Assembly: GCA_018648805.1 (NCBI GenBank) | Contig: JABGQM010000017.1 | Span: forward strand, 1-64,000 | Length of the DNA: 64,000 bases | Reading direction: 5' to 3' | Source of the DNA: Verrucomicrobiota bacterium | GTDB lineage: Bacteria; Verrucomicrobiota; Kiritimatiellia; UBA8416; JABMPJ01 | In this document: in pieces, positions 1-64,000 of the stretch | Position numbering within the stretch: position 1 is the stretch's first letter | Layout: each line of letters begins with the position of its first letter | Program-made: the position numbers and the translations under genes | The notes under the pieces: generated by a model | The model's database searches: none | Seen by the model: only the letters and a program-made list of their open reading frames with translations | What the model was told of the DNA's origin: nothing

Positions 1-103
1 TTGTATCCATGCCCAAAACATACGCGCCCGGAGACTGAAAGTCCAGCTATCTTTTGTGTATAAAAGACAGGGCAAGCGGGGTGGTGGCGAGATAGAGATC
101 AGC

Positions 104-598
104 CTAGTACACGTCGGTGTGATACCACTCGGCGTCTTCGAGCCAGCCACCCGGCTCGGCCGACTTCAGGAAGTCGACGATGCTCTCAATGATCTGGGCG
201 TGCATGGTCTCCTGGGCGGCGAGGCGCTTGAGGAGGGCGACCGTATCTGGATCCGTCTCGGCTGCGGCGGCCTTGTTGTAGAGATTCTCGGCTTCGAGTT
301 CACGGGCCCGGGCGTGCTCATAGAGTGTGATCTGGGCGGTATCGACGGTCACGTTCGCGCGGCTCTCTTCGAGTTTCTTGCAGAGGAGCTTCACATCGGA
401 GACAAAGGTGTCGTCACCGGCATCGTAATCGAGCTTGTTGTCTAGCATGGCCGCGATGACCTGCTGGTGCTTATGCTCCACATCAGCCAGACGATTCAGG
501 ATGTTGACCAGCCCGACATCGTTGGTCTGGGCGGCGAGATCGCGGTAGTGCTTCTCGGCATCGATTTCAAGCTGCATGGCGGTTTCTAATACTTGCAT
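104..598 (-). CDS. Ferritin-like (rubrerythrin-type) diiron protein
   Basis: Encodes 164 aa. The fold looks like a four-helix ferritin-like/rubrerythrin bundle: an early Glu-rich helix (E11, E15 region), an ExxH pair at E41-H44, a third helix with ELEAEN, and a fourth helix with ETMH. These carry the carboxylate and His ligands expected for a diiron site. There is no rubredoxin tail. The ATG at 598 was chosen because AAGGAG lies just upstream; the longer open frame upstream runs into lpd. It follows lpd by about 90 bp on the same strand and may be the last gene of the PDH operon. A role in iron or peroxide handling is inferred from the family; the substrate is unknown. Confidence 0.8.
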   Translation of the reverse strand: MQVLETAMQLEIDAEKHYRDLAAQTNDVGLVNILNRLADVEHKHQQVIAAMLDNKLDYDAGDDTFVSDVKLLCKKLEESRANVTVDTAQITLYEHARARELEAENLYNKAAAAETDPDTVALLKRLAAQETMHAQIIESIVDFLKSAEPGGWLEDAEWYHTDVY

Positions 599-687
599 GG
601 TCTCTCTCCTTGGTCGGTTCTGGGTCCAAACTGTTGTGTAGGGTCTTTTGATAGCATTGATCGGGGCCAGGGTAAAGCCTTCGCTTG

Positions 688-2097
688 CTAACGTGTGTAA
701 TGAATGCTGTGGCCCATGGCGCTCTCGGCGGCTTCCATGACGGTTTCTGATAGGGTCGGATGGGGATGGATGGTCCAGGCCAGGTCGTCGGCCACAGCTC
801 CCATCTCGATGGCGAGCGTGCCCTCTGCAATCAGTTCTCCGGCCCCGGGACCGGCCATGCCGACCCCCAGAACGCGGTGGTTGTCGGTGGGATCGAGTAC
901 CAGGCGTGTGACCCCGTCGCTGCGACCCAGCGTGGTGGCGCGGCCCGAGGCGGCCCAGGGAAAGCTGGTGACCTTTACGTCGCGGCCGGCCGCTTTGGCT
1001 TCGGCCTCGGTCAGGCCGCACCAGGCAATCTCGGGGTCGGTGAAGACTACGCCCGGAATTGCCTTGGGATCGTAAACGGTCTTCATGCCGGCGATGGCCT
1101 CGGCGGCCACCTTGCCTTCGTAGGTGGCCTTGTGGGCCAGCATGGGTTGGCCGGCCACGTCGCCAATGGCGTAGATCGCGGGTTCAGCCGTGCGCCGTTG
1201 TGCATCCACGGTGATGAAGCCTTTCTCGTCCACCACCACGCCGGTGTTCTCCAGGCCCACGTTCCCGGCATCGGGGCGACGCCCTACGGCCACCAGAATT
1301 TTGTCGAAGGTCTCGCTGCCTTCGTGTTTACCTTCGAAACGAACCGCGATGCCTTCCGGTGTTTCGTCCAGTGCGGCGACGCGCGTCTTGAGGTGGATGG
1401 CCTCAAACTGCTTCTTCAACTTGGCCGCGAGAACGCGCACCAGAGCCGCATCGGCGCCGGGCAGCAGGGCCGGCATCATCTCCACCACGGTGACGCGTGA
1501 GCCGAGCGATGCGTAGACCTGACCCAGTTCGAGGCCGATATAGCCGCCGCCCACGAGGAGCATCGAGGCGGGAATATCCGCCAGGTCGAGCGCCGTGGTG
1601 GAATCGAGCACGCGGGGGGAGTCGGGCGCAAAGGGGAGGTGGATCGGCTGCGAGCCGGTGGCGATAATGGCGGCATCGAAGGTGAGCGTTTGGGTGGTGC
1701 CATCGCTCATCGTTACCGTGAGCGTCTTGGGGTCGGCAAAACGCGCACGTCCCTGCAGGTAGGTAATCTTGCGCTGCTTGGTGAGCTGGCCCAGGCCGCC
1801 GGTCAGCTTGGCTATGACGGCTTCTTTGCGGGCGCGCAGTTTGTCCAGATCGATCTGCGGCTTGGAGACCGTGATGCCCCACTCGGCGATCTCGCTGGCC
1901 TCGTTGATAAAGGCGGCGGCGTGCAGCAGGGCCTTGGAGGGAATGCAGCCGCGGTAAAGACAGACCCCGCCCGGGTTGGGGGCGTCATCAATCAACGTGA
2001 CCTGCATGCCCAGGTCGGCGGCATGGAAGGCCGCGGGGTAGCCCCCGGGGCCGCCCCCTATAACGACAATATGTTTACTGTTCACATCTGTTTCCAT
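688..2097 (-). CDS. lpdA: Dihydrolipoyl dehydrogenase (E3)
   Basis: Encodes 469 aa, normal E3 length. It reoxidises dihydrolipoamide of the E2 subunit, passing electrons through FAD to NAD+. Visible features: N-terminal FAD Rossmann motif GGGPGG (about residues 14-19), redox disulfide in GGVCLYRGCIPSK (C46 and C51), a second GGGYIGLE NAD-binding motif near 180, and the C-terminal catalytic His-Glu pair in HPHPTLSE. An in-frame GTG lies four codons earlier (2109), but the ATG at 2097 has GGAAA at good spacing. It is third in the aceE-aceF-lpd order on the minus strand, separated from aceF by a 125-bp gap holding an inverted repeat. Confidence 0.96.
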   Translation of the reverse strand: METDVNSKHIVVIGGGPGGYPAAFHAADLGMQVTLIDDAPNPGGVCLYRGCIPSKALLHAAAFINEASEIAEWGITVSKPQIDLDKLRARKEAVIAKLTGGLGQLTKQRKITYLQGRARFADPKTLTVTMSDGTTQTLTFDAAIIATGSQPIHLPFAPDSPRVLDSTTALDLADIPASMLLVGGGYIGLELGQVYASLGSRVTVVEMMPALLPGADAALVRVLAAKLKKQFEAIHLKTRVAALDETPEGIAVRFEGKHEGSETFDKILVAVGRRPDAGNVGLENTGVVVDEKGFITVDAQRRTAEPAIYAIGDVAGQPMLAHKATYEGKVAAEAIAGMKTVYDPKAIPGVVFTDPEIAWCGLTEAEAKAAGRDVKVTSFPWAASGRATTLGRSDGVTRLVLDPTDNHRVLGVGMAGPGAGELIAEGTLAIEMGAVADDLAWTIHPHPTLSETVMEAAESAMGHSIHYTR

Positions 2098-2119
2098 AAC
2101 GATTTCCACTGGTAGGAGC

Positions 2120-2203
2120 AGATTAAGGCAAAAGATTAGGGCGAAAGATTAGGGTAGACAAAAAGGCTCCTTAATCTTTTTCCTTAATCGTTCGCCATAA
2201 TCT
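2120..2203. repeat. Palindromic repeat of AGATTA-type units
   Basis: Between aceF and lpd. The left arm (2120-2154) holds three tandem units of the form AGATTA(A/G)GG(C)AAA. The right arm (2169-2203) holds their reverse complement (CCTTAATCTTTTT, CCTTAATCG, CCATAATCT). A transcript could fold into a long imperfect hairpin. It has no stretch that looks like a standard terminator. Confidence 0.75.
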
Positions 2204-2222
2204 CTCATCTCTGACTCTATAC

Positions 2223-3545
2223 TTACCCCTGCAACGACAACAGCAGCGGCTCCTGGATGGCATCGATGATCCAGCCCAGGAACCGGGCGCCGTCGGACCC
2301 ATCGATGAGGCGGTGATCGAAGGAGAGCGACAGCGGCAGCATGGTACGCATCTCGATCTGGCCATCGCGCACGATCGCCTCGGGCTGGGCGCGGCCGATC
2401 CCCAGGATAGCGACCTCGGGGTAGTTGATGATCGGCGTGAAGTAGGTGCCGCAGATCCGACCCAGGTTGGTTACGGTGAAGGTGCCGCCCTCGAGGTCGT
2501 CGAGTTGAATCTTGCCGTCGCGGGCCTTCTGGGCCAGGGCGGAGATCTCCACGGAAATCGCGACCATGTTTTTCTGGTCGGCGTTGTGGATCACCGGCAC
2601 GACCAGGCCGCGCTCGGTGCTGACCGCCACGCCGAGATTGACGTATTGTTTGTAGATGATCTCCCTGGTGCCCATATCGATTGAGGCATTGAACTGCGGG
2701 AAGCGCTTTAGCGCCGCGGCCACGACCTTGCAGACCATGACCGCCATGGTCAGTTTGCCGCCGGCTTCGACGGCGTGGTCGGCGTAGCGTTTGCGCAGCA
2801 CATCCAGCTCGGTGATGTCGGCTTTATCAAAGATCGTGACATGCGGAACCTGACCCCAGCTGAGGGACATATGCTCGGCAGTCTTGCGGCGGATCACCGC
2901 CATCTTCTTGCGCTCGACGGCGCCCCACTTCTCAAAATCGGGCAACGGCGGCGTGGCTATGCTTCCGGCCGCGACGAGGGCGGGGGCCTCGTTACGCTGC
3001 TTGGCATGGGTCTTGACGTCATCGATCGAGATGCGGCCGTTGGGGCCCGATCCCGTGACAACGGTCACGTCGATACCGATCTCACGTGCAAAGCGGCGCA
3101 CCGAGGGGGCGGCAGGGACGTTGTAGGGAGTAGGGGAAGGGGAGGAGGTCGGAAGTCGGAGGTCGGAGGTCGGGGGAGCGGGGGAAGGGGAGGAGGGAGG
3201 AGGGAGGAGGGAGGAGGTCGGATGTCGGATGTCGGAGGTCGGTGGGACGGGATCGGGAGCGGGCTCCGGTTCTGTTTCTGCGGTCGGTGCGGCGGTCGGT
3301 GCGGCGGCGCTATCGGTGAAGGTGAGCATGACTTGGCCGACGGAGACTTCGTCGCCATCGCTGACCAGAACGGAGTCGACGGTGCCGGCGTTGTCAGCCG
3401 GAACCTCGATGGTGGCCTTGTCGGTTTCCACTTCAAGCAGGGGTTGGTCGGCGACCACGCTGTCGCCGGGAGAGACAAGGACGCGCGTGACCTGGATGGT
3501 TTCGATATTCTCGCCCAGTTCGGGCAGTTTGAATTCTGTGCTCAT
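2223..3545 (-). CDS. aceF: Pyruvate dehydrogenase E2, dihydrolipoamide acetyltransferase
   Basis: Encodes 440 aa. It transfers the acetyl group from lipoamide to CoA in the PDH core. One lipoyl domain (1-78) has the lipoylated Lys in ETDKATIEV (K43). A long Pro/Ser/Thr linker covers about 80-144, the E1/E3-binding domain about 145-180 (APSVRRFAREIG), and the catalytic domain about 200-440 has the active-site His in DHRLIDG (H411). The linker is odd: it contains two similar segments, PPTSDIRHPTSS and PPTSDLRLPTSS, encoded by a low-complexity purine-rich DNA repeat. It has one lipoyl domain where gammaproteobacterial AceF has up to three. It lies 58 bp after aceE. Confidence 0.95.
   Translation of the reverse strand: MSTEFKLPELGENIETIQVTRVLVSPGDSVVADQPLLEVETDKATIEVPADNAGTVDSVLVSDGDEVSVGQVMLTFTDSAAAPTAAPTAETEPEPAPDPVPPTSDIRHPTSSLLPPPSSPSPAPPTSDLRLPTSSPSPTPYNVPAAPSVRRFAREIGIDVTVVTGSGPNGRISIDDVKTHAKQRNEAPALVAAGSIATPPLPDFEKWGAVERKKMAVIRRKTAEHMSLSWGQVPHVTIFDKADITELDVLRKRYADHAVEAGGKLTMAVMVCKVVAAALKRFPQFNASIDMGTREIIYKQYVNLGVAVSTERGLVVPVIHNADQKNMVAISVEISALAQKARDGKIQLDDLEGGTFTVTNLGRICGTYFTPIINYPEVAILGIGRAQPEAIVRDGQIEMRTMLPLSLSFDHRLIDGSDGARFLGWIIDAIQEPLLLSLQG
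3121..3250. repeat. GTCGGA-type repeat inside aceF linker
   Basis: Low-complexity tract within aceF. On the plus strand two blocks of tandem GGAGGTCGGA/GGATGTCGGA units (about 3144-3174 and 3214-3244) flank a GGGGA/GGAGGGA purine run. It stays in frame and encodes the interdomain linker of E2. The units look like the short tandem units of the intergenic repeats elsewhere in the window, but they lie in direct rather than inverted order. Confidence 0.8.
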
Positions 3546-3603
3546 AGCGCCGTCCTTTTTCTAATCATGGCTTTCAATTCTAAACTGCTTCCCGCGGCGT
3601 GCG

Positions 3604-6261
<2,658 letters not shown>

Positions 6262-6324
6262 GCCAACTCACTTTTTCTTTGCCTGTCTGCGCCGTGCGAC
6301 TCTATGTCCTTAAAAGATGACCTG

Positions 6325-6356
6325 AGCAGTGTTGTTAAAGCGCTGTCTTCTGTCAA
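6325..6356 (-). promoter_or_regulatory. Possible aceE operon promoter
   Basis: On the minus strand a perfect TTGACA overlaps the thiD stop codon. It is followed at about 17 bp by AACACT, a weak -10. It is the only promoter-like element seen in the 91-bp thiD-aceE gap. Confidence 0.3.
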
Positions 6357-7183
6357 GCCGAGGTATGATGAAAGAGGCCGAGAGGCCTGTGTTTTCCTGT
6401 ATCGAGCGCATGGGCGATAGCGCGGCCGACGAAAGCGCCGGCGGCTTCGACGGCCCGCTCAAGCGGCAGCTCTTTAGCCAGGCTTGCCGTTACGGCGGCG
6501 GCAAAGGTGCAGCCGGTGCCGTGGGTGTCGCCGCCCGCGACGCGGTCGTGCTGAAAAGAGTGGAGCTGGCCGCCGGCGTAGAGCACGTTGACGATATGGG
6601 GGCGTTGCTGCGGGGCGGAGCCCTCATCCTCGGTCATGTGGCCGCCCTTGACCACGCAGGCGATGCCGAAGCGCATGGCGATGCCCTCGGCGGCATCCTG
6701 CTGCTCCTCGGCTGAGCGGATCGGCTGGCCCCAGAGGATTTCGGCCTCGGGGATGTTGGGGGTGACCAGCAGGGCGCGGGGGAGGAGCGCTTCCTGTAAT
6801 GTGGCGATGGCATCATCCTGCAGCAGCGTGGCCCCGGATGTGGCCACCATGACGGGGTCAACCACCAGCTGCCTGATCTGACGACGCCGGACGGCATCTG
6901 CCACGGCGTAAATGATATCGGCCGAGTAGAGCATGCCGGTCTTGGCGGCGGCGATATCGAAGCCGTCGCAGACCGCATTGATCTGCCGCACGACCATCTC
7001 CGGCGAGATGGCCTCGACGCCGATTACCGTATCCGGGTTCTGGGCTGTGACGCAGGTGATGGCGGTCGTTCCGTAGACCTTGTGTGCGGCAAAGGTCTTA
7101 AGGTCGGTCTGGATACCGGCGCCTCCGCCGCTGTCGGAGCCAGCGATGGTAAGCGCGACGGGGGTGATGTGCTCTGGAGGCAT
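6353..7183 (-). CDS. thiD: Hydroxymethylpyrimidine/phosphomethylpyrimidine kinase
   Basis: Encodes 276 aa, typical for ThiD. It phosphorylates HMP and HMP-phosphate to HMP-PP for thiamine synthesis. Diagnostic ribokinase-fold motifs: the N-terminal [18 protein letters not shown], the VVDPVM segment in the middle, and the C-terminal [11 protein letters not shown] anion hole. It lies directly upstream of aceE on the same strand (91 bp). PDH E1 needs thiamine diphosphate, so the neighbourhood makes sense, although co-transcription is not proven. AAGGG lies upstream of the ATG. The 165-bp region before it holds a long palindromic element. Confidence 0.95.
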
Positions 7184-7202
7184 AGTGAGACCCTTTCAAC
7201 AC

Positions 7203-7328
7203 CCGACAGCCAAGTCTGTCGGTTAAGTGTATCCGAGTAAGTGTTGCGACAAAGAGTGCGGTTAAGTGTGCGCTTCCTACACTTCCTCGTACACCTAACC
7301 GCCACCCTTACTCGGCTACACTTAACCG
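7203..7328. repeat. Nested palindromic element, GGTTAAGTGT units
   Basis: Fills most of the gap between thiD and the MBL nuclease gene. A small perfect hairpin (CCGACAG / CTGTCGG, 7203-7222) leads into a larger nested inverted repeat. The outer arms at 7220-7241 and 7307-7328 match over 21 of 22 bases. Inner arms GCGGTTAAGTGTGC and GTACACCTAACCGC lie near 7258-7271 and 7289-7302. Confidence 0.8.
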
Positions 7329-7350
7329 AACTGCTTACTCGCTCCCCCTC

Positions 7351-8757
7351 TTAGTCCAATGTAACGCTGTCCAGGTAGTCCGGTGTCGAGGAGGACCAGC
7401 CCTTCTCGTTCTTGATCCAACCGGCCAGGGCTTGCGCGGCCTCGGGTTCACCGTGGGTCACGAAGACGTGGCGCGGGGCTTCCTGCAGTGTCGAGATCCA
7501 GCGATGCAGCTCGGACTGTCCGGCATGCGCCGAGAAGCCGTTGATGCGCGCGATGCGTGCCTTGACGGCCCGCTTCTGGCCCATGATGCGCACTTCGTCT
7601 TTGCCTTCGAGGATGATCCGGCCGAGGGTCCCGACGGCCTGGTAGCCGATAAAGAGGATGGTGCTCTCGGGGCGCTCGATGTTGTTGGCCAGGTGGAACT
7701 TGATGCGGCCGCCGGTACACATCCCCGAACCGGCGATGATCAGGGCGGTGCCCTTGACGTGATTGATCGCCTTGGACTGGTCGGCCGTACGCGACATGAC
7801 CAGGCCGGGGAAGTCGCAGGGGTGGTTGCCCTGATCGAGCAGCTTGCAGGTCTCCTCGTCGAAGAGCTCCTTGTGCCGCCCGAAGACCTCGGTCACACGA
7901 ATGGCCATCGGGCTGTCGACAAAGGCGACCAGCGACGGGATCTTCTTTTCGCCCAGCAGGCCGTTGAGGTGGTAGAGCAGCTCCTGGGTGCGCTCAATCG
8001 CGAAGCTGGGAATAACCACGTTGCCGCCGGCCTTGACGGTCTGATTGATGATGTCGGCCAGGTCGCCCGGGATCGACTCCTCGGTCTTGTGTTCGCGGTT
8101 GCCGTAGGTGGACTCCATGACGACGTAGTCGGCCCGCTCAAATGGGTTGGGGTCGCAGATGATGGGCGCATCCCATCGTCCGATATCGCCCGAGAAGACC
8201 AGCGTGCGGACCTCGCCATCCTGCTTGATGACGATGCGCACGCCGGACGATCCGAGAATGTGACCGGCGTCATGAAAGCTGACCTCGATGCCGTCGGCGG
8301 CTTGGAAGGGCGACTCGTAGTCGTGGTGGACAAAGAGCGGAATGGTGGCTTCGGCATCCTCAACCGTGTAGAGCGGCACGAGAGGGAAGGGACCCGTGCG
8401 CCCTTCACGCGCGTGGCGCTTTTTCTTGTGTTTGACATCTTCAACCTGGATCCGGGCGGAATCGCGTATGACGATACCGGCGATATCGGCCGTAGCGCCG
8501 GTGCTGTGGATCTCTCCCTTGAATCCGTCATGCACCAGCTTGGGCAGCCGGCCGCAGTGATCAAGGTGGCCGTGCGTCAGGAGGACGCCGTCAATGGTGT
8601 TGGGGGGCACCGGAAAGGCATCCCAGTTGCGCGATTTCAGTTTGCGTTCCTGGTAGTACCCGCAATCGATCAGGAACCGCTTCCCGTTGGCCTCCAGCAG
8701 ATAGCACGACCCCGTGACGCCTTGTGCGGCACCCCAAAATGACAACTTCGCATTCAT
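7351..8757 (-). CDS. MBL-fold beta-CASP ribonuclease-like hydrolase
   Basis: Encodes 468 aa. It belongs to the metallo-beta-lactamase/beta-CASP family (CPSF73/Ysh1-like, COG1236), which includes RNA endo- and exonucleases. The zinc signature THGHLDHCGRLP gives H62, H64, D66 and H67. Further metal-ligand segments are DAGHILGS, FSGDIGR and the C-terminal GFSAHAGQSEL plus FVTHGEPEA, which match motifs A-C and the RMMBL domain. GGGGGAA precedes the ATG. It stands alone on the minus strand between thiD and a histidine kinase. RNA processing is a family inference; no substrate can be read from the context. Confidence 0.9.
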   Translation of the reverse strand: MNAKLSFWGAAQGVTGSCYLLEANGKRFLIDCGYYQERKLKSRNWDAFPVPPNTIDGVLLTHGHLDHCGRLPKLVHDGFKGEIHSTGATADIAGIVIRDSARIQVEDVKHKKKRHAREGRTGPFPLVPLYTVEDAEATIPLFVHHDYESPFQAADGIEVSFHDAGHILGSSGVRIVIKQDGEVRTLVFSGDIGRWDAPIICDPNPFERADYVVMESTYGNREHKTEESIPGDLADIINQTVKAGGNVVIPSFAIERTQELLYHLNGLLGEKKIPSLVAFVDSPMAIRVTEVFGRHKELFDEETCKLLDQGNHPCDFPGLVMSRTADQSKAINHVKGTALIIAGSGMCTGGRIKFHLANNIERPESTILFIGYQAVGTLGRIILEGKDEVRIMGQKRAVKARIARINGFSAHAGQSELHRWISTLQEAPRHVFVTHGEPEAAQALAGWIKNEKGWSSSTPDYLDSVTLD

Positions 8758-8791
8758 ATGTTCCCCCGTTACCTATCTATCACCCACGCCG

Positions 8792-8812
8792 CCACCGGCG
8801 TCGTGCCGGTGG
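8792..8812. other. Perfect hairpin between two minus-strand genes
   Basis: Stem CCACCGGC / GCCGGTGG with loop GTCGT, between the end of the histidine kinase gene and the start of the MBL gene. There is no T-tract on either side, so a role as intrinsic terminator is doubtful. Confidence 0.5.
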
Positions 8813-8856
8813 GGCGAGAGAGACGCCCTCATAAATCTATGGGTCAGCGAAAGGAT

Positions 8857-10470
8857 CTACCCCGTGAGCTCGATCGGCAGGCTGATCCTGAACTCGGTCC
8901 ATTCGCCTTCGGCTGACTCGACATCGATCGTGCCGCCATGTTCTTCGATGATCTTGCGTGAGACGGCCAGGCCCAGACCGGTGCCCTTGGAGCCTTTGGT
9001 CGAAAAGAAGACCCCGAAGATATTCTCGGTTTCATTCTTCGGCACCCCGCAGCCCGAGTCCCACATGGTGATCTCTATGTGGGTCTGGTCCTCGCTGAGG
9101 GCGGTGGTGATGCAGATGCGTTTGTCCCGTCCCTGGTTATCGCGCAGGGCATCCATGGCGTTAACAAAGAGGTTCAGGACGACCCGATGGAGCGCATTCT
9201 TTTCGGCCATCAAAGAGGGCAGCTCCGGTTCGAGGTGTTGCTCAAGCCGGATCGATTGATGGCAGAGCGCCTGTATGAAGGGGCGCACCACGGCCGCGAT
9301 CACATCGTTGATATTCATCTCCATGCGCAGCGGTTCCCGGTCCTTGGCATAGCTCAGCATATCGAGGATCAGGTTGGTCAGGCGCTGCTCTTCGGTCGCA
9401 ATGGCCTGCACACAGGTGTCCATCGTGTCGTAGGTCTCGCGCTTGAGCATGCGCTGAATGGCACCCACGCTCAGTTGCAGGCCGGTAATGATGTTCTTGG
9501 CGTAGTGCGCCAGGCCGGCGATGACCTGGCCGACGGCGGCCAAGCGCTCCTGCTTGATGTAGTCATCCTGGATGCGCAGCTTCTCAAGGTATACGCCCAG
9601 GATGTTGGCGACCGTGGCGGTGAAGCGCAGGTCGATGGGTGTGAAGGCATCGCGCCGGTTGCGCCGGTCGATGCAGATCACCCCGGTCAGTTCATCCTCG
9701 ATGGTCATGGGCGCACAGAGCGCCGAGGAGATCTTCTGCCTCACGATGCTCTCGCTCGGGTCAAAGCGGTCGTCAGCCATGGGGTTGTCGGTCAGGAGCG
9801 CCATGCCGTCCTTGACGGCCTGGTTGATGATCGTGCGTGAGACACTGACGGTCGGACTGCCCTCATGCCGGCTGGAGGAGACGGCGTGGAATGACCACTC
9901 ATCGTTGTCTGAATCCCACAACATGACGCAGGCGCTGTCGGCATCGAGCAGGGCTTTCATGCGGTCGAGCACTTGGCGTAGCAGGGGTTGACGGGCCACG
10001 CTGGAGACGAGGATGTTGCTGACTTCGCCGACGCCGCGCAGCATGGTGTTTTCGCGGTCGGCATCCGGCCCGGCCACCCGGGAGCCGGCGACCAGGTCGG
10101 CATCGCGGTGGTTCAACGAGGTCAGGACGCGCATGGAGGGATCGGCGATGCGGAGGGTCGTCTCGGGCGCGGGGGCGGCATCGGCCAGTCCGTCAACCTG
10201 GATGTGGGTTCCGCCCAGCCGGATCACATCCCCGTCCTTGAGCATGGCGTGTTGCACGCGGATTTCGTTGACGCGCGTGCCGTTGCGGCTGGTCTGATCA
10301 TCCACGATGGCTCGTCCGGGTGCGAGGGTGATGGCGGCATGCCGGCGTGAGGTCTCCGGATCGCTCAAGCGCAGCTCACAATCGGCGCTACGCCCGATCA
10401 GGTAGGTTCCGGGTGACTCGAGCGAACGCTCGGCACCGCTGTCGGGGCCCTCAATAACTGTGATCTTCAT
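8857..10470 (-). CDS. FHA-GAF sensor histidine kinase
   Basis: Encodes 537 aa and is probably soluble. An FHA domain (about 5-95, with GRSADCELRLSDPETSRRHA and SRNGT) recognises phosphothreonine. A GAF domain covers about 155-300. The HisKA region holds the phosphoacceptor in GLAHYAKNI (H322), and the ATPase has the N-box NLFVNAMDAL, DSGCGVP and GTGLGLAVS. FHA on a histidine kinase suggests cross-talk with Ser/Thr kinases, and a large one lies 3 kb away. No response regulator is adjacent. It sits downstream of the PilB-like gene on the same strand, across a 180-bp gap with nothing recognisable in it. Confidence 0.92.
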   Translation of the reverse strand: MKITVIEGPDSGAERSLESPGTYLIGRSADCELRLSDPETSRRHAAITLAPGRAIVDDQTSRNGTRVNEIRVQHAMLKDGDVIRLGGTHIQVDGLADAAPAPETTLRIADPSMRVLTSLNHRDADLVAGSRVAGPDADRENTMLRGVGEVSNILVSSVARQPLLRQVLDRMKALLDADSACVMLWDSDNDEWSFHAVSSSRHEGSPTVSVSRTIINQAVKDGMALLTDNPMADDRFDPSESIVRQKISSALCAPMTIEDELTGVICIDRRNRRDAFTPIDLRFTATVANILGVYLEKLRIQDDYIKQERLAAVGQVIAGLAHYAKNIITGLQLSVGAIQRMLKRETYDTMDTCVQAIATEEQRLTNLILDMLSYAKDREPLRMEMNINDVIAAVVRPFIQALCHQSIRLEQHLEPELPSLMAEKNALHRVVLNLFVNAMDALRDNQGRDKRICITTALSEDQTHIEITMWDSGCGVPKNETENIFGVFFSTKGSKGTGLGLAVSRKIIEEHGGTIDVESAEGEWTEFRISLPIELTG

Positions 10471-10650
10471 GTGGCGTCCCCGCTAGTCGCTGAGGTCGAT
10501 TGCAATCGGGTATCTGTCCAGCTGCATTCGCATGGGGCCAACCTTGGCTTACGCACGGAGATTCGTCAAGCCTAAGGCTCTATTCCAATGGGCTATGGAG
10601 GGTGGTCTCGAGGCGACGGTTTCGAGGCCCATCTCTATCTTACGGCCTTC

Positions 10651-12348
<1,698 letters not shown>

Positions 12349-12353
12349 AACCT

Positions 12354-12716
12354 TTACCCGTCTTGGATTGCCTGTTGAATATCTTCGTAAACATTGAGCA
12401 CGTGCACCAACCGTGTGGCGGTCAGGATGTCGGCGCACGTATCGGTGAGTGCCACCAGTTTGAGCGAACCGCCGGCCCCGCTCAGCCGGCCATGCCACTC
12501 CATGAGGAGTTCCAGGGCCTCGCTGTCGACCGCGCCAATGCGTCGGCCATCGAGAAGGATCGTGGGCTGCGGGCGTTCGGATGCCCGTTCAAGCAAGATG
12601 CGCAGCTCGGCGCAGTTTTCAAACGTGATCGATCCGGTTGGGGTCAGCGCCGTGATGTCGTCGTAGTCGGTCTGGCTGATGCTGAATCCGTGGTAGGTCT
12701 CTTCTCTCTGGCTCAT
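12354..12716 (-). CDS. STAS-domain protein (anti-sigma-antagonist-like)
   Basis: Encodes 120 aa, one STAS domain: ITALTPTGSITFENCAEL, then the helix-preceding DGRRIGAVDSEALELLM, where a Ser follows Asp at the usual phosphorylation position. Such proteins relay signals by reversible Ser phosphorylation or bind partner-switching kinases. Its stop lies 5 bp before the PilB-type start, and its own start overlaps the HTH gene by 4 bp (ATGA), so the three are translationally coupled. A role in partner switching that controls the ATPase or secretion is inferred. No RsbW-type kinase is seen here. Confidence 0.8.
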   Translation of the reverse strand: MSQREETYHGFSISQTDYDDITALTPTGSITFENCAELRILLERASERPQPTILLDGRRIGAVDSEALELLMEWHGRLSGAGGSLKLVALTDTCADILTATRLVHVLNVYEDIQQAIQDG

Positions 12717-12946
12717 TGGGTAGTCTCCTCGTCGCGCCGTGGGACCGCTTGGTGGCGGTAGCGATCGACCTGCATAATGCGGTTGATTTCACTCACATGG
12801 AAACGCCATGACCGGCCGACCCTGAATCCTCGCAACTTGCCCTCCTTGGCCAGGTAGTAGACCGTGGAGAGTGGCAGCCGTAGCCGGTCGCGCACCTCCC
12901 GTGCCGTCAGGAGTCTCTCATTGTTCTCAGTCACTGTCTCATTCAC
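12713..12946 (-). CDS. Helix-turn-helix (excisionase/MerR-like) DNA-binding protein
   Basis: Encodes 77 aa. LLTAREVRDRLRLPLSTVYY ... GKLRGFRVGRSWRF is the winged helix-turn-helix of the excisionase/DUF-type family common in small regulators. No effector domain is present. It is first in the HTH-STAS-PilB operon and overlaps the STAS start by 4 bp. GGAGAG lies 10 bp before the ATG. A sigma-54 type promoter is visible about 70 bp upstream (13017-13032). It probably autoregulates or tunes this operon, which is inferred from position alone. No integrase is nearby, so a role as phage excisionase is unlikely. Confidence 0.85.
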   Translation of the reverse strand: MNETVTENNERLLTAREVRDRLRLPLSTVYYLAKEGKLRGFRVGRSWRFHVSEINRIMQVDRYRHQAVPRRDEETTQ

Positions 12947-13016
12947 GTTGTGCTCTCCGTGTAGCAGAAGGTCTGGCCATGTTGGCCATTCCAGTGTTTC
13001 CAGTTGTGGTGGTTAG

Positions 13017-13032
13017 TGCAGCTCTCGTGCCA
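13017..13032 (-). promoter_or_regulatory. Sigma-54 type -24/-12 promoter for HTH-STAS-PilB operon
   Basis: Reads TGGCACGAGAGCTGCA on the minus strand. The -24 half is a perfect TGGCACG and the -12 half is CTGCA; the invariant GG and GC are separated by exactly 10 bp. Initiation would be about 60 bp before the HTH start. Sigma-54 control is common for type IV pilus genes. Confidence 0.65.
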
Positions 13033-13118
13033 TGTTTGTCGGTTTGCTCTCCTTTCTTCATAAATCCCTACTCCAAGAAAGGCCCGCTAGAGCCGTATAT
13101 TCAATCTGTTCATTATAA

Positions 13119-13137
13119 GTGTCTTACGTGGAGACAC
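13119..13137. promoter_or_regulatory. Inverted repeat GTGTCT-N7-AGACAC (possible enhancer site)
   Basis: A perfect 6+6 dyad with a 7-bp spacer, about 90 bp upstream of the -24 element of the sigma-54 promoter at 13017-13032. The half-site TGTCT/AGACA also occurs upstream of the sigma-54 type promoters near 42.1 and 59.9 kb. Confidence 0.45.
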
Positions 13138-13478
13138 GTGATGATATCGCCTTGGAGATGCAATGGGGTGATCGATACTGTACGGTACGATATTTGGACC
13201 GTCGCATTGTCCAATCATGTACCCGCATGTGGCAAGCAGTGTACCAGTATGTACTACTGTTTGACAGGGGTTGAGCCGTAGGCAGGGGTCTGCCGTGTTT
13301 CCGAGAGCGAGCGACCAAGGGGACACGACGTATGTCTGACGAGAAGAAATGGCTCGCCGCTTTATATTCATCCCGGCCCGCATCTCGTCGCTCGCTTCAT
13401 GTGTCACTGGCCGTTCTCCCGACACCATGCTTCCAGATCTACACTTGCGTGCCCGGGGCCAGTTGCGTACAACGGGGC

Positions 13479-16400
13479 ATGGCTGAACAGGACGATACCG
13501 TACCGGCGAGTGCAGGCGAACGCGATCTGACTCTGGACGGGAGCGTGGGCGAACATGACGTGACCCTGGCCGGCCATGACTACCTTGACTTGGCGACAAC
13601 CGATGCGACGGTCTCGATCAAGAGTGAGGGGGCCGGTAGCGCCGACGTGGCCCGGTCACGCCTCCACCTGCACCCCCATATCCTGCGCACGGTCGGCGGC
13701 CCCGACGGTGGCGACCTCGATTACGAGTTGACCCGTACGCTCGGCAAGGGCGGTATGGGGGTGGTCTACTCCGCGCGCCAGGCCTCGCTTGATCGGCGCA
13801 TCGCGGTCAAGATGATCCAGTCGGATGGCGAGGTCGATTCGGTCGCGGCCAACAAGTTCCTCTCCGAGGCGCTGGTCACCGGTGAGCTGGATCACCCCAA
13901 CATCATCCCGATCCATGATCTCGGCAAGACGCCCGATGGCAAGCTGTTCTATGCCATGAAGGAGATTGAGGGGACGTCGTGGAACGAGGTCGTCAAGACC
14001 AAGTCACAGGCCGAGAACCTGCGTATTCTTCTGGCCGTCTGTGATGCGGTGGCCTTTGCGCATGACAAGGGGGTGATCCATCGCGATCTCAAGCCCTCCA
14101 ACGTCATGATCGGTGGCTACGGTGAAGTCTTGGTGATGGACTGGGGGCTGGCCGCCAGTGTGGGTAGCGATAAGGCCGAACCGCTGACCGAGCACGCTAC
14201 CCTGGCCGGGTCGCCGGCCTACATGGCGCCCGAGATGGCCCTGTGTGATTACACAGCCATGGGCTGTGCCAGCGACATCTACCTGCTGGGCGCCATCCTC
14301 TACGAGATGATCACGGGCAAGCCGCCGCATCCGGGCGATAATGCGCGCGATGCGATTGCGGCGGCCTGCGATAACGAGCTCCGCCCGACGGACGAGAAGG
14401 GGGAGTTGGTTGACATCGCCCGGCATGCCCTCGCGACCGATCCGGCCAAACGCTACGCCTCCGTGCGCGAGTTCCAGGAGGCCATCCACAATCACCAGGC
14501 CCATGCCGAGAGCGTGACGTTGACCGAATCGGCCGCCAATCGGCTGGATGCCGTTGCCGAGAAGGGCGGGGCGGATGCCTACCGTGAATTCAACGAGATT
14601 ATTGGAGGCTTCCAGCAGGCCCTCCATCTCTGGGCCGGCAACCGTCAGGCGGTGTATGGTTTGCGCGCCGTACGCGAGGAACTCACGCGCACGGCTCTCA
14701 CGCGCGGCGACCTCTCGTTGGCCGGCTCGCAGGTGCGTGCGATCGAGGCGGATGTCAAGCAGTGGCCCTTGCCGGGCATGCAGCTGGCCCGCCCGGATGA
14801 TCTCGCGGCCAAGGTGAAAGAGGCCGAGGCCGAGGCCCGGCGCCGCCGCAGGGTGGTGCGCCTGAGTATCGTGGCCGCGATCGTGGCCGGTTTGGCTGCT
14901 TTTGCTGTGATGGCTATGGCCTACGTGGTGACACGCACGCAGCGCGATCGTGCCATGCGCGCCGAGCGGCAGATGCTGGAGGAGCGCAACCGTGCCGTTG
15001 CGGCTGAGCAGGAGATGCATGTCGAGCGGGACCGTGCCCAGACGGCCAAGATGGAAGAGGAGCGTCAGCGCTTGCAGGCCGTGGCCGCCCTGGCCACGGC
15101 TGAGCAGGAGAACTACTACCATATGATTGCGCTGGCTTCGAAGCGGATGGCCGATCTGCAGGGCCATGCGGCCGAGGCCATGTTGTGGCAGGTGCCGCAG
15201 GGGCAGCGCGGCTGGGAGTGGGGGCGCTTGGTCTACGCGGCACATGAATGTCTCGCCCGCCTGAAGGGGCATGGCGGCAGCGTGGCGGCGCTGGCTTTTG
15301 CGCCGGATGGGCAGCGTGTCGTCTCCGCGGCGGCCGACCAGACGGTGCGCGTATGGAACCTGGCCGATCCGAGCCGTGAAGAGGTGTTTGATGGGCGCGC
15401 GGCCACGGCGCTACCGCTTGTCTTCACGGCCGACGGCAAGCGCATCCTGTGGGGCGTTGAGCGGGGCCGTCTTCAGTTCATGGATGTGGCGTCGCACCGC
15501 GTGACCTCTATACCGCTGGATGCCTTCGTCCCGTCGGTCTACCAGTCCATGTTCAGCCCTGACGGCCGCCATCTCGTCGCCTCGGGTGCACAGGGCGAAC
15601 TGGCGGTGTGGGCGCTTGAAACAGGGCGGCGCCTGGTACAGCTGACGGGTCACCAGGGCGTGGTGCTTGCGGCGGCGATGAACCGGGCCGGCACCCTTCT
15701 GTTGACGGGCAGCCGTGACGCGACCGCGCGGGTGTGGCAGATCAGTGATGGGAGTCTGGTTGCCACGCTGGGACCGCATCCGGGTGGCGTGAGCCAGGTG
15801 GCCTTTGATGAGCGTGCGCAGCAGGTCAGCACTGTCAGTGACGATGCCCTGTTGCGCGTGTGGGATGTCGCGAGTCGCCAGACGCTCAAACTGATCCCTT
15901 TCCGCGAGCCTGATGTCTCCCTGGATGGCGTGGTGTTTGATCCCGCGGCAGAGCAGCTGTTGACGGTGGGCGGATCCAGTGCGGTGCAGGTGTGGAGTGC
16001 CGTCACGGGGCAGCGCACCCTCCATCTGCGTGGGCATGCGGCTGTGGTATCCGCCGCGGCTTTCTCGCCGGATGGACGCCTGGCGGTGACCGGGGGACGG
16101 GATGGCTCGATCAGGGTCTGGGATGCGCACCACACGGGCAGTTCCCTGACGCTGCGTGGGCATGAGGGGGCGGTCGTGACGGCGCGTTTCGGGCCACACG
16201 CCCGGCAGATGGTAACGGCCGGTGAAGATGGCCATGTGCGGCTCTGGGGCGGCCTGGATGGCCGTCTCGTAAAGGTCTTTGACAAGCAGACCGGCCGCCT
16301 GACCTGTGCCTCGCTTTCGCCCGACGGCCGTCACGTGTTGACCGCCTCAGACGGCGGTACCACGCGCATCTGGGACGCCCAGACCGGCGGCATGCTGCGT

Positions 16401-17084
16401 GCCCTGAGTGGACATGGCGGGGCCATAACCTGGGCGGCCTATTCGCCTGATGGTGGCCGCATTGTCACCGCGGGCTATGATGGTCTGCGTGTGTGGGATG
16501 CCGACAGCGGAAAGCGCCCCATCACCATTCGGGTCGATAAGCAGGTGTCACGTATCGCCGAGTTCTCGCCGGACGGGAGACTGCTTCTCATGGCGGGCGA
16601 TGGCGTACGCATCTGGGATGCCGTCTCGGGCGACGATGTGGGCCACTTTGACAAGCATACAGACCATGTCACGACCCTGGCATTTTCGCGGGATGGGCAG
16701 TATGTGATCACCGGCAGTCGCGACATGACGGCGCGACTCTGGAGCCTCCCGGGGTGCGAAGAAAAACTAACACTCAAGGGCGCTGGGAGTGCCGTATCGG
16801 CCGTGGCCTTTTCGCCCGACGGTCGCCGCGTGGCTACGGCCGGCAAGCAGGGCATCCGCATCTGGGATGCCACCAACGGCAGTGAGTTGCTCAAGCTGGA
16901 AGGTCACCAGGGCTGGATCGCCAGCTTGCAGTTCTCGGCGGACGGGCGACTGCTCCTGTCGGCCGGCAACGACGGTACGGCGCGCGTCTGGCCAGCGGTG
17001 GATTGGCAGGGCGATCCCGCGCGTGTTGACACCGAGCGTGATCAACGGCGACGTGCCCGTCTTAACAGTCTGCTGCCCGAGTAG
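13479..17084 (+). CDS. Transmembrane Ser/Thr protein kinase with WD40 propeller repeats
   Basis: Encodes 1201 aa. A Hanks-type kinase (about 80-350) has the glycine loop GKGGMGVVYSARQ, the AVKMI lysine, the catalytic HRDLKPSN (about 200) and DWGLA in place of DFG, a variant common in PVC bacteria. Next come an alpha-helical stretch, one membrane segment (about 457-485), a charged coiled coil, then about 14 WD40 repeats (587-1190, recurring FSPDGR and RVWD). The WD40 part would lie outside the cytoplasm. The ATG at 13479 was preferred: the 49 codons upstream to 13332 are Cys/Pro-rich and unlike the family. It is followed 13 bp later by a HAD gene. Ligands are unknown. Confidence 0.92.
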   Translation: MAEQDDTVPASAGERDLTLDGSVGEHDVTLAGHDYLDLATTDATVSIKSEGAGSADVARSRLHLHPHILRTVGGPDGGDLDYELTRTLGKGGMGVVYSARQASLDRRIAVKMIQSDGEVDSVAANKFLSEALVTGELDHPNIIPIHDLGKTPDGKLFYAMKEIEGTSWNEVVKTKSQAENLRILLAVCDAVAFAHDKGVIHRDLKPSNVMIGGYGEVLVMDWGLAASVGSDKAEPLTEHATLAGSPAYMAPEMALCDYTAMGCASDIYLLGAILYEMITGKPPHPGDNARDAIAAACDNELRPTDEKGELVDIARHALATDPAKRYASVREFQEAIHNHQAHAESVTLTESAANRLDAVAEKGGADAYREFNEIIGGFQQALHLWAGNRQAVYGLRAVREELTRTALTRGDLSLAGSQVRAIEADVKQWPLPGMQLARPDDLAAKVKEAEAEARRRRRVVRLSIVAAIVAGLAAFAVMAMAYVVTRTQRDRAMRAERQMLEERNRAVAAEQEMHVERDRAQTAKMEEERQRLQAVAALATAEQENYYHMIALASKRMADLQGHAAEAMLWQVPQGQRGWEWGRLVYAAHECLARLKGHGGSVAALAFAPDGQRVVSAAADQTVRVWNLADPSREEVFDGRAATALPLVFTADGKRILWGVERGRLQFMDVASHRVTSIPLDAFVPSVYQSMFSPDGRHLVASGAQGELAVWALETGRRLVQLTGHQGVVLAAAMNRAGTLLLTGSRDATARVWQISDGSLVATLGPHPGGVSQVAFDERAQQVSTVSDDALLRVWDVASRQTLKLIPFREPDVSLDGVVFDPAAEQLLTVGGSSAVQVWSAVTGQRTLHLRGHAAVVSAAAFSPDGRLAVTGGRDGSIRVWDAHHTGSSLTLRGHEGAVVTARFGPHARQMVTAGEDGHVRLWGGLDGRLVKVFDKQTGRLTCASLSPDGRHVLTASDGGTTRIWDAQTGGMLRALSGHGGAITWAAYSPDGGRIVTAGYDGLRVWDADSGKRPITIRVDKQVSRIAEFSPDGRLLLMAGDGVRIWDAVSGDDVGHFDKHTDHVTTLAFSRDGQYVITGSRDMTARLWSLPGCEEKLTLKGAGSAVSAVAFSPDGRRVATAGKQGIRIWDATNGSELLKLEGHQGWIASLQFSADGRLLLSAGNDGTARVWPAVDWQGDPARVDTERDQRRRARLNSLLPE

Positions 17085-17097
17085 ACCGGAGACTCGT

Positions 17098-17997
17098 GTG
17101 ACCCCTTCCCGTGACATTAACTACGCCGTAGCAGATCGCGACCTGCGCTACTTCATCTTCGATTGGGATGACAATGTTCTGCACATGCCGACACGGATTC
17201 ATCTCGAGCGTCGCAACGTGGACGGCGCGTGGACGCCCTATTCGGTCTCTACGGCCCTGTTCAGTCTGATCCGCAACGACACCGCGCAGTACCGCCCGCC
17301 CGGCGGGGATTGGGAAGAGGCCTTTCGGGACTTTCGCGATGTGGAGATCGAGGAGGAGAATGTCTTCCTGCGTGACACGCGCGAGGCCATCGATCGTGTG
17401 GTCAGCGGCGAGGCCCTGCCGGCCCCCAGTTTTGATACGCTCAAACGGGTACTGACCGAGGGCCGCCTCTTTGCGATTGTCACGGCCCGCGGCCACGATC
17501 CGGATGTGCTCCAGGCGGGTGTCCGCTACTTCGTTGACCGGATTTTCACGGATGCGGAGAAGCAGGTGATGCTGCGTAACCTGCGCGGCTATCTGGAATG
17601 GCTTGAGCCGGGCCACGATAAGGATAGCGATGTGGAGGTCCTCGACTACTACCTCTCGCTCAACAAATATCACGGCTGCATGTCGCCCCGTTTCCGCGAG
17701 CTGCTGCGTGAGCATGACTACGAGGCCGCCGGGACGGAAGAGGGCAAGCAGTTTGCCATCCGCGATTTTGTGCGCCACGTCATCGGCATTCTGCGCGAAC
17801 GCGGTGTGGATAAACCCATAAGCGTGGGATTCTCCGACGACGACGAAGGCAACGCGCAGGCGGTCGAGACGTTCATCGAACAGGAGCTGGCGCGTGAGTA
17901 TCCGGGCGTCAAGTTTGCGGTCTACTACACCAACGATCCCGACCTGCCCGCCGGCCGCAAGGTCGAAGTGCGCGGCCAGCTCAGCCTCGGGCTCTAG
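17098..17997 (+). CDS. HAD-like hydrolase-fold protein
   Basis: Encodes 299 aa. The N-terminal YFIFDWDDNVLHMPT matches HAD motif I (DxD, here D21 and D23 region) and the C-terminal ISVGFSDDDEGN resembles motif IV. An insertion with many charged residues lies between. The GTG at 17098 was chosen because CCGGAGA is at SD distance and it starts 13 bp after the kinase stop, suggesting one transcription unit with the Ser/Thr kinase. It could be a phosphatase acting on the kinase or its targets, but that is only positional inference. Its stop overlaps the stop of recD2 on the other strand by 3 bp. Confidence 0.72.
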   Translation: MTPSRDINYAVADRDLRYFIFDWDDNVLHMPTRIHLERRNVDGAWTPYSVSTALFSLIRNDTAQYRPPGGDWEEAFRDFRDVEIEEENVFLRDTREAIDRVVSGEALPAPSFDTLKRVLTEGRLFAIVTARGHDPDVLQAGVRYFVDRIFTDAEKQVMLRNLRGYLEWLEPGHDKDSDVEVLDYYLSLNKYHGCMSPRFRELLREHDYEAAGTEEGKQFAIRDFVRHVIGILRERGVDKPISVGFSDDDEGNAQAVETFIEQELAREYPGVKFAVYYTNDPDLPAGRKVEVRGQLSLGL

Positions 17998-20177
17998 CCG
18001 GCCATGGCCAGGCGCTGGCGCAGGGCGGTGCGGCGCAGGCGGATCTCGTTGTTGCGGATCGCCATGCCGATCGCCTTCTGCTGGCCGACCAGGCAGACCA
18101 GCTTGCGTCCACGCGTGATGGCGGTGTAGAGCAGGTTGCGTTGTAGAAGCTTAAAATGCTGGGTTGTCATCAGAATGATCACGGCCGGGTATTCACTGCC
18201 CTGCGACTTGTGGATCGAGCAGGCGTAGGCGAGCACCAGTTCATCCAGCTCGTTGACCGCGTAGGTGACCCGCCGTCCATCGAAGTCAACCGTCAACTCC
18301 TGCTCGGCGCTGTTGATCTGATGCACCAGCCCGATGTCGCCGTTGAAGACTTCCTTGTCGTAGTTGTTGCGGATCTGCATCACACGGTCGCCGTCGCGGT
18401 AGGCCCGCCCGAAACGCTGCAATTCGGCCCCCGTGGGATTGAGGGCCTGTTGCAACAGCCCGTTCAGGTTCTCGGCCCCGAGCTGGTTGCGGCGCATGGG
18501 CGTCAGGACCTGGATGTCATGGATCGGGTTGAACCCGAATTTGGCGGGGATGCGCCGCGTGATGAGCTGAAGCATCTTGTCGATGACATCCTCCGGGTGC
18601 TCGGCCGAGATAAAGAAGAAGTCAGAGCTCTCGGCGCGCTCGCCGGTCTCGAGCGCCTCGCCGTGATTCACGTGGTGCGCGTTACGGACAATGGCACCGC
18701 CCTTGTCCTGGCGGAATATATGGTCGAGACGGCGATAGGCGATCACCTCCGAGTCGATAATGTCGCGCAGCACGTTGCCGGGCCCCACGCTGGGCAGCTG
18801 GTCGATATCCCCCACGAGCACGAGGCAGCAGGGGTCGGGCAGGGCATTCAGAAAGCTCTGCATGAGGGCGATGTCGATCATGGAGCATTCATCCAGAATC
18901 ACGACATCGATCGCGAGCGGGTTGGCGCGGTCGTGTTCGAACCCGTGCACCGCGGGATTGAACTTGAGTAGACGGTGCAGGGTACTGGCGGCGTGATGGG
19001 TCGCCTCTTCCATACGTTTGGCCGCGCGGCCGGTGGGGGCCGCGAGGGCGATGGTGAGCCCACGCGCGCGGTACACATCTACCAGGGCGCGGATGATCGT
19101 GGTCTTGCCGACACCGGGTCCGCCCGTAATGACCGACACTTTCTCGGCCAGCGCGGTCTGTAGGGCCTGCACCTGCATCGGGGCAAACTCGAGTTTCATA
19201 CGTTGACCGGCCCAGGCGACCGCCTTCTCGACGACAATCGGGCGGAAGCTGCGTTCGCTACGACTGAGCGTGATCAGCCGCTCCGCGACGCCGGTCTCGG
19301 CATGGTAGAGCGAGGCCAGGTAGATCCGGTTGTCGTCGCGCACCAGCTCACTACGTTCGAGCTCGCTGGCGAGCGCCTCAGAGAGGATCTCGGCTGGAAT
19401 ATCGAGCAGGTCCTGGGCTTGCAGAATCAGCTCGGCATCCAGACAGAAGCAGTGGCCTTCAGAGGCCAGTGTCTCCATCGTGTAGACCAGTCCGGCACGG
19501 GCACGCAGCTTGGACTGGGGCGGTACGCCGATACTTTTGGCCACGCCATCGGCTGTTTTGAACCCGACCCCCCAGACATCGCGGCAGAGCTGGTAGGGAT
19601 TCTCCGAGATGATCGCGACGGCCTGGCTGCCATACTGCCGGTAGATCCGTGCGGCCTGGGCGGTGCCCATGCCGTGGCTCTGCAGAAAGATCATGATGTC
19701 GCGCACGGCATGCTGCTCGATCCAGCTGTCCTTGATGAGGCCGCGCCGCTTGGGGCCGATGCCGTCCACTTCGCGCAGGCGTTCAGACTCCTTGTCGATG
19801 ATTCTGAGCGTATCGTCGCCGAAGGCGGCCACGAGTCGTTGGGCCATGACCTTGCCGATCCCCTTGACCATGCCCGAGGCGAGGTAGCGCTCGATGCCGT
19901 GGGCCGAGGTGGGGGCCACGCAGATCATGCTGGCGGCCTGGAACTGATAGCCGTGCTTGGGGTGGCGTGTCCACGTGCCCTCGGTACGCAGCGTCTCACC
20001 GGCCCAGATGGCGGCACAGGTGCCCACCACGGTGACGGCGTCCTTGCGGCCGCTGACACGCAGGCCACACACGGTGTAGCCGGTTTCCTCGGCCCGGTAG
20101 ACGATGTTCTCCACGGTCCCGGTCAGGACCTCGTTCGCCTCGTTTGTCCCGCGTTGCTTTTTGGGGGGTGTATTCAC
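17994..20177 (-). CDS. recD2: RecD2-type ATP-dependent DNA helicase
   Basis: Encodes 727 aa. This is a 5'-3' superfamily 1B helicase of the RecD2/YrrC branch, which acts without RecBC. It has an N-terminal OB-like region, helix-hairpin-helix elements (VDGIGPKRRGLI; NPYQL), Walker A GGPGVGKTT (about 352), Walker B DECSMID, and the C-terminal UvrD_C_2 motif AYACSIHKSQGSEYPAV. The start is GTG, overlapping the M20 peptidase stop (GTGA, 4 bp), so the two are translationally coupled. The long N-terminus distinguishes it from RecBCD-type RecD. Confidence 0.95.
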   Translation of the reverse strand: MNTPPKKQRGTNEANEVLTGTVENIVYRAEETGYTVCGLRVSGRKDAVTVVGTCAAIWAGETLRTEGTWTRHPKHGYQFQAASMICVAPTSAHGIERYLASGMVKGIGKVMAQRLVAAFGDDTLRIIDKESERLREVDGIGPKRRGLIKDSWIEQHAVRDIMIFLQSHGMGTAQAARIYRQYGSQAVAIISENPYQLCRDVWGVGFKTADGVAKSIGVPPQSKLRARAGLVYTMETLASEGHCFCLDAELILQAQDLLDIPAEILSEALASELERSELVRDDNRIYLASLYHAETGVAERLITLSRSERSFRPIVVEKAVAWAGQRMKLEFAPMQVQALQTALAEKVSVITGGPGVGKTTIIRALVDVYRARGLTIALAAPTGRAAKRMEEATHHAASTLHRLLKFNPAVHGFEHDRANPLAIDVVILDECSMIDIALMQSFLNALPDPCCLVLVGDIDQLPSVGPGNVLRDIIDSEVIAYRRLDHIFRQDKGGAIVRNAHHVNHGEALETGERAESSDFFFISAEHPEDVIDKMLQLITRRIPAKFGFNPIHDIQVLTPMRRNQLGAENLNGLLQQALNPTGAELQRFGRAYRDGDRVMQIRNNYDKEVFNGDIGLVHQINSAEQELTVDFDGRRVTYAVNELDELVLAYACSIHKSQGSEYPAVIILMTTQHFKLLQRNLLYTAITRGRKLVCLVGQQKAIGMAIRNNEIRLRRTALRQRLAMAG

Positions 20178-21556
20178 GTCAGGTCATCACGATGCAGGCG
20201 GGCGGCAGCCACAAGCAGGTTGGTGGCGTAGAGGAAGCCGCGCTTGAACTGCGCGATCGAGTAGGATTCATCCGGAGCATGGATATGGTCGTCTTCATGG
20301 CCAAACCCGACCAGCAAGGGCGCCGCCCCGGAGGCGGCGGCCAGGGCAGGAATGATCGGGATCGAAGCGCCCTCCCAGTGATAAACCGGGTCGCCGCCGG
20401 TCATGGCGGTCAGCACGTTGCGCGCCAGCTCAACCGGCGCGCTTTCGGGGTCGATCCGGAAGCCGGGGCCGGCTGATCCGGCATTGGAGATCGTCAACGC
20501 CATCGCCTCCGGTGTGTGGGCCTGCAGGTGATCGCAGATGGCCTGCAGGCAGCGTTCGGGGTCCTGCCCGGCCGCGAGGCGGGCGGTCAGACAGGCTTTG
20601 GCCGTGGCGGGGATGACCGTCTTCATGCTCTCGGCATTGCCGCCGCTGAAACCGTTGATATCGAGGGCGGGCCGAAAGCCGAGGCGTTCGAGCGGTGCAA
20701 AGCGGGTTTCGCCGGCAACAGGCGGCATGCCGATGCTGGCGGCATAGGCGGCCGGGTCGAAGGAGGTGCGCTGGATCAGCTCCCGCTCGACCGGGGTGGG
20801 CGGCTGGATTCCGTCATAGAAGCCCTGCACGGCAATGCTCCCGTCAGCGGCAAAGAGGGTGGCCAGCAGACGCGCCAGTTCAGAGACCGGGTTGAGCGCC
20901 AGGCCGCCATGCAGCCCCGAGTGCAGGTCGTGGGAGGGGCCGCGTAGTGAAACCGCCAGATGCAGCATACCGCGCAAGCCCATCACGATGGTGGGCGTGC
21001 CGTCCGCCACGGTGCCTGTATCGGCGACCATGAGGATGTCGGCCGCGAGGCGTTCCTGCCACGCATCCAGCCTATCTGAGAGACCGTGACTGCCGCTCTC
21101 CTCCTCGCCTTCGATGATGATCTTGAGATTGAGGTCCAGCTGGTGGTCCGCGAGCAGCAGTTCGACCGCCTTCAAAAACGCAAAGAGCTGGCCCTTGTTG
21201 TCCTCGGCACCGCGGGCATAGAGGCGTCCGTTACGCAGGTGTGGCTCGAAGGGGGGGGTGGTCCACGCCTCGATCGGGTCGGCCGGCTGGACGTCGTAGT
21301 GGCCATAGAAAAGAATCGTGGGCGCATCACGGCCGGTGCGATGCTCCGCATAGACCGCCGGCAGGCGGGTCGTCTCCAGCGTCTCGGCCTGCAGGCCTAT
21401 GCCGGCCAGGTGATCGCGCAACCAGGCCGCGCAGTCGGCGCAGTCGGGGTGATGCGTCGGGTCGGCCCCGACAGTCGGGAAGCGCAGAAAGGATTTCCAC
21501 TCCTCAACAAACCGTTCCTGCTCCCGGTCAAATCTCTCGCCCAGCCGCTCAACCAT
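20174..21556 (-). CDS. M20 family dipeptidase/peptidase
   Basis: Encodes 460 aa. This is an M20 zinc metallopeptidase resembling the PepV/CNDP dipeptidase branch. Metal and catalytic residues are visible: GHYDVQP (H and D), GAEDNKGQ (bridging D), EGEEESGS (the catalytic Glu pair), VADTGT (D), and GHEDDHIHAPDE (C-terminal His). An insert domain lies between the catalytic halves. A G-rich SD (GGGGGG) precedes the ATG. It forms a two-gene unit with recD2 through a 4-bp overlap; no functional tie is evident. It is likely cytoplasmic, as no signal peptide is seen. Confidence 0.92.
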   Translation of the reverse strand: MVERLGERFDREQERFVEEWKSFLRFPTVGADPTHHPDCADCAAWLRDHLAGIGLQAETLETTRLPAVYAEHRTGRDAPTILFYGHYDVQPADPIEAWTTPPFEPHLRNGRLYARGAEDNKGQLFAFLKAVELLLADHQLDLNLKIIIEGEEESGSHGLSDRLDAWQERLAADILMVADTGTVADGTPTIVMGLRGMLHLAVSLRGPSHDLHSGLHGGLALNPVSELARLLATLFAADGSIAVQGFYDGIQPPTPVERELIQRTSFDPAAYAASIGMPPVAGETRFAPLERLGFRPALDINGFSGGNAESMKTVIPATAKACLTARLAAGQDPERCLQAICDHLQAHTPEAMALTISNAGSAGPGFRIDPESAPVELARNVLTAMTGGDPVYHWEGASIPIIPALAAASGAAPLLVGFGHEDDHIHAPDESYSIAQFKRGFLYATNLLVAAARLHRDDLT

Positions 21557-21697
21557 GTCCCCCCCCGCAACTCACAACTCACACCTCAAAAACCTTGCCC
21601 GCTGAGCCTCTTCTTGTCCAGCGAATAGGGGTTGATCTCAGGCGCGCGGCTATGCGAGAATTCCCTGACGGCTGAGAGCACTGTTTGGAGGTCCATT

Positions 21698-22069
21698 ATG
21701 ACCACAGAGAACAAGAAGATGCGTATTCTGATTATGGATGACGATCATGCCCTGCTCGAGGCCCTGCGCCAGATGCTCGAACAGCACGAACATGAGGTGC
21801 ATACGGTCGACAATGCGAAGGAGGCCGTGGTGAAAGTGGCCGAGACCGATTTCGACATCGTCATGGCCGATTACCGCATGCCGGGTGAAGACGGTATCTG
21901 GTTTATGAAGAATGCGGACCTCAAGCGGACCACCAAGGTGTTGCTCTGCACGGCCTATGCCAACCGCGAGGTCATCAAGCAGATGTTTGAGTTGGGCGCG
22001 TGCGGCTATCTGATCAAGCCCTTCGACGAAGAAGAAGTCCTGCGCAATCTCGATTTCCACGGGGTGTAG
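21698..22069 (+). CDS. Single-domain response regulator
   Basis: Encodes 123 aa, a lone CheY-like receiver. It has the acidic cluster MDDDH near the N-terminus, the phosphoacceptor Asp in DIVMADYRMPGEDG (about residue 56), the conserved Thr/Ser in LLCTAYA, and Lys in IKPFDEEE. There is no output domain. The ATG at 21698 has GGAGG seven bases upstream. It stands alone between a peptidase and purM. Candidate kinases in the window include the FHA-GAF kinase, but none is adjacent. Confidence 0.93.
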   Translation: MTTENKKMRILIMDDDHALLEALRQMLEQHEHEVHTVDNAKEAVVKVAETDFDIVMADYRMPGEDGIWFMKNADLKRTTKVLLCTAYANREVIKQMFELGACGYLIKPFDEEEVLRNLDFHGV

Positions 22070-22133
22070 CGTCAGCGCCACGAACCTTCGCAAGCCCCCC
22101 AAAACCCGAAACCCAAAGCAACAGGTACCGCAT

Positions 22134-23177
22134 ATGGCAAAGCAGAAGAAGACCTCCGCATACGCGGCCGCAGGCGTGGACATTGATGAAATGATGAGTT
22201 CGCTGGGCGCAGTTAAGCGCATGGTGAAGAAGACCTCGACCAAGGATGTGCTCAGTAACATTGGTTCATTCGGTGGGCTTTTCAAGGCCCCCGGTGCGGG
22301 TAGTATCCTGGTGGCGAGTGCGGATGGCGTCGGCACCAAGCTCAATGTGGCCGTCATGGCAGGGCGTCATCACACGGTGGGACAGTGCCTGATCAACCAC
22401 TGCACCAACGATATCCTGGTGCAAGGCGCCACGCCGATGTTCTTCCTCGATTACCTCGGCACGGCCAAGCTGAAAGGGCCGGTTTTCAAGGATGTGGTTA
22501 AGGGGCTGTGCAAGGCCTGTCGCGAGAACGGCTGCGTCTTGCTCGGCGGCGAGACCGCCGAGATGCCGGGGCTCTACCCGGAAGGCGAGTACGATCTGGT
22601 CGGGACGATTGTGGGCAGCGTGCAGCGCAAGGCGCTGGTGACGGGTGAGCAGATTCGGCCGAAGGATGTCGTGATCGGTCTGAAATCAACCGGCCTGCAT
22701 ACCAACGGCTATTCGTTGGCGCGGCGGGTGATCTTTGACAAAGCCAAGCTCGGTATCAACGACATCTTCCCCGGCACCAAGCGCAGCGTAGCGGACGTGC
22801 TTCTGGCCGTGCACCGCAGTTATCTCAAGCCGGTACTCGCGGTCATGAAGAAGGTGCGCATCCGCGGCATGGCTCACATCACCGGCGGCGGATTGGTCGA
22901 CAACATTCCACGCATCCTGCCTGCGGGCACCGAGGTGGTCATCGATCGTTCGACATGGAACGTGCCGCCCGTTTTCGAGTTTATAGGAACCAAGGGCGAG
23001 GTCGATCGCGACGAGATGTACCGCGTCTTCAACATGGGCATCGGCTACACGATTATCGTGCGCCCGCAAGATGTCGACACCACGCTCACGGCCCTCAAGG
23101 CGGCCCGGCAGCCGGGGACGGTGATTGGCAAGGTGGCGGCGACGAAGGGGAAGCCCTGTGTGCGGCTGATTGGATAG
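22134..23177 (+). CDS. purM: Phosphoribosylformylglycinamidine cyclo-ligase (AIR synthetase)
   Basis: Encodes 347 aa, normal for PurM. It closes FGAM to AIR with ATP in purine synthesis. Typical features are YAAAGVDIDE, the glycine-rich SADGVGTKL motif, the NHCTNDILVQGATPMFFLDYLGT block, GGETAEMPGLY, the STGLHTNGYSLAR signature and HITGGGLVDNIPRILP. It follows the receiver gene by 64 bp on the same strand with a weak SD. No other pur gene lies in the window. Downstream is a long palindromic repeat, then a hairpin shared with convergent pfk. Confidence 0.97.
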   Translation: MAKQKKTSAYAAAGVDIDEMMSSLGAVKRMVKKTSTKDVLSNIGSFGGLFKAPGAGSILVASADGVGTKLNVAVMAGRHHTVGQCLINHCTNDILVQGATPMFFLDYLGTAKLKGPVFKDVVKGLCKACRENGCVLLGGETAEMPGLYPEGEYDLVGTIVGSVQRKALVTGEQIRPKDVVIGLKSTGLHTNGYSLARRVIFDKAKLGINDIFPGTKRSVADVLLAVHRSYLKPVLAVMKKVRIRGMAHITGGGLVDNIPRILPAGTEVVIDRSTWNVPPVFEFIGTKGEVDRDEMYRVFNMGIGYTIIVRPQDVDTTLTALKAARQPGTVIGKVAATKGKPCVRLIG

Positions 23178-23179
23178 GG

Positions 23180-23326
23180 ATTCAACACCCAACATCCAAC
23201 AAGGAACTCCCAACATCCACGTGAGCGAGTCGGGCGAATGTCAGGTCCTTGGGCTTTTTCCATTCTCTCTTGCCTCGCTCACTTGGGAGTTGGACATTCC
23301 TTGTTGGATGTTGGGTGTTGAGAATA
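23180..23326. repeat. Long inverted repeat of CAACATCCAAC units
   Basis: Two arms of about 50 bp (23180-23228 and 23277-23326) are near-exact reverse complements. Each contains CAACACCCAACATCCAAC followed by AAGGAA and GTGAGCGAG. About 48 bp separate them. It lies between convergent purM and pfk. A related half element lies at 54595-54635. Confidence 0.88.
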
Positions 23327-23358
23327 GAAAGCCGCCCCCACTACAGGGACGGCTTTCT
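23326..23358. terminator. Hairpin between convergent purM and pfk
   Basis: Perfect 9-bp stem AGAAAGCCG / CGGCTTTCT with a 15-nt loop. The A/T ends of the stem would give short U runs in either direction, so it may act as a bidirectional terminator. Confidence 0.55.
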
Positions 23359-23385
23359 GTCTAAGTCAATTCAGGGATGCGCACC

Positions 23386-24594
23386 CTACTTCTTCACCTT
23401 CACACCCTTGAAGCGGCCGGGCTTGGGCAGTTTGCCCACGATCGGAGCCGCGTAGTCGACAAAGGCCTGCGTGACATCGTTGCCGGCCTTGTTGATGAAG
23501 GTGTTGGGCATCTCGCGGGCGTCGCGGGCGACCGCCTTGAGCGGGACGCGTTCGAAACTCACCTTGTAGGCTTTGCCGGGCTTGCGCTTGATGGCGATCG
23601 ATCCGCTCTTCACGCCCTTGCAGGCGGTCTTCACGGCGACCGAACCCACCGCGCGGGCTTCCCGGGCGTCCACGACGGATGTGCAGCCGAAGAAGGAGCG
23701 TTGCAGATAGCCGAACGTGTCGGCACGCAGGCGGCCGATGGAGGTCTTGGCCTTGAGCTGGGCCACGAGCAGGTCGCCCAGCGCGCCCGTGCCGCTGAGT
23801 TGTACGTTGCCGTGCGAATCAACTTCCTTGCTGAACTTGGCGGCGATGGCAACGCCCTTGCTGTCCTGGATCCCTTCGGAGACGGCGATCAGGCAGCGGC
23901 CATACTTCTTATAGACGGCCTTCACGTCCTTGACAAACTGCGTCATGCTGAAGGGCTTTTCGGGCAGGTAGACCAGGTGCGGACCGTCGTCCTCGTAGAC
24001 GCGCCCCAGTGCCGCGGCGGCCGTGAGAAATCCGGCATGGCGGCCCATGATGACCGAGATATGGACACCGGGAAGCGCGCGGTTGTCGAGGTTGACGCCT
24101 TGTAGGGCCAGGGCCACAAAGCGGGCGGCACTGCCGAAACCGGGTGTGTGGTCGTTCGACCGCAGATCGTTGTCGATCGTCTTCGGAATATGGAAGCAGT
24201 GGATCGGGTGCTTGGCCCTGATCGCCTCCTGGTTGATGATGTGGACGGTCTCGGCGGAATCGTTGCCACCGACATAGAAGAAGTAGCCCACATCGTAGGC
24301 GCGCAGGATTTCGAAGATGCGCGTGCAGTCCTCGGCGGTGGGCTTCTTGCGGACGGTGCCGAGTCCGGAGGACGGTGTGGCGGCCACGGCCTCAAGCGTT
24401 GTGACGGATTCTTTGCGTAGATCAATCAGGTCTTCTTCAAGGATGCCCTGGATACCGTGCAGGGAGCCGAAGATACGGCCGATGGAGGCCTGCTTCTTGG
24501 CTTCGATCACGGCCCCGACGAGGCTTTGGTTGATGACCATGGAGGGACCACCACTCTGGGCGATCAACATGTTCTGCTTCTTGGCTACACTCAT
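23386..24594 (-). CDS. pfp: 6-phosphofructokinase, probably PPi-dependent
   Basis: Encodes 402 aa, longer than the 320-aa ATP-PfkA. The phosphoryl-donor loop reads GGNDSAET (109-116) rather than GGDGS, and the substrate loop reads PKTIDND (137-143) rather than PGTIDND. Lys at that position and the bulky residue in the donor loop are the known markers of pyrophosphate-dependent enzymes. The reaction would be reversible, serving glycolysis and gluconeogenesis. AAGGAG precedes the ATG. It is a single-gene unit on the minus strand. The donor prediction rests on two motifs and needs biochemical confirmation. Confidence 0.92.
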   Translation of the reverse strand: MSVAKKQNMLIAQSGGPSMVINQSLVGAVIEAKKQASIGRIFGSLHGIQGILEEDLIDLRKESVTTLEAVAATPSSGLGTVRKKPTAEDCTRIFEILRAYDVGYFFYVGGNDSAETVHIINQEAIRAKHPIHCFHIPKTIDNDLRSNDHTPGFGSAARFVALALQGVNLDNRALPGVHISVIMGRHAGFLTAAAALGRVYEDDGPHLVYLPEKPFSMTQFVKDVKAVYKKYGRCLIAVSEGIQDSKGVAIAAKFSKEVDSHGNVQLSGTGALGDLLVAQLKAKTSIGRLRADTFGYLQRSFFGCTSVVDAREARAVGSVAVKTACKGVKSGSIAIKRKPGKAYKVSFERVPLKAVARDAREMPNTFINKAGNDVTQAFVDYAAPIVGKLPKPGRFKGVKVKK

Positions 24595-24698
24595 ACTACT
24601 CCTTAGCTATTGCTTCCACATTCCCTGAAAAGAGGGGCCATTCTTCATATCGTACCCCTCGGGATCAAGAAAAAAGGGGGATACCGACTGGACGGTGG

Positions 24699-26177
24699 TC
24701 ACCTGAGGGAGGGGTGGCGTGCCAGAATGGCCTCAATCTTGTCGGCACGCCCGGTGGCGCGCAGCCGCTCGAAGTAGGCCTTGATCGGAGCGTGGCCCAC
24801 ACGAGCATGCTGCGGTCCGCCTTCGGCGAGAACGGTGTCCATGGGATCGTTCACGTAGCCTTCGGGCAGCGAGGCCATCATCTCCGTCTTCCAGGCCGCC
24901 AGGCGTGTGCGGCCCTCGGCGATGATGTCGGGGTGGGTGGCGGTCAGGTCGGTCGTCTCGTGCGGGTCGGCCTCGATATCAAACAGCATCTCCTCGGCAT
25001 AGTGCGGGTGGAAGCCGTCATGGGCGGTACGCATGTAGAGCCAGCGGTCCCAGCGCACAGAGCGCTGGCAGACGTGGCAATTCTGGCTGAGAATCAACGC
25101 CTCGCGTCCGCTGTCGGCGCCTGTGCGCAGTGTGGTGGCGTAGCTGCGTCCGTCCCAGCGGTCCCATGGCTTCTGGCCAAGCAGGTCGGCGATCGTGGGC
25201 GCGAGGTCGAGGTTGTAGTGCAGTCCGGTGTCCACCTGGCCGGCGGGCAGGCCGGGCCACTTGATGATCATCGGGATGCGGCAGGTGGGGTGGTCGGCCG
25301 TGCCATGCTCGGAGTAGACGCCCAGCTCGCCGAAGTTCTCGCCATGGTCCGAGGTGACGATGATGGCCGTGTCTTCAAGAATACCGACGCTCTCAAGCTT
25401 CTCCAGAATCATGGCGATGTGGTCATCCATGAAGCGAATACCGCAGTCGTAGCCGTCGATGCAGCGGCGCAGCTGCTCCATATCTTTCACATCATTGGGG
25501 TGGCGTGGATAGGCGGGGTTGTCGGTGCCGGTGTACATCCCATTGTCGCGGGCCGTGTGCGGCCCGGCCAGGGCGGTATGCGCTTTCAGAACATCTTCGG
25601 TCAGCCACTCCGGCAGCGGCTCGCCCTCGAATGGGTTGCCGAAGCTTGCCGGGGCGCGGTAGGGCGTATGCGGGTCCCAGTAGTTGACGTGCAGCATCCA
25701 GTTGTCATCGGCGGCGTGTTCGTCGAGCCACTGCATGACGATGGGCGTCACCTCCTCGGCCGACTCATCGCCGCCTTTGCCGATATGGTTGTGCATCTCG
25801 TTGAGTCCCGCGAGGAACCAGAATGATGAATGGCGCTCGGCAAAGGGCGAGATCGAACAGGTGTGCATGCCGGCGTGGCGGAACTGCATCCAGAGGCTGT
25901 TGCTGGCGTAGTCGGAGCGAAAGCCGCGCGGACCGCCCTGCAACCGCATGTCGGCGGCGGTTCCGCCGTGCCCGACGGCGCCGTGGTGGATGCCGAACTG
26001 CCCCGACATCAGTGAGGCGCGTGAGGGAAGACAGGGCGCATCGGGGGTGTAGTAGTTGTCGAAGCGGGTACCCATGGACGCGATGCGATCGATGGCCGGA
26101 CTCGTGTCACGGTGATAGCCATAGCATCCCAGGTGATCGGGCCGCAGAGTGTCGAGATCGAGGATCACTGCGCGCAT
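24699..26177 (-). CDS. Sulfatase
   Basis: Encodes 492 aa. It hydrolyses sulfate esters using a formylglycine made from Cys in the CxPSR signature, here CLPSRASLMSG (C49). Other metal-site residues are LDLDTLRPDHLG at the N-terminus, TSDHGENFGE in the middle and a YNLDLAPTIADLLG segment. There is no signal peptide, so the protein is cytoplasmic as read, unusual for polysaccharide sulfatases. No anaerobic maturase (anSME) or SusCD genes are adjacent. It lies 88 bp downstream of tRNA-Glu. PVC genomes often encode many sulfatases; the substrate cannot be deduced. Confidence 0.93.
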   Translation of the reverse strand: MRAVILDLDTLRPDHLGCYGYHRDTSPAIDRIASMGTRFDNYYTPDAPCLPSRASLMSGQFGIHHGAVGHGGTAADMRLQGGPRGFRSDYASNSLWMQFRHAGMHTCSISPFAERHSSFWFLAGLNEMHNHIGKGGDESAEEVTPIVMQWLDEHAADDNWMLHVNYWDPHTPYRAPASFGNPFEGEPLPEWLTEDVLKAHTALAGPHTARDNGMYTGTDNPAYPRHPNDVKDMEQLRRCIDGYDCGIRFMDDHIAMILEKLESVGILEDTAIIVTSDHGENFGELGVYSEHGTADHPTCRIPMIIKWPGLPAGQVDTGLHYNLDLAPTIADLLGQKPWDRWDGRSYATTLRTGADSGREALILSQNCHVCQRSVRWDRWLYMRTAHDGFHPHYAEEMLFDIEADPHETTDLTATHPDIIAEGRTRLAAWKTEMMASLPEGYVNDPMDTVLAEGGPQHARVGHAPIKAYFERLRATGRADKIEAILARHPSLR

Positions 26178-26265
26178 GGTGGTATCCCTTGATGCTCCGA
26201 TATGGGGTGGTGGACTCTGTGCCGGCTTGCCATGAAGTGAGCCGAGCTTGTGAGGCTCTACTGCA

Positions 26266-26340
26266 TGGCACGCCCAAGGGGAGTCGAACCCCTCTTGCCA
26301 GGATGAAAACCTGGAGTCCTAACCGATAGACGATGGGCGC
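26266..26340 (-). tRNA. trnE: tRNA-Glu (anticodon TTC)
   Basis: 75 nt including encoded CCA. The acceptor stem GCGCCCA pairs with TGGGCGT (one G-U at the end). The anticodon arm CCAGG/CCTGG has loop TTTTCAT, giving anticodon TTC. The T arm GGGG-TTCGACT-CCCC is intact. Confidence 0.96.
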
Positions 26341-26495
26341 ACTGCTTTCAACAGAAGCGCGGTAGGATATCCATAGTGCCGTTGAGAGGCAAGTGAAAAC
26401 AGACCCTCAAGAAATGAATTGCGCTTCCCGGCTGAGCCGATACCATATGGGCTGTTTCAGTTTGGAAGCGAAATAGTATAGTAGGAGTGATCACA

Positions 26496-26654
26496 ATGAA
26501 ATACGTTTGCAATGCCTGTGGCTATGTCTATGACCCCGAGCTCGGTGACCCGGATGGCGGCATCGCGCCCGGCACCGCCTTTGGTGATATCCCGGATGAC
26601 TGGGTCTGTCCGGACTGCGGCGTAGGCACAGAAGATTTCACCGCGGAAGGCTAA
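26496..26654 (+). CDS. Rubredoxin
   Basis: Encodes 52 aa, the exact length of classical rubredoxin. Two CxxCG-type knuckles, CNACGY (C5, C8) and CPDCGV (C38, C41), bind one iron. The aromatic core YVYDPELGD and the DDWVCP segment are conserved. GTAGGAG lies upstream of the ATG. It is an electron carrier, and likely partners in this window are the superoxide reductase-like protein and rubrerythrin. It ends 18 bp before tRNA-Thr, which is followed 29 bp later by the nqr-like cluster, so the three may share a transcript. Confidence 0.97.
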
Positions 26655-26672
26655 TCGCCCCCGTGGTATATA

Positions 26673-26746
26673 GCCGGTGTAGCTCAGTTGGCAGAGCAGC
26701 TGATTTGTAATCAGCAGGTTCGTCGGTTCGATCCCGACCGCCGGCT
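26673..26746 (+). tRNA. trnT: tRNA-Thr (anticodon TGT)
   Basis: 74 nt. The acceptor stem GCCGGTG pairs with CGCCGGC, the anticodon arm GCTGA/TCAGC has loop TTTGTAA giving TGT, and the T arm GTCGG-TTCGATC-CCGAC is intact. CCA is not encoded directly after the discriminator. It is packed between rubredoxin and the nqr-like cluster. Confidence 0.95.
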
Positions 26747-26775
26747 TACCATTCCTTGAAGAAGCGGGGAGGCGA

Positions 26776-27708
26776 ATGGCGCTGTTGGCAAAGGTCGTGC
26801 GCAAGCTGCTGCCTATGACGCGCGTGCTGTGGGCGCTTGCCCCCATCGCCGCCTCGTCGGTCTACTTCTTTGGATGGCGTGCGCTCCTGCTCCTGGTGGT
26901 GGTGAACGCCGCCGCCTTCGCGGCGGAGTATGCCTTTACGCGCCGCTGGAAGCAGCCGGCTTCGGCCGCGGTGTTTGTCTCCGGCACGCTGTTCGCGCTC
27001 TCCCTGCCACCTCAGCTTCCGGTTGGGATGGCCGTGCTGGGTATTGTTTTCGGCATCGTCTTCGGCAAGATGGTGTTCGGTGGGTTCGGCAAGAACATTT
27101 TCAACCCGGCCCTGACCGGGCGCGCCTTCATTTACGTCTCGTTCGGCCGGCACATGACAGGCCAGTGGGTCGACCCCGTGGAGGGCTCCCTGGGTGGCTT
27201 TGGGGCGTACGCGGCTGACGCGGTAACGCAGGCCACGCCCTGCATGGCGCTCAAGGCGGGCGAAGCGGTGCCGCTGCTCCACTTGCTGTTGGGCACTACT
27301 TCGGGTGTGCTGGGCGGGACCAGTGCCCTGCTGGTGCTCCTGGGCGGAAGCTACCTGGTGTGGAAGAAGGCGGCCAACCACCGCATTGTGGTGGGATGTC
27401 TGGCCGGCTATCTCGTGATGCAGGCGATTTTCTGGTCAATCGGCTGCGCCGGCGTGGCCTCGCCGCTGCATGGGCTGTTGGCCGGCAGCGTCCTCTTTGG
27501 AATCTTCTTCTATGCCACCGATCCGGTCTCGGGCCCCACGACGCAGCAGGGCCGCTGGATCTACGGGGCATTCATCGGAAGCATGAGTTCACTGATCACG
27601 GTGTTCTCGGCGTGGCCGGAAGGTACGATGTTTGCGATCCTTCTGGCCAATATGTTTGCCCCGATCATGGATCACGCCATCAAGGCGGTCACGGTGAAGA
27701 AGAAATGA
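26776..27708 (+). CDS. nqrB: Nqr/Rnf complex membrane subunit B/D
   Basis: Encodes 310 aa with about eight to nine hydrophobic helices. NqrB and RnfD are homologous. They carry covalent FMN on a Thr in an [ST]xATP motif, here DAVTQATPCMALK. The conserved GGFGKNIFNPALTGRAF and DPVSGPTTQQGR segments are present. The length fits RnfD (about 330) better than NqrB (about 410, with an N-terminal extension). GGGGAGG precedes the ATG. It is first of five coupled genes that end in an nqrF. nqrA, rnfB and rnfC are not nearby. It would form part of a sodium- or proton-pumping NADH-oxidising complex. Confidence 0.92.
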   Translation: MALLAKVVRKLLPMTRVLWALAPIAASSVYFFGWRALLLLVVVNAAAFAAEYAFTRRWKQPASAAVFVSGTLFALSLPPQLPVGMAVLGIVFGIVFGKMVFGGFGKNIFNPALTGRAFIYVSFGRHMTGQWVDPVEGSLGGFGAYAADAVTQATPCMALKAGEAVPLLHLLLGTTSGVLGGTSALLVLLGGSYLVWKKAANHRIVVGCLAGYLVMQAIFWSIGCAGVASPLHGLLAGSVLFGIFFYATDPVSGPTTQQGRWIYGAFIGSMSSLITVFSAWPEGTMFAILLANMFAPIMDHAIKAVTVKKK

Positions 27709-28355
27709 AAACCAAGAGGTCAAAAGCATCGGCGCGGCTGTTCATGGTGTTCTTCATGTTCAGCGTGACGCTGGTCTGCATCTCCGTTGTGGCGGCGGTG
27801 CACCTCGGGAGCCGTGAGCGTGTGCTCAGCAACGAGGCCCTTTATCTCCGGCAGGGAATCATGGTGGCGGCGGGCTTGAAAGTCCCGGCTGACTCGGAGA
27901 CGATCTTGACGTGGTACGACCGTTGCGTGACCCCTTTGCCCGACGAAGAGAACGCAACGTGCTACGAGATCCGCGCGGCCGCACAGGGCCCGCATCAAGC
28001 CGTTGTGTTTATCCGGCAGGGCGCTGGGCTGTGGGGCACGATCGAGGCGGTCGTGGGGCTCGACCCCTCGTTAACGCAGTTCACGGGGATTGCTTTCGTG
28101 AAGCAGAACGAAACCCCGGGCCTGGGTGCGCGTATCATGGAGTCATGGTACGGGGAGCACATCAAGGGGCGTGTCGGCGGGCTATCGCTGGTGGCGGAAG
28201 GGACCCGTTCAAAGGACCCCGCCAAGCTGGATGCCATTACCGGGGCGACGGTTACCTCGGTGGCTGTGCGCGATCTATTGAACCGGTTGATTGAAGAAGC
28301 CCCTGCTATCACCCCATCAACGAGGATGCCGTCGCATGCCCCCACGCACCACTGA
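27705..28355 (+). CDS. nqrC: Nqr/Rnf complex FMN subunit C/G
   Basis: Encodes 216 aa. One N-terminal membrane anchor (about 10-33) is followed by an FMN-binding domain. The covalent FMN Thr lies in DAITGATVTSVAV (T182), the known attachment motif of NqrC and RnfG. QNETPGLGARI is also conserved. The length is close to RnfG (about 206) and shorter than NqrC (about 257). The start ATG overlaps the previous stop by 4 bp (ATGA). Flavinylation needs ApbE, which is not seen in this window. Confidence 0.92.
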   Translation: MKTKRSKASARLFMVFFMFSVTLVCISVVAAVHLGSRERVLSNEALYLRQGIMVAAGLKVPADSETILTWYDRCVTPLPDEENATCYEIRAAAQGPHQAVVFIRQGAGLWGTIEAVVGLDPSLTQFTGIAFVKQNETPGLGARIMESWYGEHIKGRVGGLSLVAEGTRSKDPAKLDAITGATVTSVAVRDLLNRLIEEAPAITPSTRMPSHAPTHH

Positions 28356-28965
28356 AGCGAAGCAGATCTTTCGCGACAACATCGGGCGGGACAATCCGGT
28401 CTTCGTCCAGGTGCTGGGCATCTGCTCGACGTTGGCGGTGACGAACTCGGTCAAGAACACGTTCGTGATGTGTGCCGGATTGCTCTTCACGCTGTCGCTC
28501 TCCAACCTGACCGTTTCCTTGCTACGGCGCTGGATGCCCTCACGCATCCGCATGATGGTCGAGGTGTTGATCATCGCGACCTACGTGATCATCGTGGATA
28601 TCGCACTCAAGGCGTTCTACCCCGAGATCTGGCGGCAACTGGGACCCTATGTGGGCCTGATCATCACGAACTGCATCATTATGGGGCGCGCCGAAGCCTT
28701 TGCGCTGAGCAATCCGCCCGGCCTCTCGTTTGTGGATGGTGTGGCGGCGGGGATTGGCTATTCCTATGTTCTGCTCGCGATCGCGTTCTGTCGGGAGCTT
28801 CTGGGGTCCGGCTCAGTCTGGGGGGTTCAGGTGCTGGGCGGCTGGTGGGAGAACTGGGCCATCATGGTCATGGCACCGGGCGCCTTCTTCATGCTGGCCC
28901 TCTTTATCTGGATTGTGAAGGGCTTGATCCTCAAACCGGATGACGAGACGAAGGAGGCATCATGA
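28336..28965 (+). CDS. nqrD: Nqr/Rnf complex membrane subunit D/E
   Basis: Encodes 209 aa with six hydrophobic helices. FRDNIGRDNPVFVQVLGICSTLAVTN and ITNCIIMGRAEAFA are hallmark NqrD/RnfE segments; the Cys residues in these repeats ligate the intramembrane iron centre shared with the E/A subunit. The ATG at 28336 (MPPRTTEAKQ) was chosen over an upstream start at 28291, giving a 20-bp overlap with nqrC and a typical NqrD length. It is coupled to nqrE by a 4-bp overlap. Confidence 0.94.
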   Translation: MPPRTTEAKQIFRDNIGRDNPVFVQVLGICSTLAVTNSVKNTFVMCAGLLFTLSLSNLTVSLLRRWMPSRIRMMVEVLIIATYVIIVDIALKAFYPEIWRQLGPYVGLIITNCIIMGRAEAFALSNPPGLSFVDGVAAGIGYSYVLLAIAFCRELLGSGSVWGVQVLGGWWENWAIMVMAPGAFFMLALFIWIVKGLILKPDDETKEAS

Positions 28966-29555
28966 GCGAGATGGCCGCCGTTCTGGGGGTTCTTTTTGCC
29001 GCGGTGTTTACGAACAACATCCTGCTTACGAACTATCTGGGCATGTGTTCGTTCCTGGGGGCGTCACGCGAGGTCAAGACCTCGCTCGGCCTGGGGGCCG
29101 CCGTAGTTTTTGTCATGACGAGCACAAGCGTGCTCAACTGGATCTGCTACCACTACATTCTGCTGCCGCTCGATCTCGACTACCTGCGTTTCATCATGTT
29201 CATCGTGGTGATTGCGGCCTTCGTGCAGGTTGTCGAGATGATCATCGAACGGTTCTCGGAGCGGCTCTACGGGGCGCTGGGCATCTTCCTGCCGCTGATC
29301 ACGGTCAACTGCGCTATCCTGGGAGTCAGCCTCTTCATGGTGATTCGTGACTACACCCTGGCCGAAGCATTCGGCTACGGCCTCGGCAGTGGTCTCGGCT
29401 GGATGGTGGCGATCCTGGCCATGGCTGGAATCCGCGAAAAGATGGTGCGGGCCAAGGTTCCGGTTGGCTTGGAGGGTGCCGGCATCACGCTGATTATCGC
29501 CGGCATCATGGCCCTGGCCTTCATGGGGTTCAACGGAATGATGACGTTAAACTAA
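28962..29555 (+). CDS. nqrE: Nqr/Rnf complex membrane subunit E/A
   Basis: Encodes 197 aa, six hydrophobic helices, homologous to NqrE (198 aa) and RnfA (193 aa). FTNNILLTNYLGMCSFLGASREV and LITVNCAILGVSLFM carry the paired Cys that bind iron inside the membrane, in inverted topology relative to NqrD. Its ATG overlaps the nqrD stop by 4 bp. Downstream, a 117-bp gap with an ATGAAGGGC inverted repeat separates it from nqrF, the only break in the cluster. Confidence 0.95.
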   Translation: MSEMAAVLGVLFAAVFTNNILLTNYLGMCSFLGASREVKTSLGLGAAVVFVMTSTSVLNWICYHYILLPLDLDYLRFIMFIVVIAAFVQVVEMIIERFSERLYGALGIFLPLITVNCAILGVSLFMVIRDYTLAEAFGYGLGSGLGWMVAILAMAGIREKMVRAKVPVGLEGAGITLIIAGIMALAFMGFNGMMTLN

Positions 29556-29567
29556 GCAAGGGGCATG

Positions 29568-29652
29568 GGATCTCACCATGAAGGGCATGAAGGGCATGAA
29601 GGGGATGGAAAAGGGAGTTGTTCTTCATGATCTTCATGGTGAGCCCTCTCTG
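29568..29652. repeat. Inverted repeat of CATGAAGG units between nqrE and nqrF
   Basis: The left arm has CTCACCATGAAGGGCATGAAGG with three tandem CATGAAGG(GC) units. The right arm reads CTTCATGATCTTCATGGTGAG, the reverse complement with mismatches. It sits inside the nqr-like cluster. Confidence 0.82.
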
Positions 29653-29672
29653 TTCTGCGGGCTGAAACTACA

Positions 29673-30773
29673 GTGATCTCTTTTCTTATAGCCGTGGGTG
29701 TGATGTGCGCTCTGACCTCCCTGCTGGCCGTCATCATGGTCATCGCGGATGCGACTATTGCTAACTATGGCGAAGTCACGCTCACGATCAACGGGGAGAA
29801 GACGCTCACAGTTGATGGGGGCAGCTCCCTGCTCAGCACGCTCAAGGAGGAGGAGATCTTCATCCCCTCCGCCTGCGGGGGGCGCGGGTCATGCGGGCTG
29901 TGTAAGCTGAAGGTGCTTGAGGGCGCGGGTGAGCCGCTCCCCACCGAGACGCCGTGGCTCACACCTGACGAGGTGGCCGCGCAGGTCCGCCTCTCCTGCC
30001 AGGTGAAGGTTAAGAACGATTTGCGCATCGAGGTGCCTGAAGCGCTCTTCAGTGTGAAGCAGTTCGAGGCCGAGGTGTCAGCCTTGCGTAACCTGACGCA
30101 TGACATCAAGGAGGTACGCCTGGCGCTCAAAGCCCCCGGGGGCATCACGTTCCGGGCCGGGCAGTACATCCAGTTCGAGGTGCCGGCCTACGAGCTGACG
30201 GATGAGCCGGTCTACCGTGCTTACTCCCTCTCCTCGAGTCCGGCCGACGGCAGTGAGATTGAGCTGGAGGTACGGTACGTGCCCAACGGTATCTGTACCA
30301 CCTATGTACATCAGCACCTGGCGGTCGGTGAACCGGTCACGGTGAACGGTCCCTACGGTGAGTTCTACCTGCGCGACACCGAGCGTGACATCATCTTCAT
30401 TGCCGGTGGATCGGGCATGGCCCCGATCAAGTCCATCCTGCACGAGATGGCACGCAGGGGCAACCGGCGCAAGGCGCGCTACTTCTTCGGTGCCCGCTCC
30501 ATGCGCGACCTCTTCCTGCTGGAAGAGATGAAAGCCCTCGAGGGTGAGCTGGCCGATTTCTGCTTTATTCCGGGGCTATCCGATCCCGCGCCGGATGATG
30601 ACTGGAGTGGCGAGACGGGGCTGATTACCGAGGTCGTCGGCCGGCACACCGCTAATGCCGCGCAGGCCGAGGCCTACCTGTGTGGCAGTCCACTCATGAT
30701 CGATGCGTGTGTCGCGGTTCTGAAAGAGAAGGGGATGCCGGAGGAACGCATCTACTTCGACAAGTTCGCGTAG
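29673..30773 (+). CDS. nqrF: Na+-translocating NADH:quinone reductase subunit F
   Basis: Encodes 366 aa. It is the NADH entry subunit, with an N-terminal membrane helix (2-25), a plant-type [2Fe-2S] domain with Cys 68, 74, 77 and 109, an FAD-binding region with RAYSLSSSP, and an NADH-binding lobe with GGSGMAPIKSIL and YLCGSPLMIDA. It is shorter than Vibrio NqrF (about 407). The start is GTG, which keeps the membrane helix; the SD is weak. NqrF rather than RnfB/RnfC makes NADH the electron donor. It follows a repeat-filled 117-bp gap after nqrE. Confidence 0.95.
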   Translation: MISFLIAVGVMCALTSLLAVIMVIADATIANYGEVTLTINGEKTLTVDGGSSLLSTLKEEEIFIPSACGGRGSCGLCKLKVLEGAGEPLPTETPWLTPDEVAAQVRLSCQVKVKNDLRIEVPEALFSVKQFEAEVSALRNLTHDIKEVRLALKAPGGITFRAGQYIQFEVPAYELTDEPVYRAYSLSSSPADGSEIELEVRYVPNGICTTYVHQHLAVGEPVTVNGPYGEFYLRDTERDIIFIAGGSGMAPIKSILHEMARRGNRRKARYFFGARSMRDLFLLEEMKALEGELADFCFIPGLSDPAPDDDWSGETGLITEVVGRHTANAAQAEAYLCGSPLMIDACVAVLKEKGMPEERIYFDKFA

Positions 30774-30783
30774 GAGGAGCAAC

Positions 30784-31257
30784 ATGATACAGTCGCCCTG
30801 CATGGACCGAGTCCAGCGTGAGATGCGCCCGGGTGTGATTACGCAGAATGGTTTCCTGGGGAGCGACCACCGCAGTCTTCAGGAAATTCTTGACCATGAC
30901 GATGCCACGGTGCGGCGGCTCAACCTGACGCACCAGGCCATCGCCGCGCGCATGTGCGCGCTGCGCGATGCGGGGGAGAAGGGACTGGGGGAGACGATCG
31001 CCGTGGCGCCCTGCTTCGAGATCCGGGTGGATAGCGTGCGCGGCAAGCTGCCCTGTCCCTTCATGGGGGGCACCATTGTACAGAAGCTCAACACGACTGT
31101 GCGCCATACCGTGTTGGACCGTGAAGTGACCTATACCGACCTGAACATCCACATGATCGAGGAGCACGGCTTCTACGAAGGCCACGGCTCGCTGTTCCGG
31201 ATGGCGCCGGAGGAGCTGGTGGCGATTTTGGAGATGGGGGAGGACGACGGGGCGTAA
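30784..31257 (+). CDS. Conserved-looking hypothetical protein after nqrF
   Basis: Encodes 157 aa and I do not recognise the family. It is soluble, with mixed alpha/beta composition. Features include MRPGVITQNGFLG near the N-terminus, two Cys in the middle (VAPCFEIRV and KLPCPFMGG), a His-rich stretch NIHMIEEHGFYEGHGS, and a C-terminal ELVAILEM helix. It starts 10 bp after nqrF with a strong AGGAGG, so it is almost certainly co-transcribed. A hairpin at 31265-31294 closes the unit. It could be an accessory or assembly factor of the complex, by position only. Confidence 0.75.
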   Translation: MIQSPCMDRVQREMRPGVITQNGFLGSDHRSLQEILDHDDATVRRLNLTHQAIAARMCALRDAGEKGLGETIAVAPCFEIRVDSVRGKLPCPFMGGTIVQKLNTTVRHTVLDREVTYTDLNIHMIEEHGFYEGHGSLFRMAPEELVAILEMGEDDGA

Positions 31258-31264
31258 CAGAGAA

Positions 31265-31294
31265 AACGGACGCTACCTTGCGGCAACGTCCGTT
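31265..31294. terminator. Hairpin closing the nqr-like operon
   Basis: Perfect 8-bp stem AACGGACG / CGTCCGTT with a 14-nt loop, between the convergent nqr-linked hypothetical gene and the superoxide reductase-like gene. The terminal A/T bases give only a short U run, so termination in both directions is plausible but not certain. Confidence 0.55.
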
Positions 31295-31318
31295 CGATGG
31301 CTTCGCTATCCGACGCGC

Positions 31319-31762
31319 TTACACCTCGACCTGTGCCATCCAGTTGCCGTGCTGGTTGCAGTTCTCGATGGCCGTGATGGTGCCCTTTGGATCGTTCAGG
31401 TGCAGTGCCGCGCCGGGGTTGCAGGCGCCCGGTGAGAGCCATACGCGCGAGATGAACTTGCTGTTCAGGTAGTAGTCGATACAGCGGATGAAGTGGGCAT
31501 CTTCCATGACGTGCAGGATCTCGCCCACACGCACGTGGACATCGGTGCAGCACTGGTTCGGCACCAGACCGCACTCTTTTACAACCACGATCTGCGGAAT
31601 ATGCTTCTTCTCGGCATCGGTCAAATTCGCGGCATCCGCCGGCTGCTTGATGGCCTCCGCGTTCTCGCTGAAGGCCTCTTTGCCCGCGCGGCAGACCATG
31701 CAGGTTTCGGGGGCCTCGTTGAATTCAATGTGTCCGCAGACACCACATTCTAATGTTGTCAT
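31319..31762 (-). CDS. Superoxide reductase-like (desulfoferrodoxin-type) protein
   Basis: Encodes 147 aa. The N-terminal rubredoxin-like knuckle has CGVCG (C6, C9) and CMVC. The C-terminal superoxide reductase domain has the expected iron ligands: KKHIPQ, HVMEDAHFIRCI and ENCNQHGNW, giving four His and one Cys. It reduces superoxide to peroxide without forming oxygen, with electrons from rubredoxin, which is encoded 5 kb away. The linker between the domains is longer than in classical desulfoferrodoxin. The ATG at 31762 follows AAAGGAG. It is convergent with the nqr-like operon. Confidence 0.9.
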   Translation of the reverse strand: MTTLECGVCGHIEFNEAPETCMVCRAGKEAFSENAEAIKQPADAANLTDAEKKHIPQIVVVKECGLVPNQCCTDVHVRVGEILHVMEDAHFIRCIDYYLNSKFISRVWLSPGACNPGAALHLNDPKGTITAIENCNQHGNWMAQVEV

Positions 31763-31824
31763 AGTGGGTTCTCCTTTCGGGGGTTTTCCCCGCCTCTTCT
31801 TGTTGTCATACTTAACAGGTTCGA

Positions 31825-32850
31825 TCATGCCCCCTCTTTGGGCGGATTGCAAGTCTTACGCCACGCCTTCCGCAGCCATGGCAGTGCCAGCACGACCAGC
31901 AGCACAACGGCCGCGGCGTTCTGCCACGGGGCCGTGTGGTGGGCCTCCGCCGTAATGCCCCGGCGCAGCACTGTGGCCGGAATCCAGATGTCCATCAGGA
32001 TGCCGGAACCCAGCGCGGTCAACGCCACCGAGCAGAGGAAGGCCACGCCGGCGCGCGTGCCGAAAAGTCGCCAGATCGTGGTGATGGCGGCGGCGTTGGT
32101 GGCGGGGCCGGTCATCAGAAAGACCAGCGCCGCTCCTGGGGAGACCCCCTTCAGGATCATGGCGGCCGCAATCGGGATGGATGCGGTGGCACAGACATAG
32201 ACCGGGATGCCGAGGGCCAGCATGAGGAGCATGGCCGGCAGTCCCTCGCCGATGTGTTCGGTGAAGAGCGTGGCAGGGACAAAGGCTGAGATGAGTCCGG
32301 CAATGACGAGGCCGATCAGGAGCGGGCCACTGACATCATCCACCAGTGTGACGAATCCGTGCTGCATGGCGCGCATGAAGCGGTTGCCCTTGGCCTCGCT
32401 GCAGCAGCATGTGGCGGGGTCGCTGTCAACGGGGGGGGCGTCCGCAGGGCCGAACAGATCGACGATACCGCCGCCGAACACGCCACTGACAAAGGCGCAC
32501 AGCGTGCGAAAGATGGCGAAGACCGGCCCCATCAGGCTGACCGTGGCCAGAATGCTGTCGATGCCGGTCTGGGGTGTCGAAATGAGAAAGGCGGATGTGG
32601 CGCCATGGCCGGCCCCGTGCCGGCGCAGGGATGCCGCCACGGGGATCACGCTGCATGAGCAGAGCGGCAGCGGTATGCCGAAGAGGGAGGCCTTGATGAT
32701 CGGCCAGATGCCGCGTCCGCCCAGGTGGGTCTCCACCAGTCGCGGCGAGATGAACATCGAGAGCATGCCGGCCATGAAGAACCCAAACAGCAGGTAGGGT
32801 GCCATGGCCGTCAGCGTGTGCCAGGCCGCATACAGTACATCCATCAACAT
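31825..32850 (-). CDS. Cu/Zn-type efflux permease (SO_0444/COG0701 family)
   Basis: Encodes 341 aa from the ATG at 32850, which has GAGGGG upstream; another ATG lies four codons earlier (32862). It has about eight to ten hydrophobic helices. Diagnostic permease segments are PLCSCSVIPVAASLRRHGAG and TGPATNAAAITTIWR, and a cytoplasmic Cys cluster DPATCCCSE (near 145) could bind metal. The family is linked to metal(loid) efflux. It lies 62 bp before the superoxide reductase-like gene on the same strand, so they may share a message. Confidence 0.87.
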   Translation of the reverse strand: MLMDVLYAAWHTLTAMAPYLLFGFFMAGMLSMFISPRLVETHLGGRGIWPIIKASLFGIPLPLCSCSVIPVAASLRRHGAGHGATSAFLISTPQTGIDSILATVSLMGPVFAIFRTLCAFVSGVFGGGIVDLFGPADAPPVDSDPATCCCSEAKGNRFMRAMQHGFVTLVDDVSGPLLIGLVIAGLISAFVPATLFTEHIGEGLPAMLLMLALGIPVYVCATASIPIAAAMILKGVSPGAALVFLMTGPATNAAAITTIWRLFGTRAGVAFLCSVALTALGSGILMDIWIPATVLRRGITAEAHHTAPWQNAAAVVLLVVLALPWLRKAWRKTCNPPKEGA

Positions 32851-33007
32851 AATGCCCCTCATCTACCACAGGGGGTGGCGCCCGGCGAGTGTAAAGAGCG
32901 GGCGGGCACCGGGATTCTGCTTGTTATGCAGGCGGTGGGTTGCCTAGCATGGCAGTGGCTCACGGAAGATCTGTAGCCCTGGATCGTTCGGCGCACGGGG
33001 GAACGCG

Positions 33008-34555
33008 ATGACGGAGAGAAATGTCAGCTCAGAGGACCTGATCCGCCTGGAGAAGGACCGCTCCCGGATGTATCTTAACATCACGGGGTCGATGATTGTC
33101 GTGCTCGACCGGCAGGGCCGGGTCTCGCTGATCAACCGGGCCGGCTGCGATGTGTTGAATTGCCCTGAGACCGACATTGTCGGGCAGGATTGGTTTGAGA
33201 CCTTTGTGCCGGAGGACAACCGCGTGGCGACGCGTGAGGCCTTTGGTCGGTTGATGGCCGGTGAACTTGAGACCATAGATCGCTATGAGAACAGGGTAAT
33301 CAGTCGTGGCCGGGGCGACCGTATGATGGCTTGGCGCAACACGCTGGTGCATAGTGACGACGGCACCATCGTGGGTACGCTCAGCTCGGGGGAGGACATC
33401 ACCGACCGGCTGCGCATGGAATCCGCGCTGCGCGAGAGTGAGCGCATGGATGCGCTGGGAGCCTTGGCCGAAACCGTATCGCAGAATTTTGGGAATATCC
33501 TGTCCGCGATCGACGGCTACGCGTCATTTCTGGTCGACAGCCTGATACCCGAGACGCGGGCCCATCGCCACGCCCAGTGCATTGTGGATGCCACGCGGCA
33601 TGCCTCCGAGCTGACCCGGCGCCTGATGCACGTGGCCAAGGCCAGTAGCTCCGGCAACGTGTCGGTCGCGCCGGTGGCCCTGGGGGATGTCGTGCGGCGC
33701 ACTCTGGAGCTGATGGACCATGTTTTGGTGCCGCGTAACGTGGAAGCCGTAGTGCATACCGCGGCACTGCCCCACGTGGAAGCCGATGCCGATCAGTTGA
33801 TCGATGTCCTCATGAGCATCCTGACCAACTCGGCCGAGGCTATGCCCCAGGGCGGGGTGATCCGGATCGATACGATCGAACGGCGGATCCTGAAGCCGCG
33901 TGTCAATCCCCAGGCCCGGGGCGGGGTGTTTGTGGGACTGCGCATACGTGATACGGGTACCGGCATGAGCCGCTCAGTGGTGCGCCGCATCTTCGAACCG
34001 CTCTTCACGACCAAGACGGGGGCCGAGGCGCTTGGCCTGGGGCTGCCCGTGGCCCAGAGCATCGTGCAGGCCATGGGTGGCTGGATCGATGTCCGGAGCC
34101 GCGAAGGCACGGGAACTATTTTCCGCCTCTTCCTGCGCAAGGACACCTCGGACCGTACCGAGGTGCCCCTCGTACCTCAGAGTCAGAGCATCCTCGTGGT
34201 CGACGATACCCCCGAAGATCTGCTCTTGATGCGGACGGCTCTACAGGGGGCCGGGCATACGGTGTATACGGCGAGCGATGCGGGCATAGCGTTGCAGAAC
34301 TACCGCGAACGACGAGGCGAAATCGCAGTGGCCGTGGTTGATTTCATGCTGCCGACACCTGGCGGGGTGGCTCTGCCCGAGCAGATCCTGAGCATGGACC
34401 CTCAGGCACCGGTGATCGTGACGTCTGGTTTCTCACGCGAGTATGTGCGTGAGCACCTCTCCTCATCGACCTGGACGTTTCTGCAGAAACCCTACACGGC
34501 GGAGCAGTTTATGGAGGCGGTGGCGCGGGTCCTGGCACGGCAGCAGGATCGTTAG
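33008..34555 (+). CDS. Hybrid PAS sensor kinase with receiver, phosphoacceptor His replaced
   Basis: Encodes 515 aa. A PAS domain (about 20-135) and a kinase core are followed by a receiver (about 393-510). The H-box, normally AHDFNN, reads SQNFGN (Q159): the phosphoacceptor His is Gln, by the codon CAG. The ATPase domain looks intact (LTNSAEAM, DTGTGMS, GLGLPVAQSI). The receiver has its Asp in VVDFMLP (about 445), the DDTPED acidic pair and QKPY Lys. No membrane segment is seen. It could bind ATP without autophosphorylating on His, or act through a partner kinase. It is a single gene, divergent from the permease. Confidence 0.88.
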   Translation: MTERNVSSEDLIRLEKDRSRMYLNITGSMIVVLDRQGRVSLINRAGCDVLNCPETDIVGQDWFETFVPEDNRVATREAFGRLMAGELETIDRYENRVISRGRGDRMMAWRNTLVHSDDGTIVGTLSSGEDITDRLRMESALRESERMDALGALAETVSQNFGNILSAIDGYASFLVDSLIPETRAHRHAQCIVDATRHASELTRRLMHVAKASSSGNVSVAPVALGDVVRRTLELMDHVLVPRNVEAVVHTAALPHVEADADQLIDVLMSILTNSAEAMPQGGVIRIDTIERRILKPRVNPQARGGVFVGLRIRDTGTGMSRSVVRRIFEPLFTTKTGAEALGLGLPVAQSIVQAMGGWIDVRSREGTGTIFRLFLRKDTSDRTEVPLVPQSQSILVVDDTPEDLLLMRTALQGAGHTVYTASDAGIALQNYRERRGEIAVAVVDFMLPTPGGVALPEQILSMDPQAPVIVTSGFSREYVREHLSSSTWTFLQKPYTAEQFMEAVARVLARQQDR

Positions 34556-34594
34556 TTCATCGACGCGATCGACTGCCGTTGAGCGTGCTCGGGA

Positions 34595-34771
34595 CTAAGC
34601 TTCGAGCGGCATCGGATTGCAGAGATTCTTCGCTGCATCGGCCACACGTCCGCAGTTGAAGCAGATGAACGTGGGGGCTTTGACCAGTTCCTTGACTGCA
34701 TCAAATTTCTTTTCGCTGACCAGTACACACAGGTGTCCGGTGTGGTCGCCTTTGCAGCATGTGTCACTCAT
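34595..34771 (-). CDS. Small Cys-rich, probably metal-binding protein
   Basis: Encodes 58 aa. Six Cys occur as CC (5-6), C15, a CFNC zinc-knuckle-like pair (38, 41) and C51, plus His at 10 and 13. The central part, VSEKKFDAVKELVKAPTFIC, is amphipathic. The pattern suggests a bound zinc or iron, but I do not recognise a named family. The ATG at 34771 follows GAGAGGA. It lies just upstream of zwf on the same strand reversed in order, starting 39 bp beyond the zwf stop, so it could be the tail gene of the dsbD-zwf unit. Confidence 0.7.
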   Translation of the reverse strand: MSDTCCKGDHTGHLCVLVSEKKFDAVKELVKAPTFICFNCGRVADAAKNLCNPMPLEA

Positions 34772-34809
34772 GGGTAGTGTCCTCTCTCGACGGTTCAAAA
34801 GAAACGGGG

Positions 34810-36285
34810 TTACTGTCGCCACACGGTATTGGCCCGCACGGCCAGGTCCATGGCTTCGGCCGGGCCGCTACTGCCAAAGGGGTACGGTAACGGCCGGATA
34901 TGGTTGGCGTCAATCGTATCAAGTACGGGCGTGAAAATATCCCAGGCCGCGGCGAGTTCTTTGCTGCCGATAAAGAGGCTCTTTTCGCCCTGAATAACAT
35001 CCAGCAGGAGGTCTTCGTAGGCATCCGGGATGAGTTCAGAGAAGGCGGTGTTGTACTGCATGTCGAGGTCGCGCGATTCCATCTCCAATCCGAGCCCGGG
35101 AACCTTGCTCGTGATGCGGAAGATGATGGCCTCATCGGGCTGGACGCGAATGACCAGCTCGTTGGTATGCGGGCAGCCTTCCTCCTCGCAGAACACGCAG
35201 TTATCGATCTCGCGGAAGAGAATGCGTATCTCGGTGGTCTTGCGGTCCAGCGCCTTGCCGGCGCGCAGCAGAAATGGCACACCCGCCCAGCGCTCATTGT
35301 TGATGTGCAGCAGCGTGGCGGCATAGGTGCAGGTCAGTGAGTCATTCGGCACGCTATCGTCATCGACGTAGCCCACCTGGGCAGGCTGGCCCGCCGGGGC
35401 GGCCGTATATTGCCCCAGGACGATGTCCTCAATCCCGACGGGTGTGATGTGCTCGAGGAGGCGTACTTTTTCTTTGCGGATCGAGGCGGAGGTATGGTGC
35501 GAGGGGGGCTCCATGGCCACCAGTGACACCATCTGCAGGAGGTGGTTCTGCACCACATCGCGCACGATGCCGTACTGGTCGAAATAGCCGCCACGGCCTT
35601 CAATGCCGATCGGTTCAGCCCAGGAGATTTGGACACTCTGGACGTGTTCACGGCTCCACAGGGGCTCAAAAATACGGTTGGCGAAACGCAGAACCATCAG
35701 GTTCTGGATCACTTCCTTCCCCAGATAGTGGTCGATTCGGAAGATCTGGTGCTCGGAGAAGACCAGCCCGAGCTCACGTACGAGCTCGTCAGACGAGCTG
35801 CGGTCATGCCCGAACGGCTTTTCGATTACGACGCGTGACCAGGGCGAGGTCTCGCCGCAATAGACAAACCCGGCGTTGCCGAGCGCGCGTGCCACGTCGA
35901 GGAAAACCGAGGGGGGGATGGCCAGGTAGAACAGGCGGTTGACGCGGCTGTGGTCTTCGAACTGTTGCAGATGCGTGAAGAGGTCGAGAAACGCATCGGT
36001 CGAGCCATACTGGCCGCTGACATAGTGACACATGGAGAGAAACTTTTCCATTTTCTCCGCGCATGAGGCCTCGCCGGGGGTATAGCGGCAGGTCAGGTGT
36101 TCGGTGATACGCTCCCGGAATTCCGCATGGCCCATTTCCGAGCGGGCGAATCCTGTAATCGTGAGCTTTTCCGGCAGAAATCCCTGGCAGTAGAGCGCGA
36201 ACAGTGCAGGGAAAATTTTGCGTTTGGCCAGGTCGCCCGAGGCCCCAATGACAACAATCGACAGTGTATCCAACTCTGACTTCAC
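34810..36285 (-). CDS. zwf: Glucose-6-phosphate 1-dehydrogenase
   Basis: Encodes 491 aa, standard length. It oxidises glucose 6-phosphate to the lactone, making NADPH. The NADP fold has GASGDLAKRKIFPAL (15-29) and the active-site RIDHYLGKE motif is intact with its catalytic His. The start is GTG; the SD GAGGAG is formed by the last codons of dsbD, whose stop lies 1 bp or so before, so translation is coupled. Pairing with a disulfide reductase suggests NADPH supply for thiol chemistry. No gnd or pgl is nearby. Confidence 0.96.
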   Translation of the reverse strand: MKSELDTLSIVVIGASGDLAKRKIFPALFALYCQGFLPEKLTITGFARSEMGHAEFRERITEHLTCRYTPGEASCAEKMEKFLSMCHYVSGQYGSTDAFLDLFTHLQQFEDHSRVNRLFYLAIPPSVFLDVARALGNAGFVYCGETSPWSRVVIEKPFGHDRSSSDELVRELGLVFSEHQIFRIDHYLGKEVIQNLMVLRFANRIFEPLWSREHVQSVQISWAEPIGIEGRGGYFDQYGIVRDVVQNHLLQMVSLVAMEPPSHHTSASIRKEKVRLLEHITPVGIEDIVLGQYTAAPAGQPAQVGYVDDDSVPNDSLTCTYAATLLHINNERWAGVPFLLRAGKALDRKTTEIRILFREIDNCVFCEEEGCPHTNELVIRVQPDEAIIFRITSKVPGLGLEMESRDLDMQYNTAFSELIPDAYEDLLLDVIQGEKSLFIGSKELAAAWDIFTPVLDTIDANHIRPLPYPFGSSGPAEAMDLAVRANTVWRQ

Positions 36286-36288
36286 TCG

Positions 36289-37881
36289 TTACTCCTCGTC
36301 GTTTGGCAATAGCACTACGTATGTCGGCAGGCCAATCGCATCAAAACGGTCCAGCATCGCCTTGGTCTCGGCTTGGGCAATGTCTTCGGCCTGCACCTTG
36401 ACCCGCACGAAATTGTCGAGGACCGCCACGACGGCGGGATCCTTGAACGTGGTCTTATCCATCTTGAGGCAGTTCTTACACCAACTGGCCCAGAAATCGA
36501 TAAAGACGGGCTGTTGGGTCTTGCTGGCCTCCAGCAGAGCGTCGTCCAGTGATGTCAGCCAGCCGCTCTCGACCTGTTCCTTTTGCGCGCTAGTGACCGC
36601 CTCGCGGGCGCCAGCGGTGCGGGAAAGCAGGAGTGAAACGCCCAGCTTGCCGTACCAGAGGGCGAAGCCGATGATGATGACGCCGAAAGCTATTTTAACG
36701 CGCTCCATCCACTTGCCCGGCTTGGGCAGGAAGGAGAGTCCGGCTCCCGCAAAAGGCCAGGGCAGAGCCATGCCGACGCCCAGCAAGAACGGAAGCAGTA
36801 GCCCCACGCTGTTGCCGCGCGTGTAGAGGTCGGCTGCCAGCAAGAGCACCGAGATCAGGACCGGGGCGACGCAGGCACCGGCCAACAGGGCGGCGATGCC
36901 GCCCAGGAGCAGGGCCTTGATGAAGCCGCCCTTGCGCTTGGGGCCGGCAGTGGCCTGGAAGCGTGACAGGTCGATCATGAAGACGTCAAACATCGCCAGA
37001 GCGAGTGCGATGAAAATAACCGCAATGGAGAGGTTGAACCAGGGCGAGGCGTTGAGGGTGCCGAACTTGGCCCCGGTCAGGATGACCACCAGGCCCAGCA
37101 CGCCATAGACCAGCGCAATGCCCACCCCATAGGCGGCGCCCAAGGCAAACCCTCGTGCGCGCGAGCCGGCCTGTGCCCCGGCACCGATAATGGCAATGTT
37201 GATCGGAATCATGGGCAGCACGCAGGGCGTTAGGTTGAGCGCCAGCCCGCCAAGAAGGATCAGCACTATGACCAGCCAGGCGCCACGGGATTCAAGCGCC
37301 CTGCGGAGGGGGTCATCCTGCAGGCTGCCGCTGCGAGCCTCCTCGAGAAAGGTGATGAATGGCTCGCCCTTGAGATAACCGGCATGCGTACCGGCGATGC
37401 GGAAGGCATCCAGGCCGGTCATCCAGGAGGCGGCCTCCGTCACCGCAGGGGACGACGGCGGGACATCCGGAACGGGCACGGTTGCAGCCCCGCCCAGCTG
37501 AAAGGTCTCGGTCATGGGGCGAAAGCAGATGGAGTCATTACAGGCCTGGTAGCCGACCACGAGCGGAATGCCGCCCGATGGTACCTCCGCGGGACGATAG
37601 GTGAACGTTACGTCGTGATCGTATACGCCGACCTTCTCGCCGCTGAAGGGATCGTCCTTCAGCGTGGCGGTGGGGGCTTCGAGGGGGGTCAACGCTACCG
37701 GCGGGGCCGCGATGGCGACTTGGTCGGCATAGACGTAGTGATGAGGCGGGACGGCAAACCGGACCACCACGGTGGGGTGTCCGGTCGCACCTTCCAGCGA
37801 TGCGGAGACGGCAACTTCTTCGATCTGGGCGTGGAGGCCGGGCACAATGGCCAGCATGAACAGGGCCAAGAAACGTCGCAT
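36289..37881 (-). CDS. dsbD: Thiol:disulfide interchange protein DsbD
   Basis: Encodes 530 aa. A signal peptide (MRRFLALFMLAIVPGLHA) leads a periplasmic DsbDalpha-like domain with the redox pair in GYQACNDSICFRP. Eight hydrophobic helices (about 225-440) hold the membrane Cys in NLTPCVLPM and GACVAPV. The C-terminal thioredoxin domain has WASWCKNCLKMD. It moves electrons from cytoplasmic thioredoxin to periplasmic thiol proteins. The ATG at 37881 follows GGGAGG. It is translationally coupled to zwf. The thioredoxin-fold proteins at 39-42 kb are possible partners. Confidence 0.95.
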   Translation of the reverse strand: MRRFLALFMLAIVPGLHAQIEEVAVSASLEGATGHPTVVVRFAVPPHHYVYADQVAIAAPPVALTPLEAPTATLKDDPFSGEKVGVYDHDVTFTYRPAEVPSGGIPLVVGYQACNDSICFRPMTETFQLGGAATVPVPDVPPSSPAVTEAASWMTGLDAFRIAGTHAGYLKGEPFITFLEEARSGSLQDDPLRRALESRGAWLVIVLILLGGLALNLTPCVLPMIPINIAIIGAGAQAGSRARGFALGAAYGVGIALVYGVLGLVVILTGAKFGTLNASPWFNLSIAVIFIALALAMFDVFMIDLSRFQATAGPKRKGGFIKALLLGGIAALLAGACVAPVLISVLLLAADLYTRGNSVGLLLPFLLGVGMALPWPFAGAGLSFLPKPGKWMERVKIAFGVIIIGFALWYGKLGVSLLLSRTAGAREAVTSAQKEQVESGWLTSLDDALLEASKTQQPVFIDFWASWCKNCLKMDKTTFKDPAVVAVLDNFVRVKVQAEDIAQAETKAMLDRFDAIGLPTYVVLLPNDEE

Positions 37882-37912
37882 GATGCCTCCCTCTTTCGCG
37901 TGACCCGCTATC

Positions 37913-38434
37913 TCAGGCCTTGGCCACCAGGTCGGCCGGCATGTTGAAGGCGCGTGTGCCCAATTCACGGTCGATCATGAGCAGGCCACTGCCATGGCTG
38001 CCGGCCAGCTTGAGTTGATCGATGATCTCGCCGACACTCTCCTCTTCCTCAACCTGTTCTGTGACATACCACTGCAGAAAGATGGCCGTGGCATTGTCGT
38101 TCTCTTCGCGGGCTGTGGCAACGAGCGCGTTGATAAGGCCGGTGACCTGTTGCTCGTGGGCCAGCGTATCGTCGAGCGCCTGCGCCAGGGAGTCGAAGTC
38201 CGCGGGCGGTTTCTCGATCGCCTCCAGGATGACCTGGCGCCCCTGGCTGCTGACATAGTCGTAGAAACGCCAGACGTGCGTCATCTCCTCCTGGGCCTGC
38301 ACGAAGAACCAGCTTGATGCGCCGCGCATGCCCTGCGTGCCTGCATAGCTGGCCATTGCCAGGTAGAGGTAGGCCGAATACAACTCGGCGTTGATCTGCT
38401 TATTCAGTGCTTCTGTCATCTTGTCTGTGATCAT
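37913..38434 (-). CDS. ftnA: Bacterial non-heme ferritin
   Basis: Encodes 173 aa, normal for FtnA. It is a four-helix iron storage subunit that assembles into a 24-mer shell. Ferroxidase-centre residues are visible: E17 region (INAELYSAYLYLAM), EEMTH in helix B (Glu and His) and E/Q residues in AREENDNATAIFLQWYVTEQVEEE. GGGAG lies before the ATG. It is directly downstream of rubrerythrin (14 bp) on the minus strand, in the tail of the thioredoxin-fold/rubrerythrin gene series. Confidence 0.96.
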   Translation of the reverse strand: MITDKMTEALNKQINAELYSAYLYLAMASYAGTQGMRGASSWFFVQAQEEMTHVWRFYDYVSSQGRQVILEAIEKPPADFDSLAQALDDTLAHEQQVTGLINALVATAREENDNATAIFLQWYVTEQVEEEESVGEIIDQLKLAGSHGSGLLMIDRELGTRAFNMPADLVAKA

Positions 38435-38448
38435 AGCTTTGTTACTCC

Positions 38449-39021
38449 CTACCAGTTCTCTCCCAGCAATTCAAAGTAGGCCTGCGGATGGGCACAGGCG
38501 GGGCATATTTTCGGGGCACTGGTGCCGGTGTGCACATAGCCGCACTTGATACAGCGCCAGGTCACGGGCTCGTCACGCGTGAAAACCTTCGCGTTGTCGA
38601 TGTTGGCTTTCAGCTCCAGGTAGCGCTTTTCATGCTGCTTCTCGGCCACGGCAATGGAGGCGAAGAGCGTCGCAATCTCGTCAAAGCCCTCCTCACGCGC
38701 CGTCTTGGCAAACCCGGGATACATGTCGGTCCACTCGTGGTTCTCGCCCGCGGCCCCGGCCGCCAAGTTGTCGGTCGTATCGCCCACTACACCAAACGGG
38801 AAGGCGGCCGTGATCTCGACGTCGCCACCGGTCATCTTCTTGAAGAGCGATGAGGCGTGCTGCTTCTCCTGGTTCGCCGTCTCCTCAAAGACGTCGGCGA
38901 TCTGCTGAAAGCCCTCTTTGCGGGCCTTCTTGGCGTAGTAGGTGTAGCGGTTACGGGCCTGTGATTCTCCCGCAAACGCGGCCATCAGGTTCTTCTCTGT
39001 CTGGCTTCCGTTAAGATCCAT
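38449..39021 (-). CDS. rbr: Rubrerythrin
   Basis: Encodes 190 aa, typical rubrerythrin. The diiron four-helix domain has [29 protein letters not shown] and [12 protein letters not shown] (ExxH pairs). The C-terminal rubredoxin domain has CIKCGYVH and CPACAHPQ. It reduces hydrogen peroxide with rubredoxin-derived electrons. The ATG at 39021 follows GAGGAAG. It lies between the YyaL-like gene and ferritin, 86 bp and 14 bp away, on the same strand, so it probably belongs to the redox operon read from the promoter near 42.1 kb. Confidence 0.96.
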
Positions 39022-39060
39022 ATCTAGCTTCCTCTCTGTTGACGCAAACTGCACTGGCTG

Positions 39061-39087
39061 CCATTGGGCCGCGCCTGGCCGCAATGG
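39061..39087. other. Hairpin between YyaL-like gene and rubrerythrin
   Basis: Stem CCATTG-GGCC / GGCC-G-CAATGG with one bulged base and a 6-nt loop. No U-tract follows on the minus strand, so it may be a processing or partial termination site within the redox gene series. Confidence 0.45.
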
Positions 39088-39107
39088 AATTCCGATTGAA
39101 CTTCAGT

Positions 39108-41279
39108 CTACCTTTCTGCGGCTGCACGGCCATCAAAAAATTGGTCGGGGTCGGTTATGGGTTGGCGGCAGGAAAATCCCTCGCAGACATACAGGGCCGC
39201 AAGCCCGTCAACAGGAGCGCGATTGCGCAGCAGCGGGATACGCACCAGGTCCGATTCAGAGAGTGTCGCGGGTGTGGCCGCCACAATGACGCTGTTTGGC
39301 TGAAAGCGTGAACGGATGGTGCGCAGGAAAGCCTGGTAGGCGGGGTGGGTCTTGTCGCCCACCAGGACCAGCTCACGCGGTTGGGACAGCATGAACTCCA
39401 TCGCCATGAGGGCATAGGTGAAGCTGCGCGGTTGAGGGCCGGCGGCGGTGGCCATGGCGTTAAGGAGAGGGTCGGCGGCCAGGCGCAGCGCCTCGTTGCC
39501 GGTCAGGCGGTAGAGCCGCAGCATGGCCGTCAGGGCGATGGCGTTGCCGGAGGGGATGGCGCCGTCGGCCATGGGGCGGCTGGGTGTCAGGAGGTCGCTG
39601 CGGCCTACGGGCGCAAACGTGAAGCCGGGGGCCTTGCCGTCGGTGAACTCGGCCTGGATGGCCGCCACGAGGGCGTTGGCCCGGTCGAGGTGAGCGGGGT
39701 CGAACGTGGCCTCGTACAGATCGATATGGGCGTTGGCCAGGTTGGCGTAGTCATCCAGGACCCCGGCCGGGCCGGCAATGCCCTGGCGCCACGAGCGCAG
39801 GAGTTTCTCGCCGGGTGACATGTGCCGGTCGATGAATGCCGCGGCGCGCTGTGCCGCGGCGACAAAGCGGGGCGTGTCAAAAGCGGTCCCGGCGCGGGCC
39901 ATGCTGCTGATCATCATGCCGTTCCAGGCCGTGATGACCTTGTCGTCGGTCAGCGGCGGAACGCGTGTAGCGCGCTGCGCGCGCAGCGTGGCGCGTGCGG
40001 CATCAATCCTGCGCCCCAACGCGTCGGGATCAAGGCCTTGATCGGCCGCCACCTCGCGGCGCGATAGTGGCACATTCAGGATGTTGTGTCCCTCAAAGTT
40101 GCCGGCTTCGCTGGCGCCGAAGAAGTCCGCCACCTCGCGTCCGGGCTCGTCGCCCAGGACCTCCAGAAGCTCGGCCCGGTCCCAGACATAGAACTTGCCC
40201 TCGACGCCCTCACTATCGGCGTCCTGGGCCGAGTAGAAGCCGCCCTCGGGGCCGGTCATATCGCGCAGCACGTAGTCGAGTGTCTCGGTCGCGATACGGC
40301 GGTAGAACGGATCGCCCGTGACCTGCCAGGCCTCGACATAGACCCGTGCCAGGAGGGCGTTGTCATAGAGCATCTTTTCGAAGTGGGGTACCAGCCACTG
40401 CGCATCGACCGAGTAGCGGTGAAACCCGCCGCCGACCTGGTCATACATGCCGCCGCGCGCCATGGCTTGTAGCGTGTGCGTCACGATGCCCAGCGTGGCC
40501 TTGTCGCCTGTGACCTGGTGGCGGCGCAAGAGGAAGGCCAGTGTGCCGGCGGGCGGAAACTTGGGTGCCCTGCCAAACCCACCCCAGCGGGCGTCGTACT
40601 GGGCGGCCAGGGGAGCGGTTGCGCTGGCAAGGAGGGCCGCCGTAGGGGCGGCGCCGGCGGTCGTATCGGGTTGCAGGGCACGGCTAACGGCCGCTGTCAG
40701 GCGGCCGGCATCTGACGTGATATCGGCGCGGCGGGTGCGCCAGACCGTTGCAATGTTGTTCAGAAGCGATGTGAAGCCCGGGCGTCCATAACGGTCTTCA
40801 GGCGGGAAATAGGTGCCCCCGAAGAACGGCTGGCGGTCGGGGGTCAGGAAGACAGAGAGCGGCCAGCCGCCGCTACCGGTCATGAGCTGCACGGCCGTCA
40901 TGTAGATGCCATCGATGTCAGGGCGCTCCTCGCGGTCGACCTTGATCGCGATGAAATGCTCGTTCAAGACGGCGGCGAGGTCCTCCTGCGAGAACGACTC
41001 GTGCTCCATGACATGGCACCAGTGACAGGAGGAGTAGCCGATCGAGAGAAAAACAGGCTTGTCCTGGCGCGCCGCCTCGGCGAAGGCCTCGTCGCCCCAC
41101 GGGTACCAGTTAACCGGGTTGTGCGCGTGCTGCAGCAGGTAGGGGCTGCTCTGTCCGGCCAAGCGGTTGGTATGGGATGGGGGCGCACTCACAGGCTTTG
41201 TGGATTCCGGACGCGATGCCGCACGACAGCCTGTTCCGCCGGCGATGAGCAGGGCCGTGGCGATGCCAAGTCGCGCCAT
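39108..41279 (-). CDS. Thioredoxin-domain lipoprotein of the YyaL/DUF255 family
   Basis: Encodes 723 aa. A lipoprotein signal ends in LIAGGTGC (Cys18). The N-terminal thioredoxin-like domain (about 37-200) has the redox motif in [13 protein letters not shown] (C85, C88), the hallmark of the DUF255/spermatogenesis-associated 20 family. The rest is a long alpha/alpha-toroid domain (about 250-690, with [17 protein letters not shown]). Family members are usually cytoplasmic, so the lipoprotein signal is odd and suggests the cell envelope. It is 39 bp downstream of the small thioredoxin gene. Its biochemical role is not established. Confidence 0.92.
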
Positions 41280-41318
41280 CCTTGTCGTGCGTGCGGTCGT
41301 ATCGGAATCCTCCCTTCT

Positions 41319-41834
41319 CTACTCCGCGGGAGCAGCGGCGGCCTTGGCCTTGGCCTGCGCATCCGCGATCAGTTTCTGTAGGTGTTTCACATAGGCTTCG
41401 GGGCCGCCGCGCTGGTAGCCGGTGCGGCCAATCACGTTGCCGGTGGCGTCGAGCAGCAGGACGGTGGGGAAGCCACGCACGCCATACTCCTTGGCCAGTT
41501 TATCATTCTGAGCCTTGACGGTGGCCGGGAGCGTCTTGCGCGAGGGGAAGTCCGCCAGGAAAAGGATGACGTTCTTCTTGGCGTAGGCCTGGAACGGCTT
41601 CTTGCCAAAAACTTCCTTGTCGAGCTTGATGCACCAGCCACACCAGTCGGAACCGGAGAAATCGGCCAGGATGGGCACCTTGCGCTCGGCCGCGAGTTTC
41701 TTGGCCGCTTCAAAATCGGTCAGCCATGCGGCATGGGTGTCGGCGGCTTTCTGGCTGCCTTCCTCGGGGGCGGCGTATCCTATCGTCGTGGCCAGCATCA
41801 GGGTGACCAGGGCCAGTCGTGTGAGCTTGTGCAT
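41319..41834 (-). CDS. Exported thioredoxin-family protein
   Basis: Encodes 171 aa. A signal peptide (about 1-21, ending in GYAA) is followed by a thioredoxin fold with the redox site DWCGWCIKLD (C65, C68) and the cis-Pro in VRGFPTVLLLD. The C-terminus is Ala/Lys-rich. It resembles DUF899/thioredoxin_7-type periplasmic reductases. DsbD, encoded 3.5 kb away, could keep it reduced. AAGGAG precedes the ATG. It starts 10 bp after the 76-aa gene and is followed by the YyaL-like lipoprotein, forming a redox operon. Confidence 0.92.
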   Translation of the reverse strand: MHKLTRLALVTLMLATTIGYAAPEEGSQKAADTHAAWLTDFEAAKKLAAERKVPILADFSGSDWCGWCIKLDKEVFGKKPFQAYAKKNVILFLADFPSRKTLPATVKAQNDKLAKEYGVRGFPTVLLLDATGNVIGRTGYQRGGPEAYVKHLQKLIADAQAKAKAAAAPAE

Positions 41835-41844
41835 GGTGTACTCC

Positions 41845-42075
41845 TTATTGTTGAACAGAGGATGCGGGAGTCAAGTCCCACTGTCCTCTTAATCTGTGGA
41901 CCTCGCGCTCCTGTTCCGCGCGTCCACGTATCTTGTAGGCGCAATCCCGTATCACGCCCAGCAGCACGGCAGAGCCATCGTCGTGGCACCGCGCTTCCCC
42001 CTGGTCGGCCAGGATGGTCAGCTGACGGGCCAGTTCCAGTGACTTCGTGATCAAGCTGCTCGATGATCGTGCCAT
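41845..42075 (-). CDS. Small conserved-looking hypothetical protein
   Basis: Encodes 76 aa. Sequence is mostly helical: ITKSLELARQLTILADQGEA, then the turn ARCHDDGSAVLLGVIRDCAYKIRGRAEQE. Two Cys (30 and 45 region) could pair or bind metal. I have no named family for it. AGGAGC precedes the ATG. It is the first gene after the sigma-54 type promoter at 42113-42128 and lies 10 bp before the exported thioredoxin gene, so it heads the redox operon. Confidence 0.75.
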   Translation of the reverse strand: MARSSSSLITKSLELARQLTILADQGEARCHDDGSAVLLGVIRDCAYKIRGRAEQEREVHRLRGQWDLTPASSVQQ

Positions 42076-42112
42076 GCTTCGCTCCTGAGATCCAGTTCGT
42101 TCAATGCTAAGA

Positions 42113-42128
42113 CGCTAGATATGTGCCA
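42113..42128 (-). promoter_or_regulatory. Sigma-54 type -24/-12 promoter for the thioredoxin-fold operon
   Basis: Reads TGGCACATATCTAGCG on the minus strand: perfect TGGCAC, 10 bp between the GG and GC doublets, and TAGC in place of TTGC. Initiation would fall about 25 bp before the start of the 76-aa gene. A sigma-54 activator gene ends 180 bp upstream on the same strand. Confidence 0.6.
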
Positions 42129-42214
42129 ATAGGGCAAGCGGGTGGCATATTGGTGTAAGTGACTGGTGATAACAGTGTTATGGAGTTATATAACCTGTCC
42201 CGTACGCCGTGATG

Positions 42215-42265
42215 GTGTCTCACAAGGGGGGGTGACCTGCGGCAGGTTGACAGATCATGAGACAC
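42215..42265. promoter_or_regulatory. Inverted half-sites GTGTCTCA ... TGAGACAC, possible enhancer region
   Basis: Two perfect complementary 8-mers at 42215-42222 and 42258-42265 surround a second small dyad, ACCTG-CGG-CAGGT (42235-42247). They lie about 90-140 bp upstream of the sigma-54 type promoter at 42113-42128. The same stretch is also just downstream of the sigma-54 activator gene and could instead be its transcription end. Confidence 0.45.
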
Positions 42266-42310
42266 GATGGGGAGTGCCGATTGCCGATTTACGGTGGCCC
42301 GGAGACAAGC

Positions 42311-44038
42311 CTAGAGGTCGACATCTTCGAGGAAGCGGTAGAGTGTGGCGCGCGACACACCGAGGCGCTTGGCTGCCTCCAGCTTGTTGCCATCTGTGGC
42401 GCGGATGGCTTCGCGCACGGAGCCGAGATTAAGTTTACGCTTCCGTTTGCCGTTGCCCAGGCCGGGGGCGCCGGCGCGGGGCGGCGGGAAATGTTCAGGC
42501 AGGATGGTGTCCGACTTACACTTTACAAGCGCGAACTGCAGCCAATTCTGTAGCTCGCGCACGTTGCCGGGCCAGGCATAGGAGAGCAGCATATCCATGG
42601 CGTCCTCGGAAATTCGGATCTCGCCGCGGGATCGGGCCTTGAGCGCGAGCTTCAGGATGTGTTCGGCGATCATCGGAACATCGGTACGCCGGTCGCGTAG
42701 TGGCGGCAGCCAGAGCGGGACCACGCTCAGGCGGTAGTAGAGGTCATCACGGAAGCGGCCGTCGGCAATCTCCTCCTGCAGGTCCTTATTGGTGGCGCTG
42801 ATCACGCGTACATCGACTGTGACGGTCGTCTCGCCGCCAACCCGTTCGAAGGTGCCTTCCTGCAGCACGCGCATAAGTTTGACCTGCATGGTGGGCGAGA
42901 TATCGCCAATTTCATCGAGGAAAATGGTGCCGCCGTCGGCCAGTTCGAAGCGCCCCTTCTTATCTCTGACGGCCCCTGTGAAGGCGCCCTTGACGTGACC
43001 GAACAGCTCGCTTTCGAGCAGGGATTCCGGCAGGGCGCCGCAGTTGATCGGCACAAAGAGTCTGTTGCCGCGATGGCCCTCGTTGTGGATCGCGGCAGCG
43101 ACGAGCTCCTTGCCGGTGCCGCTTTCGCCCTGGATCAGAACGGGCACATCCGTATCGGCCAGGTCACGGATGAGGTCGTAGATCTCGAGCATCTTCTCGT
43201 CATGCCCGATGATGCCCGAGAACTGGTTGATCTCGCCCACGCGCCGGGCCAGGGCGCGCTCGCGCGTCACATCGTGAAGCGAAAGCAGAACACCTCTATC
43301 ACGCCCATCCACATCGGTCATCATGCGCAGGGCGGTGTCGACCGTGCGCCGTTCACCGTTCTTGGTGTTGATGTCGATCTCGCGCTTGACCGTTCCGGGG
43401 CCGGTCGGGACGGGGTCTTCGCAAAAGAGGCACTTGCCGCCGCAGAAGCGTCCAGGGAAAATGTCGTGGCAGTCGCGACCAATGATCTCATCGCGTGAGT
43501 AGCCGGTGATGACTTCGGCGGCCTTGTTGAAGTGGAAAATGCGGCGCGACATGTCGTGCGCCAGGATGCCATCCGAGATGTTGTCGAGCAGCATGCCCTC
43601 GCAGTCGCGCGCAAACTGCAGGGCGGTCCGGTAGCCCTTGTCGAAGAAGTCATCCACCAGGCGTTTGATCTCGTCGCGTGCCTGGCGAAAGGCTGACAGA
43701 ACAATCTCCTCGCTGCCGGTCACCTCACTCGGGCTATTCAGGTTCCAATGAACGTTGAGCGGGAACCCGGGCAGCACGGGAACCTGGTCGGCGATGTCAC
43801 GGCATAGTGTTATGACCACGTCAAAATCGCGCTCCGCCATATCCTCGAGCTTGCGGGGTTCGGCCCTGGAGAGGTCGATGCCGACTTCGGCCATCACCTT
43901 GATGGCCGTCGGATGCAACGTCCCCAGCTCCAGCCCGGCGCTGGTGATCTCGACGCCGTCATGCGGACGGGCCTGGGCAAAGGCTTCGGCCATCTGGCTG
44001 GCACAGGCATTTTTTTGGCAGAGGAAGATCAACTTCAT
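42311..44038 (-). CDS. Sigma-54 activator with ArsC-like N-domain and PAS domain
   Basis: Encodes 575 aa. Domain 1 (1-130) is a low-molecular-weight phosphatase/arsenate-reductase fold, but the P-loop reads CQKNACASQ: Cys7 is kept while the invariant Arg is Ala13. The second ArsC Cys is Val86, and HWNLNSP replaces HWGFDDP. Domain 2 is PAS (150-265) with a Cys cluster (C190, C199, C203, C206). Domain 3 is the AAA+ core with GESGTGKE (304-311) and GAFTGA (351-356) for sigma-54 contact. A FIS-type HTH ends the protein (SRATLYRF). There is no receiver domain. The ATG at 44038 follows CAGGAA and lies 2 bp after cysE. It looks like a redox or oxyanion sensor. Confidence 0.94.
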
Positions 44039-44040
44039 GG

Positions 44041-45012
44041 TTAGATTCCTGCCCCATGATCGTTCCATGGGCCGTTGGCGATCATCCAGCGTCCGTCCGC
44101 CTGGCGGATGTGTGGACGTGGCTGCTGGTTATACACCTTGGAGCCCGGGGGCACCGAATGGGTCAGCCAGACGTTGCCGCCGATGACCGAGTGGTGGCCT
44201 ATCTCGGTGGCCCCGCCCAGAAGCGTGGCGCCGGCGTAGATCACGACGTGATCCCCCACGTTGGGGTGCCGCTTGATGCCCTTGACCAAGTGGCCTTCCT
44301 CGTCCTTTTCAAAGCTGAGCGCCCCCAGGGTGACGCCCTGGTAGAGCTTGACGTGGTCTCCGATTTCCGCGGTCTCGCCGATGACGACCCCCGTGCCGTG
44401 GTCGATGAAGAAGCCCTGCCCGATATGGGCGCCGGGATGTATGTCGATTCCGGTGACCGAGTGGGCGTGCTCCGACATGATGCGCGGAATGAGCGGAATC
44501 TGCTCATGATACAGCACATGCGCAATGCGGTGCACGATCACGGCATACACGCCCGGGTAGCTCATGACCACTTCCATGGTTGAGCGCGCGGCGGGATCAC
44601 CTTCGTAGGCGGCCCGTATGTCGTGCTGCAGGCGGTCTTGGATCTCCGGGATCTGCTGGATCAGGGCGGTCACGGCGGCTTCCGCGTTCTTTTCGCAATC
44701 ATCGCAGTCGTGACAGTCATCCACCGTGCACTGGTACTCAAGCGCGCAGCGGATCTGGCCTTTGAGTGCCATGGCGGTTTCGCGCAACTGGTGCTTCAGA
44801 TCGTCGGTGAGACTGGCCTCGGATACGGGGCCGTGTCCATGGCAGCCGGGGAAAAGGACGGAGATGAAGTCATCCAGTACACGGCAGACTGCTTTCTTCC
44901 CTGGCAGGTTCAGCCCCGACTCCGTATTGACCGAATGGGGGCATTCCCGGCAGCGAACCAGGTGGGTGATCGCATCGGGCAGCAGTTCTTGTATCCATGT
45001 TTCCTGAGTCAT
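44041..45012 (-). CDS. cysE: Serine O-acetyltransferase with Cys-rich N-terminal half
   Basis: Encodes 323 aa. It makes O-acetylserine from serine and acetyl-CoA for cysteine synthesis. The C-terminal left-handed beta helix has DIHPGAHIGQGFFIDHGTGVVIGETAEIGD and HPNVGDHVVIYAGATLLGG with the catalytic His. The N-terminal half is unusual: CRECPH, AVCRVL, FPGCHGH, and then CTVDDCHDCDDC, nine or so Cys in all. It lies 2 bp before the ArsC-like/sigma-54 regulator, so they are co-expressed. No cysK is adjacent. The Cys clusters may bind metal or sense redox state; this is inference. Confidence 0.93.
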   Translation of the reverse strand: MTQETWIQELLPDAITHLVRCRECPHSVNTESGLNLPGKKAVCRVLDDFISVLFPGCHGHGPVSEASLTDDLKHQLRETAMALKGQIRCALEYQCTVDDCHDCDDCEKNAEAAVTALIQQIPEIQDRLQHDIRAAYEGDPAARSTMEVVMSYPGVYAVIVHRIAHVLYHEQIPLIPRIMSEHAHSVTGIDIHPGAHIGQGFFIDHGTGVVIGETAEIGDHVKLYQGVTLGALSFEKDEEGHLVKGIKRHPNVGDHVVIYAGATLLGGATEIGHHSVIGGNVWLTHSVPPGSKVYNQQPRPHIRQADGRWMIANGPWNDHGAGI

Positions 45013-45047
45013 AGCGACCCCTGTTGTAAACGTCCGGGGCGTAATAT

Positions 45048-46904
45048 TCAACCTTGAACGCCGATGTGTTGCGAACAACGTCCGGGTTGGTCGTCCGGAT
45101 TGCGCGTAACGCGCACCAGCACGCGGTCGGCTCCCAGGTTGCAGCAGCCCATACCGATCAGCAGCCGGCTGGCCCGGTTGTCAGGCAGGCAGGCGATCTC
45201 GCTGATCCCCAGGCCCTCGCGGCGGCAAAGCTCCTTGAAGTCGAGCAGTGTGAAGAGGTGGATATTGGGTGTGTTGTGCCATTCATAGGGCAGGGCGCCG
45301 CCTTGCGGCATACGGCCGCGGCCCAGCTGCAGGCGATGTGACCAGTTGGCAAAGTTGGGAAAGCTGACGATGCCCTCCCGCGCCACACGCAACATTTCGC
45401 GCAGCACCAGGAGCGGCTTATGGACCACCTGGATCGTCTCGCACAGCACGGCGCAGTCGTAGCTGTCATCAGGGATCATACTCAATCCATCGTCCATATC
45501 GGTCTGGAACATGTCGTGCCCATCGTCCAGGCAGCGGATCAGGTGGGCAATATCGATGTCGATACCCATACCGCTTGTGCCGCGTTGTTCGCGCAGGTAT
45601 CCCAGCAGCTCGCCGCTGCCGCACCCCAGGTCCAGTACGCGTGCCTCGCGCGGCACCATCCCTGCGATCAGCTCAAATTCGCGCCGCCGTGCCGCGGCAT
45701 GGATGTCGCCGCCCGAAGCGGGTTCAAAGTGGCCTCCCGAGGAGACCCACGGCAGGAACGCGCGCACCACTTCCGACATGTGCTCAATGTCAATCAGGAA
45801 GGCATCATGGCCATGCGGGGCATGCAGGCGACAGAACGATACGGGTTTGCCGACCTGCAGCAGAGCGCGGGCCATCTCCCACGACTGCTCGGGCGGGAAG
45901 AGCCAGTCCTCGCTGAGGGCCACGATGAGGACCTTGGAGCGGATGCGCTCGAAGGCCTCGGCCAGGCTGGCGTGACGGTCGTGCACGTCGTACTCGTCCA
46001 TGGCCTGCGTGATATGCAGGTAGGAGTTGGCATCGAAGCGTTGCACGAACTTGGCCCCCTGGTGTTCGAGGTAGCTCTCCACCTGGAAATCGGAACGGAA
46101 CCCATGGTCGGCGTCTTCCGGCGCCTCTGCTCCGTCCACACGCCGGTTGCGCCCAAACTTATCGGTCATGATGCCGGGCGATAGGTAGGTAATGTGGCCC
46201 ACCTTGCGCGCCAGGGCCAGGCCCTGGTCCGGGCCTTGTCCGCTGGCGTAGTAGTCGCCCTGGTTCCAGTGGGGATCGCTTGTGATGGCCGAGCGGCCGA
46301 CGATGTCAAAGGCCAGAGCCTGGGCCGACAGGGAGCCGGCGGATGCCACGCAGATGCCGCGGCGCACCTGGGTGGGGTAGCGTAGCAGCCAGTCCAGCAC
46401 CTGCATGCCGCCGAAGGAGCCGCCGATCACGGCGGCCACGCGTTCGATCCCGAGCTGCCTGAGGAGGCGCACATGCACATCCACGATATCCGATACCGCA
46501 ATGGGTGGGAAGTTTGCCCCGTAGGGAAGCCCCGTGTGCGGGTTGGGCGAGGAGGGTCCCGTGGTGCCGCTGCAGCCGCCCAGAGTGTTGGCGCAGATCA
46601 CGTGATAGAAATCGGTGTCGATGCCGCGGCCCGGCCCGATCATCTCGTCCCACCATCCGACCGGGCCATCGGATGTGTCGAGGCGTCCGGCCACGTGTGC
46701 ATCGCCGGTGAGGGCGTGGCAAATAAAGATGACATTGTCGCGTTCGGGTGACAGGGCCCCGTAGGTCTCGTAGGCCACGTCGATCGCGGACAGGTGTTCC
46801 CCGCCGGCGAGGGGCAGCCCCTCGGGCGGAAGGTCCAGCGCCAGGTGATGCGTCTGCACCACGCCGACGCCAGCGGCGGTCCCGGTTATGTCAGTCTCGT
46901 CCAT
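45048..46904 (-). CDS. metX: MetX-MetW fusion (homoserine O-acyltransferase plus methyltransferase-like)
   Basis: Encodes 618 aa in one frame. Residues about 15-395 are an alpha/beta-hydrolase MetX: GGSFGGMQ nucleophile (S163), SEDWLFPPEQ with the Asp, and APHGHDAFL with the His. A short linker (WVSSGGHFEPASGGD) follows. Residues about 415-605 are MetW, a SAM-binding Rossmann domain with VLDLGCGSGELLGYL, DMDDGLSM and SFPNFANW. MetX activates homoserine for methionine synthesis; MetW is a partner normally encoded by the adjacent gene. The ATG at 46904 follows AGAGGG, 5 bp after cutA. Methionine and cysteine activation genes therefore sit side by side. Confidence 0.95.
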   Translation of the reverse strand: MDETDITGTAAGVGVVQTHHLALDLPPEGLPLAGGEHLSAIDVAYETYGALSPERDNVIFICHALTGDAHVAGRLDTSDGPVGWWDEMIGPGRGIDTDFYHVICANTLGGCSGTTGPSSPNPHTGLPYGANFPPIAVSDIVDVHVRLLRQLGIERVAAVIGGSFGGMQVLDWLLRYPTQVRRGICVASAGSLSAQALAFDIVGRSAITSDPHWNQGDYYASGQGPDQGLALARKVGHITYLSPGIMTDKFGRNRRVDGAEAPEDADHGFRSDFQVESYLEHQGAKFVQRFDANSYLHITQAMDEYDVHDRHASLAEAFERIRSKVLIVALSEDWLFPPEQSWEMARALLQVGKPVSFCRLHAPHGHDAFLIDIEHMSEVVRAFLPWVSSGGHFEPASGGDIHAAARRREFELIAGMVPREARVLDLGCGSGELLGYLREQRGTSGMGIDIDIAHLIRCLDDGHDMFQTDMDDGLSMIPDDSYDCAVLCETIQVVHKPLLVLREMLRVAREGIVSFPNFANWSHRLQLGRGRMPQGGALPYEWHNTPNIHLFTLLDFKELCRREGLGISEIACLPDNRASRLLIGMGCCNLGADRVLVRVTRNPDDQPGRCSQHIGVQG

Positions 46905-46909
46905 AGCGG

Positions 46910-47227
46910 TTATCCCTCTGTTGTGGTCTGTGCCCTGGCCCATGCCGCATAGGGCCCTGTCACGTCGTCGATGCGCATCTGTATGATCTCGGGGACCTCG
47001 TAGGGATGTTCCGCGGCCAGGACCGCTTTCAGGGCATCGGTTCGTTCATCGGTCGTCTTGATCAGCAGCAGGATCTCATCGCCCTGCTCCAGCGCATCTT
47101 TCCAGCGATAGGTGCTCGTGATCGGCACCGCCTGCACACAGGCCGCCAGGCGTCGCTCAACAAGCAGATGCGCCAGGCGGTCGGCCTGTTGGCGGTCTGC
47201 TACGGTGGTCTGTATGAGATTCAACAT
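46910..47227 (-). CDS. cutA: CutA divalent-cation tolerance family protein
   Basis: Encodes 105 aa, normal for CutA1, a trimeric ferredoxin-like protein. Conserved segments are ERRLAACVQAVPITSTYRWKD and HPYEVPEIIQMRID. It was linked genetically to copper tolerance in E. coli, but its general role remains unsettled. The ATG at 47227 was chosen over an upstream start at 47278 to match family length; the SD is weak. It is followed 5 bp later by metX-metW on the same strand. Confidence 0.94.
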   Translation of the reverse strand: MLNLIQTTVADRQQADRLAHLLVERRLAACVQAVPITSTYRWKDALEQGDEILLLIKTTDERTDALKAVLAAEHPYEVPEIIQMRIDDVTGPYAAWARAQTTTEG

Positions 47228-47300
47228 TTCGTCTTTCGCTTCACTTCTACATGCTCTACACTTGCAAGGCAAGTCCAACAGTAATTTTCAGGAGTATACA

Positions 47301-47753
47301 ATGACGTTGACCGATGAACAAAAAGCGGCGGTAGCTGAGTGGGTGCGCGATGGGGCGGGCCTGTCGGATGTACAGAAACGGCTGCAATCCGAGTTTGATA
47401 TTTCGATGACTTACATGGACGTACGCTTTCTCGTGATCGACCTTGAGTTGACGCTGCAGGAAGAGGCGGAACCGGTACCCGAACCCACGCCTGAGCCCGC
47501 GCCCGAAGCGGAGGGGGCCGAGTCGGGTGCGCTTCCGGGCGGGGTGAGCGTTGACGTCGACCGCCTGGTGAAGCCGGGCGCCGTGGTCAGCGGTAGTGTC
47601 GTGTTCAGCGATGGCCAGCAGGCCAGCTGGTCGCTCGATCAGATGGGGCGCCTCGCTCTGGATGCGGGCGATAAGGAATACCGGCCATCCGAAGAGGATC
47701 TGGCCGAATTCCAGACCGCCCTGCGTGACGCCCTCAAGAAACAGGGATTCTAA
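47301..47753 (+). CDS. Hypothetical protein with acidic Pro-rich linker
   Basis: Encodes 150 aa and I do not recognise the family. The N-terminal 50 residues form a helical domain (TDEQKAAVAEWVRDGAGLSD, then SMTYMDVRFLVIDLEL), possibly a small helix-turn-helix. A Glu/Pro/Ala linker (52-72) follows, and then a C-terminal part with SVDVDRLVKPGAVVSGSVVF, a beta-like region ending in ALRDALKKQGF. CAGGAG lies six bases before the ATG. It is 18 bp before the HAD gene on the same strand, so the two are likely co-transcribed. No transmembrane or signal segment. Confidence 0.75.
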   Translation: MTLTDEQKAAVAEWVRDGAGLSDVQKRLQSEFDISMTYMDVRFLVIDLELTLQEEAEPVPEPTPEPAPEAEGAESGALPGGVSVDVDRLVKPGAVVSGSVVFSDGQQASWSLDQMGRLALDAGDKEYRPSEEDLAEFQTALRDALKKQGF

Positions 47754-47771
47754 GCCGGCAGGAGGGGCAGC

Positions 47772-48794
47772 GTGCAGAAACCCGCCATTCGCCTGTTGGC
47801 CACCGATCTGGACGGCACCGTGATGGGGCATCGCGATGACCGCGCGCTGTACCCTGAATTCAAGGCCGTGCTGGATGAGTTGCGTCGGTCCGAGGGCATG
47901 CAGTGGGTCATCTGCACGGGGCGCCATTACGGCAGCTATCGCGCATTCGCCCGCTCAATGGAGAAGGCGGGCGTCGCACCCGACTTCGTGGTGACCCATC
48001 GTCTGCGCGTTTTCGAGCGCACGCAGAAGGGGTACCGCATTAAGCCGCTCTACACCGCGGCAGTCCTGATCAATAACGTGCGCAGTCACCGCCGCGCACG
48101 CCGGCTGCTCAAGCGGATGCATTATCATCTCTGTAACCGTGGAGGTGGCGTTCGCCGCGTATTGCAGCTGCCGCATCACTTCACGCTGCGGTTTGAGAGT
48201 GAGGAGTCGGCTACCAAGTCCATGACATGGGTGCGGTCGCAGGTTAAGGCGATGCCGTCGCTCAAGGTGTGCCGCAGCGATCGCGAGATCGATGTGGAAC
48301 AGATCGCCTGCCGCAAGGGGCTGTCGGTGCGCACCCTGGCCGGGTATCTGGCGATTGCGCGCGACGAGATTCTCACCATCGGCGATGGCGCGAGCGATCT
48401 CTGTATGCTTGACCGGCGCGTGGCGTGCCATACCGGCTGTCCGATCAACGCCGATGAAGAGACCCAGTTGGGGGTCCAGACGATGGGCGGCCACATATCG
48501 CCCAAGCTGACGCTGGCCGGTGTGATCGATATTATCCGTGCCACCTGCGAGGGAAGGGTCTCTTCCGAGATTCCCGAGGAAAAGCCCGAGATGCCGCGCC
48601 GGCGCCGCTCGAACGGCCGTCATTCACAATCACACTCGCGTGAGAAAAAACACCTGACACGTAGCTACATTCTGGGTGCCGCTGTCGTCTACATCACCGT
48701 GGTGGTGTTTGCCAGTTTTGGCGCGATCCCGTTCTCGGGGCTGATCATGAAGCCGTTCCACGCCGTCTTTGACCTGATCGAGAAGCTATTCTAG
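47772..48794 (+). CDS. Cof-type HAD phosphatase with C-terminal membrane anchor
   Basis: Encodes 340 aa. HAD motif I is LLATDLDGTVM (D14, D16 region), motif II CTGRHYGSY, motif III includes RKGLSVRTLAGYLAI (Lys) and motif IV GDGASDLCML, as in the Cof/sucrose-phosphatase-like branch. The C-terminal 80 residues are extra: a basic, Ser/His-rich stretch (PRRRRSNGRHSQSHSREKK) and one membrane helix (SYILGAAVVYITVVVFASFG), which tethers the enzyme. The start is GTG with AGGAGG at good spacing. The substrate is not predictable. Confidence 0.88.
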   Translation: MQKPAIRLLATDLDGTVMGHRDDRALYPEFKAVLDELRRSEGMQWVICTGRHYGSYRAFARSMEKAGVAPDFVVTHRLRVFERTQKGYRIKPLYTAAVLINNVRSHRRARRLLKRMHYHLCNRGGGVRRVLQLPHHFTLRFESEESATKSMTWVRSQVKAMPSLKVCRSDREIDVEQIACRKGLSVRTLAGYLAIARDEILTIGDGASDLCMLDRRVACHTGCPINADEETQLGVQTMGGHISPKLTLAGVIDIIRATCEGRVSSEIPEEKPEMPRRRRSNGRHSQSHSREKKHLTRSYILGAAVVYITVVVFASFGAIPFSGLIMKPFHAVFDLIEKLF

Positions 48795-48821
48795 CGGTTT
48801 CGCTTACGTGGGTACGAGGAC

Positions 48822-49979
48822 TTACTTGTTCCCCGCCGCGGCTTCCTTGATCAGGCTGAGGCCGATCACCTCGCGTTGGATCTGGTTGGTACCTTCGTAG
48901 ATCTGCGTGATCTTGGCATCGCGCATCATCTTCTCGACCGGGTACTCCTTCATGTAGCCGTATCCGCCCAGGATCTGGACGGCGTCGGTGGTCACCTTCA
49001 TGGCCACATCGGAGGCGTAGAGCTTCACCATGGCGGAGAACTTGCTGAAGTCCTTGGCGCCGGAATCGATGTAACGCGCGACGCGGTAGATCAGTGCGCG
49101 GGCGGCCTCAACCTGGGTCGCCATATCGGCCAGCATGAACTGGATGCCCTGGTTGGCGCTGATCGGCTTGCCAAACTGGTGGCGCTCACGGGTATACTTG
49201 ACGGCGATATCGAGTGCGCCGGCGGCCACGCCCAGGGCCTGGGCCGCCACGCCGGGACGCGACATATCGAGCGTCTTCATGGCCACGATAAAACCCATGC
49301 CTTCGCGCGCGATCAAGTTCTCAGCCGGGATGCGGCAGTCGGTAAAGATCAGCTCACAGGTGGCCGATCCGCGAATGCCCATCTTGTCTTCCTTCTTGCC
49401 AAACTCGAATCCAGGCGTGCCCTTCTCGACGATGAAAGCGCTGGCGCCACGCGCGCCCTTGGCCTTGTTGGTCATCGCGATCACGGTGTAGATCTCCGCT
49501 TCACCGCCGTTGGTGATCCACTGCTTGGTGCCGTTGAGGATGTACTCGTCGCCGTCCTTGACGGCCGTGGTCTTGATCCCGCTGGCATCGCTGCCGGCGC
49601 CGGCTTCGGTCAGACCGAAGGCCGCCAGGGTCCCCTGCGCAATACGCGGCAGGTACTTGGCTTTCTGTTCGTGCGATCCGCACAGCAGAATGGGGTCCAG
49701 TCCCAGGCCGGTTGCGAAGAGGGAGAGGGCCGTGCCTGAATCCACCTTGCACAGCTCTTCGACCGCGATGCAAAGGTCCATCACACCACCGCCCATGCCT
49801 CCGTATTCCTCAGGAATCATGATGCCGAACAGGTCGGCATCCGCAAAGGCCTTGACGATGTCCCACGGAAACTCGTGCGAGGTATCATAATGCTCACGCA
49901 TGGGTTTCATCTTCTCTTCGGCGATCTGTTCGCACAGCTCGCGAATCATAATTTGCTCTTCAGTGAGTTCGAAATCCAT
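48822..49979 (-). CDS. Acyl-CoA dehydrogenase
   Basis: Encodes 385 aa, the usual length of short-chain (butyryl-type) acyl-CoA dehydrogenases. FAD and substrate motifs: FGLTEAGAGSDASGIKTTA, WITNGGEAEIYTV and the catalytic base Glu in QIYEGTNQIQR near residue 367. It oxidises acyl-CoA to the 2-enoyl-CoA. AGAGG precedes the ATG. It stands alone; no etfAB, crotonase or thiolase is adjacent, so the direction (beta-oxidation or butyrate-type reduction) is open. The nearby Aas-like fusion also concerns acyl chains. Confidence 0.95.
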   Translation of the reverse strand: MDFELTEEQIMIRELCEQIAEEKMKPMREHYDTSHEFPWDIVKAFADADLFGIMIPEEYGGMGGGVMDLCIAVEELCKVDSGTALSLFATGLGLDPILLCGSHEQKAKYLPRIAQGTLAAFGLTEAGAGSDASGIKTTAVKDGDEYILNGTKQWITNGGEAEIYTVIAMTNKAKGARGASAFIVEKGTPGFEFGKKEDKMGIRGSATCELIFTDCRIPAENLIAREGMGFIVAMKTLDMSRPGVAAQALGVAAGALDIAVKYTRERHQFGKPISANQGIQFMLADMATQVEAARALIYRVARYIDSGAKDFSKFSAMVKLYASDVAMKVTTDAVQILGGYGYMKEYPVEKMMRDAKITQIYEGTNQIQREVIGLSLIKEAAAGNK

Positions 49980-50159
49980 GGTTTAACCTCTTAATAGTCT
50001 GCTTGCGCGCTTCGTCCCGGTCGAAAAACTCCTCACCGAAAACTCGCCGCGTATCGTAGGGGGGGCGGCTGGTTGGAGCAAGGTTAAAAGGTGGCCCCTC
50101 TCCGAGATCAATGGGCCTCGTCAATCACCATCAGGCTGATCACCGAGCGCCGCAGTCGC

Positions 50160-53100
50160 TCAATGAACCGTGCGCTCGCGGGCCAGCGATGTGAGCGCTT
50201 GCAGATCGAGTTTTCCGCTGCCCAGCATGGGGAGGGCTTCGATCAGGAAGCAGAAGGCGGCCCCCGGCCGCCACAGATTGGGAATATCGCATTCCGCTAT
50301 GGCGCGCTGCACCGTCTCGGCGTTGCCGGCTTCATCCGTATAAAGTACAACAAGGCGTTCGCCCTTTCGTTCATCCGGCACGCTGGTAACCACCAGGACC
50401 TGGGCCGTCTTATTCAATGCCTGTTGCAGGGCCTCCTCCACGCCAATATGCGGAACCATCTCACCACCAATTTTGCTGAACCGGGAGAGCCGGTCCGTGA
50501 TGGTCACGAATCCATCCCGATCCATTGAGGCGATGTCGCCGGTGTTGTACCAGCCATCTTTCAGGACCTCGGCCGTTTTATGCGGCATGCCCAAGTAGCC
50601 CAGCATGACATTGGGGCCTTTCACCAGCATGAGACCTGTGGTACCAATCGGTAGCGGTTCGCGCGTGTCCGGGTCGACGATTCGGATCACGACGCCGGGC
50701 ACCGGATGCCCCACGCTGCCCAGTTTTGTGCCGACCTGGCGCAGTCCATTGCGGCGCACGTCGGGGACATTGATCGTGGCCACCGGCGCCAGCTCCGTCG
50801 CGCCATAGCCCTCGCGTGGCATGATGTCGAACTTCTCTTTGAACGCTTCGGCCACGCGCGGTTTCAGCTTTTCTGCGCCGGTCACCACCAGGCGCAGCGA
50901 GGCGAAGTCTTCCCGTTTGGCACGGCGGATATAGGCCAGCAGAAACGTGGGCGTTGCAAAGAGCAGTGTGGCTCGGTGTTCGCGTACTACCTCGGCCACG
51001 CGCGTGCCATCAAGCGGATTGGTGTGGTAGACGGCCGCGAACCCGCTCAGGAGCGGGAGCCACAAGGTTGCCATGAACCCGAAGGAGTGGAAGAAGGGGA
51101 GCACGCCGCAGGCTTTGTCCTCTGGACCCGGCTGAAAGACGATGCGTAGCGACTCGATATTGGAGAGCACGTTGTGATGGCTGAGCATGACGCCCTTGGG
51201 TTCGCCACTCGACCCCGAGGAGAAGATGACCGTGGCCGGAGTGTCGCCGCAGAGTTTCCGTTGCTTCACGATCCTCCAGTGCGGTGCCAGACGAGCCGTG
51301 AGCCAGGCGCGGCGTTTCTCGGCACCATCGAGTCGCGCGAACACGTCCTCCATATAGATCGCGCCGGGTGGTGCGGGCATACCGTCCAGTCGCTCCAGGA
51401 AAATGCGACTGGTCACGACGGTTTGAATCCCGCATTGAGCGATGGCCGAGGCGAACGCGGCGGGTGAAGTGGTGTAGTTCAGATTGACCGGGATCTTGCC
51501 GAGCGCCGAGAGGGCAAGGTTGGCCAGGGCGCCCGCGACGGATGGTGGCAGCAGGACACCCACGTGCGTCTGTCCCGTCGTAACCTTCTTCAGGCGCGCG
51601 GCCAGGGCGATGGCGCCGCACAGGGACTGGCCGAAGGTCAGGTTGCGGCCGGTTGTATCGGCCATGGCCGGACGCGACCAGTTGCGCCGGGCGGTACGAA
51701 CGAACTCCGCCGCCAGCGGTCGGCGTTGTTCTTTACGTGAATTGAAGTAGTCGCACGACAGGTTCATGACCGCTTCGCGTACCTCGGTCGTGTCGGCCGT
51801 GGGCAGCAGCGGTTGACCGAAGAGAATCGTCACGGGATAGGGAAAGCTGAGCGGCCACTGCAGGTGCGGCAGGCCGTGTGCATAGCTGAAGATGCTGCCC
51901 CATGCGCCGCCGAGATAGACCGGGATGATGGGGTGGCTGGTGCCCTTCACGATGTGCTGGAACCCCTGCTTAAAAGAGAGCAGGTTGCCGCTGCGTGTCA
52001 ACGCGCCCTCCGCAAAGATGCATACCAGGTACCCTTCGTCCAGGGCCGCGCGTGCGTTTTGCAGCGATGTCACCAGTTGTTTAGGGCCGTCGTTCATGGC
52101 AATGGGTATCACGCCCATCAACCGCATCATGGGACCCCAGAAGCGACGCTGGAAGATTGAGCGATTGGCCAGAAAACGGATACGCCGCTGCTGAGTGGCC
52201 ATGAGCAGAACTGCATCCGCCCAGGAGACGTGGTTACAGACGAGCAGCGCACTGCCATCCAGCGGCACGTTCTCCAAGCCGATCATGCGCAGGCGGTAAC
52301 AGGAGCGTGTCAAGACCAACGCCAGGAAGCGCACCAGAAAGTCCGGCAATACCCATAGCGTGGCGATCGTCAGAAACAGCGTCAAACCGCCCATCAAGGC
52401 GAACCCGTGACGCGGGGCTGCCCCGGCCACGTTGGCCAGTAGATGCACGAGGCCCGCTGCGAGCAGCACGCCCACCCAGCTCAGAAAGCTGGAAGCCGCC
52501 AACACTTCACCCAGTCGCTCACGCGGCGCACGCGACTGAATCCACGCATTGAGGGGTACGACAAACAGGCCCGCACTCAACCCCATCAGCAGTACGACCA
52601 TGCAGACCGATACCAAGCCGAGTGAACCGAATCCCAGCAGCATGGCGCCCAGGGTCAGCCCCAGTGCCCCCAACGGGACGATGCCCAACTCAACATTGCG
52701 GCCCGAGAGCTGGCCCGCCAGCATCGCCCCCAGTCCGATGCCCACCGCCACCAACAGAAACAGGTAGGTGCCCGCCTCCTTGCTCAGGCCCAGCTCCTCC
52801 AGTGCATACGGAATCAGGTTGATCTGCATGAAGGCCCCGAGAAGCGTGAAGTAGGCCGATGCCAGGACGGCCAGGACCAGGTAACGATCATGGCGGATCG
52901 AGGCCAGGGTGTGTTGGATATCTTTCAGGAAGAAAAGCGAGGCACGACGGGATACCCCTGCCGCGGGCGTATGGCGAATGGGCAGACTCACCAGCAGCCC
53001 GAGGATCGCGATGCCGACGCAGACCAGGGACGCATGAAAGTAGTTGTCGTGCGTGGCGCGTGAAAGGAGCGGCACCAGCACTGTGCCCAACAGGATCGCC

Positions 53101-53552
53101 AGATTCGTCATGGCCTGCAGCCACGCGTTCGATTTTGACAACCGCTCGCGCGGTACCAGCTCAGGGATCAACCCATACTTGGCCGGACCGAAGAACGCGC
53201 TCTGCGTGGCCATGAAGAACATGATCCCGAAAAGGACCCACTCCAGCCGGAAGTAAAACGCCAGGCATCCGGCCAGCATCGCCACCACTTCCACGCCCTT
53301 GGCCACGACCACGATGTTACGCTTGCTGACCTTGTCCGCCAGAATGCCGGCAGCGGCCGAGAAGAGCAGAAACGGCATGGCCAGCAGTACCATCCCGATC
53401 ACGCCCGCCTTGGCCGCGCTCTCAGTGCCGTGCAGCGCGATAACCAGGTAGACCAGCAGGAACCGGAACACGTTGTCGTTCAACGCGCCCAGAAACTGCG
53501 TCGCATTCAGCCAGCCAAACGAGCTGCGCGTTGTCCTGTTGTCTTCACCCAT
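50160..53552 (-). CDS. Aas-like triple fusion: MFS transporter, PlsC acyltransferase, acyl-ACP/CoA synthetase
   Basis: Encodes 1130 aa. Residues 1 to about 405 are an LplT-like MFS transporter (12 hydrophobic helices; LNDNVFRFLLVYLVI near the start). About 420-620 is PlsC: NHVSWAD (HX4D, near 437), FAEGALTRSGNLLSFKQGF and PIIPVYLGG. About 640-1120 is an AMP-forming synthetase with VIFSSGSSGEPKGVMLSH, GYGATE and YNTGDIASMD. E. coli encodes the same functions as lplT and aas. The protein should flip lysophospholipid inward and re-acylate it, recycling membrane lipid. GAGG precedes the ATG. It is a single-gene unit. Confidence 0.93.
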   Translation of the reverse strand: MGEDNRTTRSSFGWLNATQFLGALNDNVFRFLLVYLVIALHGTESAAKAGVIGMVLLAMPFLLFSAAAGILADKVSKRNIVVVAKGVEVVAMLAGCLAFYFRLEWVLFGIMFFMATQSAFFGPAKYGLIPELVPRERLSKSNAWLQAMTNLAILLGTVLVPLLSRATHDNYFHASLVCVGIAILGLLVSLPIRHTPAAGVSRRASLFFLKDIQHTLASIRHDRYLVLAVLASAYFTLLGAFMQINLIPYALEELGLSKEAGTYLFLLVAVGIGLGAMLAGQLSGRNVELGIVPLGALGLTLGAMLLGFGSLGLVSVCMVVLLMGLSAGLFVVPLNAWIQSRAPRERLGEVLAASSFLSWVGVLLAAGLVHLLANVAGAAPRHGFALMGGLTLFLTIATLWVLPDFLVRFLALVLTRSCYRLRMIGLENVPLDGSALLVCNHVSWADAVLLMATQQRRIRFLANRSIFQRRFWGPMMRLMGVIPIAMNDGPKQLVTSLQNARAALDEGYLVCIFAEGALTRSGNLLSFKQGFQHIVKGTSHPIIPVYLGGAWGSIFSYAHGLPHLQWPLSFPYPVTILFGQPLLPTADTTEVREAVMNLSCDYFNSRKEQRRPLAAEFVRTARRNWSRPAMADTTGRNLTFGQSLCGAIALAARLKKVTTGQTHVGVLLPPSVAGALANLALSALGKIPVNLNYTTSPAAFASAIAQCGIQTVVTSRIFLERLDGMPAPPGAIYMEDVFARLDGAEKRRAWLTARLAPHWRIVKQRKLCGDTPATVIFSSGSSGEPKGVMLSHHNVLSNIESLRIVFQPGPEDKACGVLPFFHSFGFMATLWLPLLSGFAAVYHTNPLDGTRVAEVVREHRATLLFATPTFLLAYIRRAKREDFASLRLVVTGAEKLKPRVAEAFKEKFDIMPREGYGATELAPVATINVPDVRRNGLRQVGTKLGSVGHPVPGVVIRIVDPDTREPLPIGTTGLMLVKGPNVMLGYLGMPHKTAEVLKDGWYNTGDIASMDRDGFVTITDRLSRFSKIGGEMVPHIGVEEALQQALNKTAQVLVVTSVPDERKGERLVVLYTDEAGNAETVQRAIAECDIPNLWRPGAAFCFLIEALPMLGSGKLDLQALTSLARERTVH

Positions 53553-53608
53553 GATAAACTTGCCTCTTCAATGATGGCTGCGAGATGGCGTCCAGGTCAG
53601 CGAGTTGT

Positions 53609-54586
53609 CTAGAATACAGCGGTCCGCAGTGCGTCGTTCTCTTCGATATCGACTTCGAGGGCGTGGGAGAGGCATCGATACAGAGGACCATCCAGAGTGC
53701 GAGCGAAGATGCGGTCGTTGAACTGGCGCACGGCTGTGACGTTGGGCGTGGTGCCGACGATGAGCAGCTCGGCGGCCGCTTCGGCTTCCTCGACCGTGAT
53801 ATCGCGGAAGACGACGCCGGTGGGTGGGCCGCCCTCACCGACCAAGTGGCGGGCCAGTGCCATCACGCGCAGCATCGTGGTGCCGGGCAGGATGTTCTCC
53901 AGGCGCGGGAAGATGAGCGTGCCGTCGGCATCGACCATGCCGATATTCTCGGTGGGCCCTTCGGCCAGGAAGCCGTTGGCATCCAGGCTGATCACAAAGT
54001 CAACGCCGCGGTCACGTGACTCCTTCTTCATCAGTACGTTGGGTAGATAGTTGCAGTTTTTCACCCCTGCAAAGAAGGCCGGCTTGGCCGGAATGGTGCT
54101 CACGGCCGTGGTGGCGCCCTCGGGATGACCGGTCATGAACGGTGGCGGCAGGTCGGTAACCATAATATAGAGTGCCGGAGCCGGACTGTCGTACGGTGAA
54201 CAGCCGAAGCTGCCGGGGCCGCGCGATACAAGGATGCGCACGGAGGCATCTGGCGTGCCGCCTGCCAGAAGCGTATCGCCCACAAGCCCTATCAGTGTCT
54301 CGCGGTCACACGGCATCGCGATATGGATCGCAGCGGCGGACTGCTCCAGCCGGTCGAGATGCGCATGCAGGTTGTATAGAGCGCCGCCCACGCATTTGCA
54401 GGTGTCAAACACCCCGTCACCGCGATGGACCATGTGATCATCAATCGGCACCAGCATCAGACCCGGGTCCGTCACAATCCCGCCCCACACGCTGGCGTAC
54501 ATCGCTAGGTAGGGCGTCTGCCACGACGCGCGACGCGTGGCATGCTGCGCGGTCCAGGTGTTGATGTCGAGGTGCGGTGTTGTCAT
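53609..54586 (-). CDS. PLP-dependent aminotransferase class IV
   Basis: Encodes 325 aa. It is a fold-type IV PLP enzyme related to branched-chain aminotransferase, D-amino acid aminotransferase and 4-amino-4-deoxychorismate lyase. The Schiff-base Lys lies in FFAGVKNCNYLPNVL, with ISLDANGFLAEGPTENIG and LPGTTMLRVM as phosphate-binding segments; HRGDGVFDTCK is the N-terminal signature. The ATG at 54586 was chosen for family fit, but no good SD is visible. The upstream region starts with a repeat half-element. The exact substrate cannot be decided by sequence reading alone. Confidence 0.88.
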   Translation of the reverse strand: MTTPHLDINTWTAQHATRRASWQTPYLAMYASVWGGIVTDPGLMLVPIDDHMVHRGDGVFDTCKCVGGALYNLHAHLDRLEQSAAAIHIAMPCDRETLIGLVGDTLLAGGTPDASVRILVSRGPGSFGCSPYDSPAPALYIMVTDLPPPFMTGHPEGATTAVSTIPAKPAFFAGVKNCNYLPNVLMKKESRDRGVDFVISLDANGFLAEGPTENIGMVDADGTLIFPRLENILPGTTMLRVMALARHLVGEGGPPTGVVFRDITVEEAEAAAELLIVGTTPNVTAVRQFNDRIFARTLDGPLYRCLSHALEVDIEENDALRTAVF

Positions 54587-54594
54587 GTGGGGGT

Positions 54595-54635
54595 CAATAT
54601 CCAATATCCAACACGGAATGTCCAACGATCAAATA
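54595..54635. repeat. Half element related to the 23.2-kb repeat
   Basis: CAATATCCAATATCCAAC is followed by ACGGAATGTCCAAC, with the same spacing of CCAAC units and GGAATGTCC as in the right arm at 23277-23326. No complementary arm is seen nearby. Confidence 0.65.
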
Positions 54636-54684
54636 GATCGACCACGCACAACCGTCGCTCATCTGTTGCGCCGTTCCATTGCGC

Positions 54685-54713
54685 TTGTCCCCTCTCGATC
54701 GGCGGTCTATAGT
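54685..54713 (+). promoter_or_regulatory. Sigma-70 type promoter for glycerate kinase operon
   Basis: TTGTCC (4 of 6) and TATAGT (5 of 6) are separated by exactly 17 bp. Initiation near 54720 would leave a leader of about 80 nt before the glycerate kinase start. Confidence 0.5.
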
Positions 54714-54798
54714 CGTCCTGACGCGGTGCACACATAGTGGCCGATGGTCGGTTCCATGTTCAGCACCCCGGAGACACGTACAGGCACGGGGACACACG

Positions 54799-55953
54799 AT
54801 GGCAGGACTCAAGATCGGGGTTGCCCCGGATTCGTTCAAGGGCAACATGACGGCGATGCAGGTAGCCACCTGCATCGAGAAGGGGCTGCGCAAGGCGCTC
54901 CCCACCAGTAGGGTGGTCAAGGTTCCGATGGCCGATGGCGGCGACGGTACGGCCAAGACGATCGTGGACGCCACGGGCGGCCGCATGGTGCGCCGCACGG
55001 TGTCGGGCCCCCTCGGCAAGCCCGTTAAGGCGTCGTTCGGCCTCTCCGGTGATGGACAGACGGCTGTGATCGAGATGGCCGAGGCGAGTGGACTGGCGCT
55101 CCTGCGTCCTTCGCAACGTAACCCGATGCGCACCACCACCCGTGGCACGGGTGAACTGATCAAGCACGCTCTGAAACTGGGCGCCTCCCACCTTCTGGTC
55201 GGCATTGGCGGCAGCGCTACAACCGATGGCGGCATGGGCATGGCGCGCGCGCTGGGGGTGCGGCTCCTCGACACGCGTGGCCGCGAGGTGCCCGACAATG
55301 GGCGTGGTCTGGTGCGTGTGGCATCGATCGATATGCGGGGGCTGGATGCACGCCTCGAAGCGGTGCGCGTGGAGGTGGCCTGCGATGTGGATAATCCCCT
55401 GACCGGACCCCGCGGTGCGGCACAGGTGTACGGCCCCCAGAAAGGGGCCACCCCTGAGATGGTTGCGCAACTCGATGCCGGCCTGGCCACCTTGGCGGCG
55501 GTCATCCAGCGTGACCTGGGGAAGCGCGTCCTGAAGGTGCCCGGATCGGGTGCGGCCGGCGGACTGGGGGCCGGGTTGTTGGCCTTCCTGGACGGCGCGC
55601 TGCGACCGGGCATTGATATCGTCATCGATGCCGTGCAACTCGCCAAACGTCTCAAGGGGTGCGATCTGGTTATTACCGGCGAGGGCCGTATGGATGGACA
55701 GACCGCCTTCGGCAAAACCCCTGCTGGTGTGGCCGGCGTGGCCACGTCGATGGGCCTCCCCGTGATCGCCCTGTGCGGCTGCCTGGGACCGGGCGTCAGC
55801 AAGGTGCACACCATTGGAATCGACGCCTATTTCGCGACCCTGGAGCGGTCGATTGATGAAGAAGAGATACCCGTGGTGGGTCCGACCATGCTCACCCACT
55901 GCGCCGAACAAGTCGGCCGGGTCATCGCAATGAAAGGAAGATTCAATGTTTGA
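54799..55953 (+). CDS. glxK: Glycerate kinase (GarK/GlxK type)
   Basis: Encodes 384 aa, usual for the type I glycerate kinase family. The N-terminal KIGVAPDSFKGNMTAMQ, MADGGDGTAKT, the Gly-rich GIGGSATTDGGMGMARALG and GEGRMDGQTAFGKTPAGV are diagnostic. It phosphorylates D-glycerate, normally to 2-phosphoglycerate. The ATG at 54799 follows GGGGA. Its end overlaps the next glycosyltransferase by 8 bp, so the two are coupled. The partner glycosyltransferase looks like a glucosyl- or mannosylglycerate-type enzyme, which makes a shared glycerate metabolism plausible. Confidence 0.95.
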   Translation: MAGLKIGVAPDSFKGNMTAMQVATCIEKGLRKALPTSRVVKVPMADGGDGTAKTIVDATGGRMVRRTVSGPLGKPVKASFGLSGDGQTAVIEMAEASGLALLRPSQRNPMRTTTRGTGELIKHALKLGASHLLVGIGGSATTDGGMGMARALGVRLLDTRGREVPDNGRGLVRVASIDMRGLDARLEAVRVEVACDVDNPLTGPRGAAQVYGPQKGATPEMVAQLDAGLATLAAVIQRDLGKRVLKVPGSGAAGGLGAGLLAFLDGALRPGIDIVIDAVQLAKRLKGCDLVITGEGRMDGQTAFGKTPAGVAGVATSMGLPVIALCGCLGPGVSKVHTIGIDAYFATLERSIDEEEIPVVGPTMLTHCAEQVGRVIAMKGRFNV

Positions 55954-57136
55954 AAGAGAAGAGAATCCACACAACGTAACCGAAGCCGATATCGTGGTCG
56001 GTATTGCCTCATACCAAGAGGCCGACAGTATTGCCTACCCGACCGAGCAGGCCAGCCTGGGCCTCAAGAAGTACTATCCCGACCGCAAGGCCGTGATTGT
56101 GAACTGCGACAACCATTCGCCCGACAACACCGAGCAGGCCTTTATGGGTACCGCAACGGAGACGCCCAAGATCTACATCACGACGCCGCCCGACACGCCG
56201 GGCAAAGGCTACAACTTCGAGAACATGTTTCGCAAGGTGCTCGAGCTGAACGCCGATATGCTGATCTGTGTGGATGCGGACCTGCTGAGCATCACGCCGG
56301 AATGGATTAAGTATTTCGTTGAGCCGCTGCAGGATGGTTACGACTTCGTGAACCCGATCTATTCGCGTCACAAATATGACGGCACCATCACCAACAACCT
56401 CTGTCTGCCACTGGTCTACGGTCTCTTCAACCGCAATATCCGGCAGCCGATCGGTGGTGATTTCGCCATGTCCGGCAAACTGGCCAAACACCTCATCTGT
56501 CAGCCCTGGCATCTCACCACCGAGGAGTACGGCATTGACATCTTCATGACGATGAACGCCATCCTGGGCGGTTTTCGTATGGGGGAAACCGGCCTGGGCG
56601 CCAAGATCCACAAACCGAGCGCACCCAAGCTGGGCCCCATGTTCATCCAGGTGGTCAGCACGGCGTTTCTGACGGTGATCCGCAGCTTCGAAACGTGGAA
56701 GGACTCAAAGGCGCTTGAGCAGGCCCCGCTCTATGGGATGCGCCGTAAGATGAAAGCGCAGGATCTGGATGTTGATCGCGCTGCGATCGAAAAAAATGCG
56801 CGTGAAGGGTTCGTCCAGATGCAGGGCCAGATAGAGAAACAGCTCAGTTCCGATCTCTACAAGGACTTGGTCCGCATGTTCTGCGGCGGTACGATTGACA
56901 TGTCGGCCGAGCAGTGGTGCCAGACGGTCTACGACATGATTGCCGCCTGTGCGGTTTCGCCGGATCAGCATAGCGTGGTGGAGTCGCTCAAGGGACTCTA
57001 CTTCGGGCGCGCCCTGGGCTTCATGAACAAAACCTGGGAGTGGAGCACGGACGAAGCCGAGGAGGAGATCCTGGCTCAGGCCGATATATTCCATGACCAA
57101 CGCGGCTACCTGATCAAAAAGCTGGAGGCTATCTAA
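55946..57136 (+). CDS. GT-A glycosyltransferase, glucosylglycerate/mannosylglycerate synthase-like
   Basis: Encodes 396 aa. The GT-A nucleotide-sugar fold has IVVGIASYQEADSI at the N-terminus and the DxD motif in ICVDADLL (D110, D112). NRNIRQPIGGDFAMSGKLA (about 155-175) resembles the acceptor-binding region of retaining enzymes that make glucosyl- or mannosylglycerate or their 3-phosphates. The C-terminal 150 residues are helical. There is no membrane helix. It overlaps the glycerate kinase by 8 bp and the next glycosyltransferase by 1 bp. The product is inferred; a different glycoside is possible. Confidence 0.82.
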   Translation: MFEREENPHNVTEADIVVGIASYQEADSIAYPTEQASLGLKKYYPDRKAVIVNCDNHSPDNTEQAFMGTATETPKIYITTPPDTPGKGYNFENMFRKVLELNADMLICVDADLLSITPEWIKYFVEPLQDGYDFVNPIYSRHKYDGTITNNLCLPLVYGLFNRNIRQPIGGDFAMSGKLAKHLICQPWHLTTEEYGIDIFMTMNAILGGFRMGETGLGAKIHKPSAPKLGPMFIQVVSTAFLTVIRSFETWKDSKALEQAPLYGMRRKMKAQDLDVDRAAIEKNAREGFVQMQGQIEKQLSSDLYKDLVRMFCGGTIDMSAEQWCQTVYDMIAACAVSPDQHSVVESLKGLYFGRALGFMNKTWEWSTDEAEEEILAQADIFHDQRGYLIKKLEAI

Positions 57137-58389
57137 TGGCCACGCCGAAACCGACGGTTGCGCTTTTGCATTACTCTTGTCCGCCCGTCATCGGCGGCGT
57201 GGAGTTCATTATCGAGGCCCACGCGCAACTTCTGGCCGCGGCCGGGTTCCGCACACGCATGCTGGTTGGCAAGGGAGGGCCTGTGCATCCCAAGGCCCGC
57301 ACCGTCGTGATTCCCGAGCTGGCCTCCAACGGCGGCCCACATGCCGCGATCGTGGCCGAGCTATTAAAGGGGAATGTGCCGGATGGGTTGGAGGCCGCCG
57401 TTAAACAGACCGCTACGCGCATCAGCCGCGCCCTCAGAGGGGTCGATGTCTGCATGATGCACAACGTGCTGACGATGCATTTCAATCTCGTACTGACCGC
57501 GGCGCTCGCCCGTGTGATGGAACGGCGCGGCGACACCATCACCTTCGTGGCTTGGACGCACGACCTGACGTTCCACGAGCCGGTCTATGCCATGCATCAG
57601 CACGACCGCTATCCCTGGACCCTGATGAAGCAAGCCCTGCCGGGCTGCCACTACTGCGCCATTTCCGAGGAGCGGCAGAAACATATTGGCGAGACGCTCG
57701 GGCTGCCGCCCTCCCAGGCACCGGTCATTCCGGACGGCATTGATGTCAGCCGGCAGCTCGGCCTGACTGATATGGCGCGCGCGATGTACCTCGCCGAGAA
57801 CGTGGCGGTGCAGGATATCGTGCTTCTGACCCCCGCGCGTGTGTTGCGCCGCAAGAATATCGAACTGGGCATCGAGATCGTGGCCGCCCTCAAGCGGGCC
57901 GGCCAGTCGGTGCGTTGGTTTATCACCGGTGCGCCGGATCCGCACAACCCCGATCTCGCCAAGTACTGGCGCATGCTCAATGGACTGCGCCGCCGGCTGA
58001 AGGTCCAGAAAGAGATAATCTTCCTGGGCGAGCGGTTTGACCGGCCCGTGACGGAAGATGATCTGCGTGGCATGTTCCGCCTGGCCGACGTTCTTCTATT
58101 CCCGAGCAAGCGCGAGGGATTCGGGCTGCCCGTGCTGGAAGGCGGGCTGGCGCGCTTGCTCCTGGTTATGAATGACATTCCCGTCTTTCGTGAGTTGATT
58201 GGCGGTGACGCCATCCTGATCCGCAAAAGCAAGTCGGCCGACGAGGTAGCTGCCCAGGTCATCAAACGCCTCGCCAAGCGTCCTGAGATCGCCTACCGCA
58301 AGCGCGTCATGGCCGACTACGGCTGGGAGGGGGTCTTCAAGCACCACATCCTGCCCGTCGTCACCAGACCGCGGTCAATCTGGAAGTGA
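57136..58389 (+). CDS. GT4-type glycosyltransferase
   Basis: Encodes 417 aa. It is a GT-B, retaining family 4 enzyme: N-terminal HYSCPPVIGGVEFIIEAHAQ with the loop that binds acceptor, ILLTPARVLRRKNIELGIE at the start of the donor domain, and FPSKREGFGLPVLEG with the E-x7-E pair (about 325-335). It begins at the TAATG overlap with the previous gene, so the three-gene unit glycerate kinase, GT-A, GT4 is one operon. It is cytoplasmic as read. Together the genes suggest a glycerate-based oligosaccharide or glycolipid. Confidence 0.92.
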   Translation: MATPKPTVALLHYSCPPVIGGVEFIIEAHAQLLAAAGFRTRMLVGKGGPVHPKARTVVIPELASNGGPHAAIVAELLKGNVPDGLEAAVKQTATRISRALRGVDVCMMHNVLTMHFNLVLTAALARVMERRGDTITFVAWTHDLTFHEPVYAMHQHDRYPWTLMKQALPGCHYCAISEERQKHIGETLGLPPSQAPVIPDGIDVSRQLGLTDMARAMYLAENVAVQDIVLLTPARVLRRKNIELGIEIVAALKRAGQSVRWFITGAPDPHNPDLAKYWRMLNGLRRRLKVQKEIIFLGERFDRPVTEDDLRGMFRLADVLLFPSKREGFGLPVLEGGLARLLLVMNDIPVFRELIGGDAILIRKSKSADEVAAQVIKRLAKRPEIAYRKRVMADYGWEGVFKHHILPVVTRPRSIWK

Positions 58390-58402
58390 AAGGGGGAAGG
58401 AT

Positions 58403-58506
58403 CTAACCACGAAGGAGCGCAAAGAACGCAAAGAAGAGATGTGGGATGGGAATACGCCCCTTTTTACATATAGTCTTTGCGATCTCTGCGTTCTTTGTGG
58501 TTAATT
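58403..58506. repeat. Inverted repeat of GCAAAGAACGC units
   Basis: The left arm (58403-58436) reads TAACCACGAAGGAGCGCAAA, then GAACGCAAAG. The right arm (58471-58506) is its reverse complement with several mismatches, ending in TTCTTTGTGGTTAA. The spacer is about 34 bp. It lies between the GT4 gene and the DUF362 gene, both on the plus strand. Confidence 0.85.
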
Positions 58507-58513
58507 CCTCTCC

Positions 58514-59668
58514 ATGACCAATCCCGACCCTAAAACCATCGTCGCCTTTGAGCGGTGTCCTGACTACGAGCCGGCGGCCGTTGAGGCGGCCGTGCGTGCG
58601 GTGCTTGAACCGCTTGGGGGCATGGCGGCTTTCGTGCAGCCCGGCCAGACCGTTCTGCTCAAGCCCAATCTCCTGACCGATAGCCCCCCCGAGGATGCCA
58701 TCACGACGCACCCGGAAGTCGTGCGGGCCGTGATCCGGCTGGTGCGTGAAGCGGGTGCGCCATGCCGCGTGAGCGACAGTCCGGCCAGCGTGATCAAGCT
58801 CGAACGGGTCTGGGAGCGCACCGGTATGCGCGCCCTGTGTGAGGAAGAGGGCGTCGAGCTGGTGACGCTGGAGGTCGGCGGCGCCCGGACGTTCCGCGAG
58901 AAGCGACAGGTCTTTGACGTGGCCACACGCGTGCTCGAGGCCGATGTCGTGATCAACCTGCCCAAGGTCAAGACCCATGTGCTGACGAGCCTGACCTGCG
59001 GGGTTAAGAATATGTATGGCTGCGTTCCCGGCATGCGTAAGGCGGGCCTGCATAAGCAGTACTTCAATGCCGCCGATTTCGGCCGGGTGGTCGCCGCCAT
59101 TTACAGCACCGTGCGACCGGCTCTGACGATTGCCGATGGCGTGGTGGGGATGACCGGCAACGGACCCTCCTCGGGCGAGGTGACCCCGATGGGCTTTGTG
59201 GCCGCCAGTGCGGATGGCGTGGCGCTGGATCGCTGCCTCTGCGATGTGTTGGGGATCAATCCCCGTAGCGTACCTTACTTTTCCGCGTTGAAGCGGCGTG
59301 GGGTGGGGGAGCAGGATCCTGGCCGGATTGCGTTGCGAGGAGTAGACCCTTCCACGCTCCTGGCAGGACCCGTGCCCCTTCCCAACACGTTGCGTTCACG
59401 TCTGGTTCCCACCTGGCTGGGACGGCTTCTGGCACCGTTGCTCTGGTGTCGACCGACTTTTTCGGATGCCTGTATCTTCTGCGGACTCTGTGTGCGAACC
59501 TGTCCGGCCGAAGCCTTGGCCCAGCGCAAGGGCGAAAAGCCGGTGCTGACACCCTCCAAATGCATCGAATGCTGCTGTTGCCACGAGGTCTGTCCGGCCA
59601 ACGCCATCGACATGCAGCTCAGCCCTATGTTCGAGCGCCTCAAGGCGCGCGATAAATGTCTGCGTTAG
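58514..59668 (+). CDS. DUF362 protein with C-terminal 2x[4Fe-4S] ferredoxin
   Basis: Encodes 384 aa. Residues 1-290 are DUF362: VLLKPNLLTDSPPEDAITTHPE and NLPKVKTHVLTSLTCGVKNMYG are hallmark stretches. The C-terminal ferredoxin domain has CIFCGLCVRTCP and CIECCCCHEVCP, two complete CxxCxxCxxxCP clusters. The family is often found in anaerobes near uncharacterised iron-sulfur chemistry. It starts 7 bp after an inverted repeat. The SD is poor (CTCTCC before ATG), so the start is less certain. It is followed by the region containing the sigma-54 type promoter. Confidence 0.9.
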   Translation: MTNPDPKTIVAFERCPDYEPAAVEAAVRAVLEPLGGMAAFVQPGQTVLLKPNLLTDSPPEDAITTHPEVVRAVIRLVREAGAPCRVSDSPASVIKLERVWERTGMRALCEEEGVELVTLEVGGARTFREKRQVFDVATRVLEADVVINLPKVKTHVLTSLTCGVKNMYGCVPGMRKAGLHKQYFNAADFGRVVAAIYSTVRPALTIADGVVGMTGNGPSSGEVTPMGFVAASADGVALDRCLCDVLGINPRSVPYFSALKRRGVGEQDPGRIALRGVDPSTLLAGPVPLPNTLRSRLVPTWLGRLLAPLLWCRPTFSDACIFCGLCVRTCPAEALAQRKGEKPVLTPSKCIECCCCHEVCPANAIDMQLSPMFERLKARDKCLR

Positions 59669-59709
59669 CCTCCCCATATGCGTCTTTAGTCCGATAGGCG
59701 TGTGTCACC

Positions 59710-59730
59710 TGTCTCAGAATGTCTGAGACA
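59710..59730. promoter_or_regulatory. Perfect palindrome, possible enhancer site
   Basis: Arms TGTCTCAGA and TCTGAGACA flank ATG. No U-tract follows, so it is not an intrinsic terminator of the DUF362 gene. It lies about 140 bp upstream of the -24 element at 59869, a normal distance for a sigma-54 activator site, and shares the half-site TGTCTCA with 42215-42265. Confidence 0.6.
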
Positions 59731-59868
59731 CGAAACATAGGTCTTTGGGTCTATTATTGGGCCCGATTTTCGGCGCGTCTGTGAGGAGGATCGTCCGGTT
59801 GTTATGGGGCGTCCCTGTATATCCACGCCATGTCAAGAGAATGCCAAGGTTGGGCGCATCTCGCGAGC

Positions 59869-59884
59869 TGGCACGCCTAGTGCT
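59869..59884 (+). promoter_or_regulatory. Sigma-54 type -24/-12 promoter
   Basis: Reads TGGCACGCCTAGTGCT: a perfect TGGCACG, 10 bp between the GG and GC doublets, and GTGCT in place of TTGCT. Initiation would be near 59895, giving a leader that ends at the terminator at 59998-60029. Confidence 0.65.
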
Positions 59885-59894
59885 TTATACGTAA

Positions 59895-60029
59895 GGCGAC
59901 CCACGGCTGGTTCGACAATCTGGACCGCTCCCCACATGGGAGAAAGAGTTCGGCACGGACTGGCCAAAGGGCTACCAATGGCGGGGACGCCAAGGGAGGC
60001 CGCAACTTCGGTTGCGGTCTTCTCTTTTT
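59895..60029 (+). ncRNA. Candidate terminated leader or small RNA
   Basis: A stretch of about 135 nt from the predicted sigma-54 start to a strong intrinsic terminator, without a coding frame. It contains a small hairpin CTCCC-CACAT-GGGAG (59928-59942). An alternative helix joins GGCGTCCC and CGCCAT (59808-59831) to ATGGCG-GGGACGCC (59978-59991), 14 pairs with a 10-nt bulge, which would require transcription from further upstream; a TATTAT at 59752 might start it. It is either a free small RNA or an attenuated leader of the DUF2752 gene. Confidence 0.5.
59998..60029 (+). terminator. Intrinsic terminator before the DUF2752 gene
   Basis: Stem GGCCGCAAC / GTTGCGGTC (9 pairs, one G-U) closed by a TTCG tetraloop, followed by TTCTCTTTTT. 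It is the clearest intrinsic terminator in the window. It ends 25 bp before the DUF2752 start. Confidence 0.9.
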
Positions 60030-60054
60030 GCCCCTCACCCGTTACAGTGCTCCT

Positions 60055-60375
60055 ATGCCAGATCCGCCCAAATCCACCCCCACGGAATGGATCATTCACA
60101 CTGTCGGTGGGCTGCTGCTGCCCGGTCTACTCCTCTTCGGCTGGTTCTATGCGCCGCATGCCGCGCAGGGGCCTGTTATCTGCCTCTGGCGGCGTTGCTT
60201 CGGTTGGCACTGCGCCGGTTGCGGTCTGACGCGTGCGCTCTGCCTGTTCGCCACCGGACAGTGGGGTGCATCGATTCGTACCAACTGGTTGATCGTGCCC
60301 GGCCTGCTTGCAGCTATGGTCATTTCTATTCGAAGTGCCATCTGGTTTTTCCGCACTTGCTTCACAAAGCCGTAG
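60055..60375 (+). CDS. DUF2752 small membrane protein
   Basis: Encodes 106 aa. The signature CWRRCFGWHCAGCGLTRALCLFATGQWGASIRTN identifies DUF2752; written in parts, CAGCGLTRA is the core. Two or three membrane helices (about 16-36 and 80-100) surround it. The function of the family is unknown. The start has no clear SD, and the strong terminator directly before it suggests expression by read-through or attenuation. It is followed 57 bp later by another membrane protein gene on the same strand. Confidence 0.82.
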   Translation: MPDPPKSTPTEWIIHTVGGLLLPGLLLFGWFYAPHAAQGPVICLWRRCFGWHCAGCGLTRALCLFATGQWGASIRTNWLIVPGLLAAMVISIRSAIWFFRTCFTKP

Positions 60376-60432
60376 TGCTAGTATCTGCCGTGAGCGGCTA
60401 TAGAGGTATTCAACCAGAAAGGAGCTGTCGCT

Positions 60433-61158
60433 ATGGAAACAAAAGAGGTGAAGTTCGGAGAGTGGATGAGTCAGAGTTTCGATCTCTTCAAGGAGAATAT
60501 CGGACCTCTCATTCTTATTTCGTTGGTGGCGTTGATACTGTCAACCATCAGCATGGGCATTCTGGCGGGTCCGATGATGGCGGGCCTGGCTCTCGTAACT
60601 CTTCAGCTTGTGGACAAGCAGGGCAAGCCGGATGTCAGTAAACTGTTCGAGGGGTTTGGGTTCTTCCTGCAGAGCTTCCTCTTCGTGCTGGTCTGGGGCG
60701 TGATCGTGGCTATCGTCGCGGTTGTAGTCAACCTGGTCACCTGTGGTCTGGCTTCTCCGCTGATTGCCGTGGGCAGTATGGCGCTCGGAGCCGTCCTGAT
60801 GTTTGCGCCTTACCTGATCGTTGAGAAGAAGATGGATTTCTGGCCCGCCTCGATGGAAAGCCTCCAGATGGTGAAGGCCAACTTCTGGCCGCTGGTGGGC
60901 TACTACCTTGTGGCCAGCATCATCGGCAGCGCCGGCTCGGTGGCCTGTGGTGTGGGTATGATCGTGACGATGCCGATCTCATGGTGCATGTATGCTGTGG
61001 CGTATCGCGAGTTGACGTCTGCTGGCGCCACCCCGGTCGAAGCACTTCCCGTACCGGAACCCCCGCCTCCGCCCGCACCGACCCCGGATCCGGCACCGGT
61101 GATTGACGTTGAGTCGGCTCCGGACGTCGAGGAAGAGGTCAAGCCCGAGCAGGGGTAA
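60433..61158 (+). CDS. Hypothetical multi-pass membrane protein with acidic Pro-rich tail
   Basis: Encodes 241 aa and resembles small integral proteins annotated as glycerophosphoryl diester/DUF-type membrane proteins, without a firm family. The N-terminal KFGEWMSQSFDLFKENIGPLI leads into five or six hydrophobic helices (about 25-190). The last 45 residues are soluble: PVPEPPPPPAPTPDPAP then acidic VESAPDVEEEVKPEQ. AAAGGAG precedes the ATG. It follows the DUF2752 gene and is convergent with the CAAX protease. Its stop lies 3 bp from the protease stop. Confidence 0.85.
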   Translation: METKEVKFGEWMSQSFDLFKENIGPLILISLVALILSTISMGILAGPMMAGLALVTLQLVDKQGKPDVSKLFEGFGFFLQSFLFVLVWGVIVAIVAVVVNLVTCGLASPLIAVGSMALGAVLMFAPYLIVEKKMDFWPASMESLQMVKANFWPLVGYYLVASIIGSAGSVACGVGMIVTMPISWCMYAVAYRELTSAGATPVEALPVPEPPPPPAPTPDPAPVIDVESAPDVEEEVKPEQG

Positions 61159-61161
61159 GGC

Positions 61162-61869
61162 TTACCAGAACTGGTATGACTGGGTCTGCAGCACATACAG
61201 ACCCAGCAACCAGTTCGTGATCATGTGAGCCAGGATGGCCGACCATAGATTGCGCGTCTTGATGTAAAGCAGGCCATACCCCACGCCCGCGATGATCCCC
61301 ACCAGCCAGCGGGCGTGCTCGAACCCGAAGGCAATGGTCACGATGGCAAATGCCACGACGCTGAAATCTTCGGGATGCGCCTCAGTGAACTGCACCTGTT
61401 GCAGCCGCCGATAGGCGAATCCGCGCCAGAAGAACTCCTCGGCAAGGGCGATCACGAAAGCCGAGCCGCACAGCCGGATCACGGTGTAGAGCCAACCGGC
61501 GTTCTCAGGCGCAAACGCGGGGTCGGCCGTCGTCTCACCCAAGATCCCAAAGCGCTGGTAGAAGGCATGGAACCACGGCGCGTGTGTCTGCATCCAGACC
61601 GACTCGGGTAGAACCCAGATCCAGTAGACCAGCGCGCCCACCAGAACCGTGGCTGGCAGATGCCGAATCTGCGGCCCACGATACCAGCGCCACGGCCGGC
61701 AGAGCAAGAGCAGCACCATCACCGTTGCGGTTCGCGCTGTGTAACTGACTACCGGTGATAGCCCGGGAATCCACATCCATAGCAGCCACACCGCGAACGG
61801 CAGCACATGCGCCGCCCCCGCCGGCATCGGCGGCAAATGCATTCCCCTCCGACTATCAATGTTCTCCAT
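61162..61869 (-). CDS. CPBP/CAAX-type intramembrane protease, PEP-CTERM-associated type
   Basis: Encodes 235 aa with six to seven hydrophobic helices. The three catalytic motifs of the CPBP (ABI) family are present: EEFFWR (E144, E145, R149), FGFEHARW (H185) and HMITN (H215, N219). The region VLPESVW ... PENAGWLYTVIRL and the overall layout resemble the CAAX prenyl protease-related proteins found with exosortase/PEP-CTERM systems. No exosortase or PEP-CTERM substrate is seen in this window. It lies divergent from the repeat region before the alpha-2-macroglobulin gene end. Confidence 0.87.
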   Translation of the reverse strand: MENIDSRRGMHLPPMPAGAAHVLPFAVWLLWMWIPGLSPVVSYTARTATVMVLLLLCRPWRWYRGPQIRHLPATVLVGALVYWIWVLPESVWMQTHAPWFHAFYQRFGILGETTADPAFAPENAGWLYTVIRLCGSAFVIALAEEFFWRGFAYRRLQQVQFTEAHPEDFSVVAFAIVTIAFGFEHARWLVGIIAGVGYGLLYIKTRNLWSAILAHMITNWLLGLYVLQTQSYQFW

Positions 61870-61882
61870 ACATCACCTAATT

Positions 61883-62006
61883 ACCACATAACCCCAGTGG
61901 AGCCAAGCCACATAACCCCATCGAAGGCCATAACCTCGCAGCCCCACCCTAGTCCCCGCGAAGGCCACCCTAACCCCAGCGAAGGGCAAGGCAAGCCCTT
62001 CGCTGG
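61883..62006. repeat. Degenerate tandem repeats of CACATAACCCCA units
   Basis: Between the CAAX protease start and the alpha-2-macroglobulin stop. At least four imperfect units of the form CATAACCCCA(G/T)CGAAGGCCA occur. They end in the perfect hairpin at 61976-62006. Confidence 0.72.
61976..62006. terminator. Perfect 12-bp hairpin after the alpha-2-macroglobulin gene
   Basis: Stem CCAGCGAAGGGC / GCCCTTCGCTGG with loop AAGGCAA. It lies 65 bp beyond the stop of the minus-strand alpha-2-macroglobulin gene. No U-tract follows on the minus strand, so termination is plausible but unproven; the stem is built from the local repeat unit. Confidence 0.5.
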
Positions 62007-62070
62007 CCTTTGAGCTTGGTATTCCAAGCTCTCCAGCCAAGAAGGGCTTACCTTGGCCGGAGCGCCTCCG

Positions 62071-64000
62071 CTATTTGATCCGAATCTTGACCTCATTGCT
62101 GTTGGCTGTCAACCCCGGTGCATACATGCCGAAGGCCCGTGCAGGCAGCGCACTGAAGGTGCCTGGAATCTCGGCCCGCACCCGGTAAGACACGCTATGG
62201 CTTCCCCGCGCCAGCGATGGAACAAAGAAGACCACCCGCTCGTCGCGATACTCGCTGTAGGCGCGCAGCCCCTGGGTGGTGTAGCCGCTACGCACCGCGA
62301 CCGGCTCCATGCCCGCCGCTTTGCGGTCCTCGATCACGATATACTCGTAGTCATTCTTGCTGGTGACGGTTAGCTCGATCTCCACCAGGTCGCCGCTCTT
62401 CAGTAGGTTGGCGTGCGTGATGGCTTCACGGAAGAAGGCCTCGCGCTTCTGCTTTATCACCTGTCCATGTGTTCCCGGCCCGCTGCCCTTGATGGGTTGC
62501 TCGTGCAGGCGGTAAAGGCTGCGCTCAATCTTGAGTTCGAGGCCGGCGGCCTCAATCATGTCCTCCAGCGAGAAGAGTGTCAGGGCGGCGTTGACATAGA
62601 GCGGCCCTTTGCCTTCTTTCGCTACCTCCAGCTGGTGCGCGCCGCCCGTGACCGCCTTGCCGCTCAGTACAAAGGCATCGTCGCGGCTGAAGAGCGTCGC
62701 GGGTGTGATCGTCTCGCGCTGCTGCAGTTTCTGGTCGAGTGTCAACGTGACGGCCATCTCGGCCGCGCGCTCGCCGCTGGCGAGCAGGTATTCGGCCAGG
62801 GCCTCGATGCAGTAGGCCGTGTCGCGCGTCGAATCCCAGTAGGCCCCATGACGTCGATTGTTGAGCAGGTATTTCACCACGCCGGCCGTGCGCGCACTCT
62901 TCGGATCGACCGCGTTGCGCAGCCGCAGATAGGCCGCGTGCGTCTCGGCGTCCTGACCATACCACCGCCACCAGTATCCGCCGTTACCCAACTCGAGATA
63001 GCTGGTCTGGTTCTCACGGTCCTCGACGCGGAACTGCTCGATATTGCGCAGCAGCATGTCACGTTCAGCGGTGCGGTCGCGGTGATGCATGGCCAGTCCG
63101 AGCAGGGCCTTGCTGTAGACCGAGAGATGGTTGCGGTCGCGATAGAGAAGATCGCGCATCACAGCGTCATCCCGCTCGGCCTCGGCCAGCACGGTGAAGA
63201 CCAGCGCATCCAGCTCATCGGCATGAGCCTTCCACGGCTGGATTCGCTTGGCAGCATTGGCCAGGCGGGTGCGTTGCTCAGACTGGTAGCGCCCCAGCCA
63301 GTCGCGTCCCCGCTTGAGCGTGCTGGCCGGCACGGCCGCGCCGTGGCGCGTGGCTTGCTGCAGTCCCCGCACGACCACCGCCGTGGTGTGTGGCGAGGAG
63401 CGCTCGCCCCAGCCGGAGAACCAGCCCCAGCCGCCGTCAGATACCTGCATGGCGGTCAGCCGCTTGATGCCTTCGCGCACCATGCGATCGACCGCTTGCG
63501 TATCAAACACCCGCCTTCGCCCTTCGGGGCTACGGCGTGGCATGCCTGCCTGCTCGTGTCGTTCCCGGTGCAGGGCACGCTCCTTCTGAATCGTTTCAAG
63601 GTCGATGTCCAGCTCGCGTAGCGTCTGGCGCACCGCCAGCGTGGGCAGGAAGCGGTTGAGCGTTTGCTCGGTACAGCCATAGGGATAGTGGGTCAGGTAG
63701 GGCAGGGCATCCACCAGTGTGGACGCCAGCGAGGGCGACGTGCGCACCTCCAGTCGGCTGGCCTCGGGCCGGCGTTGGGCCGGCACCGTGAAGTCGATCG
63801 TGCAGGCGCGCGCCTCGGGGCGGATCACCCGACTGAACGACTCGGTTTTGAGCATGCCGTGCACATAGACCGGGAAGCGCCTCTGCATCGCATCCGACTC
63901 CTCGTCGGTCAGGGCCTGCATCTGTACCACCGCTTCGCCCTCCCGGACCGCTTTGACCCGCCAGTCAACGCGGGCCTCCGCCCCGGCCGCGATCGTGATC
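62071..64000 (-). CDS. Alpha-2-macroglobulin family protein, C-terminal part (5' end outside window)
   Basis: At least 643 aa are visible; the frame is open to the window end, so the start lies beyond it. The thioester motif GCTEQ is intact in YPYGCTEQTLNRFLP (DNA about 63670-63690), and the following alpha/alpha toroid with repeated LxxA/GGWGWFSGWGE segments is typical. The C-terminus is the receptor-binding-like beta domain ending in GLTANSNEVKIRIK. Bacterial homologues are periplasmic or outer-membrane traps for proteases, often linked to PBP1C. Signal peptide, lipobox and bait region cannot be seen here. Confidence 0.93.
   Translation of the reverse strand, partial: ITIAAGAEARVDWRVKAVREGEAVVQMQALTDEESDAMQRRFPVYVHGMLKTESFSRVIRPEARACTIDFTVPAQRRPEASRLEVRTSPSLASTLVDALPYLTHYPYGCTEQTLNRFLPTLAVRQTLRELDIDLETIQKERALHRERHEQAGMPRRSPEGRRRVFDTQAVDRMVREGIKRLTAMQVSDGGWGWFSGWGERSSPHTTAVVVRGLQQATRHGAAVPASTLKRGRDWLGRYQSEQRTRLANAAKRIQPWKAHADELDALVFTVLAEAERDDAVMRDLLYRDRNHLSVYSKALLGLAMHHRDRTAERDMLLRNIEQFRVEDRENQTSYLELGNGGYWWRWYGQDAETHAAYLRLRNAVDPKSARTAGVVKYLLNNRRHGAYWDSTRDTAYCIEALAEYLLASGERAAEMAVTLTLDQKLQQRETITPATLFSRDDAFVLSGKAVTGGAHQLEVAKEGKGPLYVNAALTLFSLEDMIEAAGLELKIERSLYRLHEQPIKGSGPGTHGQVIKQKREAFFREAITHANLLKSGDLVEIELTVTSKNDYEYIVIEDRKAAGMEPVAVRSGYTTQGLRAYSEYRDERVVFFVPSLARGSHSVSYRVRAEIPGTFSALPARAFGMYAPGLTANSNEVKIRIK

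Follow-up and report, generated by a model that had tools for sequence, protein, structure and literature searches.

A one-component sigma-54-dependent activator, bound at paired TGTCTCA half-sites, is predicted with a probability of about 0.8 to drive the neighbouring operon headed by the gene of a 76-aa protein (P76); its input would most likely be a cysteine-rich PAS domain, with an ArsC-like domain as an accessory. The operon lies in the window, the 64-kb stretch of a Verrucomicrobiota contig that was analysed. This reading draws on what can be observed in the sequences: the domains of the activator, a conserved promoter and conserved sites, their near-fixed spacing, their relocation with the operon, the co-occurrence of activator and P76, and further redox targets. 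The P76 operon and the further targets appear to constitute an oxygen/ROS/NO defence under the sigma-54 activator.

Control region of the P76 operon

The activator gene and the P76 gene are separated by an intergenic region of 235 bp that contains three elements.

42113..42129, minus strand: sigma-54 -24/-12 element TTGGCACATATCTAGCG (GG-N10-GC, as in 20/20 P76 loci)
42216..42222, minus strand: promoter-proximal half-site TGAGACA, ~94 bp upstream of the -24 GG (17/20 loci)
42257..42264, minus strand: distal half-site TGTCTCAT, 136 bp upstream of the -24 element (17/20 loci)

The plus-strand letters of the half-sites are GTGTCTCA (42215-42222) and TGAGACAC (42258-42265). The TTGGCACATATCTAGCG element is the sole match in the 64-kb window to the family -24/-12 consensus at two or fewer mismatches, and the transcript of the P76 operon is predicted to start at ~42103 with a 5' leader of ~28 nt. 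An earlier note on this DNA had described a minus-strand -24/-12 element with exact GG-N10-GC spacing, half-sites about 90-140 bp upstream of it, and an activator gene ending 46 bp before the half-sites; each agrees with what was found (the element at 42129-42113, half-sites at the distances listed, and an activator stop codon that ends at 42311). The GG-N10-GC element with TGGCAY is located near the gene and is kept in relatives, and RpoN is encoded in the genome, as befits a sigma-54-dependent promoter. A TTACAC block at ~42148-42165 (minus strand), between the half-sites and the promoter, is kept across the genus and is possibly an IHF-like site or the site of a second regulator.

Genes of the operon and its neighbourhood

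The operon and the gene upstream of the activator comprise the following features.

41845..42075, minus strand: P76, a 76-aa protein without a named family, predicted to fold as a two-helix hairpin (homologs next to the activator in several phyla)
41319..41834, minus strand: exported thioredoxin-fold protein, DsbH-like (Thioredoxin_7; DisulfRedDsbH 3e-31, under the NCBIfam cut-off)
39108..41279, minus strand: YyaL/DUF255 (Thioredox_DsbH) lipoprotein-like protein (PF03190 3.7e-78)
38449..39021, minus strand: rubrerythrin (RuberyRbr 294.8 bits, cut-off 200)
37913..38434, minus strand: ferritin (PF00210 3.8e-38)
36289..37968, minus strand: DsbD-type thiol:disulfide interchange protein (DsbD_TM, DsbD_N; synteny)
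34810..36285, minus strand: glucose-6-phosphate dehydrogenase (G6PD), last of the conserved gene block (sequence reading; synteny in relatives)
44041..45018, minus strand: CysE-like serine acetyltransferase (cysE/EpsC models; synteny), ending 2 bp before the activator gene

The earlier note had listed the 76-aa gene, exported thioredoxin, YyaL-type, rubrerythrin and ferritin genes, all of which are present; its operon holds through ferritin and stopped short of DsbD and G6PD. Homology suggests that the true start of DsbD is ~30 codons in, near 37881, and G6PD is probably part of the P76 operon. In the genus and in some other families the cysE-like and activator genes remain a pair. Beyond this pair, MetX (homoserine O-acetyltransferase) and MetW are joined in one 631-aa frame (45048-46943, minus strand), an arrangement that the genus shares with G008.

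P76 has no match in Pfam or NCBIfam and was not found in the plasmid collection. Its predicted model (pLDDT 87) gave no significant match in a fold search (best E 0.73), and the weak, non-significant matches include half-bundles of encapsulated ferritin and rubrerythrin. An E-x3-H pattern and acidic residues are kept on the two-helix hairpin in the family alignment.

Domain structure of the activator

42311..44038, minus strand: sigma-54 activator with ArsC-like, Cys-rich PAS, AAA+ (GAFTGA) and Fis-type HTH domains (Pfam, NCBIfam, 59-member alignment)

An alternative upstream start of this gene is possible at 44068. The AAA+ domain (Sigma54_activat, PF00158, 1.5e-71) contains the GAFTGA loop and is followed by a C-terminal Fis-type HTH domain (PF02954, 2.4e-07), so that the protein has the domains of a sigma-54 enhancer-binding protein and is predicted to activate sigma-54 at upstream sites. 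The earlier note had correctly named it a sigma-54 activator and had overlooked its ArsC-like and Cys-rich PAS domains. The N-terminus is LMWPc/ArsC-like (arsC_pI258_fam, 2.1e-32, 112 bits vs an equivalog cut-off of 174.3), and the predicted model of the N-terminal half of a relative matches Bacillus subtilis ArsC with a TM score of 0.90 (by target length) as well as heme- and LOV-type PAS folds (DosP, FixL, LOV).

Of the ArsC residues C10 and R16 (CX5R P-loop) and C82/C89, the window's activator keeps C10 and C82 and has alanine for R16 and valine for C89; the P-loop arginine and C89 are lost in its genus. The ArsC catalytic residues are intact in four relatives (L044, L045, L049, L050), and in the alignment C10 is kept in 27/59 and R16 in 24/59 activator members. 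Very probably the ArsC-like domain has degenerated to an accessory module in this genus and is not an arsenate reductase. Conservation of the PAS motif C-H-x7-C-x3-C-x2-C reaches 51-58/59 members, a figure inflated by the collection of distant members partly via this very motif; among whole-protein orthologs, which are free of motif-based selection, one family (f2: G005, G020, G027) has lost it. The genome of the window has 9 to 11 strong sigma-54 activator matches, and the motif is absent from the other sigma-54 activators checked in the same and related genomes. By its domain make-up the protein represents a distinct subfamily of sigma-54 activators, which would control a regulon of its own.

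Conservation and relocation of the sites

Activator orthologs occur in 21 relatives and are near full length in 19 of these, and P76 is present in 20/57 genomes. The gene order activator-P76-thioredoxin-YyaL-rubrerythrin-ferritin-DsbD-G6PD is kept wholly or partly in relatives. Activator and P76 co-occur in 19/20 P76 genomes (Fisher p = 2.5e-10 over 57 genomes, with kinship overstating their independence). The -24/-12 element and the two TGTCTCA half-sites form conserved islands, and among five members of the genus the sites stand out against diverged flanks. GG-N10-GC is located 39-112 bp before the P76 start codon in all 20 P76 loci; a proximal TGAGACA (at most one mismatch) is found 87-98 bp above the -24 element in 17/20, mostly 91-98 bp above the -24 T, and a distal TGTCTCA (at most one mismatch) ~113-148 bp above -24 in 17/20, with distances that cluster at 121-126, 136-137 and 142-148 bp, spacings that differ by about a helical turn. 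The promoter was thus observed in 20/20 regions, promoter plus proximal site in 17/20 and all three elements in 17/20, compared with 1.75%, 0.07% and 0/10000 per region in dinucleotide shuffles, a partly circular test in that consensus and thresholds were chosen after inspection of the data. Less circular are the natural relocations, the genome-wide pattern with its backwards control and the motif in Deltaproteobacteria and others. Family f2 has lost most proximal sites and keeps activator, P76 and promoter.

Relocations separate the activator from the operon in four genomes. In G003, G008 and G015 genes other than P76 come after the activator; in G001 the activator's contig continues for 561 bp, which contain no P76. 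All four genomes have the P76 operon on a different contig, where it retains the promoter together with one or, more often, both of the half-sites, and after the activator gene of G003 no such promoter or half-sites were found. Since they stay with the operon when the activator is elsewhere, the sites can be assigned to the operon. Absence of the -24/-12 element and half-sites from relatives that share the gene order, which the earlier note had named as evidence against its proposal, was not encountered, as they are kept order-wide; its proposal that the activator controls the redox operon is supported, at the level of sequence, by this conservation, by relocation together with the sites and by co-occurrence.

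Distribution beyond the order

A contig profile search with the N-terminal alignment yielded 59 activator loci, spanning Lentisphaerota/Kiritimatiellia, Planctomycetota, LCP-89, Calditrichota, Zixibacteria, SAR324 and Deltaproteobacteria. P76 homologs are near the activator in ~21 distant loci, and the Deltaproteobacteria, SAR324, LCP-89, Calditrichota and Zixibacteria relatives adjoin P76; usually a sigma-54-like element precedes the distant homologs by 27-83 bp. In 14 P76 upstream regions of 320 bp from Deltaproteobacteria, SAR324 and Victivallales there are 38 exact half-sites vs 0.41 expected, several of the distant-locus sites being 83-94 bp from the -24 element. The LCP-89, Calditrichota and Zixibacteria loci keep promoter and P76, and TGTCTCA was not found in them. 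Distant P76-headed operons resemble Tmc-type complexes with CheY-type regulators, Hdr-like complexes with a macro-domain protein, or cytochrome bd; the names Tmc, Hdr and bd come from sequence reading, and only the response regulator, a nitrate-reductase-gamma-like protein and Macro are confirmed by Pfam.

Several individual loci may be mentioned. P76 homologs are directly upstream of apparent cytochrome bd oxidase genes at L134:6786-8341 and L143:4324-5832, and L134 has six TGTCTCA/TGAGACA sites within ~190 bp of P76. In a Victivallales bacterium (L132:4517-4992) the activator gene and P76-ferritin-rubrerythrin point away from each other, and the intergenic region between them contains both half-sites. 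A TGTCTCA/TGAGACA pair just upstream of the activator gene (L085:4944-4972) may reflect autoregulation in that species.

These data bear on the alternative that the operon is sigma-54-dependent and the half-sites are real, with another regulator binding them and the activator a mere neighbour. Each genome has several sigma-54 activators, and binding of the half-sites by this one is a prediction; against that, the adjacency of activator, P76 and motif recurs in several phyla, the two genes co-occur across genomes, the half-sites stay with the P76 operon on relocation, and the ArsC-PAS make-up is in none of the other activators checked. Another regulator is unlikely.

Further candidate targets

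An architecture pattern (TGAGACA, 78-98 bp, YTGGCAY-N7-GC) searched in 32 genomes was found at 20 places vs 2 with a backwards control. P76 promoters account for 9/20 of these places, and matches are concentrated in activator-bearing genomes (12/22 vs 1/10, p = 0.024, with independence overstated by kinship). The other places precede the following genes.

G022: AhpC-type peroxiredoxin
G014: desulfoferrodoxin (superoxide reductase), then hybrid-cluster protein
G007: hybrid-cluster protein (Hcp)
G018, a genome without P76: thioredoxin-YyaL-flavodiiron-type genes
G011, two places: DUF6132 with cupin and ArsP_1 permease
G027: Hsp20
G000 and G003: secreted CarboxypepD_reg protein
G003 and G022: two secreted proteins of one look

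Hsp20 and the secreted CarboxypepD_reg and repeat proteins have no obvious link to redox functions. The CarboxypepD_reg gene is a second candidate target in the window's own genome (G000:C62, L172:3455-3606), behind three half-sites and a sigma-54 element, TTGGCATGCATCCTGCAT, that is 89 bp below the nearest half-site. A similar arrangement is seen at G003:C223. The three half-sites in L047, L052 and L172 suggest binding of an oligomer. Paired half-sites searched alone gave several chance matches (L173, L175, L176, L177), which fall within genes or lack a sigma-54 element, and matches at L144 and L156 that were rejected as long hairpin-like repeats.

The identity of the targets helps to decide what the operon responds to. 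A response to thiol or sulfur status (cysteine supply), not to oxygen itself, would suit the position of the activator directly after the cysE and metX-metW genes and the reducing power from thioredoxin, DsbD and G6PD. It is nevertheless quite improbable, as rubrerythrin, ferritin, superoxide reductase, Hcp and flavodiiron proteins are not sulfur-status genes and many families have no cysE link. Less probable still is an arsenic or oxyanion response, with the ArsC domain sensing or reducing arsenate: the ArsC-like fold, the catalytic residues intact in some relatives and the ArsP_1 permeases that adjoin sites in G011 and G007 would fit it, whereas the P-loop arginine and C89 are lost in the window's genus, many members have lost the catalytic cysteine, the P76 operon is without arsenic genes and most targets belong to oxygen/ROS/NO defence. 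GG-N10-GC alone is common, and the promoter consensus searched alone genome-wide did no better than its backwards control, but a chance origin of the -24/-12 match and half-sites is refuted by the 20/20 conservation, the near-fixed spacing, the relocations and the 20 vs 2 pattern search.

Proposed mechanism

Under the preferred reading, control by the sigma-54 activator through its PAS domain, the N-terminal region would hold the activator inactive until the Cys/His site of the PAS domain is oxidised or binds a ligand, and the AAA+ domain would then be released. Oxygen, peroxide or NO would most likely be sensed by the Cys-rich PAS domain (C-H-x7-C-x3-C-x2-C), through a metal/Fe-S or thiol site; this assignment of sensor and signal draws on motif conservation and on the targets. 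The activator, presumed from sequence to bind the TGTCTCA half-sites, would be positioned at the pair ~93 bp and 113-148 bp upstream of -24, from where the freed AAA+ domain would contact RNA polymerase-sigma-54 at 42113-42129. The operon would thereby be switched on, yielding P76, exported thioredoxin, YyaL, rubrerythrin, ferritin, DsbD and probably G6PD. The half-sites are 29-52 bp apart, which is unusual for a Fis-type HTH dimer and counts against this explanation. So do the loss of the PAS motif and of most proximal sites in family f2, the LCP-89, Calditrichota and Zixibacteria loci in which TGTCTCA was not found, and the targets with no clear redox role.

More tentatively, and with somewhat less than even chances, the activators may form an undescribed multi-phylum family in which the PAS C-H-C-C-C site senses O2, peroxide or NO and P76 is a dedicated partner, as a feedback regulator or metal-binding helper. 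Such a family would wire varied operons of anaerobe defence and respiration (rubrerythrin/SOR/Hcp, cytochrome bd, Tmc-like, Hdr-like) to one signal. P76 may bind metal, given its E-x3-H pattern, acidic residues and weak, non-significant ferritin/rubrerythrin fold matches.

Comparison with known systems

No account of an ArsC-PAS-sigma-54 protein was found in the papers searched. In anaerobes, control of oxygen defence is usually ascribed to repressors such as PerR and Rex. A dedicated sigma-54 oxygen-defence activator, with a specific motif as its candidate sensor, a defined DNA code and P76 as a conserved putative partner protein, would make the oxygen response directly testable in uncultured Kiritimatiellota/Lentisphaerota-type bacteria and in sulfate reducers.

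NorR is an NO-responsive sigma-54 activator of flavorubredoxin. The window's activator resembles it as a one-component sigma-54 activator with a sensor before the AAA+ and Fis-type HTH domains, with several upstream sites and with reactive-species defence targets that include flavodiiron-type genes. It differs in its sensor, which is ArsC-like plus Cys-rich PAS and not GAF (no GAF match in Pfam; 317.9 bits vs the NorR equivalog cut-off of 476), and in its DNA motif. Thioredoxin-coupled ArsC of the pI258/B. subtilis type shares the fold and part of the sequence of the N-terminal domain, which differs in being fused to a sigma-54 activator, in scoring below cut-off and in having lost catalytic residues in the genus and many other members. 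In the main text of its description, the Desulfovibrio vulgaris sigma-54 regulome includes no ArsC-domain activator and no TGTCTC/GAGACA motif (PMC4641369). Its activators adjoin the conserved sigma-54 promoters under their control, the arrangement seen at the P76 operon, and its targets include electron-transport operons (DVU3142/Ohc) (PMC4641369).
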